Source: Candidatus Saccharimonadales bacterium (GTDB lineage: Bacteria > Patescibacteriota > Saccharimonadia > Saccharimonadales > Saccharimonadaceae). Taken from it: a stretch of DNA of 64,000 nucleotides. Both the position numbers and the translations under genes were made by a program. The stretch's first letter is position 1; the number at the start of each line of letters is the position of its first letter. The notes under the pieces are model-generated. The model had not been told where the DNA came from, did no database searches, and saw nothing but the letters and a program-made list of their open reading frames with translations. The DNA is taken from assembly GCA_035317825.1 (NCBI GenBank), contig DATHGB010000015.1, positions 1 to 64,000 on the forward strand. Reading direction: 5' to 3'. This document shows positions 1 through 64,000 of this stretch, piece after piece.

Positions 1-2355
1 ATTCGAAAGCGCCTCGAAATTATGCCGACCTACAAAGCCGGCCGCAAGCGTCCGCCCGAAGATTTCTTTACGCAGATCCCTATCTTGAATGAACTTCTCG
101 AAGCTTTTTCATGGCCGCTCTACGAACTTGACGATTACGAAGCCGATGACATTATGGGCGCGCTTTCGACGCAAGCTTCGAAGCAGGGGATTGAAACATG
201 CCTGATTACTAGCGACCTGGATATGCTACAGCTTGTTGGACCGCTAACGCACGTGTATGCCATGAAAAAAGGCCTCGCTAACCTTGAACAATTCGATGTT
301 AAATACTTCGAAGACAAGTACGGTATCGAAGTCGAACAATTCATTGACCTGAAATCATTAAAAGGTGACAGCAGCGATAATATTCCGGGCGTTCCAGGTA
401 TTGGCGAAAAAACCGCTATCCAACTGCTGCAGGATTACAAAACCCTCGACGGTGTGTACGAACATATAGACGATATTAAACCATCTGTCGCGGCAAAATT
501 AACGGCAGGTAAAGAGTCGGCATATACCAGTAAAAAAGTTGCCGAAATCTGGTGCGATGCACCAATAGAACTTGATCTAAAAGCCACAAGTATCCAAGAT
601 ATCGATACCGAAAAAGTTGCCGAAATCCTAAAGCGCCTAGAATTTACGTCGCTTGTTCGTCGTTTGCCAAAAAACATGCAGCGCACTAACCAAACGGATA
701 TGTTTGCCCCTAAAAAAGAAGCTTCATCGACATTAAAAGAGGTTGACTGGCCAGCTACGTTATCGCTTGATGCTGACGGAGCGGCGCTTGTCCATTTAGT
801 CGACGACACGTTCTGGGTATCGCTTGACGGAAAAACGGTTTCAAAAACGCCGCTCACAAAAGTCACCAGCAGTATTTGGCGCGCGCTTGAAATGACGCAG
901 GTTGTTACCTATGACGCCAAGGCGCTGTATCACGCAGCGCACGAACAAGGAGTTGAGGTCAGATTTGATCAGTTACATGATCTTCGCCAAGGCGCGTTCT
1001 TACTCGATCCGCTCGCGCGTGACCGTTCAATTATGGGGCTGATCGACGATGACTTTGACGAGTCTGACACGGCAGCAGTCATGGCTGGTCTATGGCGAAC
1101 CTATGACCAGCAAAAAGAGGGCTTTAAAAAAGAGCCTAAAATAGCCAAAGTAGCCCACGAACTTGATTTCCCATTGACTTACATGCTGTACCGCATGGAA
1201 AGCCGCGGTATAAAAATTGATACGAAAATCCTTGAAAAAATGAGTAAAGAACTCGGTGATGAACACGCCAAGCTTGAACAAGAAATGTTTACAATGGTTG
1301 GCTACGAATTTAATATCGGTAGTCCGGCCCAACTTTCCGAAGTGTTATTTACGAAGCTTCAATTACCGACCGCAGGGATTAAAAAGGGTAAAACCGGCTA
1401 TAGTACCGGCCAAAAAGAACTCGATAAATTACGAGGCCAGCATCCCATCATTGAACTTATCGAACGAACCCGTGAACTGGCGAAACTCAAAAATACGTAC
1501 GTCGATACATTGCCGCAGGCAATCGACAAAGACAGTAGGGTGCACACGACATTCAATCAGGATGTGGCAGCAACCGGTCGCCTGAATAGCGTTAATCCAA
1601 ACCTTCAAAATATTCCTGTCCGTAGCGATTTAGGACGCCGTATCCGCGAGGCCTTCATTCCTGACGGTGACAAAGTATTTGTCAGTGCCGACTACTCGCA
1701 GTTTGAGCTACGTCTCGCGGCAGTGCTCGCGAACGACAAAAAACTTATCAGCGACTTTAACGGTGCAGTCGATATTCATACCAAAACAGCAAGCGAAGTG
1801 TACGGAATTCCGCTCGATGACGTGACTAAAAACCAACGTCGTGCAGCCAAAGTTATTAACTTCGGCATCCTTTATGGGATGAGCCCGCATGGATTATCGG
1901 CGGCTGCGAATATGTCATTTGTCGAAGCCAAAAAATTCATTGATCATTATTTTGAGCTTCGCGCGCCAATCCGTATATTCATCGACAAAACGCTCGAACA
2001 GGCAAAAACAGAAGGCTACGTTGAGACGTACTTTGGCCGCCGCCGCCCAACACCTGACGTGAATAGCAGTAACTTTATGGTTCGCGAAGGTGCCAAACGC
2101 GCCGCTGCTAATATGCCGATTCAGGGAACCGAAGCAGATCTTATGAAGATGGCAATGCTAAAGGTAGACGAAAAACTAAACGGCATGGGCGACCAAATCC
2201 TGCAGGTCCATGACAGTATTTTGGTCGAATGTCCCAAAGAGAATGCCGAAAAGGTCGCTGATCTTTTAAAAACAACCATGGAATCAATTTACCCCGACCT
2301 TAAGATTAAACTAGAAGTCGATGTGACTATAGGCAAAAATTGGGGTGAGCTTTAG
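1..2355 (+). CDS. polA: DNA polymerase I, 5' end cut by the window edge
   Basis: Repair and Okazaki-fragment polymerase. The reading frame is open from base 1, and the ATG at 22 lies inside the 5'-nuclease domain (conserved EADD near 157), so the true start is upstream. The polymerase domain is complete: motif A DYSQFELR at 1690-1713, motif B RRAAKVINFG at 1837-1866 and motif C QVHDS from 2203. The middle 3'-5' exonuclease-like domain looks eroded: the expected D-x-E reads DAD (near 770), and the last catalytic Tyr/Asp block is hard to find, so proofreading is doubtful. It ends 2 nt before the next gene and probably shares its transcript. Family assignment is very secure. Confidence 0.96.
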   Translation: MRKRLEIMPTYKAGRKRPPEDFFTQIPILNELLEAFSWPLYELDDYEADDIMGALSTQASKQGIETCLITSDLDMLQLVGPLTHVYAMKKGLANLEQFDVKYFEDKYGIEVEQFIDLKSLKGDSSDNIPGVPGIGEKTAIQLLQDYKTLDGVYEHIDDIKPSVAAKLTAGKESAYTSKKVAEIWCDAPIELDLKATSIQDIDTEKVAEILKRLEFTSLVRRLPKNMQRTNQTDMFAPKKEASSTLKEVDWPATLSLDADGAALVHLVDDTFWVSLDGKTVSKTPLTKVTSSIWRALEMTQVVTYDAKALYHAAHEQGVEVRFDQLHDLRQGAFLLDPLARDRSIMGLIDDDFDESDTAAVMAGLWRTYDQQKEGFKKEPKIAKVAHELDFPLTYMLYRMESRGIKIDTKILEKMSKELGDEHAKLEQEMFTMVGYEFNIGSPAQLSEVLFTKLQLPTAGIKKGKTGYSTGQKELDKLRGQHPIIELIERTRELAKLKNTYVDTLPQAIDKDSRVHTTFNQDVAATGRLNSVNPNLQNIPVRSDLGRRIREAFIPDGDKVFVSADYSQFELRLAAVLANDKKLISDFNGAVDIHTKTASEVYGIPLDDVTKNQRRAAKVINFGILYGMSPHGLSAAANMSFVEAKKFIDHYFELRAPIRIFIDKTLEQAKTEGYVETYFGRRRPTPDVNSSNFMVREGAKRAAANMPIQGTEADLMKMAMLKVDEKLNGMGDQILQVHDSILVECPKENAEKVADLLKTTMESIYPDLKIKLEVDVTIGKNWGEL

Positions 2356-2357
2356 AT

Positions 2358-2867
2358 ATGAATGATCCGCGCAAGGTTCGTATCGAGAACGTTAAAAGTC
2401 TGCTTCAAGAAATTTGCCATGTCGCTATAGCGACGGTCAACGAAGACGGGTCACCCCACAACACCCCTGTATTTGCTGGAATTAGTAATGATCTTAGGAT
2501 TTTTTGGGCATCTCATCCTGATTCGGTGCATTCGCAAAACATTGATCGTAGCGAGCGGGCATTTATCGTGTTGTTTGATTCGATCAATAAAGGAGAGGGG
2601 TTGTATATCAACGCTGCGGCCCGAAAGGTTTCAACGGAAATGTTTGACGAGGGTTTGAAAGTATTAAACGACACGCGTACGCGACGCGGTCGTAATATTG
2701 TAGCGAAGGACAAGTTTTCAGATACGACACAGGTACTCTACTATGCCGAGCCTATAGAGTTATGGGTTAACGCGGTTGAAAGGGATCAGTTGGACAACAT
2801 CATTCGCGACTACCGCTTCGAGGTTTCGCTTGAGGACTTGAAGCATGTTGACGGGGCTGGGGTCTAA
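2358..2867 (+). CDS. Pyridoxamine 5'-phosphate oxidase-like FMN-binding protein
   Basis: 169 aa with the start of a flavin split-barrel fold: an N-terminal helix, then HVAIATVNEDGSPHNTPVF, the typical strand-turn-strand in which small residues line an FMN site. Members of this broad family bind FMN, F420 or heme and act on diverse substrates, so the reaction cannot be named. True PdxH ends in a characteristic Arg-rich motif that is not evident here, so vitamin B6 synthesis is unlikely. It starts 2 nt after polA and ends 3 nt before a HAD gene, consistent with a small operon. Confidence 0.75.
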   Translation: MNDPRKVRIENVKSLLQEICHVAIATVNEDGSPHNTPVFAGISNDLRIFWASHPDSVHSQNIDRSERAFIVLFDSINKGEGLYINAAARKVSTEMFDEGLKVLNDTRTRRGRNIVAKDKFSDTTQVLYYAEPIELWVNAVERDQLDNIIRDYRFEVSLEDLKHVDGAGV

Positions 2868-2870
2868 AGC

Positions 2871-3497
2871 ATGATAAAAGCAGTTATCTTCGATTGTTTT
2901 GGCGTGTTAACCGGCGAAGGTTTAGTGCCGTTTCGGGAGCGTCATTTTGGCCATGATGCAGAACTTCTCAAAACAAGTAAGCAATTGTCGTGGCAAATGG
3001 TTCTTGGCAAAATTACTTTCGATGAAATGCTCCAAAAATTTGCCAAGACCGCGGATATGGCTTATGAAGATGTCGTCAAAGAGATCGAGGTGTTGTCGCA
3101 TACGAAGAACGAGGAATTACTTGCATTTATCAGAACAAGCTTAAAACCCATCTACAAAATCGGCGTCCTTAGCAATATTCCTGAAAATAGATTTGAAATG
3201 ATTTTTGACGAAGAGGACGATGCTCTTTTCGATGCGAAAGCATTATCATGGCAAATTGGTCATGCCAAGCCTGAGCCCGAGGCATATCACATAGCCGCCG
3301 AAATGCTTGGCGTCAGTCCCCATGAAGCGATTTTTATTGACGATAGACACGCGTATCTAAAAGGTGCCGAGCGCGTAGGGATGGCGACTATTAAATACGA
3401 ATCTTTTCCGCAATTTAATGCCGACTTGAACCAATTAATCGCCGGTATGGATAGGGAAATAGGGTTGACTTTTAGCCGTAAAAGTGATACCATATAG
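2871..3497 (+). CDS. HAD-superfamily hydrolase (subfamily IA)
   Basis: 208 aa with the four HAD motifs in order: VIFDCFGVL at residues 5-13 (nucleophile Asp), LSNI with the motif II Ser, KPEPEAY with the motif III Lys, and IFIDDR with the acidic pair. An alpha-helical cap lies between motifs I and II. The usual general acid two residues after the nucleophile is Phe, as in some glucose-phosphate-type HADs, which may shift the chemistry. A second gene with the same IFDCFGVL start lies at 4145-4723. The substrate is probably a small phosphorylated metabolite; it is not predictable from sequence. Confidence 0.85.
   Translation: MIKAVIFDCFGVLTGEGLVPFRERHFGHDAELLKTSKQLSWQMVLGKITFDEMLQKFAKTADMAYEDVVKEIEVLSHTKNEELLAFIRTSLKPIYKIGVLSNIPENRFEMIFDEEDDALFDAKALSWQIGHAKPEPEAYHIAAEMLGVSPHEAIFIDDRHAYLKGAERVGMATIKYESFPQFNADLNQLIAGMDREIGLTFSRKSDTI
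3465..3493 (+). promoter_or_regulatory. Promoter of the 3500 gene, leaderless spacing
   Basis: TTGACT at 3465-3470, a 17-nt spacer and TACCAT at 3488-3493. Six nt later comes the ATG at 3500, so the predicted transcript begins at the start codon with no ribosome-binding site. The promoter lies inside the 3' end of the HAD gene. Confidence 0.7.
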
Positions 3498-3499
3498 CC

Positions 3500-4102
3500 A
3501 TGTATAGAGGCAACTCATCCAGATTTATTCCGATTATCCTTGTATTCATTGTCATTGCTATCGCCGTAGCTGCCCTTGTTTCAATTGGACGTGTTATTTT
3601 TGGCGGCGGTGACCAGCCTGACCAAGCACAGATAGATACCAGCCAGCAGGCACTTCTTGATACGAGTTCTGGTCACGGCGTGCGTATGACCGTTCGCGGC
3701 CCGATTGTCGCCGACGAAAACTTTCGTTCGTACCGAGTGACGGTTGATGCAAATAATCGTAACCTTACGGTCTATTCCGGGTATCTTGAACAAGCCCTTG
3801 ACAGTAAAGACTTAGGGAATAACATTCAAGCATATGAAGAGTTTGTCTTTGCTCTTAACCGCGCGAACCTTGTTATAGGTACTCCTTTCAATAATGACAA
3901 AGATGATACCCGTGGTATCTGTGCAACTGGTAAAGTGTATGAATTTGAAGTTATTGATTCCGGTAGTATTGTTAAACGCCTATGGACCTCAAGCTGCAAA
4001 GGCTCACCTGGATCGTTCAAGGGCAGCATAACGCAGGTACAAAATTTGTTCTTGCAGCAAATCCCTGACAACCGAACGATTCTTAAGACGGTTAATCTAT
4101 AG
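3500..4102 (+). CDS. Membrane-anchored protein of unknown function
   Basis: 200 aa. Residues about 9-33 form one hydrophobic segment (IIPILVFIVIAIAVAALV-like), followed by a Gly/Asp/Gln-rich linker and an extracytoplasmic domain of alternating strands. Two cysteines near residues 141 and 166 could form a disulfide outside the cell. I recognise no catalytic motif. Its start is set by a promoter whose -10 ends 6 nt upstream. A single-pass N-in anchor with an outer domain is the most that can be supported; an envelope role is inference. Confidence 0.75.
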   Translation: MYRGNSSRFIPIILVFIVIAIAVAALVSIGRVIFGGGDQPDQAQIDTSQQALLDTSSGHGVRMTVRGPIVADENFRSYRVTVDANNRNLTVYSGYLEQALDSKDLGNNIQAYEEFVFALNRANLVIGTPFNNDKDDTRGICATGKVYEFEVIDSGSIVKRLWTSSCKGSPGSFKGSITQVQNLFLQQIPDNRTILKTVNL

Positions 4103-4144
4103 TGCTTATCCGTCGGAACGAATTCCTCCTGTTATACTAGAACA

Positions 4145-4723
4145 GTGATACGCGCTATTATCTTCGATTGTTTTGGTGTGCTGTACCTGGATGCAAGCCG
4201 CTATTTTTATGAACATCACGTCGTCGGATATGAACGGCTTCAACCCGAACTCCTCAGTCTTAACAAGGCCTACGACTATGGGCTATTGTCGCAAAAAGAA
4301 CTCGACCAAGCGGTCAGTGACCTGACTGGTCTTGATCTTCCATTCGTGTCCGAACATATCCAGGGTGTCCATAGGCGTAATCAAAAATTACTTGAATATG
4401 CCGAAACGCTTCGTCATGACTACAAAGTAGGAATGCTCAGTAATATTGGAATCGGCGCAATGGACGAGTTTTTTAGTCCGGCTGAACGCGTACAACTTTT
4501 TGATGCGGTCGTTTTATCCGGGGAAGAAAGCCTCACGAAACCACACCCGCGCATTTTTGAGTTAACAGCCGAACGGCTAGGTTTGCAGCCGCATGAATGC
4601 GTTATGATTGATGATATCGAAGAAAACTGCGCAGGGGCAGATGCTGCCGGAATGAAGGCCATTCTATATCAATCGAACACGCAGGTAAAAGCTGAACTTA
4701 GGGCGCTACTAGGGGATAAATAG
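4145..4723 (+). CDS. HAD-superfamily hydrolase, paralogue of the 2871 gene
   Basis: 192 aa, GTG start. Motif I IIFDCFGVL, motif II LSNI, motif III Lys in TKPHPRIFEL, motif IV VMIDDIEENC. It shares the unusual DCFGV nucleophile loop with the HAD at 2871-3497, so the two probably arose by duplication. TATACT at 4133-4138 lies exactly 6 nt before the GTG, which points to a leaderless mRNA. The stop overlaps the mutM start by 1 nt (TAGTG), implying translational coupling. Either a housecleaning phosphatase that helps oxidative-damage repair or an unrelated passenger would fit; substrate unknown. Confidence 0.85.
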   Translation: MIRAIIFDCFGVLYLDASRYFYEHHVVGYERLQPELLSLNKAYDYGLLSQKELDQAVSDLTGLDLPFVSEHIQGVHRRNQKLLEYAETLRHDYKVGMLSNIGIGAMDEFFSPAERVQLFDAVVLSGEESLTKPHPRIFELTAERLGLQPHECVMIDDIEENCAGADAAGMKAILYQSNTQVKAELRALLGDK

Positions 4724-5589
4724 TGCCCGAACTACCCGAAGTCGAAACCGTTCGCCGCGGCCTGCAATCACTTATTGTTGGATTAAAGATTAAGGACGTA
4801 TCGCACGACACCCTAAAAAGTTTTCCGAATGCGGCCGCCGATGTGGGGGAGTTTTTAACACACGCATCAATTACCGGAATTCGTCGCCGGGCGAAAGTCC
4901 TTTTGATTGATCTTTCAACCAAGTACACATTAGTTATTCACCTAAAAATGACCGGCCAGTTAGTATATCGCGGCGAGGCAGTATTTGGTGCCGGCCATCC
5001 TAATGATAGCCTGATCGGGGAGCTGCCAGACCGTTCAACGCGGGTTACCCTGGCATTTACTGATGATTCGCATCTTTACTTTAACGATCAACGCAAGTTT
5101 GGCTGGATGAAGTTACTACCCACGATTGAAGTGCCGAATATTGATTTTATGAAAAAGGTCGGTCCTGAGCCACTCGAAGCAGACTTTACCGCCAGGGAGT
5201 TTGCCGAGCGTTTTAAGCGCCGTAGTAAAACCAGCATCAAAGCAGCGTTACTCGATCAAACGGTTGTCGCGGGTGTAGGCAATATTTATGCAGACGAAAG
5301 CCTGTGGGGCGCTAAAATCCATCCAAAACGCCTCGTGAATACGATTACCGATAGCGAGTTTAAAAAACTTCACACAGAACTTCGAAGCGTTATGAATTTA
5401 GCCATCGAAAAGGGCGGAAGTACCGACAAAAATTACGTTAACGCCGAAGGAAAACGGGGAAGTTATATGGATTTTGCAAGGGTATTTCGACGCGAGGGAC
5501 AGCCATGTCCACGGTGCGGTACGACCATCATCAAATTCAAAGCCGCTGGCCGCGGAACGCACATCTGTCCACATTGCCAAACCCTATAA
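4723..5589 (+). CDS. mutM: Formamidopyrimidine-DNA glycosylase (Fpg/MutM)
   Basis: Removes 8-oxoguanine and formamidopyrimidines and nicks the abasic site. 288 aa, close to the usual 270-290. Starts PELPEVETVRRGL after a GTG initiator, giving the catalytic N-terminal Pro and Glu. A conserved Lys follows in RRAKVLLIDL, the helix-two-turn-helix is VAGVGNIYADESLW, and the C-terminal zinc finger has four Cys (CPRCG and CPHCQ). All key residues are present, so it should be active. The GTG start is fixed by the invariant N-terminus and overlaps the previous stop. Confidence 0.97.
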   Translation: MPELPEVETVRRGLQSLIVGLKIKDVSHDTLKSFPNAAADVGEFLTHASITGIRRRAKVLLIDLSTKYTLVIHLKMTGQLVYRGEAVFGAGHPNDSLIGELPDRSTRVTLAFTDDSHLYFNDQRKFGWMKLLPTIEVPNIDFMKKVGPEPLEADFTAREFAERFKRRSKTSIKAALLDQTVVAGVGNIYADESLWGAKIHPKRLVNTITDSEFKKLHTELRSVMNLAIEKGGSTDKNYVNAEGKRGSYMDFARVFRREGQPCPRCGTTIIKFKAAGRGTHICPHCQTL

Positions 5590-5672
5590 GAATTGGTATA
5601 TTTCAACTATAGACAGGATGGTTTATATATATGTCGATCCGGGTCTGAATAAACCTAAAATAGGAGGCATTT

Positions 5673-6170
5673 ATGGCATCCGTACAAAAAATAACACCGA
5701 GCCTATGGTTTGATGATAACTGCGAAGAAGCGATAAATTTTTACGTGTCGGTTTTTCCAGATTCAAAAATTGAAATGATCCAACGCTATCCCGAAGGCGT
5801 ACAGGAAGGTCCAATGAAAGATATGGGCGGTAAGGTGCTTACCGGTATTTTCCAACTGGCTGGCCAGCGTTTTCAGGCGCTCGACGGCGGTCCTATCTTT
5901 AAATTTAACGAAGCGATTTCATTCAGCGTCGAATGCGAAACGCAGGAAGAAATCGATCATTACTGGGAAAATCTTTCCGCCGTACCCGAATCCGAACAAT
6001 GTGGTTGGTGTAAGGACAAATTTGGCATGTCATGGCAAATCGTACCAAAACAGCTGGGCGAATTTATGACCAGTGATGACCCGGAAAAAGTTGGCCGAGT
6101 CATGGAGGCATTTATGCAAATGAAGAAATTCGACATCGCAAAACTTCAAGAAGCGTACGACGGCAAGTAA
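5673..6170 (+). CDS. VOC-family PhnB-like protein (glyoxalase/dioxygenase fold)
   Basis: 165 aa. The pattern PSLWFDDNCEEAINFYVSVF, then SKIEMIQRYPEG, and later CGWCKDKFGMSWQIVP is typical of the PhnB/YjdN type of vicinal-oxygen-chelate proteins, often mislabelled 3-demethylubiquinone methyltransferase. The biochemical role of this group is not settled. A strong AGGAGG at about 5662 precedes the ATG by a normal distance, so unlike many neighbours this gene has a Shine-Dalgarno leader. It may be acquired, though composition is not obviously different. Confidence 0.85.
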   Translation: MASVQKITPSLWFDDNCEEAINFYVSVFPDSKIEMIQRYPEGVQEGPMKDMGGKVLTGIFQLAGQRFQALDGGPIFKFNEAISFSVECETQEEIDHYWENLSAVPESEQCGWCKDKFGMSWQIVPKQLGEFMTSDDPEKVGRVMEAFMQMKKFDIAKLQEAYDGK

Positions 6171-6249
6171 TAGACTTTACTGTGAAAACCGCCCTATTCT
6201 CTAACATGGGGAATGGGGCTGCTGCGCGTTTTCAGGTATACTGACTAGA

Positions 6250-7161
6250 GTGATTACGTTACTTGTTGGAGAAAATAATTTTGAGGTTACGCGGGCGATT
6301 CAAAAACTGGCGGCTGACTTTGAAGGCGCGGTCGAAAAAATTGACGGAAGCGAGCTAGAACTCAGGCAGCTACCTGATTTATTAGCTGGCGCGACGCTTT
6401 TTGCTGACAAACGGCTCGTTGTTATTAAAAATCTTTCCGATAACAAAACGATGTGGTCGAATTTCGTTGATTTTATTCCACGCGTATCCGACGACGTCCA
6501 TCTTGTTATCGTCGAACCTAAACCCGACAAACGTACCAAGACGTACAAAGATTTACAAAAAGTAGCCCAGGTCCAGGAATTTAAGGTTTGGGGTGAGCGC
6601 GATGATCGCGTTGCTGAAGAGTGGGTAGTAAAAGAAGCTCAAAACCTTGGCTTTGAGCTAGACAAAAAAAGCGCGGCAAAGGTAGTGCGGCAAATTGGTG
6701 TTGACCAGTGGCAACTGTATAGAGCACTTGAAAAACTAGCGATGGTCGACAGTATCACGCCGGCAGTTATCGAGGAAATTATCGACACCAACCCAACTGA
6801 AAATGTCTTTCATTTGTTCGACGCGGCATTAAAAGGTGATTCCGCAAAGGTGCAACACATGGTCGCGACGCTCCAGCTAACCGAAGACCCGTATCGTCTT
6901 TTCGGCCTGCTGAGCGGGCAGGTATTCCAGCTTGTCGCACTTGTCCTCAGCGAAAAACCAAGTGGGGAAGTGGCAAAAGATATTGGCGTGCATCCGTATG
7001 CGCTGTCTCAGCTTGCGTCTCATGCTAAGTCACTTGGCAAAGCCAAAGTAAAAAAGATTGTTGATGCATTTGCCGAAGCGGATGCCGATATGAAATCGCT
7101 TGGCATTGAGCCCTGGATTCTTCTAGAGCGGGCTTTATTAAAGGTAGCAAACGTTACATAG
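6250..7161 (+). CDS. holA: DNA polymerase III delta subunit
   Basis: 303 aa clamp-loader subunit that opens the sliding clamp. Start MITLLVGENNFEV with the family's early glycine-rich strand but no working Walker A, then a domain with DKRLVVIKNL, a helical middle, and a C-terminal collar domain ending GIEPWILLERALLKV. Divergence is large, as usual for delta, but order, length and the nearby rpsT agree, since holA-rpsT linkage is common in bacteria. TATACT at 6237-6242 is 7 nt before the GTG, suggesting a leaderless transcript. Confidence 0.88.
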   Translation: MITLLVGENNFEVTRAIQKLAADFEGAVEKIDGSELELRQLPDLLAGATLFADKRLVVIKNLSDNKTMWSNFVDFIPRVSDDVHLVIVEPKPDKRTKTYKDLQKVAQVQEFKVWGERDDRVAEEWVVKEAQNLGFELDKKSAAKVVRQIGVDQWQLYRALEKLAMVDSITPAVIEEIIDTNPTENVFHLFDAALKGDSAKVQHMVATLQLTEDPYRLFGLLSGQVFQLVALVLSEKPSGEVAKDIGVHPYALSQLASHAKSLGKAKVKKIVDAFAEADADMKSLGIEPWILLERALLKVANVT

Positions 7162-7175
7162 CAGTGGACTTTTGT

Positions 7176-7196
7176 TATAATCTTTGGCAATAAGGA
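7176..7196 (+). promoter_or_regulatory. -10 box and ribosome-binding site of the 7208 gene
   Basis: TATAAT at 7176-7181 followed by AAGGAT at 7191-7196. Transcription would begin near 7188, downstream of a possible TTG start at 7184, so the ATG at 7208 is preferred. Confidence 0.65.
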
Positions 7197-7207
7197 TATT
7201 ATTATCT

Positions 7208-8059
7208 ATGTCATATGAGCAGTTACCGACAGCAGATGACAGTACTCGCCCGAAAGAAGTGCATGATGATGTCACGGCATACATCAACGCGGGTGGGCGA
7301 GGGACAAGGCTAGGTTCGATTTTAGTGCCCCATCCTGATTTCGGTGTTATAAAGGCGCTGCTCGAAGTAGGTAATCCAACAGTTGTATTGCTTGATCACC
7401 ACATTCAAAAAATGGCCCAAGCGGCTATGAGAAACGTTGTTATTTCTGCCGGAGATGTGGGAATGGTTGAGGAGTATGTTCTTGAATCCTATAACCAGAA
7501 TCCTGGAATAGACGTAACGACATCATCATATAGACGAGGGAATGGCGGTGATCTACTAGGTGACGTTCACGCGCACCCAGAATTATTTGCAGACCGAATA
7601 CTTGTCACTAATGTTGATACAATTCTTGATTTGGATGAAAGTGATTTTTTGTCATTTCACGAAAGAACGGGCACACCAATCAGTGTCGCTTTGACGACTA
7701 GAAAGAACGTTCCTAACGAGGATGCCTTTTATGTAGACCGCCAAGGCAAAGTGATCTTTTCAAGAGAGTCTCATATGCCTGCTTCGTCTGAAAAGAATGC
7801 TTCTCGAGCTAGCGCATGGAAGGGAAGCAGTACTGGAGCCGTGGTTGTTGAGACTAACTTTATAAAAGACTTCGTAGACAGTCACGACATGGGTGAGGTT
7901 TCGCTCTATAAAGACATCATGGGTGAGGCGATTCATAATGGGGCGGTTGCCGGATACAATAATGGACGTAAGTTTTTCATGGATTTAGGCACTGTCTCTA
8001 CGTGGTTGGCTGCCCAAGATTCACATGTCGTAAATCCCTATTTGAAGCGTCAATTTTAA
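7208..8059 (+). CDS. Sugar-phosphate nucleotidyltransferase-like protein
   Basis: 283 aa. INAGGRGTRLGS near the N-terminus is the nucleotide-binding loop of NDP-sugar pyrophosphorylases. RILVTNVDTIL supplies the expected Asp in an NxD motif for metal, and a GNGGDLLGD loop lies between them. The fold would be a Rossmann-like GT-A core without the C-terminal beta-helix, so it is a short form. It likely joins a sugar 1-phosphate or similar phosphate to NTP for a surface glycan; the substrate is not visible. The start is decided by the promoter and AAGGAT. A strong bidirectional hairpin follows. Confidence 0.75.
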   Translation: MSYEQLPTADDSTRPKEVHDDVTAYINAGGRGTRLGSILVPHPDFGVIKALLEVGNPTVVLLDHHIQKMAQAAMRNVVISAGDVGMVEEYVLESYNQNPGIDVTTSSYRRGNGGDLLGDVHAHPELFADRILVTNVDTILDLDESDFLSFHERTGTPISVALTTRKNVPNEDAFYVDRQGKVIFSRESHMPASSEKNASRASAWKGSSTGAVVVETNFIKDFVDSHDMGEVSLYKDIMGEAIHNGAVAGYNNGRKFFMDLGTVSTWLAAQDSHVVNPYLKRQF

Positions 8060-8060
8060 T

Positions 8061-8098
8061 AAAATAACGACCGAAGAGAAATCTTCGGTCGTTATTTT
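8061..8098. terminator. Bidirectional intrinsic terminator
   Basis: Perfect 17-bp inverted repeat, 8061-8077 with 8082-8098, GAAA loop, A-tract on one side and T-tract on the other. It ends both the 7208 gene and the converging rpsT. Confidence 0.93.
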
Positions 8099-8112
8099 AG
8101 AGAATGATTACT

Positions 8113-8529
8113 CTATTTTGCAGCTTTTTTAGCAGCAGGTTTCTTGGCTGGGGCTTTTTTAGCTACTGCAGGTTTTGCGGCGGCTTTTGTCACAGGCTTC
8201 TTTGCGGCTACTGGTTTAGCCTCTGCTTTTTTAGCAGCTGGTTTTGCAGCGGCTTTCGCTGGAGCTTTTTTGCCTGTGGCAAGCTTTACGCCAGCTTCTT
8301 TTGCAACCTTAGAAAGCTGAGCTTTTCGGCGGGCTACGGTGTTTTTCTTCATAAGCTTCTTCTTAACGGCTGTGTCAAGTTCGCTTTGGGCAGCACTTAG
8401 GCCAGCAGCAGTGGGCTTAGCAAGAAACGCCTTTGTAGCGTCTTTGATATCGCGTTTGATGCCGACATTGCGCTCGTTGCGCTTGATCGTTTGCTTCATT
8501 CGTTTAATTGCGGATTTGATGATTGGCAT
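8113..8529 (-). CDS. rpsT: 30S ribosomal protein S20 with a long basic tail
   Basis: Binds 16S rRNA early in small-subunit assembly. Residues 1 to about 85 are a normal S20 (MPIIKSAIKRMKQ through the KLSKVAKEAG-type end). Residues about 86-138 are an added Lys/Ala/Pro tail of PAKKAAAKP-like repeats, resembling histone H1 or bacterial HU-type tails. The tail is probably disordered and may bind nucleic acid non-specifically. A TTTACA/TATAAT promoter with 17-nt spacing (8574-8602, minus strand) and AAAGGA before the ATG support the start. It converges on the 7208 gene. Confidence 0.95.
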   Translation of the reverse strand: MPIIKSAIKRMKQTIKRNERNVGIKRDIKDATKAFLAKPTAAGLSAAQSELDTAVKKKLMKKNTVARRKAQLSKVAKEAGVKLATGKKAPAKAAAKPAAKKAEAKPVAAKKPVTKAAAKPAVAKKAPAKKPAAKKAAK

Positions 8530-8573
8530 TCGTGTTCCTTTTTCTTAAAAGTTATTAGTACAATCAAGGCGTA

Positions 8574-8602
8574 ATTATAGAGGAAAACCAATGAATTGTA
8601 AA
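8574..8602 (-). promoter_or_regulatory. rpsT promoter
   Basis: On the minus strand TTTACA (8602-8597), 17 nt, TATAAT (8579-8574). The leader of about 40 nt holds AAAAAGGA close to the start. Confidence 0.7.
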
Positions 8603-8632
8603 GAGGTGCGCATTCTCATGAAATAGTGAAAG

Positions 8633-8674
8633 AGCCAGGACTTCCATACGCGCATGGCGTCGGTAGTCCTGGCT
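8633..8674 (-). terminator. Hairpin terminator after the 8696 membrane-protein gene
   Basis: Perfect 10-bp stem AGCCAGGACT (8633-8642) with AGTCCTGGCT (8665-8674), 22-nt loop, lying 21 nt past the stop of the minus-strand gene. There is no long T-tract. Confidence 0.6.
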
Positions 8675-8695
8675 TCTTCGAAGCGTCGTTCTTGT

Positions 8696-8947
8696 TCAGT
8701 TGCTGGAAATCCTCGAGCAATTCCGTGGAGGGTAGGCATCATCAGAGATACGCTGGTTGGAGGCGCGTTGTATGGAGGCGCCGAACCACATGCAGAGACC
8801 GCAGAGGAAGAGCGTGACGCCCATCCAGATGATGACGCCGGCTTGAGCGAAGATGCCGATCAGGACGAAGAAGATACCTAGTCCGATCGCTATTCCGCTC
8901 AGCGCGTTGACTACGCCGGTGGTCTTGAAAACAGGCTTGTTGCTCAT
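8696..8947 (-). CDS. Small two-helix membrane protein
   Basis: 83 aa. Two hydrophobic segments, about residues 14-30 (GIAIGLGIFFVLIGIF) and 35-55 (VIIWMGVTLFLCGLCMWFG), joined by a tight turn, then a polar basic tail. No family recognised. The gene stands alone with its own near-consensus promoter, a GGAG ribosome site at normal spacing, and a hairpin after it. By eye it is GC-richer than neighbours (32 of 60 bases in 8821-8880). It may be a recently gained single-gene unit. Confidence 0.7.
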   Translation of the reverse strand: MSNKPVFKTTGVVNALSGIAIGLGIFFVLIGIFAQAGVIIWMGVTLFLCGLCMWFGASIQRASNQRISDDAYPPRNCSRISSN

Positions 8948-9036
8948 GTGAGTCTCCTAAACTCTGCTATGAAGTCGTAAGCTCCAATGGTGAAGAACAT
9001 TCGAATCGAAGGCCGTCCCAGTAGGACGATACTTAT

Positions 9037-9065
9037 ATTATAACAAATTAAACTACTATTGTCAA
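9037..9065 (-). promoter_or_regulatory. Near-consensus promoter of the 8696 gene
   Basis: Minus strand: TTGACA (9065-9060), 17 nt, TATAAT (9042-9037), followed by an 84-nt leader starting with a small CGTCC/GGACG hairpin. Confidence 0.85.
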
Positions 9066-9080
9066 ATAGAGGGAATTCTG

Positions 9081-9110
9081 TTGACGCCATCAAACCACTT
9101 ATGGTATAGT
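9081..9110 (+). promoter_or_regulatory. Promoter of the 9154 gene
   Basis: TTGACG (9081-9086), 18 nt, TATAGT (9105-9110). It diverges from the 8696-gene promoter; the -35 boxes are only 15 nt apart. Confidence 0.75.
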
Positions 9111-9153
9111 GAACCCAAATCCCAAATAAAATAAAAAGCAGGAAATAACCTCA

Positions 9154-11058
9154 ATGAACGATGGCAACGCCAAGCAGCAAATCGTCGATAAGATCAAAAA
9201 TAGTAGCAATATTTTGGTCACTGTTAGCGCCAACCCATCGGTTGATGAGCTAAGTGCGGCATTAGGGCTGACACTCATGCTCAATAAGCTGAATAAACAT
9301 GCAACAGCGGTGTTTAGCGGCGCGATTCCTCCTGCAATTACTTTTTTGGACCCCGAAAAAACGTTTGAAAACACCGTCGATAGCCTCCGGGATTTTATTA
9401 TTGCTCTTGATAAAGAAAAAGCGGATCACCTGCGCTACAAAGTTGATGGGGACGTCGTAAAGATCTTCATTACGCCATACCGGACAACAATTACTGGTGA
9501 TGACCTTGATTTTAGTCAAGGTGACTACAATGTTGAACTTGTTTTGGCACTTGGGGTTAAAAACCAGGATAGTTTAGACAGCGCACTTGCCGCGCACGGC
9601 CGTATCCTGCACGATGCAACGGTGGCAACAATTAGTGTCGGAGATACCAAAAGTGAACTGGGCAACGTTGACTGGCGCGAAGAAACAGCCAGTAGTTTGA
9701 GCGAAGTACTAGTGGGCCTAAGCGATTTGCTAAAAAGCGACAAAGCACTTCTTGACGAACAAACCGCAACGGCGTTCCTGACGGGTATCGTTGCGGCAAC
9801 CGACCGCTTTAGTAATAACCGCACGTCATCGCGGGTAATGACCGTCGCCGCACAACTTATGGGTGCTGGCGCGAACCAACAGCTGATTGCCTCAAAATTA
9901 GAAGAAGCGCACGAAATCGGATCAGGGGGCAAACCGGACAACGGGACAACGAACCAAAACTCTGACGGCACCACTGATCTATCCGAAGACCAGCCAACAA
10001 AAGTGAATAAAAAAGCTGCTTCGGACAAAAAAGCTGCAAAAACGGAAGAAGCGAAAAAAGCCGACGGTGAACTTGATATCTCGCATGAAAAAGAAGGTGA
10101 CCTTGATCAGGTAGCACAGGAAACAGCTGCCGAAAAGCAGGCTGAAGCAGCCAAAGAAGCCGAGGAAGAACTAGCAAAACAAACACCTGTTGCAACACCT
10201 GAACAAGTGAATGCCGCAAAGGAAGCGGAGCAGAATTTAGCTGAACAGCTAGCAAAGACAGCCCCAGCAGCCATTGGTGCAACCCCATCTGTCGCTGATC
10301 TTCAGGCAGATCTTGCTGCCGCCAATGCTGAAGTTGACCAAGCGGCAACACAGTCGCCAACGACTACGAATGACGTTCCGCCTCTAGCTGGTGCTGTCGG
10401 TGGAGACCAATGGAAAAATGACGCGGGTGAACCTGCGATGGGTGGAACGCTAAATGCAACGACCGAACAAGCAGCCGAAGAATCACGACGGGCAGCCGAC
10501 GATGATCGTAATCGGACTATTTTGAGTCACGGTGGTAATGGGTATATTGCCGACAGTACAGCGCCAGCATACCAATCACCTTTGAATTCATCGACTGCTC
10601 CTCCGGAAGAACCTTCGGTCGTCGATCCTTTCCAGAACGTTACGGCATCGGCAAATAATGATACTGCGCCGACTGCGTATGTCGCGCCAGTGCAACCAAC
10701 CGAAACGTTAGCGCAACTTGATGAACAAACAAGAGCACCGCACGAAGATGCGCGGGCAGCGATTAATGCCGCGTTTGAAGCGGCACCAATTCCGGCACCA
10801 AGTTCCGCGCCCCAACCGCAGGCATTTCCAGCTCCAGAGGGTAGCTCGCTTCCTCCTGTTGGGCTGCCACCGCTTCCGCCGTTACCAGATTTCTCAACAT
10901 TGCCTCCGTTACCTTCGCAGCCGCCAGCTGACACAAGCGGTCCTTCAGGTGCACTGCCACCCGAAAAGCTAGAGGATATGTTTAAACCTGCGCCTCCAGC
11001 GCCTGCTGCACCCGCGCCGACAGCTCCTGATCAATTCAAGATTCCTGGCCAATCCTAA
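9154..11058 (+). CDS. Degenerate DHH-phosphoesterase-like protein with a long disordered tail
   Basis: 634 aa. Residues 1 to about 260 follow the NrnA/DHH layout: ILVTVSANPSVDELSAALGL matches the HxNPDgDalgSa motif I, and FLTGIVAATDRF matches the ytGI..DTg.F motif. The acidic and histidine ligands are changed and the DHH triad itself is absent (VGDTKSELG at that place), so catalysis is unlikely. Residues about 265-634 are low complexity: Lys/Ala/Glu-rich, then Pro/Ala-rich with repeated PPLP. It may be a scaffold or nucleotide sensor; that is inference. Confidence 0.7.
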   Translation: MNDGNAKQQIVDKIKNSSNILVTVSANPSVDELSAALGLTLMLNKLNKHATAVFSGAIPPAITFLDPEKTFENTVDSLRDFIIALDKEKADHLRYKVDGDVVKIFITPYRTTITGDDLDFSQGDYNVELVLALGVKNQDSLDSALAAHGRILHDATVATISVGDTKSELGNVDWREETASSLSEVLVGLSDLLKSDKALLDEQTATAFLTGIVAATDRFSNNRTSSRVMTVAAQLMGAGANQQLIASKLEEAHEIGSGGKPDNGTTNQNSDGTTDLSEDQPTKVNKKAASDKKAAKTEEAKKADGELDISHEKEGDLDQVAQETAAEKQAEAAKEAEEELAKQTPVATPEQVNAAKEAEQNLAEQLAKTAPAAIGATPSVADLQADLAAANAEVDQAATQSPTTTNDVPPLAGAVGGDQWKNDAGEPAMGGTLNATTEQAAEESRRAADDDRNRTILSHGGNGYIADSTAPAYQSPLNSSTAPPEEPSVVDPFQNVTASANNDTAPTAYVAPVQPTETLAQLDEQTRAPHEDARAAINAAFEAAPIPAPSSAPQPQAFPAPEGSSLPPVGLPPLPPLPDFSTLPPLPSQPPADTSGPSGALPPEKLEDMFKPAPPAPAAPAPTAPDQFKIPGQS

Positions 11059-11741
11059 GTCTTGATAATAAAGTGATTTAATCCCAGGTCGTTCCCTAAA
11101 AGGGCGATCTGGTTTTCGTAATCACCACGCTGCGTATGATGGGCTTTCATAACGGTGATGATGTCATCTTTGATCTCGCGCGCGTCAATTGTTTCATTAA
11201 TTTCTTCGGGCAAGCGGCCTGCTTCCATATAAATCCAGTCGGTGTTCATGTTCTTATGCTGGTTATTCGGCAAGCAGAATAGCCGAATTCGTATAAACTT
11301 TTCGTCTTGGGATTTTAGGCGGTAAAATGCTAAGCAGGCAGCTCTTGCGGCGACAATATGATCAATGTGGCCAGTAAGGCCGTTACTGTCCAGGCTCATA
11401 AATTCAATTTCAACGTCACCAGCTTCATTCCGAAGAACTTCTTTTACTAAATTTTCGACTTTTCCGGCGATTTCGATCATAGAAAGGTTAGATAAGGTGC
11501 CGTCAGTATATCCAAAATGATGCATTGACGTTGCACCAAGCAACTCACCAGCTTTGTGCCATTCCTGCAGGCGCGTACTGCCTAAATCGGGATCATTATC
11601 TGGATTTGTGCCATTTTCACCAGCTGTCAGGGTGACAAGATGCAGTTCGGTTTCAGCCCGGGTTTCAAGTAATAACGTTCCGCAAGGTCCGAATGCTTCG
11701 TCGTCGGGATGAGCAAAAATACCAAAAATAATTTTCTTCAT
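11055..11741 (-). CDS. PIG-L/LmbE-family deacetylase
   Basis: 228 aa zinc amidase family that removes N-acetyl groups from GlcNAc-type sugars. IFAHPDDEAFGP near residue 10 gives the His-Asp-Asp metal and base residues, and TGHIDHIVA gives the second HxxH. The start at 11741 is chosen because TATACT (11753-11748, minus strand) ends exactly 6 nt before this ATG, which also begins the conserved core; upstream in-frame codons lie before the promoter. It overlaps the converging 9154 gene by 4 nt. The substrate may be a cell-wall or surface glycan; not proven. Confidence 0.88.
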   Translation of the reverse strand: MKKIIFGIFAHPDDEAFGPCGTLLLETRAETELHLVTLTAGENGTNPDNDPDLGSTRLQEWHKAGELLGATSMHHFGYTDGTLSNLSMIEIAGKVENLVKEVLRNEAGDVEIEFMSLDSNGLTGHIDHIVAARAACLAFYRLKSQDEKFIRIRLFCLPNNQHKNMNTDWIYMEAGRLPEEINETIDAREIKDDIITVMKAHHTQRGDYENQIALLGNDLGLNHFIIKT

Positions 11742-11774
11742 GATTTTAGTATAGCCGATTACATTCCCATAGAC

Positions 11775-11833
11775 ATGAAGAGAGCCCGCTGATGGACTCG
11801 CGCTGATGATATTCATCAGGGGGGTCTCTTCAT
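11775..11833 (-). terminator. Two-part hairpin beyond the 11896 gene
   Basis: Outer 9-bp stem ATGAAGAGA (11775-11783) with TCTCTTCAT (11825-11833), enclosing an inner 7-bp stem CTGATGA/TCATCAG (11803-11819). It sits about 60 nt past the stop of the minus-strand gene and upstream of the PIG-L start, so it would separate the two transcripts. Confidence 0.6.
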
Positions 11834-11895
11834 ACGGGCTCGGTGTTACATTCCACAGAAACCTTGGCTGGGAATCAGAACGCGAGGAACATGTT

Positions 11896-12210
11896 TCAGT
11901 CCTGCGCGCTGTTCTCCAGACGCTTCAAAAGCCGGGCGGCTCTGGGTTTGCCAAACACCTCTGTCTCGTCACCGAGATTTTCGAGATGTAAGGCAATGGT
12001 GTTGATGCAGATGATGCCCATTTTTCGCAGATCTGCATCGTGCCAATCCCCAGTCTCGTTGATGCTCATGGCATCGTCAAAGACGTACCGTACCAGTTTC
12101 TTTAGACGCCTGCGCCTGAGGAAGGTCAGTCTGTAGTGTCGGTACTCCAACTCCTGGGCAACGTAGCCCCAGAGGTTCTTGCGCTGACGACGTTTAATGC
12201 TCCATGCCAT
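11896..12210 (-). CDS. Small basic protein of unknown function
   Basis: 104 aa from the ATG at 12210, chosen because GGAG lies 6 nt upstream; the longer frame lacks such a site. The first 50 residues are very Arg/Lys-rich with aromatics (KRRQRKNLWGYV, FLRRRRLKKLV). The rest holds DWHDADLRKMG and an amphipathic C-terminus. No domain recognised; nucleic-acid binding would fit the charge but is a guess. It has its own TTGACT/TAAAAT promoter and a complex hairpin, and stands alone between oppositely oriented core genes. Confidence 0.6.
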   Translation of the reverse strand: MAWSIKRRQRKNLWGYVAQELEYRHYRLTFLRRRRLKKLVRYVFDDAMSINETGDWHDADLRKMGIICINTIALHLENLGDETEVFGKPRAARLLKRLENSAQD

Positions 12211-12266
12211 AATAGCTCCATTGGTCGAGTTGATACAGAGCGTGCACACTGTTATGTAACGCTACT

Positions 12267-12295
12267 ATTTTAACATAGAATGGTAAAATAGTCAA
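12267..12295 (-). promoter_or_regulatory. Promoter of the 11896 gene
   Basis: Minus strand: TTGACT (12295-12290), 17 nt, TAAAAT (12272-12267). It diverges from truB. Confidence 0.8.
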
Positions 12296-12334
12296 TCAAT
12301 TGAGAACAAAACAGAGAGGGGGTATACTGGTGAA

Positions 12335-12994
12335 ATGCTAGATGGAATAATTCTTATAGACAAGCCAGCTGAAATGACCAGCTTTGGCGTCGTGGCGCGT
12401 GTTCGCCGCGTCTTGACCCAGCAGGCGGGTAAAAAGGTCAAAGTAGGACACACGGGGACACTTGACCCATTCGCGACCGGCCTTATGATCCTAGTTATTG
12501 GCAAAGAATGTAAAAACGCGGGTACATACAGCAAGCTCGACAAAGTGTATGAAGCGACGGTTCGATTAGGGCAATCCAGCACAACCGGAGACCCGGAGGG
12601 CGAAATTACTGATGTTTCCGACAAACAACCGACCCGCCAAGAAGTTGAAAATGCATTGAAGCAGTTTACGGGTGAAATTTCACAGCGCCCACCTATTTTT
12701 AGTGCTATTAAAATAAACGGCCAGCGCGCATACAAACTCGCACGTGACGGGCAGGAAGTCGAGATTCCGCTCCGCACGGTTACTGTTTATAGCCTTGAAC
12801 TTTTAGATTACACCTATCCCGAGGTTAAAATTCGGGTACATGTCAGTAGCGGCACATATATCCGAAGCCTAGCGGTGGACATCGGAAAGGTCCTGGGGAC
12901 GGATGCGTATTGTACGGATCTACGACGTATATCAATAAGCAAATGGAACGTATCAGATGCCAAACAGCTCAGCGACCTCGGCATTGTAAGTTAA
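12335..12994 (+). CDS. truB: tRNA pseudouridine-55 synthase
   Basis: Makes pseudouridine 55 in the T-loop of tRNAs. 219 aa, short form: catalytic domain with GIILIDKPAEMTSF at the N-terminus, HTGTLDPFATG carrying the catalytic Asp, KVYEATVRLG and SSGTYIRSLAVDIG. The C-terminal PUA domain is missing or vestigial, common in reduced genomes. TATACT at 12323-12328 is exactly 6 nt before the ATG, so the mRNA is probably leaderless. A prepilin gene follows after 24 nt. Confidence 0.96.
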   Translation: MLDGIILIDKPAEMTSFGVVARVRRVLTQQAGKKVKVGHTGTLDPFATGLMILVIGKECKNAGTYSKLDKVYEATVRLGQSSTTGDPEGEITDVSDKQPTRQEVENALKQFTGEISQRPPIFSAIKINGQRAYKLARDGQEVEIPLRTVTVYSLELLDYTYPEVKIRVHVSSGTYIRSLAVDIGKVLGTDAYCTDLRRISISKWNVSDAKQLSDLGIVS

Positions 12995-13018
12995 AGGACA
13001 GAGTGCTTAAATAGGCAT

Positions 13019-13540
13019 ATGAACCGGTGGGCAAAACAAAAAGGGTTTACGCTTGTTGAACTCCTTATCGTAATCGTTGTCATCGCAATTTTGGCTGCCA
13101 TTACGATCGTCGCGTTCAATGGTATACAAGAACGTGGTCGGCAAGCAAAAATCCAAGCCGATCTTGGGCAAATTGAAAAAGCAATTTTTGCTGCGCGTAT
13201 TCAATCAGGTAAAACGCTATGGAGTATTTCGAGCGGGTCGGGTGTAACGGCTGACGCTTGCGGAAGTATGGCAGCTGGAACGGACTTTGCGGCACTGCCC
13301 AAAACTGATGCGTGCTGGGTAAAGTATCTCGATACGCTAGACAGAATTAGCGTGGCAGGTGGAGTGAATGTCCGTAATATTGTCGACCCATGGCAGCGCC
13401 CGTACTTCATATACGAGAATGAAGGCCGGACAACGCCGACGGACTGCACCAAAGATATACTTGGAAACTTTAAAAATCCTCATGTGCAGTGGGACGCGAC
13501 CAATACACGTAACGTCTCCAATAGTTTGACGAATTGTTAA
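13019..13540 (+). CDS. Type IV prepilin / pseudopilin
   Basis: 173 aa. Short basic leader MNRWAKQKG, then FTLVELLIVIVVIAILAAI, the class III signal cut between Gly and Phe with the essential Glu at +5 and the hydrophobic assembly helix. The mature domain has four Cys (two mid-protein, one near DCTKD and the terminal Cys), which may form disulfides. It lies 41 kb from the main pilus locus, so it may be an alternative major subunit or a competence-type pseudopilin. TTGTAA, 17 nt, TTAAAT and a 6-nt gap to the ATG suggest another leaderless start. A weak ATCGTC/GACGAT hairpin follows. Confidence 0.9.
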   Translation: MNRWAKQKGFTLVELLIVIVVIAILAAITIVAFNGIQERGRQAKIQADLGQIEKAIFAARIQSGKTLWSISSGSGVTADACGSMAAGTDFAALPKTDACWVKYLDTLDRISVAGGVNVRNIVDPWQRPYFIYENEGRTTPTDCTKDILGNFKNPHVQWDATNTRNVSNSLTNC

Positions 13541-13576
13541 ATCGTCGATTTGGTAGACGATATATATAAAGAACTA

Positions 13577-13605
13577 TTGACGCAACAGATTTAAATCGGT
13601 ATATT
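13577..13605 (+). promoter_or_regulatory. Promoter of the 13666 gene
   Basis: TTGACG (13577-13582), 17 nt, TATATT (13600-13605). A leader of about 55 nt follows, without a clear Shine-Dalgarno. Confidence 0.7.
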
Positions 13606-13665
13606 CGTACGGGTTCGATAACCTTCGGACATGGTTCGAGAGTGAAAGTGAGATACTGAGACGCA

Positions 13666-13881
13666 ATGAGTGATGAGCTACCTCTTAATCCCCGCGACAA
13701 GGAGAAAGATCCGTTCGCGGGAATTAAAAAGGCTGATGAAAAGGCTGCCCAAACGTCTGAGAATACCCGAGGCCGACTTGGGCGAACGGTGAGGAATTCA
13801 ACTGCTCGGCACGTAGACCTCAATCCAACAGAAGGGAAGAAGTCTCGTCGAGGTAAGAAGAAAGGCAATCCCAAAAGTTAA
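13666..13881 (+). CDS. Small Lys/Arg-rich protein of unknown function
   Basis: 71 aa, starts MSDELPLNPRDKEKDPF and ends in a strongly basic stretch (GKKSRRGKKKGNPKS). No hydrophobic segment, so probably soluble and largely disordered; possibly nucleic-acid binding. It is a stand-alone unit with its own promoter and a perfect 17-bp hairpin after it. Its N-terminal DELP-type sequence resembles the Pro/Asp-rich starts of the cassette proteins at 34-43 kb, but the match is short. No family recognised. Confidence 0.55.
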   Translation: MSDELPLNPRDKEKDPFAGIKKADEKAAQTSENTRGRLGRTVRNSTARHVDLNPTEGKKSRRGKKKGNPKS

Positions 13882-13903
13882 CCCCTGACTCTCCTCGATC
13901 CAT

Positions 13904-13944
13904 CCGTGACTTCCTAGACTCATATGTAGTCTAGGAAGTCACGG
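13904..13944 (+). terminator. Perfect 17-bp hairpin after the 13666 gene
   Basis: Arms 13904-13920 and 13928-13944 are exact complements around a 7-nt loop. No T-run follows, so it may be a terminator or an mRNA 3'-end stabiliser. Confidence 0.75.
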
Positions 13945-13966
13945 TACGACAATTTCCTCTAACCTG

Positions 13967-13995
13967 TTGAAAACTGTGCACAACTCTGTTACAAT
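13967..13995 (+). promoter_or_regulatory. rpsO promoter, leaderless
   Basis: TTGAAA (13967-13972), 17 nt, TACAAT (13990-13995). The predicted +1 is at about 14002, between a GTG at 14001 and the ATG at 14004, leaving no room for a ribosome site. Confidence 0.8.
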
Positions 13996-14003
13996 ATCTC
14001 GTG

Positions 14004-14270
14004 ATGATTACAGCAGATAACAAAGCCAAGGCACTTGCTTTGACACAGACTCACAAAACCGACGTCGGTAGCCCACAGGCACAGGCATCTGTTTTAACGG
14101 TTCGTATCAAGGAGATTACCGAGCACCTAAAGACTAACAAGCACGACCACATGGCTCGTCGCGGACTTATTCAGATGGTCGGTCGTCGCAAACGATTGCT
14201 CAAATACCTCGAATCAAAAGATTTCGAAAGCTACAAAGCAGTCGTCGCCGCACTAAAACTCCGCAAATAA
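14004..14270 (+). CDS. rpsO: 30S ribosomal protein S15
   Basis: 88 aa, standard length. Binds 16S rRNA helices 20-22. Conserved blocks are DVGSPQAQ, the long helix SVLTVRIKEITEHLK with HMARRGLIQMVGRRKRLLKYL, and a short tail. ATG 14004 is preferred over GTG 14001 from promoter spacing, though either would be leaderless. The usual partner pnp is downstream but separated here by a GGDEF-like gene and an opposing whiB. The stop codon lies inside the terminator stem. Confidence 0.97.
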   Translation: MITADNKAKALALTQTHKTDVGSPQAQASVLTVRIKEITEHLKTNKHDHMARRGLIQMVGRRKRLLKYLESKDFESYKAVVAALKLRK

Positions 14271-14287
14271 ACAAGGCGGAGTTTTTT
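14255..14287 (+). terminator. rpsO intrinsic terminator
   Basis: AAAACTCCGC (14255-14264) pairs with GCGGAGTTTT (14276-14285), followed by more T. The 5' arm overlaps the end of the coding region. Confidence 0.9.
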
Positions 14288-14318
14288 AGGTTGCGTCTTA
14301 CTAAATTTTAAGACAACC

Positions 14319-14344
14319 AGACCTTTTATTTTGGAAGGTCTTTT
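14319..14344 (+). terminator. Second hairpin before the GGDEF-like gene
   Basis: AGACCTT (14319-14325) with AAGGTCT (14335-14341) and T-run. It could back up the rpsO terminator or attenuate read-through into the next gene. Confidence 0.6.
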
Positions 14345-14392
14345 AGCTGTCTAATGCATTAAGTTATATAATTAAGGAGGGGCGAATTACGT

Positions 14393-15028
14393 ATGGCGTC
14401 TGAAAAGATGGAATTTGAACGTACTTCTTTCGAATCACCTAACGGTGATGCCGAAATTGATAAACTAACAGAACTGCGTAATTTGCGGTGGTTAGATAAT
14501 CATCTCCCGGGAATTATTTACAGGTATCCAGGTAACTTCGCGTTAGTGTTCGCTGATATGGATAACCTCAAAGAGGTAAACGACGAATATGATCATGACG
14601 AGGGCGATCAATATATCGCAAATGTCGCCCACGTACTTCGCGAGATGCTTCGCCGAGACGACTCGGTCGTTATTCGCATATCAGGAGACGAGCTGATAAT
14701 TTTGCTGATGGGCGTGAGTAGCGAAGAGAATATGAATCTAGCAATCTCACGTTTTACGGAAGAGCTTGATGATATTGGAGCGCCCACATCATTTGGCGGC
14801 GTCGTTCACATGCCAGGTCAGACAGGTGAAGATTTAAAAAAAGCGGCGGATGCTGCATCGCAGTTCAATAAGCATCAAAGGCAAATAGCTAATCTCACCG
14901 TTGTTCAAATAGAAGCTATAGGAGATGCGGCGGTAGGGTTGGAAGCTGAGGGTATATCGCTAAGGGGGCTTGCAGGTAGGGTCGAGGCTCTAAGGTTGGC
15001 TGGTATACTTCCTCCGTCGAAGTCCTAG
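14393..15028 (+). CDS. GGDEF-like protein with a changed signature
   Basis: 211 aa. FALVFADMDNLKEVNDEYDHDEGDQ is the metal and substrate half of a diguanylate cyclase (D/N pattern as in DxDxFKxxND), and RISGDELIILL is the signature loop, reading SGDEL instead of GGDEF. The I-site and sensor domain are missing, and the N-terminal 35 residues are polar. Single-substituted signatures can be active or act as c-di-GMP/GTP receptors. A strong AAGGAGG at 14374-14380 gives it an SD leader. It lies between rpsO and pnp, normally neighbours. Confidence 0.8.
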   Translation: MASEKMEFERTSFESPNGDAEIDKLTELRNLRWLDNHLPGIIYRYPGNFALVFADMDNLKEVNDEYDHDEGDQYIANVAHVLREMLRRDDSVVIRISGDELIILLMGVSSEENMNLAISRFTEELDDIGAPTSFGGVVHMPGQTGEDLKKAADAASQFNKHQRQIANLTVVQIEAIGDAAVGLEAEGISLRGLAGRVEALRLAGILPPSKS

Positions 15029-15039
15029 GGGCATGAGTG

Positions 15040-15078
15040 AGGCCTCGTACCTTCGCGTGAGCGTTGGTAGCGAGGCCT
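15040..15078 (-). terminator. whiB hairpin terminator
   Basis: AGGCCTCG (15040-15047) pairs with CGAGGCCT (15071-15078), extended by a bulged TACC/GGTA. It starts 12 nt past the whiB stop on the minus strand. Confidence 0.65.
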
Positions 15079-15089
15079 TGTTGAAGCAC

Positions 15090-15347
15090 TCAGGCAGTGG
15101 CAGTGCGGATCCTGGCACGGGCGTTGCGGCGCTTCAGCACACGACGCTCGTCCTCGGACTGACCGCCCCAGACACCGTGGTCTTGGTCGGACGCGAGAGC
15201 CCACGCGAGGCACTGCTCAAGCACGTCACAACGGCGGCACACCTGCTTGGCTTCTTCGATCTGGAGGATCGCGCGGCCGGTGTTGCTGATGGGGAAGAAC
15301 AGTTCCGGATCCTCATTGAGGCAAACGGCTTTGTGACGCCAATCCAT
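15090..15347 (-). CDS. WhiB-like iron-sulfur transcription factor
   Basis: 85 aa. MDWRHKAVC then CRRCDVLEQC gives the four-cysteine [4Fe-4S] pattern C-x(n)-CxxC-x5-C. GVWGGQS is the G[VI]WGG turn that contacts the main sigma factor, and RRVLKRRNARAR is the basic DNA-binding tail. These features define Wbl proteins of Actinobacteria and their phages, which bind sigma A and sense redox or NO. The start at 15347 is used because the promoter begins downstream of longer starts and AAGGGA lies 9 nt upstream. The gene is GC-rich (40 of 60 bases in 15181-15240). Transfer from an actinobacterial host or phage is the natural reading. Confidence 0.93.
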   Translation of the reverse strand: MDWRHKAVCLNEDPELFFPISNTGRAILQIEEAKQVCRRCDVLEQCLAWALASDQDHGVWGGQSEDERRVLKRRNARARIRTATA

Positions 15348-15423
15348 GGCGGTATATCCCTTCACGTCGGAGCTGAGTGATACTTCAGTAACACTATAAC
15401 ATACTATACAAAATAAAGCAAGC

Positions 15424-15450
15424 ATTATAGAAGATAATAATCCTTGTCAA
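15424..15450 (-). promoter_or_regulatory. whiB promoter
   Basis: Minus strand: TTGACA (15450-15445), 15-nt spacer, TATAAT (15429-15424). The short spacer may make it activator-dependent. The AT-rich promoter contrasts with the GC-rich gene. Confidence 0.7.
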
Positions 15451-15486
15451 CGAGCTCTATTATTTAGTTTAGGCAGCTAAACAGTG

Positions 15487-15597
15487 TATAATGAAAACAT
15501 CACTCGCTACCGGCGATTTAAGTGGTGGATACAGGAATTCTCTCACTGAGAAACTCTGCACCCGTTACTTATCGTTTTAATATAAAAGGCGAGTGAT
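15487..15597 (+). promoter_or_regulatory. pnp promoter and structured leader
   Basis: TATAAT at 15487-15492 puts +1 at about 15499. The first nine bases ATCACTCGC (15499-15507) pair perfectly with GCGAGTGAT (15589-15597), just before the ribosome site at 15603, and an inner TTCTC/GAGAA hairpin lies between. In enteric bacteria pnp is autoregulated through a long leader stem cut by RNase III and trimmed by PNPase. Similar control is plausible here, with RNase J also nearby. Confidence 0.7.
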
Positions 15598-15617
15598 TAT
15601 AAAGAGGAGGACTTAAG

Positions 15618-17738
15618 ATGTCTACGATTAACCCTAACGGCAAAGAGATCATCTCTGTTACCACTGATCTTTGTGGCAAACCATTAACACTTGAAGTTAA
15701 CCGCGTCGGTTTTCGTACCAGCGCTAGCGTCCTTGTAACCTACGGCGAAACTGTCGTACTAGGTACTGCAATGGTTGGCAAAAAACCAATGAGCGGCATG
15801 GATTATTTTCCGTTGTCGATCGACTACGAAGAAAAATTTTATGCAGCTGGCAAAATCAGCGGTAGCCGTTTTATCAAACGCGAAGGCCGCCCAAGCGACG
15901 AAGCGATTTTGATCGGCCGTTTGATTGACCGCCCAATCCGTCCGCTATTTCCAAAAGGCTATCGTCAAGAAGTCCAAACTGTTGCCAGTGTCCTTTCTAT
16001 GGATCCAAACTTCCGTCCTGACATGGTTGCGATGATCGCTGCAAGTACTGCACTTATGCTCACTGGCGCACCATTTGACGGCCCTGTTGCTGGCCTTCGC
16101 GTCGCACGCGTAAACGGTGAATTCAAAGCTTTTGCCACGGCGGAAGAGCGCGAAGAAAGCGACCTGGATATTGTCGTTGCTGGTATTGAAAGCGGTATCA
16201 CGATGGTTGAAGCTGGCGCGAACCAGGTGACAGAAGATGTCATTGGTGACGCACTTGCATGGGCATACGAACAGCTTCAGCCAGCGATTAAATTACAAAA
16301 CGAACTAGTTAAAAAAGTTGGTGTCGAAGCTCTTAAATACGAACTAGTCCTTCCAAACGAAGCGTTCCAAGCTATCGTTGATGAATGGGTTTCTGACAAA
16401 CTTGGTGAAGATATCCGCCGTCCATACCCAGAACGAAACGAACTAGTGGCAACGCTTCGTGACCAGTTCCACGTGGCTATGGTCGAAAAATTCGGCGACG
16501 AAGATTACAAAATCCTACGTGACGAATACGACGAAGCCTTTACGATGGCGCTTCACAAAGATGTTCGCCGTGGCATCGTTGAAAGCGGTACGCGCCCAGA
16601 CGGCCGTAAACTTGATGAAATCCGAGTCCTAAGCTCAGAAATTGGCATCTTGCCACGTGCGCATGGTTCATCATTATTTACCCGCGGCCTGACACAAGGC
16701 ATGAACATCATCACGCTCGCGCCGCTCAGCTACTCGCAAATGGTTGATACGATGGAGCAAAACGACTACCAACGCCGTTACATGCACCACTACAACGCGC
16801 CAGGCTATACGGTTGGCGAAGTCCGTCGTCTTGGTTCACCAGGCCGCCGCGAAATCGGTCACGGCTACCTTGCTGAACGCGCGGTCATGCCAGTACTTCC
16901 AACCGAAGAAGAATTCCCGTACGCAATCCGAAGCGTAACAGAAATCATGAGCCAGAACGGTTCTACCAGTATGGCCGCTACTTGTAGTAGTGTCCTTGCG
17001 TTAATGGATGCCGGTGTGCCGCTAAAAGCGCCTGTATCTGGTATTGCCATGGGACTCATGATGGACGGTGACAAGCCATACGTCCTAAGCGATATTGCCG
17101 ATGCCGAAGATTTTGCCGGTGACATGGACTTCAAGGTAACTGGAACAGAAGCCGGTATCACGGCAATTCAAATGGACATGAAAGTCCATGGGCTGCCCGT
17201 AGAAATCCTCCGTGAAGCACTGACTAAAGCAAAACCAGGCCGCCAGCATATTCTTGAACACATGATTTCAACAATCGCGTCGCCGCGTCCTAACCTTAGC
17301 CCGTATGCTCCACGCATTGAAAAGATCAAGATCAATCCTGACAAGATTGGTGCAGTGATTGGCAAGGGCGGGGAAGTCATTAACAAGATTACCGCCGAAA
17401 CTGGTGCCGAGATTGATATTAAAGAAGATGGCCTGATTACCGTTGCCGCAAGCGATACTAAAAATATCGAAAAAGCGATCAATTGGATTAAGTCACTTAC
17501 CGAAGAACCAGAAGTCGGTCACATTTACGAAGGTAAAGTTGTCAGCATCAAAGATTTTGGCGCATTCATCAATATCCTACCTGGCATTGACGGAATGGTT
17601 CACATTTCAGAACTATCAAATGAACGTGTCGAAAAGGTTGAGGACGTGATTCACGAAGGTCAGATTGTCAAAGCCAAACTGGTTGGCATTGACGAACGCG
17701 GCCGACTAAGCCTGTCATTAAGAGACATAGAACAGTAG
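15618..17738 (+). CDS. pnp: Polyribonucleotide nucleotidyltransferase (PNPase)
   Basis: 706 aa, full length. Phosphorolytic 3'-5' exoribonuclease working as a trimer. Two RNase PH domains (about 10-230 and 320-560; catalytic block in MDMKVHGL and SDIADAEDFAGDMDFK), a helical linker, KH domain with IGKGGEVINKI near residue 580, and S1 domain from VGHIYEGKVVSIKDFGAFI. The SD is AGAGGAGG just upstream. Its leader folds back on the 5' end. A strong terminator follows. Confidence 0.98.
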   Translation: MSTINPNGKEIISVTTDLCGKPLTLEVNRVGFRTSASVLVTYGETVVLGTAMVGKKPMSGMDYFPLSIDYEEKFYAAGKISGSRFIKREGRPSDEAILIGRLIDRPIRPLFPKGYRQEVQTVASVLSMDPNFRPDMVAMIAASTALMLTGAPFDGPVAGLRVARVNGEFKAFATAEEREESDLDIVVAGIESGITMVEAGANQVTEDVIGDALAWAYEQLQPAIKLQNELVKKVGVEALKYELVLPNEAFQAIVDEWVSDKLGEDIRRPYPERNELVATLRDQFHVAMVEKFGDEDYKILRDEYDEAFTMALHKDVRRGIVESGTRPDGRKLDEIRVLSSEIGILPRAHGSSLFTRGLTQGMNIITLAPLSYSQMVDTMEQNDYQRRYMHHYNAPGYTVGEVRRLGSPGRREIGHGYLAERAVMPVLPTEEEFPYAIRSVTEIMSQNGSTSMAATCSSVLALMDAGVPLKAPVSGIAMGLMMDGDKPYVLSDIADAEDFAGDMDFKVTGTEAGITAIQMDMKVHGLPVEILREALTKAKPGRQHILEHMISTIASPRPNLSPYAPRIEKIKINPDKIGAVIGKGGEVINKITAETGAEIDIKEDGLITVAASDTKNIEKAINWIKSLTEEPEVGHIYEGKVVSIKDFGAFINILPGIDGMVHISELSNERVEKVEDVIHEGQIVKAKLVGIDERGRLSLSLRDIEQ

Positions 17739-17750
17739 TCTGTAATATTA

Positions 17751-17782
17751 AAGAAAACGAGGCCATCGAGCCTCGTTTTCTT
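17751..17782 (+). terminator. pnp intrinsic terminator
   Basis: AAGAAAACGAGGC (17751-17763), 6-nt loop, GCCTCGTTTTCTT (17770-17782): a 13-bp perfect stem with flanking A and T tracts. Confidence 0.93.
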
Positions 17783-17809
17783 ATACTGCCGTAAGGTATA
17801 ATTAAATTT

Positions 17810-18382
17810 ATGAGCAAGCAGCAGGAACTCGATAAGTTAAAACAAGCAATTTTGGATAATAACATTTGTCCCGAACTTGCTGCACAAGCGACGAATCTTG
17901 TCATGGGCGACGGTAATTTAGATACTGACATCGTGTTTATTGGTGAGGCGCCAGGCAAAAACGAAGACGAGCAGGGACTGCCGTTTGTCGGTGCGGCGGG
18001 GAAGTTCTTGAACGAAATGCTGGGAGAAGCGGGTATGCAGCGAAGCGACGTGTATATTACCAACATTGTTAAATACCGCCCGCCGAATAACCGTGATCCT
18101 TTGCCTGAGGAGAAGAAGGCTTTTTGGCCGTATTTACTGAAACAGCTGCAGATTATTAAACCGAAAGTGGTGATTACGCTCGGTCGCCATAGTATGGAAT
18201 ATTTTTTGCCAGACATGAAAATCAGCCAAATTCATGGCCAGCCGAAACGGATTCAATTTGGCGATGATAAACTGGTCATTATTCCACTGTATCATCCGGC
18301 GGCTGCGTTATATAACGGCGGTATGCGACAAACGTTAATTGACGATTTTGTGTCGGTTCCAAAGATTATTGAAAAAATTTAA
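17810..18382 (+). CDS. Family-4-type uracil-DNA glycosylase lacking the Fe-S ligands
   Basis: 190 aa. Motif A FIGEAPGKNEDEQGLPFVG and motif B LYHPAAAL are those of family 4 (UDGa), which removes uracil from DNA. Normal members hold a 4Fe-4S cluster on four Cys. Here only C20 remains at the first pair, and the later two ligands are Y89 (in KYRPPNNRDP) and W106 (in AFWPYL). The cluster is therefore lost while the catalytic loops persist. TATAAT at 17797-17802 is 7 nt before the ATG, so the mRNA is probably leaderless. Confidence 0.88.
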   Translation: MSKQQELDKLKQAILDNNICPELAAQATNLVMGDGNLDTDIVFIGEAPGKNEDEQGLPFVGAAGKFLNEMLGEAGMQRSDVYITNIVKYRPPNNRDPLPEEKKAFWPYLLKQLQIIKPKVVITLGRHSMEYFLPDMKISQIHGQPKRIQFGDDKLVIIPLYHPAAALYNGGMRQTLIDDFVSVPKIIEKI

Positions 18383-18669
18383 GATTGATGCCGATTGACA
18401 ATTTCTTTGCCAATCATAGCAACTCGGCCTAGCGAAAACCAAAGCGGATGCCGATGGGAATCTTTCCCTGTAGGCGGGTGAAGTTCGAAATAATGAGCAT
18501 TAAGGTTTTCGGCGGTCTTCTGGTTTGATTCTGCGCGCGCTATACGGCTGCCATTAGCCCGATGAATTGCAATGGAAGCGTCTTGAAAAAGCACAGGATG
18601 CACCTTCATGTATTCGAATGCCATTTGAAGATTGAATATCAGACGTAACAACCTTTGACTGATGTTCAT
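18379..18669 (-). pseudogene. Remnant of an alpha/beta-hydrolase paralogue (C-terminal part)
   Basis: A 96-codon frame whose last 75 residues match the end of the 18757 protein: IHRANGSRIARAESNQKTAE beside VYRAEGSQISRRKTNKQTAE, then NAHYFEL beside GANYFEV, and WFSLGRVAMIGKEIV beside WISLGRAAILGKELV. The nucleophile domain is missing and no promoter is seen, so it appears to be what is left of a tandem copy after deletion. Its stop overlaps the end of the glycosylase gene by 4 nt. Confidence 0.75.
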
Positions 18670-18756
18670 GAAGGCTGTATTTTGAAGGGTCGATAGTTAT
18701 TATTTTTAGTGGTTTTTGTGTATAAAGTCAATGAACTCTGTTAGCCTTAAAGGTGA

Positions 18757-19857
18757 TTAAGAGACTTTAGTCTCAGGGTGCTTAACTAGCTCTTTACCCA
18801 GAATAGCTGCTCTACCTAGGGATATCCAAAAGCGATGCCCTAAAGGCTTTTCGTCAGCACCTGCGCTAACCTCGAAGTAATTAGCACCGAGAGCTTCGGC
18901 AGTTTGTTTGTTGGTTTTTCGACGTGATATCTGGCTACCCTCAGCTCTATATACGTTGATAGGTACGTCTTCGAACTTTTCCGGATTTGCTCTCTTGTAT
19001 CTAGCAAGCTTTCTGGCGAAACCAGCCGTGCCCATACCAGCAGCTACTAGTGCGCTATCCATACTGATAGGTGTTGTTTTACCTTTGATCTTTTTAGTCG
19101 GCTTCTTTTCATCACGGTCATAGGCAGTTATCCTTGGCCCGGAAACTCTTTCGGCTATCTCTGGGTCTGGGTCACGTGACTGAGCTTCAAACGTTTCCAT
19201 TAAGTAACGATCAACCTGTTTGTCCTCATGCGTCATAGCGGCCATAAGTTTAGGCAAAAACCAATTCCGGTCGTTGACAGGTTCAAGAAGATCGACACTT
19301 TCAACCTTTATGTTGTTGTCTTCAAGTGCTGTGCCTTCAAACATGCTAGCGACGGCTTTCGCACCTAACGAGAACCCTATAAGCCCTGCCTTATCTAGGT
19401 CTTCAAGACCTAAGGCTCTCACGGCTTCTAGCTGGAGACGAGCGTGATCCGAAAAACTGCCGCCAAGCAATTTTAATTTTTGACGAAGAGTAGTTTTCCC
19501 CGAAGTCTCGTGAAGACTAGTGCCGGGAGTATCTATAGCAATAATACGAGCACCCATAGCATCCGCGAGTACCCCGTCATGCAGTTGGTCTAATTCGACA
19601 TCCGTAAAAGAGAGAAAGTGGCGGGGCATGAGGTAGGTTTTCCCTACACGTATAGGGTTGCCGTTCTCGTCTTTTTCAGGGCCTTCAGGCCGCGCATCTG
19701 CGATGTGGATACGTATACCATTTGAAGTGTAGAGGTCAGACAGGACTGTTCCAAGTCGTTCATCATCCAGTTCGTACTTTCCAAACTGTTCATCGTCCAG
19801 CTCATATTTAGCTGGATCGAGGATAATGGTTTCTGGATGAGTTTCCGACGAAGTCAT
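18757..19857 (-). CDS. Alpha/beta-hydrolase-fold protein
   Basis: 366 aa, start at 19857 set by AAAAGG and the promoter. GFSLGAKAV is a GxSxG nucleophile elbow. IDTPGTSLHE lies before it, and a late GHRFW may hold the His of a Ser-Asp-His triad. The N-terminus is Pro/Asp/Glu-rich and contains a near repeat (KYELDDEQFG, KYELDDERLG). There is no signal peptide. The Pro/Asp-rich start and TTGACT-17-TATAAT promoter resemble the 34-43 kb cassette genes, so it may be a member outside the array. A decayed paralogue lies just downstream. Confidence 0.75.
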   Translation of the reverse strand: MTSSETHPETIILDPAKYELDDEQFGKYELDDERLGTVLSDLYTSNGIRIHIADARPEGPEKDENGNPIRVGKTYLMPRHFLSFTDVELDQLHDGVLADAMGARIIAIDTPGTSLHETSGKTTLRQKLKLLGGSFSDHARLQLEAVRALGLEDLDKAGLIGFSLGAKAVASMFEGTALEDNNIKVESVDLLEPVNDRNWFLPKLMAAMTHEDKQVDRYLMETFEAQSRDPDPEIAERVSGPRITAYDRDEKKPTKKIKGKTTPISMDSALVAAGMGTAGFARKLARYKRANPEKFEDVPINVYRAEGSQISRRKTNKQTAEALGANYFEVSAGADEKPLGHRFWISLGRAAILGKELVKHPETKVS

Positions 19858-19867
19858 ATTACCTTTT

Positions 19868-19896
19868 ATTATATTACTTTTATGGCATAAAGTCAA
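19868..19896 (-). promoter_or_regulatory. Promoter of the alpha/beta-hydrolase gene
   Basis: Minus strand: TTGACT (19896-19891), 17 nt, TATAAT (19873-19868), then AAAAGGT and the ATG at 19857. Confidence 0.85.
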
Positions 19897-19914
19897 CTAT
19901 TTTCCAGAGGCGGC

Positions 19915-19943
19915 TTGCATAAATCGTCCGTATTTGCTATACT
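19915..19943 (+). promoter_or_regulatory. RNase J promoter
   Basis: TTGCAT (19915-19920), 17 nt ending TGC, TATACT (19938-19943). The leader of about 106 nt contains an AATGAG/CTCATT hairpin and ends with AAAGGAG. An AT-rich stretch precedes the ribosome site. Confidence 0.8.
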
Positions 19944-20055
19944 AAAGCCACTTACTAATGAGGGCCACTCATTCCAAACCGACCAATTAGGCCTTCACCT
20001 CAAGTTTTGAAATTAATTTTTATTCCAAATAACCAAAAGGAGAAACAACAATATT

Positions 20056-22212
20056 ATGGGTCAACGAAGACTCTCTACGCCCCAAGGCGATGACAAAGCA
20101 AAGCGTCCGCAGCAACAACCGCAGCAGCGTCCAAAATCAAACAACTCGGTACTAAACAGCACGACGATTCGCAAAGGCGAAGTATTTCGCGCGCAGCGCC
20201 GTACTAGTGAAAACGTAAACGTCCGTGCTTCCCAGCACGTGATTAACGTACCTGTCAACAAATCTATCTATAACGGCTACCAAGGCCGTCAATATAGTCT
20301 AGCCGACCAAAAGAACGTTCCTCGTACGAACGGGCCGAAACTACGGATTATCCCAATCGGTGGCCTAGGTGAAATGGGTATTGGCAAAAACATGATGGCG
20401 ATCGAATACGATAACGACATCATTGTAATTGACTGTGGATTCTTGTTCCCGGGTGCAGATTACCCAGGTATTAACTACATCACGCCGGATATTAGCTATC
20501 TAGAAGAAAACAAGCACAAAATTCGTGGCCACATATTTACGCACGGACACCTTGACCACATTGGTGCGTATCGCCACGTTGCAGATAAAATTCCTGCACC
20601 TGTATATGCCAGCAAATTTACGCTTGGTATGCTTCAACGCACCATGGAAGAAGCAACCAGTGGATATGAACCACAGTACAACGAACTTGATCCAGAATCG
20701 CACGAACGCGTGCAGCTTGGGGACAGTTTTTCAGTTGAGCTTGTCCGAGTTAACCACTCGATTCCTGACGCGACAGCAGTCGTTATCCGCACACCGCTCG
20801 GTGTCGTGATTGATACGGGTGACTGGCGTATGGAAGAAAACCCAGTCGACGGCAAAAAGTTCGACCTTGAACGCATGACTGAAATTGCCACTACCGAAGG
20901 CATCTTGATGCTTATGAACGAGTCAACGAACTGTGAATCCGAAGGTACGCATACCCACGGCGAATTCGATATCCAACGCAGTATGGGTGAAGTGATGGAA
21001 AAATACCCGAACTCACGCCTTATTCTTAGCTGTTTCTCATCTCAGATTCACCGTATGCAGGTCATTTTGGAAGAAGCTAAAAAACACGACCGTAAAGTCG
21101 CGTTTGCCGGCTATTCAATGATCCAGAACCTTGAAGTAGCCCTTCGTGCCGGTGTCATCAAAGTGCCAAAAGACGTCGTCGTGAAGATGGAAGACGTCGT
21201 GAAATTACCTGACGGTAAAGTAACCATCGTCTGTACTGGTTCACAGGGTGAATTCAACGCCGTGCTTAACCGTATGGCAACTGGTTCACACAAATTTATC
21301 AAGATCAAAAACTCTGACGTCATCGTCTTTTCATCAAATGCCATTCCTGGTAACGAAAAGTACGTTGTCCGTACCGTTGACGGTCTGATGCGCGAAGGTA
21401 GCGAAGTCATTCAGAATGGCAAAACTCACCTAACGGGTATTGGTCCGCTTCACCTTTCAGGACACGGATACTACGACGATCACGTGAAACTGATTAACGC
21501 GCTTAATCCAAAATACTATCTGCCAATTCACGGTGAATTCCATATGCTCGTACATAACGCCGAGCTAGCCGAAAAAGAATGTGGTATTCCACGCGATAAC
21601 ATTTTTGTCTGCGACAGCGGTGACGTGATAGAAATCACTACTGAAGGCGCTAAAAAAGCCGGACGTGTTCCTGTTGGCGGCATGATGTATGACGACGCTG
21701 GTGCGCTTGTTAGTGAAGTCGTTCTAAAAGACCGTATTCACATGGCAGCCGAAGGCATGTTCGTGGTTGTGCTAACTGTCCAACGAGGCAGTGGCCGGCT
21801 AATGACTAGCCCTGATATCATTTCACGCGGATTTATTTACCTGCGTGACAGCGAAGAACTAATGGGCATGATCCGTCAGTATCTAAAGCAAAAAGTTGCC
21901 CGCAGCTTTAGCGGTAAAAAAGTCGATCTTGACGTTATCAAGAAAGAACTCAAAGACGAAATTACGCACATTCTGTATGATCAGACCCGTCGTACGCCAA
22001 TCGTTATTCCTGTGATTAACGAAATCGGTGGAAGCGGTGGTGGCCAAGGTGGTAACCAGCAGAACAACCGCCAGCAAGGTAATCCTGCCGAGCGTCGCGA
22101 TACCCGGCCACCGTACGTAAAAGCTACTCCAGCGCCAGCTATTCCTGCTCCACAAGTGCCCGACACTGAAGCGGTTGAGCCTCGCGCTCGCATTGATACG
22201 CGCGGCTACTAA
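20056..22212 (+). CDS. rnj: Ribonuclease J
   Basis: 5'-3' exo- and endoribonuclease of the metallo-beta-lactamase/beta-CASP group, central to mRNA turnover. 718 aa versus the usual 550-600: the first 95 residues are an added Gln/Arg/Asn-rich disordered region (PQQQPQQRPK). Core motifs are present: THGHLDHIGAY (zinc ligands), SGHGYYDDH and HGEFH. The C-terminus has a further Gly/Gln/Pro-rich tail after about residue 660. Both extensions could bind RNA or partners such as PNPase. Start supported by SD AAAGGAG. Confidence 0.97.
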   Translation: MGQRRLSTPQGDDKAKRPQQQPQQRPKSNNSVLNSTTIRKGEVFRAQRRTSENVNVRASQHVINVPVNKSIYNGYQGRQYSLADQKNVPRTNGPKLRIIPIGGLGEMGIGKNMMAIEYDNDIIVIDCGFLFPGADYPGINYITPDISYLEENKHKIRGHIFTHGHLDHIGAYRHVADKIPAPVYASKFTLGMLQRTMEEATSGYEPQYNELDPESHERVQLGDSFSVELVRVNHSIPDATAVVIRTPLGVVIDTGDWRMEENPVDGKKFDLERMTEIATTEGILMLMNESTNCESEGTHTHGEFDIQRSMGEVMEKYPNSRLILSCFSSQIHRMQVILEEAKKHDRKVAFAGYSMIQNLEVALRAGVIKVPKDVVVKMEDVVKLPDGKVTIVCTGSQGEFNAVLNRMATGSHKFIKIKNSDVIVFSSNAIPGNEKYVVRTVDGLMREGSEVIQNGKTHLTGIGPLHLSGHGYYDDHVKLINALNPKYYLPIHGEFHMLVHNAELAEKECGIPRDNIFVCDSGDVIEITTEGAKKAGRVPVGGMMYDDAGALVSEVVLKDRIHMAAEGMFVVVLTVQRGSGRLMTSPDIISRGFIYLRDSEELMGMIRQYLKQKVARSFSGKKVDLDVIKKELKDEITHILYDQTRRTPIVIPVINEIGGSGGGQGGNQQNNRQQGNPAERRDTRPPYVKATPAPAIPAPQVPDTEAVEPRARIDTRGY

Positions 22213-22239
22213 CGCTTTTCGCGTCAAACCATAAGCCTC

Positions 22240-22268
22240 TTGCAAAACATTGTAATTTTTGCTATAAT
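22240..22268 (+). promoter_or_regulatory. ftsK promoter
   Basis: TTGCAA (22240-22245), 17 nt ending TGC, TATAAT (22263-22268). The leader is about 40 nt. Confidence 0.8.
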
Positions 22269-22314
22269 ATGTCATATCAATCTAAAGCCAAAGCGCTTAT
22301 AATAAAGAACAGAT

Positions 22315-24540
22315 ATGGCCAAAAGAAAAAGATCAACACGCGCAAAGGGTAAAGCCAAAGCTACCGCACCACAACACAGTCTACCGACTGGGTTTTGGGC
22401 ACAGGTTGGCGCGGTATTCCTGGTGGCAATCTCAATTCTGTTTGTTGTTGCTTGGTTCGGTGCAGGCGGCCCGGTACTTGAATGGCTACATAAAGCCGCG
22501 CTTGATACGATCGGCTACGCCGTATACGTCGTGCCGCTATTATTCGTATATGTAGCAGTCGAGATCTTTAGGGCAGAGAACAACCGTTTGTCATTTGTCA
22601 TGAAGCTTGCAACGGCAGTATTAATCGTATGGTTCGCTGGATTATTCGGCCTTATGAAAAACGACACGGGTAAAACAACCGGTGGGTTTGTAGGAGATAC
22701 GGCCAACAGCGCGATGCTGGCCCTTGTTGATACGGCTGTCGCAGCATTCGTATACGTACTACTCATCCTTGTCACGACTTTATTCGTACTACGCGTGTCA
22801 CCATTTACTGTTATCAAAAAACTATGGCAATTATCACGCCGTGATCTGTCCGAAGAGGAAGAAAACGTCAAAATTATGCGTAAAGCTGCCGAAGCCGGGG
22901 CTAAACCTTCGACTATTGGTGAACTAAAACTAAATGCCGGCGTACCGACACTCGATCACGCCGCCGACAAAAAACAATCGCACTTGTCTAGCCTGAGAGG
23001 CAGTATAACCCAGGACAAAGCAGCCGAAGACCAAGCGGCACTTGTTGCGGTGAGTGACCCTAACTGGCAATCACCGAGCCTTGATCTGCTCGAAAAAAAG
23101 CAATCACCAGCTGATGCGGGTGACGTGCAGCAAAACGCCCAGACCATTCACGATACGTTGGCTGAATTTAGTATTGATGTCGAAATGGAAGGTGCTAACA
23201 TTGGGCCAAAAGTAACGCAGTACACGCTTAAACCACCAAGTGGGGTGAAATTAACGCGCATTACGGCGCTTGAAACAAACATTGCCCTTAACTTGGCCGC
23301 GCAAAGCCTTCGTATTGAGGCGCCGATTCCTGGTCAGCGTGCAGTCGGTATTGAGGTACCAAACCTGAAAGCAGCTGACGTACGTCTGTACGGTATCCTA
23401 ACCGCTAAACAGTGGAATAACGCCCGCGAGCCGCTCAGCTTTGCCATAGGTAAGGATATTTCAGGTGATGCCGTGATCGGTGAGCTAAATAAAATGCCAC
23501 ACCTTTTAATCGCTGGTCAGACGGGTAGTGGTAAATCCGTTATGATTAACACGCTATTAACCAGTTTGCTTTACCGCAACAGTCCAAGCGAAATGAAACT
23601 GATTTTGGTTGACCCAAAGCAAGTTGAAATGGCACCGTACGAGGATATTCCACATCTTTTAACCCCCGTTATTACCGAACCTGAAAAAACGATCAGCGCA
23701 CTTAAATGGGCGGTAAATGAGATGGAGCGCCGCTACAAGTTACTCGCCGAAGAGAAATTCCGGGACATTCAAAGCTATAACCAGAAAATTCAGTCAGGCA
23801 ACCAGAAAATCACAGTGCCCGATGAGGACGGCAATGAGCAGCAAGTTGATAACGGGGCAATGCCATACATCGTGATCGTCATTGACGAGCTTGCCGACCT
23901 GATGATGGTTGCCGCCCGCGACGTCGAAGCATTGATCGTGCGTTTGGCGCAAAAAGCCCGTGCTGTTGGTATTCACTTGGTGCTTGCCACGCAGCGTCCG
24001 TCGGTTGACGTTATTACCGGTCTGATCAAGGCCAACATTCCTGCGCGTATTGCTTTTACGGTAGCCAGCCAAATCGATAGCCGTACTATTTTGGACCAAG
24101 CCGGTGCCGAAAAATTACTTGGCCAGGGTGACATGCTGTTACTGACACCAAGTATGAGCAAGCCAAAACGTATCCAGGGCGCGTGGGTTATGGACCAGGA
24201 AGTCATCAAGATTACTGATCATTTGCGTATGCAGTCTGCGCCTCAATATAACGAAGAGATTGTTTCACAACCCGTCCAACTAAATGGCAAGGGCGGGGTT
24301 GTCATGGACTTTGACGGTGGCGGTGACGACGATATGTATAAAGATGCCATTCGTGTTGTGGTAGATAGTGGCAAGGCTAGTACTAGCCTGTTACAGCGAC
24401 GCCTCCGCGTTGGCTACGCTCGTGCAGCACGCTTGATCGAGACTATGGAAGAACAAGGTGTGATTGGCCCAGCAGATGGTTCTAGGCCACGTGAAGTGCT
24501 GATTAGCAGCCTTGACGATGTTACCGGTGGTGAAGTCTAG
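22315..24540 (+). CDS. ftsK: DNA translocase FtsK/SpoIIIE
   Basis: 741 aa. N-terminal membrane part with four hydrophobic segments (about residues 25-155), a short linker, then the motor: alpha domain (GPKVTQYTLKP), Walker A GQTGSGKSV, Walker B VIVIDELADLMM, and the C-terminal gamma winged helix (LLQRRLRVGYARAARLIETME), which reads KOPS-like DNA signals. Moves chromosome termini through the closing septum and activates Xer at dif; a Xer gene is at 59352-60266. Complete and very likely functional. Confidence 0.97.
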   Translation: MAKRKRSTRAKGKAKATAPQHSLPTGFWAQVGAVFLVAISILFVVAWFGAGGPVLEWLHKAALDTIGYAVYVVPLLFVYVAVEIFRAENNRLSFVMKLATAVLIVWFAGLFGLMKNDTGKTTGGFVGDTANSAMLALVDTAVAAFVYVLLILVTTLFVLRVSPFTVIKKLWQLSRRDLSEEEENVKIMRKAAEAGAKPSTIGELKLNAGVPTLDHAADKKQSHLSSLRGSITQDKAAEDQAALVAVSDPNWQSPSLDLLEKKQSPADAGDVQQNAQTIHDTLAEFSIDVEMEGANIGPKVTQYTLKPPSGVKLTRITALETNIALNLAAQSLRIEAPIPGQRAVGIEVPNLKAADVRLYGILTAKQWNNAREPLSFAIGKDISGDAVIGELNKMPHLLIAGQTGSGKSVMINTLLTSLLYRNSPSEMKLILVDPKQVEMAPYEDIPHLLTPVITEPEKTISALKWAVNEMERRYKLLAEEKFRDIQSYNQKIQSGNQKITVPDEDGNEQQVDNGAMPYIVIVIDELADLMMVAARDVEALIVRLAQKARAVGIHLVLATQRPSVDVITGLIKANIPARIAFTVASQIDSRTILDQAGAEKLLGQGDMLLLTPSMSKPKRIQGAWVMDQEVIKITDHLRMQSAPQYNEEIVSQPVQLNGKGGVVMDFDGGGDDDMYKDAIRVVVDSGKASTSLLQRRLRVGYARAARLIETMEEQGVIGPADGSRPREVLISSLDDVTGGEV

Positions 24541-24560
24541 CTTTTTCCACAGATTATTGG

Positions 24561-24566
24561 TATAAT
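24561..24566 (+). promoter_or_regulatory. -10 box of the rpsF-ssb-rpsR operon
   Basis: TATAAT about 70 nt upstream of rpsF, no clear -35. The leader ends in AGAGGAGG. Confidence 0.6.
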
Positions 24567-24634
24567 ACTAAGGTTATTAACTCGGCTTATACCAGATATA
24601 AGCATCCATAAGGATTCCAGAGGAGGAAACTTTT

Positions 24635-24985
24635 ATGAAAGAATACGAACTTACCGTTCTTATTCACCCTGATCTCGAGGCAGACATCGAGACGCCACTC
24701 AAAAAAGTGCGCGATATCATTAAAAACGCTGGTGGTGAAATCACTACCGAAGACAACTGGGGCAAGAAAAAACTTGCGTACAAAATCAACAAAGAAGATT
24801 TTGCCGTGTATGTCTACATGGATGTTAAGCTTCCAGCAGACGCACCACTAAAGATTAGCAACACATTCAACATTACCGATGAAGTTATCCGCTACCTATT
24901 GGTAACAGTTGACGAAAAGGGACGAAAAGCCCTTGAAGAAGCAAAAAACCGAACGTCTCGCGACGATCACAAAGAAGAGGAGTAG
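24635..24985 (+). CDS. rpsF: 30S ribosomal protein S6
   Basis: 116 aa. Ferredoxin-like fold: YELTVLIHPD at the start, GGEITTEDNWGKKKLAYKI in the middle and VIRYLLVTVDE late, then an acidic/basic tail. S6 binds S18 in the small subunit platform. First gene of the widespread rpsF-ssb-rpsR operon; strong SD AGAGGAGG. The ssb start follows 6 nt after the stop. Confidence 0.96.
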   Translation: MKEYELTVLIHPDLEADIETPLKKVRDIIKNAGGEITTEDNWGKKKLAYKINKEDFAVYVYMDVKLPADAPLKISNTFNITDEVIRYLLVTVDEKGRKALEEAKNRTSRDDHKEEE

Positions 24986-24991
24986 GGAAGT

Positions 24992-25438
24992 ATGGCCAAA
25001 AGCATCAACCAAGTGATTTTAATGGGACGTTTAACACGTGACCCTGAAGTCCGAACGACAAGCACAGGTAAAACGATTACAAGCTTTAGTCTTGCGGTTG
25101 ATCGCGGCGGCCAAGACGACCAAGCAGACTTTTTTGACATTACCGCGTGGGAAAAGCTAGGGGAACTTGTTAGCCAGTATCTTTCAAAGGGACGCCGCTG
25201 CCTCGTGCAGGGACGACTTCGCCAAGATAGCTGGGACGACAAAGAAACCGGCAAGAAACGCAGTAAAGTCGAAGTAGTGGCGACAGACGTTACTTTCCTT
25301 GACGGTCCTAGCGGCGACAACGCTGGCCCATCAAACAATTCAAATTCATCGAATTCTAATAGTACTAAAAAATCTGACGACGTGGTAATCGAAGATATCG
25401 ACGACAAGCCAATCGACCTCAGTGAAATTCCATTCTAA
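24992..25438 (+). CDS. ssb: Single-stranded DNA-binding protein
   Basis: 148 aa. OB fold from [17 protein letters not shown] through [14 protein letters not shown] and [12 protein letters not shown], a Ser/Asn-rich linker ([11 protein letters not shown]), and an acidic tip ending LSEIPF, the protein-interaction tail of bacterial SSBs (compare DDDIPF). Forms tetramers in most bacteria. Between rpsF and rpsR in the classic order, so probably co-transcribed. Confidence 0.97.
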
Positions 25439-25449
25439 GGAGAACAAGA

Positions 25450-25653
25450 ATGATTAACAAACGATTCAAAAAAGACGCACCAGCGTATTTTGACTACAAA
25501 GACGTAAAGACCTTACAGCGTTTCATTAACATGTATGGTCAAATCGAACCTATTGCAAAGACTGGCCTAAGCGCTAAACAGCAACGACAGCTATCAACAG
25601 CTATCAAGCGTGCACGTCACCTTGCACTACTTCCATTCGTCGTATCTAACTAA
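25450..25653 (+). CDS. rpsR: 30S ribosomal protein S18
   Basis: 67 aa. Short basic protein with [13 protein letters not shown] and the C-terminal [19 protein letters not shown] signature. The common N-terminal zinc Cys pair is absent (a C-minus form). SD AAGGAGAA lies just before the ATG. Last gene of the operon; an inverted repeat follows. Confidence 0.97.
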
Positions 25654-25669
25654 TATTTAGAAAACTGAT

Positions 25670-25698
25670 GCGTTGCACATATTATGTATGCGCAACGC
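25670..25698 (+). terminator. Hairpin between rpsR and efp
   Basis: GCGTTGC (25670-25676) with GCAACGC (25692-25698), 15-nt loop. There is no T-run, so it may be partial termination or processing ahead of efp. Confidence 0.5.
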
Positions 25699-25723
25699 GC
25701 CGGCATTTCTAAGGAGAAATCTC

Positions 25724-26284
25724 ATGTACCAACCAACTGATCTAAAAAAAGGCGTTGTGTGTCAGATTGACGGCAAGCCCTACCGCGTTATTGAATACGG
25801 CCAAAAAGTCATGGGTCGCGGCGGCAGTATTGTGAATGTTAAGTTAAAGAACTTGATTGATGGCAGTGTTATTCCTAAAACTTTCAAGGGACAGGATAAA
25901 ATCGAACGCGCCGAAGTGAACAACAAGACTGTCCAGTATCTGTATAACGACGCCACTGATTTCTTTTTCATGGATCCTGAAACGTTCGAACAGTTTCAGC
26001 TATCAACTGATATCGTAGACAGTGCAGCGGGCTACCTAAAAGAAGGCGACACGCTCAACCTACAATTCTTTGAAGACCGCGTGATTAACGTTGAACTACC
26101 AAAGAACGTTTACCTAGAAGTGACGTATTCTGAGGACGTCGTAAAGGGCGACACCACAAGCAGCGTACTAAAAGATGCGACACTTGAAACAGGGATTACT
26201 GCTAAAGTTCCTTCGTTTATCAAGACAGGCGATATCATATCTGTCGATACGACCACTGGCGAATACCGCGAACGCAAGAAGTAG
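25724..26284 (+). CDS. efp: Elongation factor P
   Basis: 186 aa, normal. Relieves ribosome stalling at polyproline; the Pro-rich 9154 protein and the RNase J tail are possible clients. Start at 25724 (MYQPTDLKKG) after AAGGAGA. Domain I loop reads KVMGRGGS, so the tip residue is Arg rather than the Lys of the EpmA system or the Pro-Gly-Lys of actinobacteria. Domains II and III end in the conserved GDIISVDTTTGEYRER. Confidence 0.96.
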   Translation: MYQPTDLKKGVVCQIDGKPYRVIEYGQKVMGRGGSIVNVKLKNLIDGSVIPKTFKGQDKIERAEVNNKTVQYLYNDATDFFFMDPETFEQFQLSTDIVDSAAGYLKEGDTLNLQFFEDRVINVELPKNVYLEVTYSEDVVKGDTTSSVLKDATLETGITAKVPSFIKTGDIISVDTTTGEYRERKK

Positions 26285-26304
26285 TTACGTAGTATAATGG
26301 GGCT

Positions 26305-28059
26305 ATGGCCAAGGCCCAAAAAACAAAAATCCAGATACTTAAAACACACGTTTCCACGAATTATTCGTTGTACATGCCAGCTAAAAAACGCCACCGGATT
26401 TTTATTTGGGTGGCGTTTTTTATTTTTGCGGTCATTATCGCAGGGCAATTAGCGTATCCAGCTGACCGAGGATTACCGCTGGCAGGTATTCCTGGCAAAT
26501 CATTACGTCTGGCGACGCATGAGCAAATGGCAAAGGCGATCACCGATCAATTTCAAGCCACTAAGCTGAAATTGACCATTGGACAGGACAAATCGTTGGA
26601 ATACTCACTCAAATCCGCCGGTGCCGAACCCGATACCGAAGAAATGATCACGACACTTAGCGACTACCCATTTTGGCAAAGGCTAATACCAGGTACGATT
26701 TTAAAACCGTCCGTACGCGTAACCGAAGCCGCGGTTTATTACAGCACTGATCAATTGAAAAAATTCGCCGAAGCAAGAGCAAGCGAGTTTACGTTTGTTC
26801 CGCAAAACGCCCAGCTAGCTATAAAAGACGGACAGTTGAAAATGACCGAAGCGATGGCGGGTAGTAGTATAAAAAGTAGTGAGCTACTAAACACAATCAG
26901 TCTTGCGACGATCTTACTTGGCCAAACGACGACCATAGAACTATCCGCTAAACGTACGCCTGCGAAGCTTACGTCAAAAGATCTTGGTAAAGTACGTACT
27001 CAGGCCGAGGCAGCTCTTGCGCACAAAGTCGTTATAAAAGCCGACGCCCAGGAATTTTCACCTTCAAAAACCGAGCTTGCATCGTGGGTGATTCTAAATG
27101 CAAATGACAAAGGTGAAGTGACACTGTCTATTGATAAGGAAAAAATCAAAGCTTATATAAACGAACTGAATAAAAAAGTCGGTACGCCCGCCGGACAGAC
27201 AAATATTTCGATTGTTGACGGCAGGGAAACAGGACGAACCGTAGGGTCTATGGGGAGAGCCATAAATACGGATGCCGTGGCAGACCAACTAGCCAGTGCT
27301 ATGTTAGTGCCACCGCCGGCTGTATCCGTAGCGGCGCCTTTTATGGAACTACAGCCGAGCGTCATATTTAACAGCAAATATACAACGACGCAGGCTGGAT
27401 TACAGGCGTATGTAACCGATACGGCTATCGCAAAAAATATGTATATTTCCATCCAGCAATTAGACGGTGCTGGCTGGTCTGCAGGGGCTAGAAATACCGT
27501 CAGTATTCCAAGCGGCAGTACGTATAAATTGTTCGTTGCGCTAGTACTTTTTGACCGGATCGATAAAGGCGAGATCCACTGGGATGATCCGATGCTTGAT
27601 ACGACAGTAGCGGGTTGCTTTGAGCGTATGACCGTAGCATCAACGAATCCATGTGCTGAAAAATGGATCGCCGAGTTCGGCCGACAATATATTAATGATT
27701 TTGTTCATGCTCGCGGATTTAGCGAAGGTACGTCATTTACGACCGGATCCGCGAATCAAACAACGGCGAATGACCTGACGAAGTATATGACGGGCTTGAA
27801 TGATGGTACACTGGTCGGAGGTAGTAATCGTGACCGTTTGCTCGATTCGCTTGGGAGACATCCGTATCGGTATGGTATTCCAACGGGAAGTGCTGGGCAC
27901 GTTCACGACAAAGTAGGCTTTTTATGGGACTACGTTCATGACACGGCAATCGTGAATCATCCAAAAGGCAATTATATTATGACTATTATGACCAAAGGCC
28001 AATCATACGCGGCAATTGCAGCCGTTACGCGCGAAGTAGAAAGAATTATGTACCCATGA
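26305..28059 (+). CDS. Membrane-anchored beta-lactamase-like serine hydrolase
   Basis: 584 aa. One hydrophobic segment at residues about 32-52, then about 300 residues resembling paired YoaR/VanW-type peptidoglycan-binding repeats, and a C-terminal class-A beta-lactamase/PBP fold with SGSTYKL (Ser-x-x-Lys), ASTNPC in place of SDN, and KVGFL in place of KTG. The deacylating Glu is not obvious, so it is more likely a cell-wall enzyme or sensor than a drug-degrading lactamase. TATAAT at 26293-26298 is 6 nt before the ATG: leaderless. It overlaps tlyA by 4 nt. Confidence 0.82.
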   Translation: MAKAQKTKIQILKTHVSTNYSLYMPAKKRHRIFIWVAFFIFAVIIAGQLAYPADRGLPLAGIPGKSLRLATHEQMAKAITDQFQATKLKLTIGQDKSLEYSLKSAGAEPDTEEMITTLSDYPFWQRLIPGTILKPSVRVTEAAVYYSTDQLKKFAEARASEFTFVPQNAQLAIKDGQLKMTEAMAGSSIKSSELLNTISLATILLGQTTTIELSAKRTPAKLTSKDLGKVRTQAEAALAHKVVIKADAQEFSPSKTELASWVILNANDKGEVTLSIDKEKIKAYINELNKKVGTPAGQTNISIVDGRETGRTVGSMGRAINTDAVADQLASAMLVPPPAVSVAAPFMELQPSVIFNSKYTTTQAGLQAYVTDTAIAKNMYISIQQLDGAGWSAGARNTVSIPSGSTYKLFVALVLFDRIDKGEIHWDDPMLDTTVAGCFERMTVASTNPCAEKWIAEFGRQYINDFVHARGFSEGTSFTTGSANQTTANDLTKYMTGLNDGTLVGGSNRDRLLDSLGRHPYRYGIPTGSAGHVHDKVGFLWDYVHDTAIVNHPKGNYIMTIMTKGQSYAAIAAVTREVERIMYP

Positions 28060-28790
28060 CCAAACAACGACTTGATATTGAAATAACCAGCCGGGGATTA
28101 ACCAGCACCCGTTCACAGGCGGAAAGCTGGATTAAACTCGGCAAGGTTGTTGTAGACGGCAAGGTTATTAAAAAGCCTGGCCACTTCGTGAATGACCAAG
28201 CGAAGATTGAGCTTAATGCTGACCAGCAATATGTTAGTCGTGCAGGATTAAAACTTGCGAGTGTAAGTGAGGCACTTCATTTAGATTTTAAAGATAAGAT
28301 TGTTCTTGACGTAGGTAGTAGCACCGGTGGATTTACCGATTACGCGATCAGAAGTGGGGCAAAAAAGGTATATGCGGTTGACGTAGGGACGGACCAGCTT
28401 CACCCCAGCCTACATAACAATCCGCTGATTGAACTCCATGAAAAAACGGATATCCGTGATTTTTATTTACCTGATGACAAGCCAGACATTATCGTGATTG
28501 ACGTATCGTTCATTAGCCTTCGCGATATTTTGCCGCATCTAGCAAAAAATCTTAGTAATAAACATACGCAAATCGCTGCCATGGTAAAACCTCAATTCGA
28601 AGCTCAGCGGGCACAATTGGGTAGTAGCGGTGTCATAAAGAATGACACGATTCGTCGACAAATCCTTAAAGATTTTGAAGCGTGGACAAAACAATATTTT
28701 ACGATTGTTGATAAACGCGACAGTGATGTCCATGGTGCGAGGGGCAATCAAGAGCGTTTCTATCGTCTTAGTATCCTTAAGGCAAAATGA
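28056..28790 (+). CDS. tlyA: TlyA-family rRNA methyltransferase
   Basis: 244 aa. N-terminal S4 RNA-binding domain (RLDIEITSRGLTSTRSQAES), then an FtsJ-like methyltransferase with VLDVGSSTGGFTD for SAM and IVIDVSFISLRDI. TlyA methylates riboses of 16S and/or 23S rRNA and influences capreomycin sensitivity in mycobacteria. Its 4-nt overlap with the preceding hydrolase indicates translational coupling. It ends in TGA, showing UGA is a stop here. Confidence 0.94.
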   Translation: MTKQRLDIEITSRGLTSTRSQAESWIKLGKVVVDGKVIKKPGHFVNDQAKIELNADQQYVSRAGLKLASVSEALHLDFKDKIVLDVGSSTGGFTDYAIRSGAKKVYAVDVGTDQLHPSLHNNPLIELHEKTDIRDFYLPDDKPDIIVIDVSFISLRDILPHLAKNLSNKHTQIAAMVKPQFEAQRAQLGSSGVIKNDTIRRQILKDFEAWTKQYFTIVDKRDSDVHGARGNQERFYRLSILKAK

Positions 28791-28810
28791 TATACTTTTC
28801 ATAAAAATGA

Positions 28811-28981
28811 ATGTACTTCAATAAAGTAATTTTTATAGACAACACCCCACATAACGTAAAAGTCGCTGAAAAGTTGGGCGTTCACGGTCTTTTGCTTGGC
28901 AGCGCGCAAACACTTGAAGCAAAGCTGAATGAGCCCGTCATTTTTACTGACATAAAAAATAACAATACTTACACAACCTAA
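28811..28981 (+). pseudogene. Fragment of a HAD hydrolase (C-terminal end)
   Basis: A 56-codon frame beginning MYFNKVIFIDNTPHNVKVAE and continuing through LGVHGLLLG to an L..KLNE helix. This is HAD motif IV and the last helix, comparable to IFIDDRHAYLKGAERVG in the 2871 protein. Motifs I-III are missing, so it is probably what remains of a deleted gene. Confidence 0.65.
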
Positions 28982-29010
28982 TTGACTTATAAGCATAAAC
29001 GTGTTACTAT
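28982..29010 (+). promoter_or_regulatory. Promoter of the zincin gene
   Basis: TTGACT (28982-28987), 17 nt, TACTAT (29005-29010), then an A/C-rich leader without Shine-Dalgarno, like the cassette-array leaders. Confidence 0.75.
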
Positions 29011-29043
29011 GACTGTAGTTAAACCTACCCAAACAAACACAAT

Positions 29044-30582
29044 ATGGAACATTATACACCTAAGCATCGTAAGCCGGTCAAAGCAGAGCTGCTTTCTGGA
29101 CAGGTTAAATCTGATATTCGCAATCTTGTCGCCGCGGTAGCCCTTACGAGTACTTTATTTCCTATCAGCGCAGAAGCGCCTCCTCGCCACACTTACCGTG
29201 TTGTGTCTGCAATACCTAGTGAACAGCTTCCGAAGATAGAAGGGGCAGCTTTACTTCCATTCGTAACCCTCCCCTATAGTAATGTTGAGGATTTTTATCC
29301 TAACCATCCAGTAAGGGCCGAGACGACTCGTAAAGACGGGGATTATTGTAAAGTCGTTGACGTACCGCTTCCACGTCACTTTGAAGATAGTGAAATTATG
29401 AAAGGTGCCCAGACTGAGTTTGCTATATCGACTGAGGAATTTATAGATGCCCAACGTCAAATGGAGGAAGTCAAATCTATTGCTGATGCTCAAGAAATCA
29501 TGACTCTACTATTGGGAAAACTAGGCATTAAGACCGTATATGATGCCAAAGTCTATGGCAAATATTGGGCGACTGATACCGATAGGCCTGGAGCTCTTGA
29601 TGAATACAAGCTAGGGATGCTCGCTCATATCGAATCTCTCACACTAATGCCACGAGAAATGTTGTCATATGCGAAAACCGTTAACTTTGTTAATGCAAAA
29701 ACTATAGATGAAGGGGCTGATGGCGTATACTTCTTCTCCAAAAAGAAAAAGCCTGATATCGTACTGACTGTTCCTGGGGCAAATAAGGCTACCTTTATTC
29801 ATGAAGAAGCACATGCACTTCATGAGGAAGGTTGTGATAAATTCGAGGACGCTGAGCTAGAGAAACAGTTCCAAGCAGCTGATGAATATTTAAATACAAA
29901 TGAGAACACGAAAGAACTAGAGACTAGGCTTGAAACTCAAGAAGGCGAAGGAAATATAACAGACCAAGAAAAAGCAGCTTATGAACAGCAAGGAAAAAAT
30001 AGCGGGTTTCCTAATACGTATTCGCGCACAAATCTGGCAGAATTACTCGCCGTAGAAACAACTGTTATGGTGCTTGACGGAGGTTATATTCCCAAGGCAA
30101 GTGATAGCATGGATGACAGGGAAAGTGCAGCGCTTTTTAGGGAAATGATTGTAGAACGACTTCAAAAGGCAATGCCACATACTGACGTGCCGGCGTGGCT
30201 GGCATATATGAATACATACCGCGACAGTCTTCCCTCGAAGGTAAATCCTGAGCTTATTACGAGATATCGCATCTCTCCGCTTGATGGGAATATCGAAGTT
30301 TATGAGAAAATCAAAAATAAAAGTATCGCGACATTTGCTCCGGCCATTGAAATTCGTAGCGGAGAGATAGATGTTCCGCCTAAGTACGTCTATGCAAGTA
30401 CTCTTGTTGAATCGGGTCTGGTAAGCATAGCGATTAATACTCCAAATGGCCAGTCGAATACAACGCAGTTAATGATTGCAGCAGCTCAAGAGTATCTAAA
30501 AGATCTTCCGGGTAGCAAAGATAAGGAAATAGATATATCTACGGTATATGAAGGTAAGGTGGTTGTAGTCAGTCTTTACTAA
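29044..30582 (+). CDS. Predicted zincin metallopeptidase, probably exported
   Basis: 512 aa. HEEAH at residues 253-257 is an HExxH zinc site, and NLAELLAVE at 330-338 supplies the distal Glu, the spacing seen in lethal-factor-like (ATLF) zincins. An alternating hydrophobic stretch at residues about 28-48 (VAAVALTSTLFPISAEA) could be a signal peptide with an AEA cut, but the 27-residue basic region before it is long. Between come charged helical regions. Alone with its own promoter, next to ychF and the cassette array, it could be a secreted effector; the target is unknown. It overlaps ychF by 4 nt at the 3' ends. Confidence 0.7.
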   Translation: MEHYTPKHRKPVKAELLSGQVKSDIRNLVAAVALTSTLFPISAEAPPRHTYRVVSAIPSEQLPKIEGAALLPFVTLPYSNVEDFYPNHPVRAETTRKDGDYCKVVDVPLPRHFEDSEIMKGAQTEFAISTEEFIDAQRQMEEVKSIADAQEIMTLLLGKLGIKTVYDAKVYGKYWATDTDRPGALDEYKLGMLAHIESLTLMPREMLSYAKTVNFVNAKTIDEGADGVYFFSKKKKPDIVLTVPGANKATFIHEEAHALHEEGCDKFEDAELEKQFQAADEYLNTNENTKELETRLETQEGEGNITDQEKAAYEQQGKNSGFPNTYSRTNLAELLAVETTVMVLDGGYIPKASDSMDDRESAALFREMIVERLQKAMPHTDVPAWLAYMNTYRDSLPSKVNPELITRYRISPLDGNIEVYEKIKNKSIATFAPAIEIRSGEIDVPPKYVYASTLVESGLVSIAINTPNGQSNTTQLMIAAAQEYLKDLPGSKDKEIDISTVYEGKVVVVSLY

Positions 30583-31655
30583 ACGTTAAACCTGAACTCA
30601 ACAATATCACCAGGCTGCATAATATATTCTTTGCCTTCGGTGCGCATTTTACCAGCGCTTTTGGCAGCAACTTCAGACCCAGCGGCGATGAGATCGTCAT
30701 AATCAACAACTTGCGCGGCAATAAAACCACGTTCGAAATCGGTGTGAATAACACCGGCAGCTTGCGGGGCGGTAAAGCCTTTTCTAATCGTCCAAGCGCG
30801 TACTTCCTGCGGGCCGGCAGTCAGATAACTCTGTAGTCCTAGTATGTCGTAAGCAGCATGAATTAGTTGGATAAGTCCGGTCTCGGCAACGCCATAACTT
30901 TCGAGTAGTTCGTTAGCGTCAGCTGGGTCAAGGCCTTTTAATTCATCTTCTAATTTGGCACAAACGAAAATGGCTCGACTGGGTGCTGCCAAAGCGGAGA
31001 GTTCGGCTTTTTTAGTATCATCCGTAAGCGTTTCTTCGTTAACGTTAAAAGCATAAATGACTGGCTTTGCCGTCAAAAGATGCAGATCAGCGATGTACTC
31101 ATAGTTAAGTGAATCAATTTCCGATAGGGGCGTGCCAGCCTCGAGTTGTGTTTTAAGCGAGGTAAGATAATCGCGCTGAGCAGCGATTTTAGGGTTTGTC
31201 TTCGCTTCTTTAGTGAGTTTTGGCAAACGGCTTTCGATGGTTTGCAGGTCAGCGAGGATCAGTTCGGTATTAATAATAGAGATGTCGTCAGCGGGATGAA
31301 CGCGTTCGGCGACATGAACAATATCATCGTTCTCGAATGCGCGAACGATATGGACGATTGCATCACAGCCACGAATATTAGCCAGGAATTTATTTCCGAG
31401 ACCTTCGCCTTTACTAGCGCCGGCGACAAGGCCTGCAATGTCTACGAATGTGACGGTCGCTGGCAGGATCTTTTTTGATCCATACAAATCAGCTAATTTT
31501 TGCAGTCTGTCATCGGGAACGGGAACGATACCCGTATTTGGTTCGATGGTAGCAAAAGGATAGTTAGCCGCTAGGATATTATTATTTGTCAGTGCGTTGA
31601 ATAGGGTGGACTTGCCGACGTTTGGCAGTCCGACGATACCGATTTCTAGACTCAT
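30579..31655 (-). CDS. ychF: Ribosome-associated ATPase YchF/OLA1
   Basis: 358 aa Obg-family protein that prefers ATP. Start MSLEIGIVGLPNVGKSTLFN (P-loop GLPNVGKST), then DIAGLVAGASKGEGLGNKF, the NxxE nucleotide-specificity block in NVNEE, and a C-terminal TGS domain ending EYIMQPGDIVEFRFNV. Start 31655 fits the family and lies 6 nt after TATGAT on the minus strand, so probably leaderless. Its promoter and first codons recur, degenerate, seven times across the array to its right. Confidence 0.97.
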   Translation of the reverse strand: MSLEIGIVGLPNVGKSTLFNALTNNNILAANYPFATIEPNTGIVPVPDDRLQKLADLYGSKKILPATVTFVDIAGLVAGASKGEGLGNKFLANIRGCDAIVHIVRAFENDDIVHVAERVHPADDISIINTELILADLQTIESRLPKLTKEAKTNPKIAAQRDYLTSLKTQLEAGTPLSEIDSLNYEYIADLHLLTAKPVIYAFNVNEETLTDDTKKAELSALAAPSRAIFVCAKLEDELKGLDPADANELLESYGVAETGLIQLIHAAYDILGLQSYLTAGPQEVRAWTIRKGFTAPQAAGVIHTDFERGFIAAQVVDYDDLIAAGSEVAAKSAGKMRTEGKEYIMQPGDIVEFRFNV

Positions 31656-31685
31656 AAACCAATCATACCATAACAGGGGTGACTT
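31634..31685. repeat. ychF 5' end, the intact member of the array repeat
   Basis: The stretch from ychF codon 7 through its promoter is about 90% identical by hand alignment to repeats at 36064-36108 and 37268-37312 and lies in the same orientation as all of them. It forms the left edge of the cassette array. Confidence 0.8.
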
Positions 31686-31886
31686 ACGTAATAGAGATAG
31701 ATTATGATATATTATTAATTTTAATAATATATTCATGTCGTCAAATTCTACCGAAAAGTTTAGGTATACAGTGCGGCCTAACTGAACAAGAAGGATGCGA
31801 CAGTTTGACAAGCTTATACTTTAGTTTTAATTCTTAGTAACCTATAATCAAGAATATATTATATTTGGTAAGAATAGGATTAAAAA

Positions 31887-34064
31887 GTGTCAAAAGAAAT
31901 TTTAGGGCAATATCAGAAACCGCCAGAATCTTATGATCCACTTGCGACGCACCCCAACCCTGAGCAACTTATTTTAGATAGTTTGAACCAGGGTACCGCG
32001 CTTGCGGGTAGAGAAAAGCCGTTCACTTGGGAGCTTGATGATATTACTTCCGAGGGTGCGTTGCATAGATACCGAGCAGAAGTTGAAATTGAAGCCTTAA
32101 TTAATCTAGCGGAGTATGGTCCAGTTGATATTGAAATGAACAGTACAGACAAACTTGTTCTTCGTAGTTTGTATGGTAAAGACCACTTCGACCCAAGTGT
32201 AGTTATTCGGCTTGACCATTTAGGATACAAAGGCAAGCCACCTCTAGAACACGATGTAAAAGCAGTTGAAGTATACTTAGCAGAACAGCTAGACGCTTAT
32301 GGTCTTAGACATCTTAAAGAATGGGTTCACTTTGGTATGACATCAGAAGATACTAATAATTTAGCATTTAACCTTATGCTGCGTGATGCAACGAATAAAG
32401 TTATTGTTCCGTCTGTAGAGCGGGTTGCTGACCGTTTGGCCCACCTTGCTACTATTTACGCCGATACTCCTACGCTTGGTATCACTCATGCTCAGAAGGC
32501 TTCACCAACTACCGTAGGTAAGCAGTTTGGCTACTTGCTTTCAAACATGACACAAGTGATGGAAGAGCTAAAAGACATGCAACTAACAGGTAAGTTTAGC
32601 GGTGCGGTTGGTAATCATAACCCTATGACAGTATTGTTCCCAGAATTTGATTATGATGACTATTCAAAGGACTTTGTTGAGAGCCAAGGGTTTAAATACG
32701 CACCTATTGAGAACCAACGAAACGACCATCTAGCGGTCACTGACTTACTTGCGACAGTTTCACGATTGGCGGTTGTGGGTAAAGACGCAACTGATAATAT
32801 CTGGCTTCAAATTCTTGGTAATAAACTAACTCAAAAACTTGTTGCTGGTGAGAAGGGTTCATCTACAATGTCCCACAAAATAAACCCTTGGCGACTTGAG
32901 AATGCAGAAGCTCTATTTGAACAAGCTATCGCATTAACAAGTCGTTCTACGGAAGGTTTAGCTTCAAGTCGTCACGAACGTGATTTGTCAGACCATGGAT
33001 GGCAACGAGCATATGGCGATATGATTGGTCGTGTTGTTGCAGGATATAATTACTTTGCCGTCCAGCTAGACCGATTGGCTGTAGACGAAGCAGGTAGCCG
33101 AGAAATACTCAATCAGTCGGCGGAAGTACTTAGCGAATTATTACAGACAGCAGGTCGTGTATCTGGCGACCCAGAAGCTTACGATAAGGTAGTGAGCCTT
33201 ACTCAAGGCAAAAAGATGGATATTGATAGCTTTAAAGCGGTGGTGAAAGAAGCTTTACCTGACGGCGAATTAAGAGACCGTGTTATGGCAATCACTCCTG
33301 ACCAATATACAGGTGTAGCAGGTGAGAAGGCTCGTGGAGCTGTACTGGGCTGGCACGCTGCTAAGCTCGTGTTACGAAGAGGTGTGTTAGATGAATCAAC
33401 AAGTGTGGATGCAGTCCTCTTTGACCTAGATGGTACGCTTCATTTTGGCGATAAAGAAGAACTTTTTGCAAGATTGTCCGTAATTGCGACTGATATGCGT
33501 TCTGGATTTAGTGATGATGAAATTCGTGAATTCGGTAATCGTAGCGATTACACGGAAATGCGAGCTTTAATGGTTGCCGAGCATAACAGACGTTTTCCAG
33601 AGAACCAAATTACCCAGGACGAATTCCAAGAGGCAAACGATGCCGTTTCCGGTACGCTTGACTCGATGTTCTATACAGCCGATGGAGCTGTTAGTACTCT
33701 ACAGACACTTAGGGAGAGTGGTAAGGCTACGGGGCTAGTAACAACTAGAGGTAATAAATCTAGGGACAGGCTTCTAACCCACCACGGTTTTGATGGCTTA
33801 TTCGATGTCGTAGTTGGTCGTGGTGACGCAGAACGTCGCAAGCCACACCCTCAACCTATTGCAATTGCACTTGGAAAACTAAGTATTGGAAATCCAGAAC
33901 GGGCTTTATATGTCGGTGATTTACAGATTGACGATGTTGGTGCAGGTAGGGCGTTAGGTATGAAGACCGCTTTAATTAATGACCAGCCCTTAGACCTTCA
34001 CGGTCCAATCCCAACTTATCACTGGCAGAACCTTGAACCCCTAGCGAGGCGATATGGCCGTTGA
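31887..34064 (+). CDS. Adenylosuccinate lyase fused to a HAD phosphatase
   Basis: 725 aa, GTG start. Residues 1 to about 490 are adenylosuccinate lyase (PurB): HFGMTSEDTNNLA, GITHAQKASPTTVGKQ and the signature GSSTMSHKINPWRLENAE, so catalytic residues look intact. Residues about 508-725 are a HAD hydrolase with VLFDLDGTL, VTTRG, RKPHPQP and VGDLQIDD. I know of no standard fusion of these two. The lyase makes AMP (or AICAR) plus fumarate; the HAD could act on the product. It overlaps a P-loop kinase-like gene by 11 nt. Two possible promoters lie upstream (TTGACA at 31805, TATAAT at 31843). Confidence 0.9.
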   Translation: MSKEILGQYQKPPESYDPLATHPNPEQLILDSLNQGTALAGREKPFTWELDDITSEGALHRYRAEVEIEALINLAEYGPVDIEMNSTDKLVLRSLYGKDHFDPSVVIRLDHLGYKGKPPLEHDVKAVEVYLAEQLDAYGLRHLKEWVHFGMTSEDTNNLAFNLMLRDATNKVIVPSVERVADRLAHLATIYADTPTLGITHAQKASPTTVGKQFGYLLSNMTQVMEELKDMQLTGKFSGAVGNHNPMTVLFPEFDYDDYSKDFVESQGFKYAPIENQRNDHLAVTDLLATVSRLAVVGKDATDNIWLQILGNKLTQKLVAGEKGSSTMSHKINPWRLENAEALFEQAIALTSRSTEGLASSRHERDLSDHGWQRAYGDMIGRVVAGYNYFAVQLDRLAVDEAGSREILNQSAEVLSELLQTAGRVSGDPEAYDKVVSLTQGKKMDIDSFKAVVKEALPDGELRDRVMAITPDQYTGVAGEKARGAVLGWHAAKLVLRRGVLDESTSVDAVLFDLDGTLHFGDKEELFARLSVIATDMRSGFSDDEIREFGNRSDYTEMRALMVAEHNRRFPENQITQDEFQEANDAVSGTLDSMFYTADGAVSTLQTLRESGKATGLVTTRGNKSRDRLLTHHGFDGLFDVVVGRGDAERRKPHPQPIAIALGKLSIGNPERALYVGDLQIDDVGAGRALGMKTALINDQPLDLHGPIPTYHWQNLEPLARRYGR

Positions 34065-34617
34065 CATGCTAAAGATTCCTATATCGGGTGGTCCGCATAC
34101 AGGCAAATCTACCCTGGCTGAAGCATTACGTAGTGAATTTGCAGATGCATACTTTGTGCCTGAACCTGCGGAAACGGTTATTACTCGTGAGTTGGCAAAA
34201 CAAGCTCTAAACCCAGATTATATTCCTGTTGCACCGTGGATAGATTATTCTATTTTTGGCCCTGTAGTAGCCGATGAGTCAATAGTTTTGGAAGCCGATA
34301 TTCCAGCCGACGCCCATTTAGTTTTTCAGGACAGAAGTTTGATAGATACGGTTGCGTATTGTCGCCTCAATGGCCTAGAAAGTTTTGTACCAGAAGTGCA
34401 AAGACGGATAAAACTCGCCAATTATACATTTGCTTTGTTTTGTGAACCAGTCGGAACTTATACAACGACGGATATACGGCATGAAACTGCCGATGAAGCA
34501 AAACGAACACACGACTTTCTAGCACGGGCTTACGATGAATCGGGTATTCAAGTCGTTCACTTACCAGCAGTAACTATCTCTGAACGCATAGAGCTAATAC
34601 ACTTCGCTCTAAGCTAA
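34054..34617 (+). CDS. P-loop kinase-like protein (AAA_28/NadR-like)
   Basis: 187 aa. IPISGGPHTGKSTLAEAL is a Walker A in the style of the NadR nucleoside/ribosylnicotinamide kinase group, EPAETVI follows as expected, and VFQDRSLIDTVAY is a DR-type nucleotide-kinase motif. Its start lies inside the previous gene (11-nt overlap; an ATG at 34066 is the alternative), so the two products are coupled. Together they suggest nucleotide salvage or modification: a kinase, a lyase and a phosphatase. The substrate cannot be named. Confidence 0.78.
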   Translation: MAVDMLKIPISGGPHTGKSTLAEALRSEFADAYFVPEPAETVITRELAKQALNPDYIPVAPWIDYSIFGPVVADESIVLEADIPADAHLVFQDRSLIDTVAYCRLNGLESFVPEVQRRIKLANYTFALFCEPVGTYTTTDIRHETADEAKRTHDFLARAYDESGIQVVHLPAVTISERIELIHFALS

Positions 34618-34676
34618 GTCACTATTTGCGGCTCTTTGTCGTTAAAAGTTGTTTGGCTAGTCCTGCGGTGAGTTTA

Positions 34677-34800
34677 TTTGAATATCCGCGTCTGCCACGA
34701 TCAGTCGGTGGCATAGTCACTTTTATCTCAAAAGGCAGTTGTGTTACAAACTCACTATGCCGATTTGAATAGAACTCATATGTATTTATTTTAACAGAGG
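34677..34800. repeat. Array repeat, copy 1
   Basis: Contains the conserved block CTCAAAAGGCAGTTGTGTTA and CTCACTATGCCGATTTGAAT, ending in an ACAGAGG element just before the next gene's promoter. Minus strand reads NRHSEFVTQLPFE in one frame and a ychF-like MSSIQIGIVSL in another. Confidence 0.88.
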
Positions 34801-34829
34801 TAATGTTAGAAAGCCACTCATGAATAATA

Positions 34830-34858
34830 TTGACAAAATGCAATAATTTTGCTATTGT
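34830..34858 (+). promoter_or_regulatory. Cassette promoter 1
   Basis: TTGACA (34830-34835), 17 nt ending TGC, TATTGT (34853-34858). Confidence 0.8.
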
Positions 34859-34898
34859 ATACTTATTCTCTCACACTAAAACAAAAAAGGAATTTAAC

Positions 34899-35963
34899 AT
34901 GACTGATCACGAGATACCACAAGATAGTATGCCAACGCTTGATGTAATAAACTCTGCTTACGGTGAAGTACTGGAACATAATTTCAAACGAGGGTCGCAT
35001 AATAGCCTCGGTAATTTAATCGCAGCGATGATACATGCAGATATGCAGTCAGATCTTACGGATGATGGTGTTGCTGTTGTTAATCTTGACCATGATCTTG
35101 AAGGTGCAGCCGAAAAACTAGGAAGCTCCGTTACTGAACATGATATGCAGGGTGACTTGCAAGGTATTTTGCATGAAGACACTTTTATGCGCATTGGTAT
35201 CAAGTTAACTCCTCTACCAACTCAAGTGATGCATATGGAAGGTGAACGTATAGCTTCGGCTGAATTGGAGCCAGTGATAGAAAATACTCAGTTATTTACT
35301 AATTTTCTTGAGCGACAGGATCCGCAGACGTTTCAAGACAACGCTGATAACTTAGCACTCACGACTGCTGTCATCAAGACACTTAATAGAACTATTTATA
35401 CATGCTATGACAAGCTGCCTGACGATATGTCCGAGGAAGATAAGCAACTGGTTCGAGAGCATGGCGAAGACACACTAAGAACATTTACACAAATCGATGA
35501 GGCATACAAGCGTCTAGGACTAGATAATCCTACTGCCTATCAACGTATACTTGCGGAAGGCCAGCCTGAATATCTTGGAAAGGAATACACTCAACACAGA
35601 GAAGCGGGCTATTACCCGAAGACCTATAAAAGAGTTGAAGACTATGTGACGTATTGGGGCCGAGGGGTATTGCCTGAATTTATAGCTACCGGTGCGTCAA
35701 TGGAAGACCTTGCAAGTGAAAAATCTGGTTACTTTGATGGTGATGCAGCTAAGCTTCTAACAGATAAAGTTGATTACATTGTTGACCTCACAAACGCAGA
35801 GCGTACACATGAGTTTGGTACTGAAGCCACTACCGCAATGCTGGCAGGTATTGAAGCAACTATCAAGGATGCCGAAGACAAACCTGATGCATGGTTTGTG
35901 TCTGATGAGACTGTAGCCTTGCTAAAAAACCTTGCAGTTAAGCTTCGAGCTGTAATTAATTAG
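34899..35963 (+). CDS. Cassette protein of unknown function (354 aa)
   Basis: Start ATG 34899, 8 nt after AAAAAGG and downstream of the promoter. Acidic soluble protein with no hydrophobic segment. N-terminus MTDHEIPQDSMPTLD resembles other array products. Mostly predicted helical, with a run of short Asp/Glu-rich segments and a conserved-looking GYYPKTYKRVEDYVTYWGRG in the second half. No catalytic motif recognised. Flanked by repeats on both sides, so it forms one complete cassette. Confidence 0.75.
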   Translation: MTDHEIPQDSMPTLDVINSAYGEVLEHNFKRGSHNSLGNLIAAMIHADMQSDLTDDGVAVVNLDHDLEGAAEKLGSSVTEHDMQGDLQGILHEDTFMRIGIKLTPLPTQVMHMEGERIASAELEPVIENTQLFTNFLERQDPQTFQDNADNLALTTAVIKTLNRTIYTCYDKLPDDMSEEDKQLVREHGEDTLRTFTQIDEAYKRLGLDNPTAYQRILAEGQPEYLGKEYTQHREAGYYPKTYKRVEDYVTYWGRGVLPEFIATGASMEDLASEKSGYFDGDAAKLLTDKVDYIVDLTNAERTHEFGTEATTAMLAGIEATIKDAEDKPDAWFVSDETVALLKNLAVKLRAVIN

Positions 35964-35981
35964 TAGCTATTCTGTATAAAC

Positions 35982-36108
35982 TCTTTAGAATATCCACGCT
36001 TGTTGTCAGGCTTTGGCATCGTTAGTTTTAGCTCAAAAGGCAGTTGTGTTGCAAGCTCACCATGCCGATTTCGAGACTCATAAACCAATCATACTACAAC
36101 AGGGGTGA
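35982..36108. repeat. Array repeat, copy 2
   Basis: Same block as copy 1, but its right part (36064-36108) nearly matches the ychF promoter and start: the minus strand keeps TATGAT, 6 nt, ATG and then codons for MSLEIGMVSL before leaving the ychF frame. Confidence 0.9.
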
Positions 36109-36122
36109 AAACGAAACATATG

Positions 36123-36151
36123 TTGACAAAAGTAGGTTTATATGCTAAATT
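36123..36151 (+). promoter_or_regulatory. Cassette promoter 2
   Basis: TTGACA (36123-36128), 17 nt ending TGC, TAAATT (36146-36151), A-rich leader without Shine-Dalgarno. Confidence 0.85.
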
Positions 36152-36180
36152 TTAATATAAAGGACAACAAAAATAAACAT

Positions 36181-37179
36181 ATGTCTCACGATACCTTGCC
36201 TACGTCTTCTGTAAAGGGAGAAGTTGATCCAAAACAGTTTGGCGAATATGCTAAGACAGCAAATCATCTAGCCTATTCACCTGAAACCCCCGTCTACTAT
36301 GAGGTAGATTCAAACGCGAACGTACTTCCCCTGGATCCAGTGACCGGAAACAGACTTCGAGCCGGGGAAATACCGGAAAGCTTACTAGCAGATCCCGAGT
36401 TACGCAAAGGTTACGATTATTTCCGCAACAACGGCTCTCGTATTCGGTTTGGTCTATTGTTAACCACGCATGGAACGGCTGAAGATTTGATAGAGTCGGG
36501 AGTCAGTCTGGCTGCTGAAGCGAAGGAGCTTGCTGAGCTCCAAGGTGTTCTTTTCCTAGAGGGTAATTTCGCAACAAGTGCGGGTAAACAGAGTGAAATA
36601 ATTGCGCTTAATAGGTCAAGCCATCTGCCTTATACGAAAGCTAGGCAACGACAGGAAATGATAAGATCCCTAGAGCTAGGGGCTACCTTTCAAGGCGAAG
36701 AGCTAGCGCAAATAACCGGAACTAACGTTGAATTAGCATGTCCTGACTTTGTACGTGACTCCGATCGTCCTGCCGATACGGCATTGACAGAGTGGCAGAT
36801 ACAGCTGAAATACATGCGGCAGAAGGAGCGAGTGGTACAAGGCGACGATGATAAATATTGGTCACTTCTTATGGGCTACACTATCTATCGCGACTGTTAC
36901 CTGGTTGGAAAAATGGGAGCATACTTGGCTGATAGACCCGAAGATTTCAGTGACGAAACTGATGATGCGGTATATGCGAAATTACTCGCTGGGCCTACGC
37001 ACGCAGGCATTGGGCAATACATCGAAGGTTTCGGTGCCTCGGTTGAATATAGTGGTGAGACGAGCGACAAGCTGAGCCCTCAAAACGCTCGAGTTGTGAA
37101 AGCAGCAGGGGCGGCTATGCTTACGCTGGCCGCAAGAGTCGACCAACTGGCTAGCACTTTTTTGTTAGCTAAGAGATGA
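36181..37179 (+). CDS. Cassette protein of unknown function (332 aa)
   Basis: Start ATG 36181 lies about 30 nt after the -10; an earlier in-frame ATG at 36142 overlaps the promoter and is rejected. N-terminus MSHDTLPTSSVKGE, shared in style (and partly in DNA) with the 42809 protein MSLDTLPPQP. The body contains RFGLLLTTHGTAEDLI and GVLFLEGNFATSAG, loosely like the strands and His of TraB-type folds, but this is too weak to name. Soluble, no signal peptide. It ends in TGA and the next repeat starts 6 nt later. Confidence 0.75.
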   Translation: MSHDTLPTSSVKGEVDPKQFGEYAKTANHLAYSPETPVYYEVDSNANVLPLDPVTGNRLRAGEIPESLLADPELRKGYDYFRNNGSRIRFGLLLTTHGTAEDLIESGVSLAAEAKELAELQGVLFLEGNFATSAGKQSEIIALNRSSHLPYTKARQRQEMIRSLELGATFQGEELAQITGTNVELACPDFVRDSDRPADTALTEWQIQLKYMRQKERVVQGDDDKYWSLLMGYTIYRDCYLVGKMGAYLADRPEDFSDETDDAVYAKLLAGPTHAGIGQYIEGFGASVEYSGETSDKLSPQNARVVKAAGAAMLTLAARVDQLASTFLLAKR

Positions 37180-37185
37180 AATAAA

Positions 37186-37312
37186 TTCTTTTGAATAACC
37201 ACGCCCGCTATCAGGCTCTGGGATAGCTAGTTTTATCTCAAAAGGCAGTTGTGTTACGAACTCACTATGCCGATTTCTAGACTCATAACCCAATCATACT
37301 ACAACAGGGGTG
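37186..37312. repeat. Array repeat, copy 3
   Basis: Full-length copy. The 37268-37312 part matches the ychF start region, including minus-strand TATGAT, ATG and MSLEIGIVS codons, then a stop. The minus-strand second frame reads NRHSEFVTQLPFEIKLAIPE. Confidence 0.9.
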
Positions 37313-37327
37313 GAAATGAAACCAAAA

Positions 37328-37356
37328 TTGACAAAAGCGTATTTATATGCTAACAA
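37328..37356 (+). promoter_or_regulatory. Cassette promoter 3
   Basis: TTGACA (37328-37333), 17 nt ending TGC, TAACAA (37351-37356). Confidence 0.8.
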
Positions 37357-37394
37357 TAAAATAAGAACAATAAAAAACAAAAAAATATATTTAC

Positions 37395-38048
37395 ATGCCT
37401 AAATCTGCCGAAATAACTCCACGCTTTAACCCTACAGATGCTCCTAATCACGAAGTGCATCCTAAGGATTTTCGGCTTGATCCGTCTGAGGATTTTGGTT
37501 TTAAACCATATTCAGATTTTCACCCAGAGAGTGACGGGGTTGATATTTATCGGCTAGAGCAGAGGGAGAGAGTGGTAAATGGGCTGGGAATAACAGCAAG
37601 CAGGATAGTGCAAGTGGGAACTCTTCATGATTCGGGTGGCCTGCACCCTGCTGATCATATGTTTACACACCCTGATATACGATCGAAGCCAGACAAAAGT
37701 ACTCCTTATGTCTCGTTTGCGACCGATCCGGACTTCATAGTAAGAAAACTCATTTTAGGGCTTGGATGGGGGCTTAAAGATGGTAGCGACTCTGTAGTTG
37801 TTAAGGCACGCGTTCAACCCGATAGAATCTTGGCCCCAGGTGGCGGCAAGCAGTCCGAAGTTTTATTGGTCGGAGGTGTTTCACCTGAGGAATATGAGCG
37901 AACTTATGAAATTGATGATTTCGTCCGAAATCATATTGATCCCACTGAGTCCGTGGTTACAGCCAAAGTAGGCGAAGTTAAACCTGAAGAAGCTATTAAA
38001 CGATGGCGTTTGCAAGCTAAAACTTCTAGTCAAGCTGATAAGCGGTAA
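37395..38048 (+). CDS. Possible ADP-ribosyltransferase-fold cassette protein
   Basis: 217 aa. Three elements appear in the order of R-S-E-class ADP-ribosyltransferases: DIYRLE (R53) on an early strand, YVSFATDPD (S107, the S-T/A-S strand), and KQSEVLLVGG (Q153, E155, matching the [QE]-x-E catalytic turn followed by a hydrophobic strand). If right, it would transfer ADP-ribose from NAD to protein or nucleic acid. N-terminus MPKSAEITPRFNPTDAPN is disordered and Pro-rich like other array members. No signal peptide. Function is inferred from motifs only. Confidence 0.6.
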   Translation: MPKSAEITPRFNPTDAPNHEVHPKDFRLDPSEDFGFKPYSDFHPESDGVDIYRLEQRERVVNGLGITASRIVQVGTLHDSGGLHPADHMFTHPDIRSKPDKSTPYVSFATDPDFIVRKLILGLGWGLKDGSDSVVVKARVQPDRILAPGGGKQSEVLLVGGVSPEEYERTYEIDDFVRNHIDPTESVVTAKVGEVKPEEAIKRWRLQAKTSSQADKR

Positions 38049-38089
38049 GATCCTAAAAGATAAGTTTTTGTTTGGTTTTTGAGATATAT

Positions 38090-38215
38090 TTATCAGAATA
38101 TCCACGTCCACTATCAGGCTCTGGTATGATCAATTTCAGCTCAAAAGGCAATTGTGTTACAAACTCACTATGCTGATAGAAAGTGAACTCATAATCCTAT
38201 TGCAACAGAGAAGAG
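38090..38215. repeat. Array repeat, copy 4
   Basis: Carries CTCAAAAGGCAATTGTGTTA and the ACTCACTATGCTGATAGAAA variant shared with copy 7. Minus strand reads QHSEFVTQLPFELKLIIPEP. It ends at the next promoter. Confidence 0.88.
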
Positions 38216-38218
38216 TCA

Positions 38219-38247
38219 TTGACAAAAGTAGTTTTTTGTGCTAAATT
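38219..38247 (+). promoter_or_regulatory. Cassette promoter 4
   Basis: TTGACA (38219-38224), 17 nt ending GTGC, TAAATT (38242-38247). Confidence 0.85.
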
Positions 38248-38285
38248 ATTAAGTAAGAATTAACAAAACAAAAAGCATATTAAAA

Positions 38286-39296
38286 ATGACTAATAAAAAC
38301 GATCTTCCTCCTGATGAATCCAAGGCTTCCCCTCTGGATTATCCTATTGATGAAAGTAGCGCCGGGCGATTGCGAGGTTTCGGTAAGGCGGTGAGAGAAT
38401 TGGTTTTTAAGCGAAAGAACGAAGATCCAATACAAGAGATAGGTGATACTGTACCTCAACGAGAAACAATCACAGAAGACTGGGATGATGTTCGAGCGGA
38501 AATCGAGAACGACCCACTTCTAGAGGACATGCCAGATGATATTAGACATGAGGCAGTTGAACTTACCTACGAACTATATAAAGCCGCCAGGGAAAAAGTA
38601 GCGCCGGTTATTACTGGTTTTGCTGATAGTCTTCTTCAAGAAGCAGGGGGTAGGCAAATTGTTTTTGCTGCTCGGGATGGGCTTGGTGCATATCATGCGG
38701 CCAACATCCTGAAAAAAAAGTTTGACTATGGTAATGAAGATCCTGAACAACTTGTGTATGCATATTTAACACGAACGATTGTTTACGATACTCCTCCGGC
38801 TACATTGAGAGAGTATCTTGAGCAAGTCGGCGTTCATGATGTTGATGCCAATGTAGTACTTGCGGATATAGGAATGTACGGTACGATTCTGCCGGGTGTA
38901 CGTAATGTACTTCCTAATATGGAGCCACGATATCTCATATCAAAGACGTCGGAAGTCCCTGGTTATGCGGATGGCCAATCTAGCAGAATGACCTCTACGG
39001 ACACCGTAATGGGTAATCCGGCGGTGCACTTTTTAGAGGATACTTTTTCAGGCCCTATTCCTTCGCCAAAGAGCTTAATCCACTCTAGCGCTGAGCTTGA
39101 ACCTGATACTGTCAATGAGTCATTTCCTCTAGAGGAGATGCTCAAACGCAAATATGCTTTGCAGGCTATACAAGACTATACAGCAAACCTTGATGCGCGC
39201 CCGATGCAGCCAGCTACTGAGGCTATACGAAACTTAGATTTACTTCTGACAGATACATCCGCGTATGAACATCTAATGGTTTCACATACAAGGTAA
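38286..39296 (+). CDS. Cassette protein with an ARDG...DIGxxGT pattern
   Basis: 336 aa. VFAARDGLGAY (R130, D131), then YAYLTRTIVY, then VVLADIGMYGTI (D194) resemble the FLARDG / YLxxSR / vDiGwxGT series found in HAD-like proteins next to polysaccharide genes. The match is by eye. The first 60 residues are polar (MTNKNDLPPDES). It is followed after 5 nt by the phosphoribosyltransferase-like gene at 39302, so the two form a two-gene cassette and probably a functional pair. Activity is not established. Confidence 0.65.
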   Translation: MTNKNDLPPDESKASPLDYPIDESSAGRLRGFGKAVRELVFKRKNEDPIQEIGDTVPQRETITEDWDDVRAEIENDPLLEDMPDDIRHEAVELTYELYKAAREKVAPVITGFADSLLQEAGGRQIVFAARDGLGAYHAANILKKKFDYGNEDPEQLVYAYLTRTIVYDTPPATLREYLEQVGVHDVDANVVLADIGMYGTILPGVRNVLPNMEPRYLISKTSEVPGYADGQSSRMTSTDTVMGNPAVHFLEDTFSGPIPSPKSLIHSSAELEPDTVNESFPLEEMLKRKYALQAIQDYTANLDARPMQPATEAIRNLDLLLTDTSAYEHLMVSHTR

Positions 39297-39301
39297 TTAT
39301 T

Positions 39302-40723
39302 ATGGATAAACTTGCTAGAGCAATGCCATCAGAAAAAGTATTAGCTACATCTTCTGTCTATCAAACGGAGGAGAAGCCTCCAGCGATATACGACAATCCT
39401 TTTGCTGGTATGGAGAGCATAAAACTCTACGGAGATGTTCAGCAAGTTGAAATTGCAACAGGACTTAAGGACAAGAAGAATTGGCCAAAAAAAGTTGGCA
39501 AGTTTATTTATAATATACTTAAAAAACAAGACGGCGGGGAAGTTGCAGCCCTAGCCTCAGGTGCTAGTACGATTCCTGCCTCAATTGATGTCGATCTACC
39601 GGCGGGAGAAAGAACTGCTAATGATGTCCAAAGAGCTATCACACGGCAACAAGTGGCTATTGAGGCCTCATACCATATTGCTATCGATCCAGTCGCCCAT
39701 TCTGAACAATTAAACCCAGAAGATATCCTGGATCGTATGGAAATAGATCATGTAGTAAAGGACGGACCGCGATTGAGTGAACAGATCAATGAGGAGCGCA
39801 CCAATATTGTTAAATATTGGGAGTCTCCTAATGAAGAAGGTTCTCGTACGGAGCACGAGGTACTTGATGAGTTAAATACATATCTTGAAACTGCTATGGC
39901 GTGCGGAAGGAAACTTGGTGATGGATCTGGCGCCGCAGCTAAGAGCCTACACGATAATCTTACTTTTATAGGTGAGAAAGAATATCAAGAAGCAACGACC
40001 GGGATTGCTCTCTATTGGAAGGCACTGCTTGATCGCCATCCTGAGCAGCAAATACTGGCACTAGCTGGCATTACTAAAAAATTTAGCCATTTCAGGGATA
40101 AAAAGGAAGAAATCAAAAGTGATGACTATCTTCTGGATAATATTCTTGCTCATTTTTCTGACGAAGAAGTAGAAAAATATAAAGGCAGGCTAATTACTGA
40201 TTCTTCAGAAATTGCTACTAAAGACGCAAGCGATCTAAGGGTAATTCTGCTTGATGACTGGACGATAAGCGGCAGCCAATTACAGAGTGCAGCGTCCGGT
40301 TTTAGACATAGCTTTCCTCAGTTCGCTTCATCGGTCGAAATACAACTTATAGTTGCGAATAACGAACGAATAACGCGTGGTTTAGATAGGATGCCCGGCG
40401 ACCCGTCGTTTCGTAGCGACCTGCCTGTGCCTGTAAGAGCGTATTTTAGAGCGCACGATGCGCCAGCGGCTCCTCATAGCGAGGCGCATATTACGGGATC
40501 GCATTCGTCGGTTGATTATGATTTCGAAACAACTATTGATGAAATTGTGACCACGGCGAGGGGGGCTAGCAATCTGAGTAACAAAGAACATACCATACTC
40601 GATGCCAGGCCGGCCCTAGTACGTATCTCTCGATCATACCGATCACCTAAAGTCCATCTAGCCCAAAGAGATCGATTTAGGCTTGGAGACGGCGAGCAGT
40701 CTAGTAGTGTCTACAGTAGCTAG
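39302..40723 (+). CDS. Cassette protein with a phosphoribosyltransferase-like motif
   Basis: 473 aa. VILLDDWTISGSQL (V314-L327; D318, D319, T321, S323, G324, S325) matches the PRPP-binding loop of type I phosphoribosyltransferases (two acids, then a small TGT-like turn). A large helical N-terminal region precedes it and a Ser-rich tail ends SSSVYSS. Enzymes of this type move ribose-phosphate onto bases, or in some stress operons onto other substrates. Co-located with the ARDG protein at 38286. The substrate is unknown. Confidence 0.65.
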   Translation: MDKLARAMPSEKVLATSSVYQTEEKPPAIYDNPFAGMESIKLYGDVQQVEIATGLKDKKNWPKKVGKFIYNILKKQDGGEVAALASGASTIPASIDVDLPAGERTANDVQRAITRQQVAIEASYHIAIDPVAHSEQLNPEDILDRMEIDHVVKDGPRLSEQINEERTNIVKYWESPNEEGSRTEHEVLDELNTYLETAMACGRKLGDGSGAAAKSLHDNLTFIGEKEYQEATTGIALYWKALLDRHPEQQILALAGITKKFSHFRDKKEEIKSDDYLLDNILAHFSDEEVEKYKGRLITDSSEIATKDASDLRVILLDDWTISGSQLQSAASGFRHSFPQFASSVEIQLIVANNERITRGLDRMPGDPSFRSDLPVPVRAYFRAHDAPAAPHSEAHITGSHSSVDYDFETTIDEIVTTARGASNLSNKEHTILDARPALVRISRSYRSPKVHLAQRDRFRLGDGEQSSSVYSS

Positions 40724-40769
40724 GTGTTACATTTGCTTCTTTCATCATCAAAAGTTTAAGCTTTGTTTT

Positions 40770-40850
40770 TAAGAGGTGGTTGGGTTGAGAGCTCACTATG
40801 CCGATTTGAATAGAATACATACGAGCTTATTTTAACAGAGGCGACTAAAG
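40770..40850. repeat. Array repeat, copy 5 (shortened)
   Basis: Keeps GCTCACTATGCCGATTTGAA and TTTTAACAGAGGCGACTAAA, but the left block is shortened to an AAGAGGTGGTTGGGTTG variant shared with copy 6. Confidence 0.8.
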
Positions 40851-40869
40851 TTTGCTATGATGGAGTTAT

Positions 40870-41055
40870 ATGAAGCTGTTTCTCTTTGATTTTGAGAGAA
40901 TGCTAACGAAAAATGACTCGGAAGGCCTAGAGGAATGGTATGCATGGATAGTGGTGAATAAGCTCGATAATCTATTCGGTTTTGAACAAGGAAGGCAATT
41001 CGAGATGCAAGGCTACGACCCTCAAAAGTTGGCTGAAGACTTAATTACTAATTAA
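40870..41055 (+). CDS. Small cassette protein, possibly a truncated HAD
   Basis: 61 aa. MKLFLFDFERMLTKND resembles a HAD motif I strand and loop with Asp, but nothing else of the fold follows. TATGAT at 40856-40861 is 8 nt before the ATG, so it could be leaderless; no good -35 is seen. Flanked on both sides by the shortened repeats, it may be a remnant of a longer cassette gene or a genuine mini-protein. Confidence 0.45.
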   Translation: MKLFLFDFERMLTKNDSEGLEEWYAWIVVNKLDNLFGFEQGRQFEMQGYDPQKLAEDLITN

Positions 41056-41099
41056 ATTATAAATAATGTTCTCTTCTGCTGCCTATCTAGCACTGTAAA

Positions 41100-41170
41100 T
41101 AAAAGGTGGTTGGGCTGCAAACTCACTATGCCGATTTGAATAGAGCTCACCTGGCTACTTATAACAGAGG
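41100..41170. repeat. Array repeat, copy 6 (shortened)
   Basis: Contains AAAAGGTGGTTGGGCTGCAA and ACTCACTATGCCGATTTGAA, ending ATAACAGAGG. It is closest to copy 5 on the left and copy 1 on the right. Confidence 0.8.
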
Positions 41171-41177
41171 GGGGCTA

Positions 41178-41206
41178 TTGCAAAATAGCAAGTAATGTGC
41201 TAATGT
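41178..41206 (+). promoter_or_regulatory. Cassette promoter 6
   Basis: TTGCAA (41178-41183), 17 nt ending GTGC, TAATGT (41201-41206). It decides the 41218 start, because earlier ATGs overlap the -10. Confidence 0.75.
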
Positions 41207-41217
41207 TTATTTATATC

Positions 41218-42135
41218 ATGAGCACCGCACCTTTTGACACTCAACCCAGTTTAACCCCAGAGAAAGAGCAGGGGTTCAACGGTGAGCGGGTGAGTGTGAC
41301 GATGCTCAACACGAGCTTTGGCGATGCTCTTCAAGACTCAGAAACGGCTGAACGGATTCTACCCGCTAAAGAGGACCATTTAGCGTTAGTCGGTTTCAGC
41401 GAAGTGACGCCTGGCGTGCGAAGCCATGTAGTGGAGGTTATCGAGAAACAAGGCTACAAAGCCGTTGTTCCAAGTGGCGAAAGCGAAGATATTGATATTA
41501 TTTGGGCTGTTAGTCCAGGCCTAGAAGTTAGACACACGGTTGCTCACCGTTTTGATGGCCGAATTGAGAGCAGGCCTGGTAAGCGTCAAAAGCGCGATGC
41601 TGGAACGTTAGTTGTTGAGGCAGTAACGCCTGATGGGCGAGTGTTACGGCTCAGTTCTGAGCGATTTGCACCTCCGCTGCGAGGGCCGAAAGCACGAAGA
41701 GTGCATATGATTGGTATGAGTGCTGTACTTGACGGGCTAACCAATGCCAATGATGGGACAGTGGACATTGATATAAGTGGCGGCGACCACAATAAGGCAA
41801 ATGGGCCAACCGAATCAGATAAAGCGATGTGGCGAGATAAAGGCTACACACCGATTGTCGCTGATGGTGAAACTACCTATAATGTGCAAGTAGCGGGTAA
41901 GATGGCTCGTGCGGCAGGCAAGGCTCTTCAGATATTGGGGCGTTTCCCGACTATGGAATTCGACAAGATGTATGCGCGTCCAGGGGACGGTCGCGAACTT
42001 GTTCGGTTCGATCCCAACGATGACGATGCTACGCTGACACTTAATCAGGTTGGCTATACGATCGCAGAGGTTATATGGGTAGGTGGCACCGACCACGCTG
42101 CAATTAGTACGACTATTAGCTTTCCGTCAAAATAA
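41218..42135 (+). CDS. EEP-fold (endonuclease/exonuclease/phosphatase) cassette protein
   Basis: 305 aa. The scattered EEP residues appear in order: MLNTSFG with N31, LVGFSEV with E62, DISGGDHN with D190/N192 (the GDxN motif) and GTDHAAIS with D292/H293 (the SDH motif). Family members cut DNA, RNA or phospholipids with a metal ion. There is no membrane segment or signal peptide. N-terminus MSTAPFDTQPSLTPE is disordered as in sister cassettes. The fold assignment is fair; the substrate is unknown. Confidence 0.7.
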   Translation: MSTAPFDTQPSLTPEKEQGFNGERVSVTMLNTSFGDALQDSETAERILPAKEDHLALVGFSEVTPGVRSHVVEVIEKQGYKAVVPSGESEDIDIIWAVSPGLEVRHTVAHRFDGRIESRPGKRQKRDAGTLVVEAVTPDGRVLRLSSERFAPPLRGPKARRVHMIGMSAVLDGLTNANDGTVDIDISGGDHNKANGPTESDKAMWRDKGYTPIVADGETTYNVQVAGKMARAAGKALQILGRFPTMEFDKMYARPGDGRELVRFDPNDDDATLTLNQVGYTIAEVIWVGGTDHAAISTTISFPSK

Positions 42136-42150
42136 CTGAAAGGGGAATAT

Positions 42151-42495
42151 GTGAACGAAGAAGTTACTCAATATATACAAAAGAGTCAACCGTGGCAGCA
42201 AGATGTTTGCCAATCGCTTCGCAAAATGATAATGCAAGTTATACCAGATGCCGAAGAGCGATTACAGTACGGCAAGCCGCATTATCTGAAAAACGGTCAT
42301 TATGCCGCGGTCATTCATGTCGGTAAAGACACGGTGGCATTCATGGTGTTTAATGCATCTAACGTTGCTGAAATAAAAGGCTTGCTACGATCCATGGGCA
42401 ACGGTGAGCGCAAAACGGTTGATATTACCGAAGGCCAAAGCGTTAACTACGTACAGCTTGCCAACATACTACGGCAAGCAAGCAGCACCCTGTAA
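42151..42495 (+). CDS. DUF1801/YdhG-like protein
   Basis: 114 aa, GTG start after AAAGGGGA. Pattern QPWQQDVCQSLRKMIMQVIPDAEERLQYGKP-type (here cited only in part) with YGKPHYLKNGHYAAVIHVGK is typical of the small iron-chaperone-like/DUF1801 fold. It is common in bacteria and of uncertain function. It lies 15 nt after the EEP gene and shares its transcript. A clear terminator follows, so this cassette has two genes and its own transcription end, unlike other cassettes. Confidence 0.8.
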   Translation: MNEEVTQYIQKSQPWQQDVCQSLRKMIMQVIPDAEERLQYGKPHYLKNGHYAAVIHVGKDTVAFMVFNASNVAEIKGLLRSMGNGERKTVDITEGQSVNYVQLANILRQASSTL

Positions 42496-42520
42496 GGGAT
42501 AGTTCGGATAGCGCGTAAGG

Positions 42521-42557
42521 GTGGCACTTAATGCATGGGCGTGAGTGTCACTTTTTT
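42521..42557 (+). terminator. Intrinsic terminator after the DUF1801 gene
   Basis: GTGGCACT (42521-42528) pairs with AGTGTCAC (42544-42551) with one G-U, followed by six T. The 42558-42639 stretch after it holds nothing I can identify. Confidence 0.85.
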
Positions 42558-42639
42558 CGTGTCATAGAGAAGCATTGTCAGGAGATGTATTTTGCAGAAT
42601 CGGTTCTTTCTAGAGAGCGTAGGCTAGACTGAAGTTTTA

Positions 42640-42742
42640 GGATAATCGCGCCTACTACCATAGGCTTCCTAGTTTAAAAGGTAGGTGAGTTACGCTCATT
42701 ATGTCGATAGAAAGTGAACCCGTAGCATCATTACGACAGAGA
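42640..42742. repeat. Array repeat, copy 7 (most diverged)
   Basis: GATAATCGCGCCTACTACC and AAAAGGTAGGTGAGTTACGC correspond to copy 4 with many changes; TATGTCGATAGAAAGTGAAC is the shared variant. It is the right edge of the array before the last cassette. Confidence 0.75.
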
Positions 42743-42749
42743 TAGACGA

Positions 42750-42778
42750 TTGACAAAATGATATTTTTGTGCTAAATT
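42750..42778 (+). promoter_or_regulatory. Cassette promoter 7
   Basis: TTGACA (42750-42755), 17 nt ending GTGC, TAAATT (42773-42778), A-rich leader. Confidence 0.85.
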
Positions 42779-42808
42779 AAGTATAAATCATTCATAAAAT
42801 AAATACGT

Positions 42809-44140
42809 ATGTCGCTCGATACCTTACCACCCCAACCTTATCCTCAATCTCCTAGGCATTCTAGTGAGAATTATTCCGGCCAAACGACTAACAGGGAACG
42901 AATAAACCAACTTGAACTTAGCAGTGCTTTAGAAGATTTTGCAATTATGCGCGGCAAGCGCAAACTTGGTCTAAATAGAATATATACTGACGCTGAAAAA
43001 GAAGCAGCGGGCCTTGAGACGATGATGCCGAACTATGCCTTGCTAAGAAACGTCAAAGAACGTAAACAGCAAGGCGAAACATCGGGCACGATAGGTGTCC
43101 CTGTCGCTATTCTTACCGAAAATCCTGATACGCTTGCTGATGTTATAGAAAAGGTGAGTGCAACAGCAGAGAGTTCTGTTGATGTAGTCGTGTGGGCAAA
43201 TGCAAAATATTCGTCAGACAATGAAGATGAGGTCAAGGCCGAAGCCCAGCGGAACTACGATTATTTGGTAGATAAGCTGCAAAAAATAGATAATGACGAC
43301 CTAAGAATTCAGGGCGGACTACAAATTTTACCGGAAGACGAGTTGTTTATGAGCGTAATTCGCTCAAATTATATGGACGCTATTGCGATTGACAGTGTCA
43401 AGCAAGGCTATGGATTTGATCATCCTATCTTGTGGGTAGATGCTGACACGACATTCATCTCTAAAGGTGTCGTTCGCAACATTGCCTCGAGCGTGCGGAA
43501 TCATGACGCGTATATTGTTCATGCGAATTCATTGCTGACAGTCGACTGGGCTAGCGGCAGACCCTTAGGCGAGCTAGATGATGCGACGAAGGCCGTGGCT
43601 GTTAACGAAATTCGCCGCCGTCAGCTATACAGAGAGGATGACCCAGATAAATTTCCAGGAGCGTATATAGAAGAATCTGGTTTTGCATTTGCTCTTGGTA
43701 TTTATCTAAAAACAGATGGTGTTAAAACTTCTACGGCTATAAACGAGTCAGGATGGATCGTCGAAAATATAGTCGCTAACGAAATAATAGATGGACCTAT
43801 GTTTCCTGAAAGACTACAAGGTCACGATAAAAAAACTAACATGTTTAAGTTAATACGATCTGCAAAACTAGGTACGTCAGCTCGTAGACACTATGAATTA
43901 GCTAAGGAGTCTGGAGCTACAGCGCTAGAAGATTCTGATGGATCGGGATACGAAGACACGTTTACTGATATAAAAAAGAACGATGCAAATCCTACTATTA
44001 CGGCTAAGGAGATGGGGGATATCTGGAGAAAGAAGATTGCTTACCTTGAGAAACTAAAATCCTACGATCCTTTGACGGAACGATCTGTACGAGCGACAAA
44101 GACAGCGAGTGCATTACTCGGGCGATACTTTAAGGGTTAA
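42809..44140 (+). CDS. GT-A-type glycosyltransferase-like cassette protein
   Basis: 443 aa. VPVAILTENPDTLADVIEKV starts a Rossmann-like nucleotide-sugar domain, VDVVVWANAKYSS is the next strand, and ILWVDADTTFIS holds a D-x-D (D211, D213) that would bind metal and sugar nucleotide. Later LPEDELF and WIVENIVANEI fit the acceptor half. The first 35 residues are Pro/Ser-rich (MSLDTLPPQPYPQS); their DNA resembles the start of the 36181 gene. Cytosolic by sequence. It may glycosylate a protein or small molecule as an effector, or a surface glycan. Confidence 0.75.
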   Translation: MSLDTLPPQPYPQSPRHSSENYSGQTTNRERINQLELSSALEDFAIMRGKRKLGLNRIYTDAEKEAAGLETMMPNYALLRNVKERKQQGETSGTIGVPVAILTENPDTLADVIEKVSATAESSVDVVVWANAKYSSDNEDEVKAEAQRNYDYLVDKLQKIDNDDLRIQGGLQILPEDELFMSVIRSNYMDAIAIDSVKQGYGFDHPILWVDADTTFISKGVVRNIASSVRNHDAYIVHANSLLTVDWASGRPLGELDDATKAVAVNEIRRRQLYREDDPDKFPGAYIEESGFAFALGIYLKTDGVKTSTAINESGWIVENIVANEIIDGPMFPERLQGHDKKTNMFKLIRSAKLGTSARRHYELAKESGATALEDSDGSGYEDTFTDIKKNDANPTITAKEMGDIWRKKIAYLEKLKSYDPLTERSVRATKTASALLGRYFKG

Positions 44141-44221
44141 GCCTGATATATCTACGTTGTTCGTACTGAATAATTCGCCCGGTATTCATCGGTCAATATG
44201 CTATCATAGAGCATAAGAAGT

Positions 44222-44752
44222 ATGAACGAAGATAAAACGACCGGTAAAGATATGGGCGTCATCACTGGCGGGTCTAAACGTGCATCAAAAAAACTTTGGC
44301 TAAAGATTGTTATTATTTTACTTATTCTTGTTTTGGCAGGCCTAGCCGCATGGTGGTTCGTGAATCAAAAAGGAAGTTATCTGGATATTAGCCACCTGAA
44401 TTCGGATAACGTGCGCGTTAAACAGGCTCAGGATTTGGCAAAGCAATCAGTACCCCAGGATGCCAAGGAGCGCGCAGTTTATTATGCGACAATCGCAACC
44501 GACCTCCAGGCGGGTAATGAAAATATTTATGCGGAACGTTTTCTACTGACCGCACAAAAGGTGGCTGATGAAAATGATCTGGATCTCAAAGATTACCGCT
44601 ATTATGTCGGATTGATTGATATATACAAGGCGCTTCATAATGATGCAAAAGCCGAGGAATACAGCCAAAAAGAGCAAAAATTTCTTGAAGCGAATTACTC
44701 CAAAGAAGTATTAGAACAAATGAAAGAGGCGCAACCTGATGAGCCGCGTTAA
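44222..44752 (+). CDS. Membrane-anchored helical-repeat protein upstream of the surface protein
   Basis: 176 aa. Cytoplasmic basic N-terminus, one transmembrane helix at about 27-48 (IVIILLILVLAGLAAWWFV), then an outer domain of paired helices (AVYYATIATDLQAGNENIYAERF, cited here only as a TPR-like pattern). Its end overlaps the next gene by 14 nt, so the two are coupled, and it may help export or anchor that protein. TATCAT at 44202 is a possible -10. No catalytic site. Confidence 0.75.
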   Translation: MNEDKTTGKDMGVITGGSKRASKKLWLKIVIILLILVLAGLAAWWFVNQKGSYLDISHLNSDNVRVKQAQDLAKQSVPQDAKERAVYYATIATDLQAGNENIYAERFLLTAQKVADENDLDLKDYRYYVGLIDIYKALHNDAKAEEYSQKEQKFLEANYSKEVLEQMKEAQPDEPR

Positions 44753-47135
44753 AACTACAGGAATCCTTGTCGGTGTAGCAGCATTCTTATTGACGGGAGT
44801 GTCGGCTATGCTTTTGACGCACACTGCATATGCCGCGACCTGGCAAGGTCCAATGAAATTTGATAATACGGGAGTTGAGTATATTCGTAACGGTAGCGCT
44901 GCTGCCTATGGAGATAGTTATCCAAACGCCTCGCGTCAGATGGAATATGTTGTTTCATACGATGACTTCACCCGGATTAACCAGACGGACATCCTGGTCT
45001 ACATGCCAACTAGATATGGAACAATCCAGATCGTGAACAAAGATTTGTGCGTAAATACACAGACATCTATTGCGAACAGTGACGCGAATTATGCGCCGAA
45101 CATGCCGGCAGGAACACCGGCGACTGAGTACCGGTTAATACGGCCCGACGGCGTGTCGATAAGGTTCGCCCAAGGATATTGGGACTATAGCGGAGCGGGT
45201 GCATGTGCGACTCACGCCCTGAATATGGTAGCTAACAGCCCGCTTGCTGATTCGGTGCAGCTAGATCCAGATACGGGTATGTACAAGTATCGAATCCGCG
45301 CCAACGCGGTTCTAGGTGGTGCGGGTGGTGAGTTTGCGAACGGTTTTAAAATTGTAGCGCCAGCCGGATCTTACATTAGCCAGGACAGCAACACGGCGGC
45401 GTCAAGTTTTGGATTGCAGCCATCTTATCCTATACCGGGCAATAATCCCGTGACGCCAAATCCACCCAATCCTTTCCGGGTATATACCGATATTGATATT
45501 CCTTTTGGGCCCGACTGTAGCCTGGCTGCAGGGATTAGCCGCAGGGAAACATTTGATATATATGACGCTGATAACAACGGAAATTATGACGTGCAGCCAC
45601 AACCATTTAGCGTACAGCTACTTAGGCATAACCGTGCAACGGGCGCGTACATTGGTACGGTAGACCTCAATTTAGCCTCAGGCGCCGCGACGCAGATTGC
45701 TCCGATTGCTAATAATGTCTGGAGGCCAACGGGCGCTAGCCAGGCGACAACCAGATTTTCATTCACGGCTAATGGGAGTGAAATATATAAACTGCGCATC
45801 TATAACCTGTACTATGACAACACGTTACAGTTCAAAATTCCATTTGATAACATCTTCTTCTTTCGGCAGTGCCAGACAGCGCTCACTTCGACAGTCCGGC
45901 CGAATGTCACATTGTCACCTGATATTGCAATGCCTGGCCAAACATTAACGGGGACATCCTCGATTACCTATGTGGGCGCGATGAATAGTCCCGCGCAAGT
46001 GGATGCCAGGCGGCTGGTGTGGTCCGATACTAATCGGAATGGCAGATATGATGCGGGTGAGCGTATTCATGTTGACGATAGGAGGAATGGTTTGACTATT
46101 CCGGCGGGCGGGTTTAATTTCCCCGCATGGTCAGCTGCAGCCGATCCGGCAATTTACGGTAGCAGAGTGTGTTTAGGCGTGTTTTTGACTAACCCCAGCC
46201 CTACGACGCGCACTACGCCCGTACCTCCGAATGATATCGAATGTTCCGAAATCGCAAGAAAACCAAAATTGCAGGTGTGGGGCGGGGATATAAGAGTACG
46301 CGGCACTGCTACGACACCTGGAAAAATAGAAACGAGCGTCAGTCCATTTGATGCGAATCAATATGGTAGCTGGGGCGAGTATGGAGTGATCGCGACAGGA
46401 TCAATCGCTGGATTTGCGTCAGGATCAGGACTGAATAATGGCACGCCAAGCCAGGCTTTTACATGGAATTTACTTACTTTTGCTAACAGGGATAACAGCG
46501 GGGCGGCGAGTTATGGATCGTTTACGCTTCCTCCGTCCGTTGCGTTATCTGCCCAGTTCATGGCCGCTCCTTCTGCGGGCGCACCGAATAGTAATTTAGG
46601 ATCTCTTGCAAGCGGAACGTACAATACGGCGAACTTAACAATCAACGCGAGTACCATCGGACAACAAGCCGGCAAGGGAAAGAAGATAGTTATTAGAGCA
46701 ACTGGAACGGTGACGATTACTGGGGATATTACCTATCAGGGTGTCGCGGGTGATACATTTAATAACATAAATCAAATACCTCAGGTGGTGATTATTGCGA
46801 ACAAGATCGACATAAGAGGTTCGGCTGGACGAATTGACGCATGGCTGCTGACTACCGGGGCGACGGGTGCGATTAATACCTGTATCGATGTTGCCTTAGC
46901 CGCACCGCTTAATTCGACGATTTGCCCTAATAGGCTGACGGTGAACGGACCGGTTGAAACCGCGCATCTATACCTACGACGTACCGGAGGCTCTGGCTCG
47001 ACCGCAGCGACCGCTGGTGACCCGGCAGAGGTATTTAACTTACGAGGCGACGCCTACGTATGGGGACGTACCCAGGCAGCGCAGAACGGCAAAGCGCAAA
47101 CCGTCTACTCTAAAGAGTTACCACCTCGCTTTTAG
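44739..47135 (+). CDS. Large secreted surface protein with calcium-loop motifs
   Basis: 798 aa. Signal peptide with an AYA cut near residue 32 (LLTHTAYA then ATWQG). The mature protein is beta-rich and Asn/Thr/Ala-rich with few Lys. Two EF-hand or dockerin-like loops occur: DADNNGNYD (about 45562) and DTNRNGRYDAGE (about 46026, all loop positions matched). A late region (AGKGKKIVIRATGTVTITGD and onward) looks like beta-solenoid repeats. It is encoded just before pilM and coupled to a membrane protein, so a pilus-associated adhesin or surface layer is plausible. There is no LPxTG anchor; the C-terminus is PPRF. Confidence 0.75.
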   Translation: MSRVKTTGILVGVAAFLLTGVSAMLLTHTAYAATWQGPMKFDNTGVEYIRNGSAAAYGDSYPNASRQMEYVVSYDDFTRINQTDILVYMPTRYGTIQIVNKDLCVNTQTSIANSDANYAPNMPAGTPATEYRLIRPDGVSIRFAQGYWDYSGAGACATHALNMVANSPLADSVQLDPDTGMYKYRIRANAVLGGAGGEFANGFKIVAPAGSYISQDSNTAASSFGLQPSYPIPGNNPVTPNPPNPFRVYTDIDIPFGPDCSLAAGISRRETFDIYDADNNGNYDVQPQPFSVQLLRHNRATGAYIGTVDLNLASGAATQIAPIANNVWRPTGASQATTRFSFTANGSEIYKLRIYNLYYDNTLQFKIPFDNIFFFRQCQTALTSTVRPNVTLSPDIAMPGQTLTGTSSITYVGAMNSPAQVDARRLVWSDTNRNGRYDAGERIHVDDRRNGLTIPAGGFNFPAWSAAADPAIYGSRVCLGVFLTNPSPTTRTTPVPPNDIECSEIARKPKLQVWGGDIRVRGTATTPGKIETSVSPFDANQYGSWGEYGVIATGSIAGFASGSGLNNGTPSQAFTWNLLTFANRDNSGAASYGSFTLPPSVALSAQFMAAPSAGAPNSNLGSLASGTYNTANLTINASTIGQQAGKGKKIVIRATGTVTITGDITYQGVAGDTFNNINQIPQVVIIANKIDIRGSAGRIDAWLLTTGATGAINTCIDVALAAPLNSTICPNRLTVNGPVETAHLYLRRTGGSGSTAATAGDPAEVFNLRGDAYVWGRTQAAQNGKAQTVYSKELPPRF

Positions 47136-47194
47136 ACAATCTTTCCAAAAGCCCTTGCTTCGGAGCGTACCGCTTATGTATAATGAAAAGCAAT

Positions 47195-48241
47195 ATGGCA
47201 TTACTAAAAGGCGTGGGCGACTTCTTTGCACTTGATATAGGTACCAATGCGGTACGTGTTGTGCAGTTAAGTAACAGCGGTCAAGATACTTGGACGCTTC
47301 TTCACTACGGATACGCGCCAGTTGATCTAAAAACGACAAGTGCAAGCTCTAAAGAGTCAGAACGCCGCCTAGGCGAGATTATTATGACTGCAGTGGGGCA
47401 GAGCGGCATCAAAACGAAGGACGTTGTGATTGGGCTTCCATCCCAAAAAACATTCACAACCGTTATTGACGTTCCCGTCATGCCGGAAGCCGAACTGAAA
47501 AGTACGATCAAATACCAAATTGACCAATACATCCCAATGGCAATTGACGAAGCAAAGGTTGATTGGGTTCTTCTGGGACAATCCGCACATAACCCGCAGC
47601 AACAAGAAGTCCTTCTTGCAAGCACGGCCAACAGTTATGCCGAAGAACGTCTGGAATTTATCGAAGGGCTTGGACTAAATGTTATTGCCGCCGAACCTGA
47701 CCCGATTGCAATGGTCCGATCGCTGCTCCCAACCGGTATTCAGGATGCGCGTTTGATTATTGATGTCGGTGAACTCTCGACTAACTTAGTAGTAACCTTT
47801 GGTGATGCGCCACGTTTGGTCCGTACGATCCCTACGGGACTTCATTCGCTCGTCAAGGCTGCCGTTCAAAACCTGAACGTTGAGGAAGACCAGGCGCGCC
47901 AGTTTATTCTAAAGTTCGGTCTAGCTCCCGATCGTCTAGAAGGACAGGTGTACCACGCTGTCGAAAGCGTTCTCGAAGGGTTCGCGGCTGAACTCACGAA
48001 ATCGATTAAGTTTTTCCAGACACGTTACCCGAATACGCCAGTAGGCGGTATTTTGCTGGCTGGATACGCAAGTGTCGTGCCTAAATTTGGTGAATACGTT
48101 AGTTCAAAAACGAGTGTTCAGTCCGTACCTGCAAATCCATGGCAAAAAGTTCGCGTTCAGCAGTCAGACCAACAGCAACTTGCGGCAATCGCGACTGAAT
48201 TTGCAACGGTGGTTGGCCTCGCGCAACGGAGGAACAAGTAA
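47195..48241 (+). CDS. pilM: Type IV pilus assembly protein PilM
   Basis: 348 aa actin-fold cytoplasmic protein that binds the N-terminus of PilN. FALDIGTNAVRVVQL is the first phosphate loop, IIDVGELSTNLVV the second and GGILLAGYASVVP the third. Start 47195 is used because the earlier ATG at 47183 lies inside the TATAAT (47179-47184); this gives a 3-4 nt leader. First gene of the pilus motor operon; it shares a base with pilN (TAATG). Confidence 0.95.
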   Translation: MALLKGVGDFFALDIGTNAVRVVQLSNSGQDTWTLLHYGYAPVDLKTTSASSKESERRLGEIIMTAVGQSGIKTKDVVIGLPSQKTFTTVIDVPVMPEAELKSTIKYQIDQYIPMAIDEAKVDWVLLGQSAHNPQQQEVLLASTANSYAEERLEFIEGLGLNVIAAEPDPIAMVRSLLPTGIQDARLIIDVGELSTNLVVTFGDAPRLVRTIPTGLHSLVKAAVQNLNVEEDQARQFILKFGLAPDRLEGQVYHAVESVLEGFAAELTKSIKFFQTRYPNTPVGGILLAGYASVVPKFGEYVSSKTSVQSVPANPWQKVRVQQSDQQQLAAIATEFATVVGLAQRRNK

Positions 48242-48966
48242 TGATTGAAATTAACCTTGTCCCCGACGTTAAACAAGAACTCATTAAAGCTCAGCGTGTA
48301 CGCGCCGGCGTTATCTCGATGGCGATTGTTGTTGGAATCGCGGCGGTTGGCATTGTTGTCGTACTTGCGTTATGGGTATTTGCCGTTCAGACTGCAAGAA
48401 GCGTGATCAGTGACGGTACTATTAAAAGCGAAAGCCAAAAACTAAGTAGTATACCAGATATTTCAAACACGCTGACTATCCAGAACCAATTAGCGCAATT
48501 ATCAAAAATGCACGATGACAAGCACATCGACTCACGTATCTTCGATATTTTAGCGACTATTAATCCGCCAGAACCAAACACCGTGGCAATAACCAATCTC
48601 GTTCTTGATTCAAGTGCCAATACGATTAAAGTCGAAGCACAAGCAAAAAACGGCTATCCAGCACTAGAGGTATTTAAAAAGACAATTGCAGCAACGACTT
48701 TCCAGTTCGCGAAAGATGGAAGTAACCAGTCAATTCCACTCGCAAGCGAAATAAGTGACAGTGACCGCAGTTATGGCGAAGATGCAAGTGGAACAAAAGT
48801 GCTACGATTCGCTTTAACATTCACGTATTCTCCAGAATTATTCTCGCGACTTTCCCAAGACGCTAAGATTGTGGCGCCAACAAAGACGAATGTAACGGAT
48901 TCATTCCTGGGCGTGCCAACCAGTTTGTTCACGCAAAAAGCTAGTGACACCGAGGAGGATAACTAA
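48241..48966 (+). CDS. pilN: Type IV pilus protein PilN
   Basis: 241 aa. Starts MIEINLVPDVKQE, the INLLP-type motif that docks in PilM, then one transmembrane helix (about 25-48) and a periplasm-equivalent ferredoxin-like domain. It ends in acidic residues. Overlaps pilM by 1 nt and precedes pilO by 1 nt, as in most pilus operons. Confidence 0.9.
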   Translation: MIEINLVPDVKQELIKAQRVRAGVISMAIVVGIAAVGIVVVLALWVFAVQTARSVISDGTIKSESQKLSSIPDISNTLTIQNQLAQLSKMHDDKHIDSRIFDILATINPPEPNTVAITNLVLDSSANTIKVEAQAKNGYPALEVFKKTIAATTFQFAKDGSNQSIPLASEISDSDRSYGEDASGTKVLRFALTFTYSPELFSRLSQDAKIVAPTKTNVTDSFLGVPTSLFTQKASDTEEDN

Positions 48967-48967
48967 T

Positions 48968-49675
48968 ATGGCAACTGGCGACACTGCTCTTCGTAAACGT
49001 CAACAAATCGCGAATGCCAACCGCATGATGTTCTTGTGGGTGGCTGCCGTATCGGTGGTTGTCGGCATTGCGGCAGTTCTATCGTTATTCCTTGTGCAAA
49101 AAGCATTGTTTAATGAAAAAGTCCTCGCTGAAAAAGATAAAACCGCCTCAACGCTGGTCAAGAATAACAAAGCCATCGACGAGTTAAAGAACCAAGTACG
49201 CGTGCTGAATACCAACCAGGCGCTGAAAGATTCAATGGCACCTGGCGAGACACAGCCTGTTCAGGTGGTTCTGGATGCGCTTCCTTCCGAAGCAAACTCA
49301 TCAGCGCTCGGCGCTTCGCTCCAGGAAAAGTTCTTGAATGATGGGGCACTAAAGCTTGAATCATTGAATGTTGACCCGGTTGTGGGAGTTGAATCACAAT
49401 CGGATCAAAACGTCCAGGACGCTTCGGCAAGTAGCACAGAGGCTGTGGTTGGTCAGAAACAGATTACTTTCCGCTTTGCAGTCAGTACCGACTTAGCTAA
49501 CGCGAATGCCCTAAAAGACCTTTTGCAGCGCATGGAACGTTCAATCCGCACAATTGATATCACGTCGCTTACCGTAGAAACACAGGGCGCTCGGCTTGTA
49601 CTCACCGTTGAAGGACATGCCTTCTACGAACCAGCAAAATCAGTAGAACTAAAAGATAAGACGGTAAAGCCATGA
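48968..49675 (+). CDS. pilO: Type IV pilus protein PilO-like
   Basis: 235 aa. Short basic N-terminus, transmembrane helix at about 22-45 (MFLWVAAVSVVVGIAAVLSL), coiled region and a small alpha/beta domain. Start 48968 follows a strong GAGGAGG. Pairs with PilN to align the inner-membrane platform. The identity rests on order and topology because PilO sequences diverge quickly. Overlaps the next gene by 4 nt (ATGA). Confidence 0.8.
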   Translation: MATGDTALRKRQQIANANRMMFLWVAAVSVVVGIAAVLSLFLVQKALFNEKVLAEKDKTASTLVKNNKAIDELKNQVRVLNTNQALKDSMAPGETQPVQVVLDALPSEANSSALGASLQEKFLNDGALKLESLNVDPVVGVESQSDQNVQDASASSTEAVVGQKQITFRFAVSTDLANANALKDLLQRMERSIRTIDITSLTVETQGARLVLTVEGHAFYEPAKSVELKDKTVKP

Positions 49676-49914
49676 AAAAATCAGATATAGCAATGATCAT
49701 CCTTATCGCTTCAATCAGTGTCTTGATCGCGTACTTTGTTGCCAAGGCTGTACTTGGTGATGTGCAAAACGAATCCGTCAAAGTGAAAACTACCGAACCA
49801 ATTACATCGGAAGTTACCGAACCAGACAAGACGGTATTTAATACTAACGCCATAAACCCAACGGTTGAGGTCATTATTGGTGGTGACGGACAATCTGCGG
49901 GCAGTCAACCATAG
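49672..49914 (+). CDS. Small single-pass membrane protein of the pilus operon
   Basis: 80 aa. Transmembrane helix at about 6-28 (IAMIILIASISVLIAYFVA), then a Thr/Glu/Pro-rich outer stretch. It sits where pilP occurs in double-membrane bacteria, but it is far too short and lacks the PilP domain that binds a secretin, which agrees with the absence of pilQ. It may be a reduced linker to the wall. Coupled to pilO by ATGA overlap. Confidence 0.75.
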   Translation: MKKSDIAMIILIASISVLIAYFVAKAVLGDVQNESVKVKTTEPITSEVTEPDKTVFNTNAINPTVEVIIGGDGQSAGSQP

Positions 49915-49926
49915 GGCGCTACTGAT

Positions 49927-51690
49927 ATGGCGCTTCTTACTAGTGATATTCAAGAAAAATTGATTGCTCTTCTGACTGAAGAGGGGTTGGTGACGGCAGA
50001 AGCCATTCGAGGTGCTGAAGACGATGCTGCCAAGACGAATAAGCCTCTATTCGCCGCCTTAACGGAGCAAGGAATCGTTGATGACGAACTACTGACGCAT
50101 GCAATCGCGCAGGTTTCAGGCGTACCCTATGTTAATTTGACCAATAGCCTAATTGACGAGAAGGTACTGGCATTATTACCTGAGGATATTGCAGAGCGCT
50201 TCATGGCAGTTCCGCTTGCGGAAGTGCAAAACCGTCTAGCTGTGGCAATGATTGACGCTAATAACGTCCAGGCTGTAGACTATCTTGCAAACCGCGTCCA
50301 GCGTCCCGTAAAAGTCTTCATGGCATCTGAAGCTGGTGTTAGGCACGTACTTGACCAATACCGCACCGACCTTTCGAGCGTTGATGAAGCTGCCGAAGCG
50401 TCACAGGAAGAAGCGAGGGCTGATAGCGACGGCGACATTAAAACCATTGTTCAAGATTCGCCGATTAGCCGGGCGCTATCGACAATTTTGGAATACGCGG
50501 TTAAATCACGGGCTAGTGACGTGCATGTCGAACCATTAGAAAGGGCATTAAAGATTCGTTGTCGGGTTGACGGCGTGCTTCGGGAGATCATGCAGCTGCC
50601 AAAATCAATCGAACCGGCCCTAGTGAGCCGTATAAAGATTTTATCCAACCTGAAAATCGATGAACACCGTATTCCACAGGATGGTCAATTTACGGTCAAA
50701 GTTGCCGGCAAAGAAGTCGACCTTCGCATCGCGATTAGCCCGGTCGTTTGGGGCGAACAAGTGGTCATTCGTCTACTGGATAAATCAGGCAACACCTTTG
50801 ATATTGAACAAATGGGGTATGCGGGCCGCGCACTGCGTATGATCCGAAAAGGCATCCGAAAACCAAACGGCATGGTTCTAACATCCGGTCCTACTGGCTC
50901 GGGTAAATCTACTAGTTTGTACGCGCTTATTAAAGAGATCAAAGATGACAGCATCAATATTGTCACGCTTGAAGATCCGGTTGAATACAAAATGGATGGC
51001 GTTAACCAAATTCAGGTAAACGCCGATGTTGGGCTGACATTCGCAACGGGCCTACGGTCAATTCTTCGCCAGGACCCGAACGTTATCATGGTAGGGGAGA
51101 TCCGTGACGCCGAAACTGCCAACTTGGCAGTACAGGCGGCGCTAACGGGTCACCTTGTATTCAGTACTCTGCACACCAACTCGGCTGCTGGAGTGTTGCC
51201 TCGTCTTCTCGACATGAATATCGAACCTTTCCTTATTGCCAGCACGGTGAATACGATCATTGGACAGCGTCTGGTGCGCCGGGTATCACCAAAACGTGAT
51301 AGCTACCAATCTTCACCGATTGAAACCCAGAACATTCTAGCAACGATCGGGCATCTTCTACCGAAGACAAAAGCTGATGTTGCACGCGTTTCTGCAGATT
51401 TAGGCTATAAAGACTTGCCCCTAGCGGGCCAAAGCGCTTATACTTTAGTCAAGGGCAAAGATACCCCGCAGACGCCAAGAGGTTATCTTGGGCGTGCTGG
51501 GCTTTACGAAGTGATGGACGTCAACGAAGAAATCCAAAATCTCATCGTTGCCCGGGCAACAAGTTCCGAAATTCAGCGCAAGGCCGTCGAACAGGGAATG
51601 GTGACGATGCGCCAGGACGGCTACCTAAAGGCATTGCAGGGTCTCACAACTATTGAAGAAGTTAATCGCGTGGCAGCAGATACAGCATAA
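49927..51690 (+). CDS. pilB: Type IV pilus extension ATPase PilB
   Basis: 587 aa. N-terminal MshEN-type domain (LTSDIQEKLIALLTEEGLV), then ATPase core: Walker A TSGPTGSGKSTS, Asp box VTLEDPVEY, Walker B and His box TGHLVFSTLHTNSA. The four-Cys zinc patch normally between the His box and GYxGRxGlyEvl is gone: LVRRVSPKRDSYQ and PRGYLGRAGLYEV contain no Cys. Hexameric motor for pilus assembly. The frame starts 12 nt after the previous gene. Confidence 0.96.
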   Translation: MALLTSDIQEKLIALLTEEGLVTAEAIRGAEDDAAKTNKPLFAALTEQGIVDDELLTHAIAQVSGVPYVNLTNSLIDEKVLALLPEDIAERFMAVPLAEVQNRLAVAMIDANNVQAVDYLANRVQRPVKVFMASEAGVRHVLDQYRTDLSSVDEAAEASQEEARADSDGDIKTIVQDSPISRALSTILEYAVKSRASDVHVEPLERALKIRCRVDGVLREIMQLPKSIEPALVSRIKILSNLKIDEHRIPQDGQFTVKVAGKEVDLRIAISPVVWGEQVVIRLLDKSGNTFDIEQMGYAGRALRMIRKGIRKPNGMVLTSGPTGSGKSTSLYALIKEIKDDSINIVTLEDPVEYKMDGVNQIQVNADVGLTFATGLRSILRQDPNVIMVGEIRDAETANLAVQAALTGHLVFSTLHTNSAAGVLPRLLDMNIEPFLIASTVNTIIGQRLVRRVSPKRDSYQSSPIETQNILATIGHLLPKTKADVARVSADLGYKDLPLAGQSAYTLVKGKDTPQTPRGYLGRAGLYEVMDVNEEIQNLIVARATSSEIQRKAVEQGMVTMRQDGYLKALQGLTTIEEVNRVAADTA

Positions 51691-51706
51691 GAAGGGTGGA
51701 AACAAG

Positions 51707-52777
51707 ATGAACAACCAAGAACTAAGGATAGAAGTACTGCTTGAGGAAGTCGTTAAAAAACGCGCCTCGGACCTTCACTTGCAAGTAGGTCTTCCGCCTA
51801 TGCTGCGTGTCGATGGCGGGCTAGCGCCAATTCCCGGTTTTAATCCTATGGACGAGCCAGCGGTTGAATCGTTGGTATTTGCGATCCTTGACCAGGATCA
51901 GCAACAGATCCTGATGAAGGACAAGGAATTTGACTTTAGCTTTGCCTTTGGAACGCTTGGTCGTTTTCGCGTAAACGCTTTTCACGAACGCGGCAACCTA
52001 GCCGCTGCGCTTCGTTTAATTCCTAACGAGATTAAATCCGTGACCGAACTTGGCATGCCGCCGGTCGTTATGGGTTTTGCTGACTATCCCCGCGGACTCG
52101 TTTTGGTGACTGGTCCAACCGGTTCTGGTAAGTCAACGACACTTGCGGCGCTTGTCGACAAGATTAACACTGAACGCGCCGACCACATTATTACAATCGA
52201 GGATCCTATCGAATTTACGCACAAATCTAAAAAATCGGTTATCGTTCAGCGTGAAGTCCACTATGACACCTATAGTTTCTCGGCTGCGCTTCGTTCAAGC
52301 CTGCGCCAGGACCCGGATGTCGTACTGATTGGTGAGATGCGTGACCTTGAAACGATCTCCGCCGCCATCACGATTGCCGAAACGGGACACTTGGTTTTCG
52401 CAACGCTTCACACCAACAGTGCAGCCCAATCTATTGATCGTATGATCGACGTATTTCCGCCGCACCAGCAGCCACAAATTAGGGCGCAGCTTTCAAACAT
52501 CCTGATGGCAATCTGTTCACAGCGCCTGGTGCCGGCTATTGGTGGTGGTCGTGTCGTTGCCGCCGAGGTACTTATCGCGAATCCTGCTGTTCGTAATATT
52601 ATCCGCGAGGGTAAATCCCACCAGCTTGACGCGGTTATCCAAACGGGTGCAGACCAAGGAATGCAAACGATGGATCGTACGCTTGTCAGCCTTATTCAAA
52701 GTGGTACGGTAACCTATGATGAAGCACGGAACTTCGCTGTCGACTTAACTGAATTTGAACGATTGATGAGAGGCTAA
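51707..52777 (+). CDS. pilT: Type IV pilus retraction ATPase PilT
   Basis: 356 aa. Start 51707 after AAGGGTGG. ASDLHLQVGLPPMLRVDG, Walker A TGPTGSGKST, Asp box ITIEDPIEF, His box TGHLVFATLHTNSA and the PilT-typical IRAQLSNILMAICSQRLVP are all present. Retraction gives twitching motility or DNA uptake, and for an epibiont could pull it to its host. It lies directly after pilB. Confidence 0.96.
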   Translation: MNNQELRIEVLLEEVVKKRASDLHLQVGLPPMLRVDGGLAPIPGFNPMDEPAVESLVFAILDQDQQQILMKDKEFDFSFAFGTLGRFRVNAFHERGNLAAALRLIPNEIKSVTELGMPPVVMGFADYPRGLVLVTGPTGSGKSTTLAALVDKINTERADHIITIEDPIEFTHKSKKSVIVQREVHYDTYSFSAALRSSLRQDPDVVLIGEMRDLETISAAITIAETGHLVFATLHTNSAAQSIDRMIDVFPPHQQPQIRAQLSNILMAICSQRLVPAIGGGRVVAAEVLIANPAVRNIIREGKSHQLDAVIQTGADQGMQTMDRTLVSLIQSGTVTYDEARNFAVDLTEFERLMRG

Positions 52778-52781
52778 CCAG

Positions 52782-53993
52782 GTGAAGAAATTTGATTATC
52801 AAGCGAAAGATAACTCGACCAACAAAATGGTCCGGGCAACCGTTCAGGCCGACTCTGAAGGCGCAGCGGCAAAATTACTGATCGCTCAGGGGTTTACGCC
52901 GCTTGATATCAAAGAATCCAACGAAAATGGCAGTCTCTTCGGTCGTTTAACAGGTCGCATTACCACAAAAGATAGGATTGTCTTTACGAGGCAGCTTGCA
53001 ACGTTGATTGGAGCTGGACTGCCTTTGTCACAGAGCTTGCACACGGTAATGGAACAAACCGATAACAAGCGCCTTCAGGCGGTTGTTGAAGAAATCGTGG
53101 CTTCGGTCGAAGGGGGTAAATCGCTCTCCGAATCATTCTCAAAGCATCCAGATGTCTTCGACAATGTCTTCTTAGCCCTTATTTCGGCAGGTGAAGCATC
53201 AGGTACGCTTGACGACTCACTTAAGAGGATCGCGGCGCAACAGGAAAAAGATGCGGCAACGATGAGCAAGATTAAAGGTGCTTTAACGTATCCGTTGATT
53301 GTCCTCGTCGTTATCTTTGGCGTTATGGGTTTCATGCTCTTTACTGTAGTTCCACAGGTAGAGAAACTCTACCGCGACCTTAAAAAGGAGTTACCATTCC
53401 TAACACAGGCAATGGTTTCAACGGCAGATTTCCTGGCGCATTTCTGGTGGTTGGTAATTATCCTGGCAGGTGTCGGTACTTACTTTTTCATTCAGTATCT
53501 CAAGACAGAGAGTGGTATCAGGTTTAAAGATACCTTCAAGCTTAACGTACCTTTATTTGGCAAGATGTTCCGTAAGCTTTACATGGCACGTCTCTCGCGC
53601 ACGGGACAGACGCTTCTTGCGACAGGAGTAGCCATGCTCGATATGCTACGAATTACGAGTACGGCGGTCAATAACTCGATTATTGCTAGAAGTATTGACC
53701 GGGCGGCCGAGAAAGTAAAAGGCGGTAAGGCGCTTTCGGCTGCATTGCAGCCAGAAGATTATATTTTGTCGCTCGTTCCCCAGATGATCAAAATTGGCGA
53801 ACAGTCTGGTAAGATCGACGAAATGATGGGCAAGACTGCCCAAGTATACGAGGACGAGCTCGATGAAGAGATAAAAGCAATTTCTACGGCTATCGAGCCA
53901 ATCCTGATGGTTATCTTGGCTGTAGTAGCCGGTGGTATGGTGGGCGCAATCTTACTTCCGATCTATAGCCTAGTTAACGATGTAAATGTCTAG
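52782..53993 (+). CDS. pilC: Type IV pilus platform protein PilC
   Basis: 403 aa, GTG start. Two homologous GspF domains with transmembrane helices at about 170-190, 220-240 and 375-395. Signature FTRQLATLIGAGLPL and the later TGVAMLDMLRI match the repeated motif. Links the ATPases to the pilin pool. It follows pilT by 4 nt. Confidence 0.96.
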   Translation: MKKFDYQAKDNSTNKMVRATVQADSEGAAAKLLIAQGFTPLDIKESNENGSLFGRLTGRITTKDRIVFTRQLATLIGAGLPLSQSLHTVMEQTDNKRLQAVVEEIVASVEGGKSLSESFSKHPDVFDNVFLALISAGEASGTLDDSLKRIAAQQEKDAATMSKIKGALTYPLIVLVVIFGVMGFMLFTVVPQVEKLYRDLKKELPFLTQAMVSTADFLAHFWWLVIILAGVGTYFFIQYLKTESGIRFKDTFKLNVPLFGKMFRKLYMARLSRTGQTLLATGVAMLDMLRITSTAVNNSIIARSIDRAAEKVKGGKALSAALQPEDYILSLVPQMIKIGEQSGKIDEMMGKTAQVYEDELDEEIKAISTAIEPILMVILAVVAGGMVGAILLPIYSLVNDVNV

Positions 53994-54076
53994 ACAAGCG
54001 CATTAAGCTAGGGTACTATAAGCATAAGCGTTAATACGCAACACTAACTTGTTCATAGAAAGGTGGAAAAGATTTT

Positions 54077-54532
54077 ATGAACGTACAACAGAAAAATAAA
54101 GAAAAAGGCTTCACAATCATCGAGGTGGTCCTTGTCCTCGCAATTGCCGGACTAATCTTCTTGATGGTATTTATTGCCTTACCTGCATTGCAGCGTAACC
54201 AGCGTGATACACAACGTAAGAACGATGTTACGCGTGCTCAAACGGCTGTTAATAACTACCAAACGAATAATCGTAACCAACTTCCAACTTTTGATACTGC
54301 GTTTATCACAAAGTATCTTAAGGTTGGAGGCGACACATTCACAGATCCTAACGGTACTGACTACAGCTTTAGGCTTGCATCAAATCCAACTGAATTCGAT
54401 AGTAAGGCTGAGATCTATGTTACAACACGGGCTGTCTGTAACGGCGAGGCTCTCACTACAGGCCAAGGCGCCGGAAAAGTTGCCCTTCAGTACAAACTTG
54501 AAGGTGGTGGCGTTTACTGCGTAAGTAACTAG
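54077..54532 (+). CDS. pilA: Major pilin candidate PilA
   Basis: 151 aa. Leader MNVQQKNKEKG, then FTIIEVVLVLAIAGLIFLMV with the +5 Glu. The mature domain is small, with a C-terminal Cys pair (VCNGE and YCVSN) that likely forms the D-region disulfide. It has its own leader with AAAGGTGG and a perfect terminator palindrome, so it is expressed as a separate, probably abundant transcript. Best candidate for the main subunit. Confidence 0.92.
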   Translation: MNVQQKNKEKGFTIIEVVLVLAIAGLIFLMVFIALPALQRNQRDTQRKNDVTRAQTAVNNYQTNNRNQLPTFDTAFITKYLKVGGDTFTDPNGTDYSFRLASNPTEFDSKAEIYVTTRAVCNGEALTTGQGAGKVALQYKLEGGGVYCVSN

Positions 54533-54554
54533 CAGGAATATAATAATATTTCTT

Positions 54555-54584
54555 CAAAACGAGACTCATATGAGTCTCGTTTTG
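54555..54584 (+). terminator. pilA terminator palindrome
   Basis: 15-bp perfect inverted repeat with no spacer (54555-54569 with 54570-54584), CAAAACGAGACTCAT and its complement, ending in GTTTTG. Confidence 0.9.
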
Positions 54585-54626
54585 GTATAAGGAAGTATAC
54601 ATTATTTTCATAGCGTTTTGTCGGTG

Positions 54627-54635
54627 TGATATAAT
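54627..54635 (+). promoter_or_regulatory. Extended -10 promoter of the 54687 gene
   Basis: TGATATAAT, an extended -10, with GGAG at 54676-54679 seven nt before the ATG. Confidence 0.7.
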
Positions 54636-54686
54636 TTAAGATATTCTTCAGTTGCAGCATCCTTCGAGACAACACGGAGTGAAAGT

Positions 54687-55016
54687 ATGGAAGCACATTC
54701 GAGCAAGGTAAGACGACGCATCACTACCGCAGTTGCGGCTGCGGCATGTGTCACGACGCTGCAGTTCGGCGTACTCGCCCCCCAGGCGAGCGCCGCATCG
54801 CAGTGCACCGCCGGAATCGGTCAGGTTGGCCCCTACGCGTACTGCGGGAACGGCCCCGGTCAGTTCCGTGTCCGCATCCTGTGTCAGAACATTTTCACGC
54901 TCGGCTCGCGGTGGGTTTGGGGCTCGTGGTTCAACGCCGGCGGCGGAACCATCTCCACGGCCAACTGCGCGTGGAACGAGCGCCTGTACGGCAGCCCCGG
55001 ATACGAGACCCGCTAG
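54687..55016 (+). CDS. Small secreted protein, GC-rich and actinobacterial in style
   Basis: 109 aa. Sec signal: KVRRR, a hydrophobic core (TTAVAAAACVTTLQFGVLA) and an AxA-type cut at ASA near residue 36. The mature part of about 72 residues has four Cys (QCTAG, AYCGN, ILCQN, ANCAW), suggesting two disulfides, and aromatic RWVWGSW. It resembles small exported proteins of Streptomyces-like bacteria. GC-rich (36 of 60 bases in 54841-54900) beside AT-richer pilin genes, with its own promoter and terminator: likely acquired. Confidence 0.75.
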   Translation: MEAHSSKVRRRITTAVAAAACVTTLQFGVLAPQASAASQCTAGIGQVGPYAYCGNGPGQFRVRILCQNIFTLGSRWVWGSWFNAGGGTISTANCAWNERLYGSPGYETR

Positions 55017-55046
55017 AGTCCCATCGGGGCTAAATCGCCGCTGCGA

Positions 55047-55090
55047 TTGAAGTATAGCCCCGTCAGAAATGGCGGGGCAACTTCAATTTT
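55047..55090 (+). terminator. Intrinsic terminator after the secreted-protein gene
   Basis: TTGAAGT (55047-55053) with ACTTCAA (55080-55086), enclosing a TAGCCCCG/CGGGGCA extension, then TTTT. Confidence 0.92.
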
Positions 55091-55137
55091 ATGGCTAGGC
55101 TTTCTCTTATGGATAAAACTAGCGTATGATAATGCTT

Positions 55138-56019
55138 ATGGAACAATCATATATTTGTGTCGTCCTAACGGTCTTAGGACTAGTTATGGGGAGTTTTGCC
55201 GGGGCAACTGTGTGGCGATTGCGTGCACGCCAGCTTGTTCAGGATAAAGAAGACGGGGAAGAGTACGACAAAAAAGAATACAAAACGCTCATACCCTTAA
55301 CGCAGGCAAAGGCAACGGACGATCGTTCACGTTGTTTGCATTGTGGACATACACTGGCTTGGTATGATCTCATCCCTTTGGTCAGCTGGCTAAGTACGAG
55401 TGGAAAGTGTCGCTATTGTAAAAAATCTATTGGCTCGTTTGAACCTTTGATCGAATTAGGTACGGCTGCGTTTTTTGTTGCTTCGTATCTACTGTGGCCA
55501 GATCAACTAGCATCTTACTCCGAAGTTGTTCATTTTGGTCTATGGCTAATAGCTGGAGTAATTTTAGCGATCTTGTTCGCTTATGATCTAAAGTGGTTTT
55601 TGTTGCCTAATAAGGCTGTTTTTCCGCTTATCGGCGTAAGTGCACTGTTTGCAATCATTACGGTAAGTGTTGCTCCAGACATTACTGGTGCTCTTATTAA
55701 TCTTGGGTTCGCAGTACTCATCCTCAGCGGTCTGTATCTTGTAATCTGGCTCTTATCAAGAGGGCAGTGGATCGGTTTTGGCGATGTGAAGCTAGGCCTT
55801 GCCCTGGCGCTGCTTCTTGGTGACTATAAACTGGCGATCGTTGCTTTATTTGCCGCAAACCTTATTGGGTGTCTGATTGTCATACCGGGTATGATCGCCG
55901 GCAAATTAACGCGAACGACACGAGTACCATTCGGTCCGCTTTTGATTCTTGGTTTTGTCATTGCGGGCTTGTGGGGCCAAGACATCGTTGATGCCTACAT
56001 GAATCTGTTATCTTTGTAA
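55138..56019 (+). CDS. pilD: Prepilin peptidase / N-methyltransferase
   Basis: 293 aa polytopic membrane aspartic protease that cuts prepilin leaders at Gly-Phe. N-terminal GSFAGATVWRLRAR, a four-Cys zinc loop (CLHCGH and CRYCKK), first catalytic Asp in AYDLKWFLLPN and second in GFGDVKLG. Start 55138 is favoured over ATGs at 55126 and 55132 because TATGAT (55125-55130) overlaps the first and lies 7 nt before this one. Processes the six prepilins of this window. Confidence 0.95.
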   Translation: MEQSYICVVLTVLGLVMGSFAGATVWRLRARQLVQDKEDGEEYDKKEYKTLIPLTQAKATDDRSRCLHCGHTLAWYDLIPLVSWLSTSGKCRYCKKSIGSFEPLIELGTAAFFVASYLLWPDQLASYSEVVHFGLWLIAGVILAILFAYDLKWFLLPNKAVFPLIGVSALFAIITVSVAPDITGALINLGFAVLILSGLYLVIWLLSRGQWIGFGDVKLGLALALLLGDYKLAIVALFAANLIGCLIVIPGMIAGKLTRTTRVPFGPLLILGFVIAGLWGQDIVDAYMNLLSL

Positions 56020-56065
56020 TCTCAGCCCTTATAGTCTCATAGTTCTTATGCTATAATGGGCGCAC

Positions 56066-56815
56066 ATGGGCATCAAAACGCAACACGGTTTTACGATCAT
56101 TGAAGTGATGCTATTCCTAGCGGTTACGGGTATGTTAGCTGTCGCCATTTTAGTGGGGTCAGGGGTATCGATTAACCAGCAGCGATACCGGGACAGCGTG
56201 AATACCTTTAAGGGTTTTATCCAGCAGCAGTATAACGAGACAACGAATGTGGTCAATAGCCGTAGTGGAAATGCTTCCTGCGCGAACGCGGTAGTCGCAG
56301 AACCACCTGATAGTGTTCCATCCCCGCAGCCACGGGGGACAAGTGAATGCGTGTTGATGGGACGGCTCTTAACGGTAGCCGACAACGGAGTTGACCTGAA
56401 TGTTTCGAACGTGGTTGGTTATCGCACATCACTTACGACGCCACCTGCACCGACTGATCTTGCCGAAATCACGACTAACTATCGTCTTGGAACTTCACCA
56501 ATCGATGATGAAAATAGCCAAGTTGAATGGGGCGCGCAGATCGTAAAGCCAAAAACGACAACGCTCCAGCCATTTTCGATGATGATTATCCGCTCGCCAC
56601 TTAGTGGATCCGTAATGACCTTTGTAAAAGACGGGGTGCAGACTGATTTGAATGGCTTTGTCGCTGGTGGAATTCTTAAAACCAACAAAGACATTTGTAT
56701 TAATGCCGATGCCGGATCATTCGTGGGCAGCCGGCAGGCAATCCGAATTAGCGCGTATGCCAGTAGTAGCACAGCAATCGAGATACCATCAGAAGGTGAT
56801 AATATATGCGATTAG
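56066..56815 (+). CDS. Minor pilin (GspH/FimT-like)
   Basis: 249 aa. Leader MGIKTQHG then FTIIEVMLFLAVTGMLAVAI. TATAAT at 56052-56057 is 8 nt before the ATG, so it starts a near-leaderless operon of four minor pilin genes. The mature region is beta-rich with Cys at SCANA, SECVL, DICIN and NICD. It overlaps the next gene by 10 nt. Confidence 0.88.
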   Translation: MGIKTQHGFTIIEVMLFLAVTGMLAVAILVGSGVSINQQRYRDSVNTFKGFIQQQYNETTNVVNSRSGNASCANAVVAEPPDSVPSPQPRGTSECVLMGRLLTVADNGVDLNVSNVVGYRTSLTTPPAPTDLAEITTNYRLGTSPIDDENSQVEWGAQIVKPKTTTLQPFSMMIIRSPLSGSVMTFVKDGVQTDLNGFVAGGILKTNKDICINADAGSFVGSRQAIRISAYASSSTAIEIPSEGDNICD

Positions 56816-57456
56816 GTAAATTCTGGCAAAAGGAACGCGGAGACACGATTATCGAGGTTCTTTTCGCAGTCACTGTTTTTGCTATGGTTGCCGTTGGAAC
56901 ATTAACAATTATGAATCAGGGAACAGCAACTGCTCAGCGATCGCTTGAAATTACGCTAGTGCGAGCACAAATTGACGCACAGGCCGAAGCAATCCGTTAT
57001 ATTCATCAGGCATATGTCACGAGTTTTCAGACCGGAGGAGCTGCTCCTACTGGTATAGCCGCCGAGTGGGTGAAGATGACGAACAAAACGACAGGTAAAG
57101 GCGCTAATCAGGCTTCGGCATTCGGACAAACGACGGGGACTGTCTGCCCAACGACAACGCCAGGTGAAAGGCCGTTCATTCTAAATGCACGAGCCGCAAC
57201 TATATTAGGGACGACACCAGCTATGACACCACCTGCCGGAATCTCTCTACCCCCGTTCGCCCAAGTGCAATATAACAATCCACCCAATGCCTTAACTGTT
57301 GCGCGTACGTATGGTATCTGGATCGAGGCCGTTCCGTCAACGCTAGCGAATGCGACAGGTTTTGTTGATTTCCATATTCGAGCATGCTGGGAAAGCCCGG
57401 GTAGTGCGGCACCTGTAACGCTGGGAACGATTGTGAGGCTATATGAACCACGTTAA
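56806..57456 (+). CDS. Minor pilin (PilV-like) with Asp at +1
   Basis: 216 aa. Leader MRLGKFWQKERG, then DTIIEVLFAVTVFAMVAVG: the +5 Glu is present but the first mature residue is Asp, not the usual Phe or Met. Other Patescibacteria-type prepilins also carry GDTIIEV, so the peptidase may accept it. Overlaps both neighbours (10 and 14 nt), so tightly coupled. Confidence 0.85.
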   Translation: MRLGKFWQKERGDTIIEVLFAVTVFAMVAVGTLTIMNQGTATAQRSLEITLVRAQIDAQAEAIRYIHQAYVTSFQTGGAAPTGIAAEWVKMTNKTTGKGANQASAFGQTTGTVCPTTTPGERPFILNARAATILGTTPAMTPPAGISLPPFAQVQYNNPPNALTVARTYGIWIEAVPSTLANATGFVDFHIRACWESPGSAAPVTLGTIVRLYEPR

Positions 57457-58144
57457 AAAAGACGGATTTACGCTGATTGAACTAATGCTCGCCATGTCGT
57501 TCATATCTTTACTGTTACTTGCAATCGCGATGACAACGATTCAAGTCAGCCATATCTACACGAAAGGTATTACGCTTCGTGAAGTCAACCAGGCGGGAAG
57601 AGCAGTAAGCGAAGAATTACAGCGTAGTATATCGGCGAGCTCGCCATTTGAGGTCAATTCAGCTGCACCCGCGACTAAGTATATTGTTCGGTTGGGAGGC
57701 GGCAGATTGTGTCTAGGCAGGTATACGTATGCGTGGAACTTCGGAAGCGCATTAAAGGGTGATCCTGGCGCTCCGGCTCCCTTTAGCAAATATGAAGATG
57801 GAACGCCGGTTCGTTTCGCAAAAATTTCCGACCCTAACGCGTCACTCTGTACAGCCCCAATATCAGATACGGTCATAAGAGCAAATTCGACGGATATGCT
57901 GGTTAGTGGTGATCGGGATTTAGCGATGCATAAATTCACGATTACGAAGGGCGCTGAAGATCTAACGATTGGCCAAACATTGTATGCAATTTCAATGGTA
58001 ATCGGCACGAACGATAGGGCAGAGTTAGTCACGGGCGATACGTCATGCAAACCACCGGCTGACGGTCAGGGAAATGAAAATTATTGTTCAGTCAACCAAT
58101 TCGATATTATTGCGCGAGCAGGTAACAAAGCAGGGGGAAATTAG
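57443..58144 (+). CDS. Minor pilin (PilW/GspJ-like)
   Basis: 233 aa. Leader MNHVKKDG, then FTLIELMLAMSFISLLLLAI. Third of four minor pilin genes; the mature domain has SCKPPADGQGNENYCSV, a likely disulfide loop. Such minor pilins prime filament assembly at the tip. The start overlaps the previous gene by 14 nt. Confidence 0.88.
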   Translation: MNHVKKDGFTLIELMLAMSFISLLLLAIAMTTIQVSHIYTKGITLREVNQAGRAVSEELQRSISASSPFEVNSAAPATKYIVRLGGGRLCLGRYTYAWNFGSALKGDPGAPAPFSKYEDGTPVRFAKISDPNASLCTAPISDTVIRANSTDMLVSGDRDLAMHKFTITKGAEDLTIGQTLYAISMVIGTNDRAELVTGDTSCKPPADGQGNENYCSVNQFDIIARAGNKAGGN

Positions 58145-58145
58145 C

Positions 58146-59348
58146 ATGAAGATACAAAACCGGCGACTATCCCAGTCAGGTGCAGTGTCGCTTTTTGTTG
58201 TAATTTTTAGTGCGCTATTACTGACAATTATAACGATTAGTTTTGTCCAGCTGATGGTAAAAGATCAACGTCAGGCTACGGCAAGCGATCTTTCGCAAAG
58301 TGCGTATGATTCTGCTCAGGCGGGTATCGAAGATGCGAAACGGCTTTTGATTTTAGACCAGTCTTGTCGTAACGGGACTGCTGCTCCTTCGGTTAACTGC
58401 GGACAAGTTACTGCCGCGCTAGCTTTGGTGCCTGGTACATTACAGACGGCCTGTAATACGCTTGGCCAAAGCGGGATAGTCAACCAGACGGGCGGCGAGA
58501 CGATTATCCAACAGACCACAACGGATAATGCGGCAAAATTAGACCAAGCATATACATGCGTGAAAATCGCAGTTGATACGGCAGACTACCTGGGGCAACT
58601 TGAAAACGATGAATCCGTCATTATTCCTCTAAAGGGAGACCGGGCATTCAGCAAAGTTGAACTTAGTTGGTTTAGCGACCAAGATCTTTCCGGAACAGGC
58701 AACTTAGACATCGCTTTTCCAGATACGGGAGCAAACGTAACTTTGCCAAGAGTCGGTACGAAATGGAAAACAAATTCTCCAGCATTAATGCGGGCTCAAC
58801 TTATACAGCTCGGCAGTACCTTCAAGTTATCCGATCTTGATGCAAGTGGCGGAGGGGGAAGAAGTGACGCCAATACACTGTTCCTGTATCCGTCAGCCGC
58901 AGGTCTTCCTCCGACGGTAGACAAAGACTTTTTGGTTGATGTCCGTCGTGATCCCACCAATGCTCCTCAGCCTATCTTTTGTAAATCAAATATTGCGGGC
59001 GGAGGCTATGCCTGCCAAGTAAGTCTAAAGATTCCTGATCCAGTAGACGGTGACGTAAACAATCGAAACGCATTCTTGCGATTGAGCGCTCTATATAACA
59101 AGGCGCATTTCCAGGTAAAATTAAAAGATAGTGCGGGCGGAGACGTAAAGCTTTCTGGGGTACAGCCAGAAGTTGATTCTACTGGACGAGCAAATGATTT
59201 GTTCCGTCGTGTTGTCGCGCGCGTTGAGCTTCGAGGTGACTTCACCTATCCAAATGCCGAGATCAATCTTGCGGGGAACTTGTGTAAGAACTTTAGCGTA
59301 ACTGATACGAACATCGGGTATAGCTCCAGTGCTAGTTGCCTGCCGTAG
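58146..59348 (+). CDS. PilX-like minor pilus protein
   Basis: 400 aa. Start 58146 follows GGGGGAAA and the previous stop by 1 nt. N-terminal SQSGAVSLFVVIFSALLLTIITISFVQ-type segment (quoted in part) fits the PilX N-terminal helix, which lacks the FTxxE leader cleavage, followed by SAYDSAQAGIEDAKRLL. The large mature part has Cys pairs and Ser/Gly linkers. Last of the minor pilin operon; its stop is 3 nt from the converging xer stop. Confidence 0.8.
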   Translation: MKIQNRRLSQSGAVSLFVVIFSALLLTIITISFVQLMVKDQRQATASDLSQSAYDSAQAGIEDAKRLLILDQSCRNGTAAPSVNCGQVTAALALVPGTLQTACNTLGQSGIVNQTGGETIIQQTTTDNAAKLDQAYTCVKIAVDTADYLGQLENDESVIIPLKGDRAFSKVELSWFSDQDLSGTGNLDIAFPDTGANVTLPRVGTKWKTNSPALMRAQLIQLGSTFKLSDLDASGGGGRSDANTLFLYPSAAGLPPTVDKDFLVDVRRDPTNAPQPIFCKSNIAGGGYACQVSLKIPDPVDGDVNNRNAFLRLSALYNKAHFQVKLKDSAGGDVKLSGVQPEVDSTGRANDLFRRVVARVELRGDFTYPNAEINLAGNLCKNFSVTDTNIGYSSSASCLP

Positions 59349-59351
59349 CGT

Positions 59352-60266
59352 TTAGTCGGTATCGCTATGGAACTTTTCGTAAACTTCGCGTAGGTGTTCG
59401 TCGGTAACGTGCGTATATACCTGTGTCGTACTAATATTGCTATGGCCCAGCATCGACTGGACGCTGCGGATATCCGCTCCATTCATAAGTAGATCGGTGG
59501 CAAAGCTGTGACGCATCGTGTGAGGACTGACATGCTTTGTGATGCCGGCTAACCTGGCATATTTTGTGATGATTCGCTGAATGCTGCGTGCGGTGAGTCG
59601 TCGATAATCGCCACTGTTAGTAACGGTGTTATTACGGCTGTAGCTTAAAAAGAGGGGCGGAAGATTATCTATGCGTGTCGCGAGGTAATCATTAACCCGA
59701 ACCGCTGCAGCTTCGCCAATGAATATAGGCCGGTCTTTTTGGCCTTTTCCGCGAACCATAAATTCGCGACGCTTGGTATTGATATGGTCCCGGTTTAAAT
59801 TGACTAGTTCGGATACGCGTAACCCGCTAGAGAAGAGAAGTTCGATAATTGCACGATCGCGAAGCCCAACCTCATCTTCCAAAGGGATAATATCGAGCAT
59901 CCTAGCGACTTCGTCGTAATGCAAGAACGTTACTTGTTTACGGGACACCTTTGGAAGTTCAATTTTATCAGGACTAAGGCTTTCAATATCTCGTCTTGAT
60001 AAATAGCCTAAGAAGCCGCGAAGGGCAATCAGGTGGTAACTTTGGGTGATTGTCGCTAGCTCGTCCTCTTGTTCATTTTTGTAGCGATTGAGCCAAAGCC
60101 GGTATTTACGGACAATTTCTGACGTGATCTTACTAACGACAATATCGTTGCTGAACTCAACGAATCGCTCAAGGTATAGCTTATAATTCTCGGCCGTTTT
60201 GGCAGAGCGGCCGCCTTCTACCTCAAGGTGTTCAATATAATCTAAAATTAATTCAGACGTGTACAT
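59352..60266 (-). CDS. xerC: Xer-type tyrosine recombinase
   Basis: 304 aa. SAM-like N-terminal core-binding domain, then the catalytic set: Arg in SSGLRVSELV, Lys in RGKGQKDRP, HTMRHSFAT (His and Arg), LGHSNISTTQVYTH (His and Tyr nucleophile). Only one Xer is seen here, as in single-recombinase XerH/XerA systems; the symbol xerC is nominal. Start 60266 lies 6 nt after TATGCT on the minus strand. With FtsK (22315) it would resolve chromosome dimers; it could also act on cassette repeats, which is untested. Confidence 0.95.
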   Translation of the reverse strand: MYTSELILDYIEHLEVEGGRSAKTAENYKLYLERFVEFSNDIVVSKITSEIVRKYRLWLNRYKNEQEDELATITQSYHLIALRGFLGYLSRRDIESLSPDKIELPKVSRKQVTFLHYDEVARMLDIIPLEDEVGLRDRAIIELLFSSGLRVSELVNLNRDHINTKRREFMVRGKGQKDRPIFIGEAAAVRVNDYLATRIDNLPPLFLSYSRNNTVTNSGDYRRLTARSIQRIITKYARLAGITKHVSPHTMRHSFATDLLMNGADIRSVQSMLGHSNISTTQVYTHVTDEHLREVYEKFHSDTD

Positions 60267-60299
60267 AGTATTAGCATAGCCTAGATTGGTCCGGATGGG

Positions 60300-60305
60300 T
60301 ATAAT
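60300..60305 (+). promoter_or_regulatory. uppP -10 box, near-leaderless
   Basis: TATAAT, 8 nt before the ATG at 60314; divergent from the xer promoter. Confidence 0.7.
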
Positions 60306-60313
60306 AGTAACCA

Positions 60314-61108
60314 ATGAATATCTTAGAAACCGTTATATTAGGACTGACGCAGGGTCTGACCGAATTTATACCAATTAGTAGCTCAGGTCATTTAGTGATT
60401 GTGCAACAAATTTTTTCAGGAGCTTCTGACCATCTGTTCCTTGAATTTATTAACATCGGAACCCTTCTCGCGTTAGTCGTGTACTTCTGGAAACGGATCG
60501 TTACAATCTGTAAAGACGTATTTTTGAACAAAAATTTTGTTCTAGCGCGCAACATCCTTATTACGTCAGTACCGGCAGGAATCGTCGGGTATTTCCTATC
60601 GGATTTCATTGGCAAATCATCGTTTTTTGGCAGCCTTGTCGTCGTGACGGTTACCTTGGCTGTTGTGGGTGTCGTAATGATCGTTCTTGAAAGATTACCG
60701 AAAGCTGACCCGGTTTCTAGCGGGGAAAAACTAAGCCCGTGGCGGGCATTCGCTATAGGCATCGCTCAAATGCTTGCGCTTATTCCAGGCGTGTCACGAT
60801 CGGGCTCGACAATTATCGCGGGACGCCTTGCCGGACTTAATCCAGCATCTGCGGCCGAGTATAGCTTTTTGGCATCACTGCCAATTATGGTCGGGGTAAC
60901 ATTAAAAGTATTTATCAAATCCAGCGACCGTGCCTATTTTATTGAACATATGCCCATGCTGCTTGTTAGTAATACGGTTGCGTTTATCTCGGGCCTGATC
61001 GCGGTCGGATTTTTAATGAAGTATCTTTCAAAACACAGCCTTGCACTATTCGGCTGGTATCGTGTCGGGCTGGCCTCTATTTTAGCCGTGTATCTTTTGG
61101 TACAATAG
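60314..61108 (+). CDS. uppP: Undecaprenyl-diphosphate phosphatase
   Basis: 264 aa, eight-helix membrane protein that recycles the lipid carrier for wall synthesis. GLTQGLTEFIPISSSGHLVI is the first signature and LIPGVSRSGSTIIAG the second (Ser, Arg and Glu/His active site). Complete. Its presence supports wall or glycan synthesis by the cell itself. Confidence 0.97.
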   Translation: MNILETVILGLTQGLTEFIPISSSGHLVIVQQIFSGASDHLFLEFINIGTLLALVVYFWKRIVTICKDVFLNKNFVLARNILITSVPAGIVGYFLSDFIGKSSFFGSLVVVTVTLAVVGVVMIVLERLPKADPVSSGEKLSPWRAFAIGIAQMLALIPGVSRSGSTIIAGRLAGLNPASAAEYSFLASLPIMVGVTLKVFIKSSDRAYFIEHMPMLLVSNTVAFISGLIAVGFLMKYLSKHSLALFGWYRVGLASILAVYLLVQ

Positions 61109-61130
61109 AATAAATAGTTAAAGGAGAAAT

Positions 61131-61637
61131 ATGAGTTCAAATGTCCAAAAATCGTTGGTAGTCTTTAAGCCTGATACCGTTCAGCGCGGAGTTGTAGGTG
61201 AAATCCTTAGTCGTTTCGAACGAGTTGGCCTAAAGATCGTCGCAACGAAAATGATTGCCCCTAACAAAGAGCACTACTACAAACACTACGAAGAAATCGG
61301 CCAAATGGTCACTCGCCGTGGCGAGCACGCGTTTGAAGTAACGCTTAACATGATGATCCAGGGCCCGGTTATTGCTATGGTATTCGAAGGCGTTGAAGCG
61401 GTAGCGCTAATTCGTAAACTGGTTGGTCCAACCGAACCAAAATCAGCTGCTCCAGGAACAATTCGTGGCGATTTCTCGCATATGAGTTTTGGCTATGCGG
61501 ATGACGCCAACAAGGGCATCCCAAACCTTATTCACGCATCAGGCGACGAAGAAGAGGCTGAAAAGGAAATTGCTCACTGGTTTACTCCAGACGAGATTTA
61601 CCAGTACGAAGCTTTAAACGAGAAGTTTACTCGTTAA
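61131..61637 (+). CDS. ndk: Nucleoside-diphosphate kinase
   Basis: 168 aa, longer than the usual 140-150 by a C-terminal helix (FTPDEIYQYEALNEKFTR). KSLVVFKPDTVQRG starts the fold; the catalytic His is in NLIHASGDEEEAEKEI. Balances NTP pools from ATP, important for a cell dependent on salvaged nucleotides. SD AAAGGAGA. A clear terminator follows. Confidence 0.97.
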   Translation: MSSNVQKSLVVFKPDTVQRGVVGEILSRFERVGLKIVATKMIAPNKEHYYKHYEEIGQMVTRRGEHAFEVTLNMMIQGPVIAMVFEGVEAVALIRKLVGPTEPKSAAPGTIRGDFSHMSFGYADDANKGIPNLIHASGDEEEAEKEIAHWFTPDEIYQYEALNEKFTR

Positions 61638-61658
61638 TTCAGAGCAATCCTACAAGAT

Positions 61659-61686
61659 AAACGACAGTGGTAAAACACTGTCGTTT
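61659..61686 (+). terminator. ndk intrinsic terminator
   Basis: AAACGACAGTG (61659-61669), 6-nt loop, CACTGTCGTTT (61676-61686): an 11-bp perfect stem with A and T tracts. Confidence 0.92.
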
Positions 61687-61714
61687 TCATGCTACAATTA
61701 GAGCACAAACATAC

Positions 61715-61791
61715 GCCCCGGTAGCTCAACTGGATAGAGTAGATCCGTCCTAAGGATATGGTTGCAGGTTCGACTCCTGCCCGGGGTACCA
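61715..61791 (+). tRNA. tRNA-Arg (anticodon CCU)
   Basis: Cloverleaf: acceptor GCCCCGG with CCGGGGT (one G-U), D arm GCTC/GAGT, anticodon stem GATCC/GGATA (last pair mismatched) around loop GTCCTAA, so anticodon CCU reading AGG, variable TGGTT, T arm GCAGG/CCTGC with TTCGACT, discriminator A and encoded CCA. TACAAT 19 nt upstream is a possible -10. Confidence 0.95.
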
Positions 61792-61801
61792 AGAGGTAAT
61801 T

Positions 61802-62344
61802 ATGAGCAAAAAACAAGAAGACGATCAAGTACTAGATTTCGACGGCCAACGCGACGGGGAACAGCTTCTTTTCGTATTTCGACGTCATATAATCTCAATG
61901 CGAAAAGGATTTTATCTTTTGCTGATTCCATTTGCGGTGTCGAGTATTCCGCCGCTTATCTGGCAGACGAACCTTGAGCTGTTCATTCTGCCCATTATCG
62001 GCCTTGCAATCGGGCTCATCCTCTTCTCGTATCACTTTATCATGTGGTATTTTACGATCTATATCGTGACAGATCAGCGTATTCGTCAGATCACCCAGAA
62101 GGGCTTTTTTGGTAAAGACGTTATTGAGCTTCGGCTATCAAAGATTCAAAACATAAGCTATAATATACCAGGGTTTACGGGTGAGTTATTTCACTTTGGG
62201 ACGATCGTTATTCAGACCTTTGTTGGCGATCTTGTTATCCATAAAGTAGAGCACCCGGATAAAATTTATAACAAGTTACAGGATGCGGTGTCTAAAGCGC
62301 TAGCCGAACCTGAGCAGGGAGATTATGAAGAAACTACTGTCTAG
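61802..62344 (+). CDS. Bacterial PH-domain membrane protein
   Basis: 180 aa. Two transmembrane helices (about 36-56 and 60-84), then a PH-like beta domain with YIVTDQRIRQITQKGFFGKDVIELRLSKI-type order (given in part), the bPH2 pattern. Such proteins sit on the inner face of the membrane; their roles vary. Starts 10 nt after the tRNA and overlaps the next gene by 20 nt, so it pairs with the isomerase. Confidence 0.85.
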   Translation: MSKKQEDDQVLDFDGQRDGEQLLFVFRRHIISMRKGFYLLLIPFAVSSIPPLIWQTNLELFILPIIGLAIGLILFSYHFIMWYFTIYIVTDQRIRQITQKGFFGKDVIELRLSKIQNISYNIPGFTGELFHFGTIVIQTFVGDLVIHKVEHPDKIYNKLQDAVSKALAEPEQGDYEETTV

Positions 62345-63365
62345 AAGACGTGCTAAACAAGAGGTGTCAACGCGTATTACGAACGAGACGGTCGCGGAAC
62401 ATCGCGAGCGTATTCTTGCTGGCGGACGACGCTTTAAATACCCAATGCAATATGCAAGACACCGACTAGTTTTCAACACTATTATCGTTGCCGTAGTTGC
62501 CCTTGTTGTTCTTGTAATAGTAGGCTGGTGGCAGCTGTATTCAGTCCAAAATACAAGCAGTTTTATGTATCAAGTGACACGTATTTTGCCGTTACCGGTT
62601 GCGAGTGTCGACAGTGCGCAGGTTCGCTACAGCGATTATCTAATGGGCTATAACGCTTCTATCCATTATCTTCGCCAAAGCGAACAACTGGATTTAAACA
62701 CTGAAAATGGCAAGCGACAGGTTATCGACAACAAGCGCATATCAATGGACAATGCTATCGCGGACGCCTACGCGGGTAAACTTGCGCGTGATCTTGACAT
62801 TTCGGTCACGGATAAAGAAATCGATCAAATTATTGACGATGATCGTAATACGGCAAATGGACGTATTTCCCAGGAGACATACGATGCCTCAGCGCTTAAT
62901 ATTTTAGGATGGGGTCCGCAAGAATATCGGCAAGATGCCAAGAGCAAACTTATTCGCCAAGAAGTTTCATACAAAATAGATTCAATTGCCAAAACCAGAG
63001 AAGAGCAGGCGTTGAAATTATTACAGCAAGACGGTGATTTTGATAAAGCGGCAATTGCGCTAGGTGGCACGGGCAAGGCAAAAGCGATGACTGGCCTGTC
63101 GGGACTTGTTCCTCTGACCAACAGAGACGGCGGGTTAAGCAAGGCTGCGGCCAAGCTTGAAAAAGGTCAAATCTCTCCTGTTGTTAAAACAAGTACAGGA
63201 GATGGCTATTATTTCGTTAAGCTTCTTGATCGAAACGATAGGCAGATCAGCTACGCGTACTTGCGGATTCCTTTGACTGTTTTCGACGATCAATTGGCCG
63301 CACTTAAAAAAGATGGAAAAGTGAAAGAGTATATTACGATACCTGTCGTTAAGGATCAGGACTAA
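62325..63365 (+). CDS. Membrane-anchored parvulin-type peptidyl-prolyl isomerase (SurA/PrsA-like)
   Basis: 346 aa. Basic cytoplasmic tail of about 50 residues, one transmembrane helix (about 52-72), a SurA-N-like helical chaperone region with DLDISVTDKEIDQII, then a parvulin domain (FDKAAIALGG, GGLSKAAAKLEKGQISPVVKTSTGYY-type pattern, shortened here). Probably folds exported proteins, such as pilus or surface components, outside the membrane. Overlaps the PH-domain gene by 20 nt. Confidence 0.85.
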   Translation: MKKLLSRRRAKQEVSTRITNETVAEHRERILAGGRRFKYPMQYARHRLVFNTIIVAVVALVVLVIVGWWQLYSVQNTSSFMYQVTRILPLPVASVDSAQVRYSDYLMGYNASIHYLRQSEQLDLNTENGKRQVIDNKRISMDNAIADAYAGKLARDLDISVTDKEIDQIIDDDRNTANGRISQETYDASALNILGWGPQEYRQDAKSKLIRQEVSYKIDSIAKTREEQALKLLQQDGDFDKAAIALGGTGKAKAMTGLSGLVPLTNRDGGLSKAAAKLEKGQISPVVKTSTGDGYYFVKLLDRNDRQISYAYLRIPLTVFDDQLAALKKDGKVKEYITIPVVKDQD

Positions 63366-63381
63366 AATAAAGGAGGTGACC

Positions 63382-63978
63382 ATGTTTCAATTACCAAATT
63401 TGCCTTATGAATATGACCAACTAGGGGACTATATTAGTGGTGACATTATGAGGCTACATCATTCCAAGCACCATCAAACATACGTAGATAAACTGAATGC
63501 TGCGATTGATACAGCACCAGCACTCCGCGAGCGTCCTCTTGAAAGTCTTCTTTCAGACCTCGAGACTCTTCCTCAATCCGTACAAACTGCTATCCGTAAT
63601 CACGGGGGTGGTCATTATAACCACAGCTTGTTCTGGCAATGGATGTCACCGGATGGCGGTGGCGAGCCAACAGGTGAACTGGCAGATAAGATTATCGAAA
63701 AATATGGAAGTTTCCAAAAATTTGTTGATGAATTTACTACAAAATCCCTTGGGGTTTTTGGGAGTGGTTGGGCATGGCTGCAGCCAAATATGGACATAAT
63801 TACAACGCCCAATCAAGATACGCCTATCATGAAGGGCCTCGAAGCACCTCTGTTAGGGCTGGACGTATGGGAACATGCCTACTATCTGGACTACAAAAAC
63901 AAACGCGATGATTACGTTAAAGCCTGGTGGAACGTCGTAAACTGGGACTTCGTACAAACTCGTTACGACGCGAAATAA
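63382..63978 (+). CDS. sodA: Iron/manganese superoxide dismutase
   Basis: 198 aa. Metal ligands in MRLHHSKHHQTYVDKL (first His), HYNHSLFWQW (second His) and LDVWEHAYYLDY (Asp and His). LGVFGSGWAWL and AWWNVVNW are family hallmarks. Which metal is used is not certain. Start ATG 63382 after AAGGAGG; a GTG 6 nt upstream is inside that site. The remaining 22 nt of the window hold nothing identifiable. Confidence 0.97.
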   Translation: MFQLPNLPYEYDQLGDYISGDIMRLHHSKHHQTYVDKLNAAIDTAPALRERPLESLLSDLETLPQSVQTAIRNHGGGHYNHSLFWQWMSPDGGGEPTGELADKIIEKYGSFQKFVDEFTTKSLGVFGSGWAWLQPNMDIITTPNQDTPIMKGLEAPLLGLDVWEHAYYLDYKNKRDDYVKAWWNVVNWDFVQTRYDAK

Positions 63979-64000
63979 CGTTCATGGATTCAACTTCGCT

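Follow-up and report, generated by a model that had tools for sequence, protein, structure and literature searches.

A WhiB1-type gene of probable actinobacterial origin between rpsO and pnp in a Candidatus Saccharimonadales genome

In Actinobacteria, Wbl proteins are transcription regulators that bind region 4 of sigma70, and they normally carry an iron-sulfur (Fe-S) cluster. The Saccharimonadales bacterium considered here comes from a lineage that lives on Actinobacteria. How did a gene of this family reach its chromosome, and what could it do there? Wbl proteins have been described as occurring only in Actinobacteria and in actinobacterial phages (PMC8612146), and we found no paper reporting Wbl genes in this class. 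We analyzed a 64,000-nucleotide stretch of contig DATHGB010000015.1 (the window), in which an initial annotation made from sequence alone had described a complete 85-residue Wbl protein with four cysteines, a GVWGG motif and a basic tail, encoded by GC-rich DNA between rpsO with a GGDEF gene and pnp, and transcribed against these neighbors.

Both parts of that description were borne out. The protein (85 amino acids including the start, MDWRHKAVC...RTATA) matched Pfam family PF02467 (Whib) at 90.4 bits, with a cut-off of 23.6, and its best match in the PDB was Mycobacterium tuberculosis WhiB1 (5oay). It has the four-cysteine pattern of Wbl proteins, C-Xn-C-X2-C-X5-C (C9, C37, C40, and C46), which would supply all of the ligands of a [4Fe-4S] cluster; the G[I/V]W[G/A]G turn, as GVWGG, with the equivalent of W60; the residues W3, F17, and F18, which together with W60 contact sigma from the Wbl side; and the basic C-terminal tail. 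The likeness to WhiB1 (M. tuberculosis Rv3219) and WblE (Streptomyces) (5oay and 6ono) extends over 83 of 85 residues, at 128 bits. Numerous Wbl genes elsewhere in the class lie near a different subfamily, WhiB2/WhmD (Streptomyces WhiB; 8dy7), to which the window gene does not belong (61.7 bits). An NCBIfam search assigned no family to the protein, and no export signal or signal peptide was evident by eye. By every sequence test, the window gene is WhiB1. What is new is its setting: in contrast to known WhiB1/WblE genes, it lies outside Actinobacteria, in the rpsO-pnp slot of a genome whose RpoD does not have H516 and in which no known Fe-S scaffold was found, so that partner sigma factor, Fe-S supply, and lineage all differ.

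A longer reading frame of 111 amino acids begins at 15425, within the -10 box, and is not likely to be the real one; the 85-residue start is preferred. The gene had also been credited with its own promoter and hairpin, and each claim stood in part. The AT-rich leader contains, by eye, a promoter-like TTGACA-15 bp-TATAAT and an alternative extended -10 element, but a consensus promoter and terminator scan, which required a spacing of 16 to 18 bp, found none at whiB1. A strong stem lies 3' of the gene (fold of 15029 to 15092, -30.3 kcal/mol, z = -6.1), although the U-tract of a terminator is absent. An Rfam search of 13 to 17 kb returned nothing of note. On the other side of the locus, the pnp leader (15480 to 15617, + strand) shares blocks around CACCCGYTACTTATCG, together with a hairpin, with another genome (G117, L362), and this leader has no Rfam match either.

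Table 1. Features of the whiB1 locus and its surroundings, in window positions
Feature	Positions	Strand	Basis
rpsO, left border of slot	14001..14270	+	ORF; orthologues at same place in relatives
rpsO-pnp intergenic cargo slot (here GGDEF gene and whiB)	14271..15617	.	Comparison with relatives
GGDEF-domain protein, 211 aa, co-cargo of slot	14393..15028	+	PF00990, 80.9 bits
Downstream stem-loop, possible terminator without U-tract	15040..15078	-	RNA fold
whiB1/wblE-type CDS, 85 aa including start, TGA stop	15090..15347	-	PF02467, 90.4 bits
Shine-Dalgarno-like GAAGGGA, 9 nt 5' of the 85-aa start codon	15357..15363	-	Sequence read directly
Putative alternative extended -10, TG-T-TATAGT, TGTTATAGT	15393..15401	-	Read directly by eye
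Putative promoter, TTGACA-15 bp-TATAAT	15424..15450	-	Read directly by eye
pnp, right border of slot	15618..17738	+	ORF; orthologues in 29/31 genomes searched
Family-4 uracil-DNA glycosylase, 3 of 4 Fe-S ligand Cys lost	17810..18382	+	Alignment to 4zbx and 1vk2; Pfam UDG, 125.5 bits

The composition of the gene sets it apart from its surroundings. Its coding DNA has a GC content of 63.5% and a GC3 of 0.74, while the window as a whole has 46% GC, its longer genes have a mean GC3 of 0.43 (standard deviation, 0.05), and the neighbors of whiB1 range from 0.43 to 0.50. Some 340 bp of GC-rich sequence within 46% GC DNA could reflect an assembly chimera or contaminating actinobacterial DNA, a danger that the initial annotation had itself raised. 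We consider this very unlikely, because whiB1 lies 15 kb inside a 98-kb contig and because the very same slot is occupied by different Wbl genes, likewise pointing away from pnp, in two other genomes of the family (G261 and G066). Furthermore, genes of the class lie within 100 to 300 bp on either side, the leader is AT-rich, and the genome (1.116 Mb, 96.5% complete) has an estimated contamination of 1.13%. The Wbl gene in the G261 slot is of the WhiB1 type and 64% identical to the window copy; the one in G066 resembles WhiB3/WhiD (8cwr), a subfamily different from that of the window gene. The slot itself is variable. Distant relatives have only 145 to 250 bp between rpsO and pnp, and in near relatives the cargo ranges over GGDEF and NUDIX genes, a permease, and others. 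The permease, of the xanthine/uracil type and 67% GC (G055, L365:1-1290, - strand), is probably also actinobacterial.

From which actinobacterium, or which of its phages, did whiB1 come? Among GTDB species genomes, the closest relative is that of Kribbella catacumbae (87% amino acid identity over 82 residues), and the best 80 relatives are all Propionibacteriales by record title or by match; one, recorded as Streptomyces sp. SID13031, nevertheless groups with Kribbella. Compared as DNA, the gene is up to 84.7% identical to copies in other Kribbella. It groups with Kribbella in the protein tree (SH-aLRT, 85) within a Propionibacteriales WhiB1 group (SH-aLRT, 94) and is thus nested among actinobacterial WhiB1/WblE proteins; in the DNA tree, it falls near the split between Kribbella and Nocardioidaceae. 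Actinophage WhiB proteins (TM4 and Gordonia phages; PMC8612146) are comparable as Wbl proteins carried by a parasite of Actinobacteria. However, the best phage copy is only 48% identical over 77% of the query, the nearest relatives are not phage genes, and the neighbors are rpsO, a GGDEF gene, and pnp, so a phage source was rejected. Plasmids (matches reaching 79% identity and covering 79% of the query) and viral contigs (two distant matches, 50 to 51%) were likewise rejected as sources. The high identity to Kribbella, the position in the trees, and the far greater distance of phage copies together make it nearly certain, as far as sequence comparison can establish, that whiB1 was taken up recently from the chromosome of a Kribbella/Nocardioidaceae-like actinobacterium. 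The suggestion of an actinobacterial origin was thus upheld; of the host and phage copies that it had proposed to compare, only the former, as chromosomal Propionibacteriales WhiB1, qualify as the source.

We next consider whether this gene is a lone oddity. Of 393 class genomes, 109 carry Wbl genes (101 of the 342 of good quality), as do 77 of the 153 genera sampled. A draw of 380 genomes across the phylum gave 18 positives, all in the same class; about 343 of the 380 were newly drawn (G393 to G735), the sixteen of these that were examined were all of other classes, and no Wbl gene was found among the some 343 phylum genomes outside the class. The survey called for in the initial annotation did find Wbl genes elsewhere in the group, and the window gene is no lone exception. 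Ancient vertical inheritance of a single class Wbl gene might be read from its presence in half of the sampled genera and from a nucK-polA slot common in the window's own family. We regard this as practically excluded. Class Wbl proteins are spread over WhiB1, WhiB2, WhiB3, and other subfamilies, with 31 label changes on a large tree; monophyly of 33 class Wbl sequences relative to 34 others was rejected by the AU test (p-AU about 0; delta lnL, 210); and, for the window copy, the closeness to Kribbella DNA refutes it outright. The sequence data all but establish that the class acquired wbl genes many times independently, while in some subclades (e.g., genus g2) inheritance may well have been vertical. 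Repeated captures, in more than one in four sampled genomes from a class of another phylum, change the picture of an exclusively actinobacterial family, and they provide a genetic record of which organisms lived together. Several class loci, including L219 and L243, hold tandem rows of two to five divergent Wbl genes, and in others (L177, L178, L180, L182, and L190) the Wbl domain follows a long uncharacterized N-terminal part.

Since its transfer, the window copy has changed rapidly in amino acid sequence. On the DNA tree, its branch measures 0.118 at codon positions 1 and 2 and 0.143 at position 3, whereas at other tips the length for positions 1 and 2 is mostly under a tenth of that for position 3. 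Pairwise dN/dS values are 0.13 to 0.23 for the window copy, compared with 0.03 to 0.07 among actinobacterial pairs, and the change spares every known functional residue. Such a rate fits either re-adaptation or relaxed constraint, which these data do not separate, and an unsampled donor could explain part of the excess. Because of the rate, the gene might be a mere passenger, captured from a host not long ago, weakly expressed or silent, and drifting in a slot that turns over its cargo. The hypervariability of the rpsO-pnp slot would agree with this, as would the fact that we found no second genome carrying the window copy. We nevertheless think it quite unlikely, given that the frame and every family-defining residue are intact and that Wbl genes, divergent four-cysteine ones included, have been kept repeatedly and independently in the class.

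If the gene functions, the first puzzle is how a four-cysteine Wbl protein would work in a cell that has no known Fe-S scaffold. Our inventory consisted of family searches for SufBD, NifU/IscU, and radical SAM proteins. Neither SufBD nor NifU/IscU was detected in the window genome or in the 24 other Wbl-positive genomes searched (25 in all), and matches above the cut-off occurred only in Wbl-negative genomes (4 of 17); one genome (G143) has a SufBD-like match below threshold. Radical SAM proteins had no match in the window genome and were absent from 19 of the 25 Wbl-positive genomes. The other six have them, and those checked keep the CX3CX2C motif without SufBD or NifU/IscU, which leaves room for an unrecognized assembly route and makes the notion of a whole class without Fe-S proteins too strong. 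For the window cell, the searches suggest that it is unable to build a cluster. A gene close by tells a similar story. Solved relatives of family-4 uracil-DNA glycosylase carry four Fe-S cysteines, and the window enzyme has lost three of them, as have those of G066 and L390. The Wbl domains have fared differently: 113 of 116 in the class, divergent ones included, keep all four cysteines, so these residues are being kept by selection even where the known means of cluster assembly are absent.

The second puzzle is which sigma factor such a protein would bind. The initial annotation had proposed to check whether the main sigma factor keeps the WhiB-binding residues of region 4, and it does not: RpoD of the window genome has Lys-His where M. 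tuberculosis sigma-A has H516-P517. All 41 sampled class RpoDs are altered at this place (Lys-His in 37, Lys-Asn in 3, and Arg-His in 1), with or without Wbl in the genome, while Kribbella RpoD keeps His-Pro. Other Patescibacteria also vary here, so the substitution did not arise as an adaptation to Wbl. In vitro, the H516A substitution in sigma-A alone abolishes WhiB3:sigma-A4 binding (PMC10245118). The missing histidine thus counts, at the level of sequence, against unmodified binding of the window protein to its own RpoD.

Other loci of the class do connect Wbl domains with sigma factors. In G291, a single 455-residue frame (L243:4941-6305, - strand) encodes sigma70 regions 2, 3, and 4 followed by a C-terminal Wbl domain; three more Wbl genes lie in a row divergent to it. 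This sigma70-Wbl fusion is, as a prediction from sequence, a new observation that points to action in the Wbl-bearing cell itself, and it is the only one seen. In G014, a Wbl domain is fused to a MarR/IclR-like winged helix, and other Wbl proteins have weaker winged-helix matches. Of 100 Wbl loci, about 25 include polA, for the most part in a dnaG-rpoD-nucK-[Wbl]-polA arrangement, and in the window's own family many Wbl genes lie shortly past rpoD, with nucK on one side and polA on the other. In the window genome, that place holds a second, divergent sigma70 of 322 amino acids (L355:375-1340, - strand, contig C10). Contigs C10 and C15 both start within polA and so probably adjoin, which would put rpoD some 18 to 19 kb from whiB. 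As proof of a link to sigma, the rpoD neighborhood is weakened by the presence of Wbl genes in other conserved slots as well (rpsO-pnp, next to gltX, and others); it is suggestive only, because the nucK-polA slot also varies, and it may be a cargo hotspot and not a functional link.

Our first choice, to which we give an even chance, is that the window WhiB has been re-adapted to regulate transcription in the epibiont itself. The captured WhiB1/WblE gene was inserted into the rpsO-pnp slot, facing away from pnp, behind a native AT-rich leader from which it would be transcribed. By analogy with Wbl proteins in Actinobacteria, the 85-residue product would remain in the cytoplasm, bind region 4 of a sigma70, and regulate the cell's own RNA polymerase, through an interface re-adapted to Lys-His in place of His516-Pro517. 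Because the genome shows no known Fe-S scaffold, the four cysteines would probably form a thiol/disulfide or metal site, or hold a cluster delivered by an unrecognized route. The sigma70 and winged-helix fusions, the nucK-polA loci, and the lack of a visible export signal speak for own-cell action, and the extra amino acid change on the window branch fits re-adaptation. Against it stand the RpoD histidine missing throughout the sample, the lack of matches to SufBD, NifU/IscU, and radical SAM proteins in this genome, and the fact that there is but one sigma fusion.

The main rival, possible if doubtful, holds that the protein is delivered into the actinobacterial host, for example by a type IV secretion system (T4SS), is loaded there with an Fe-S cluster, binds host sigma-A, and shifts host transcription. 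This would make sense of a protein that keeps its sigma-A-binding residues and cysteines in a cell whose own RpoD and Fe-S inventory seem not to suit it, and of Wbl cysteines conserved across the class although an adjoining glycosylase has lost its cluster ligands. Wbl genes are also confined to a class whose cultured members grow on Actinobacteria, but contact with donors explains that restriction equally well. To our knowledge, no protein cargo of an epibiont T4SS and no delivery of regulators by any Patescibacteria have been described. There is a precedent in phage TM4, a parasite whose WhiB acts on the host by down-regulating host whiB2 (PMC8612146), and one cultured relative needs its T4SS for epibiotic growth (PMC12102498). 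However, no signal peptide is evident in the 85 residues, own-cell action is the more natural reading of fusions to sigma70 and DNA-binding domains, and some Wbl-positive relatives have CX3CX2C radical SAM proteins despite lacking the scaffolds. Taken further, epibionts would be cellular analogues of actinophages: they would capture Wbl genes whose products they cannot load with Fe-S, and deliver these to a host that supplies the cluster and, through sigma-A, the histidine, with host transcription rewired as the outcome. We hold this broader scheme to be rather unlikely. Either answer, own-cell or host-directed, would be informative, as a new way to use a Wbl protein or as the first regulator aimed by an episymbiont at its bacterial host.

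Two other genes of the window stand out in composition. One, at 54687 to 55013 (+ strand), encodes a 109-residue protein with a signal peptide-like start, a GC3 of 0.78, and no Pfam match; it sits in a type IV pilus operon, between pilin and prepilin peptidase, and looks like another recent actinobacterial import. The other, at 8699 to 8947 (- strand), encodes an 83-residue membrane protein with a GC3 of 0.75.
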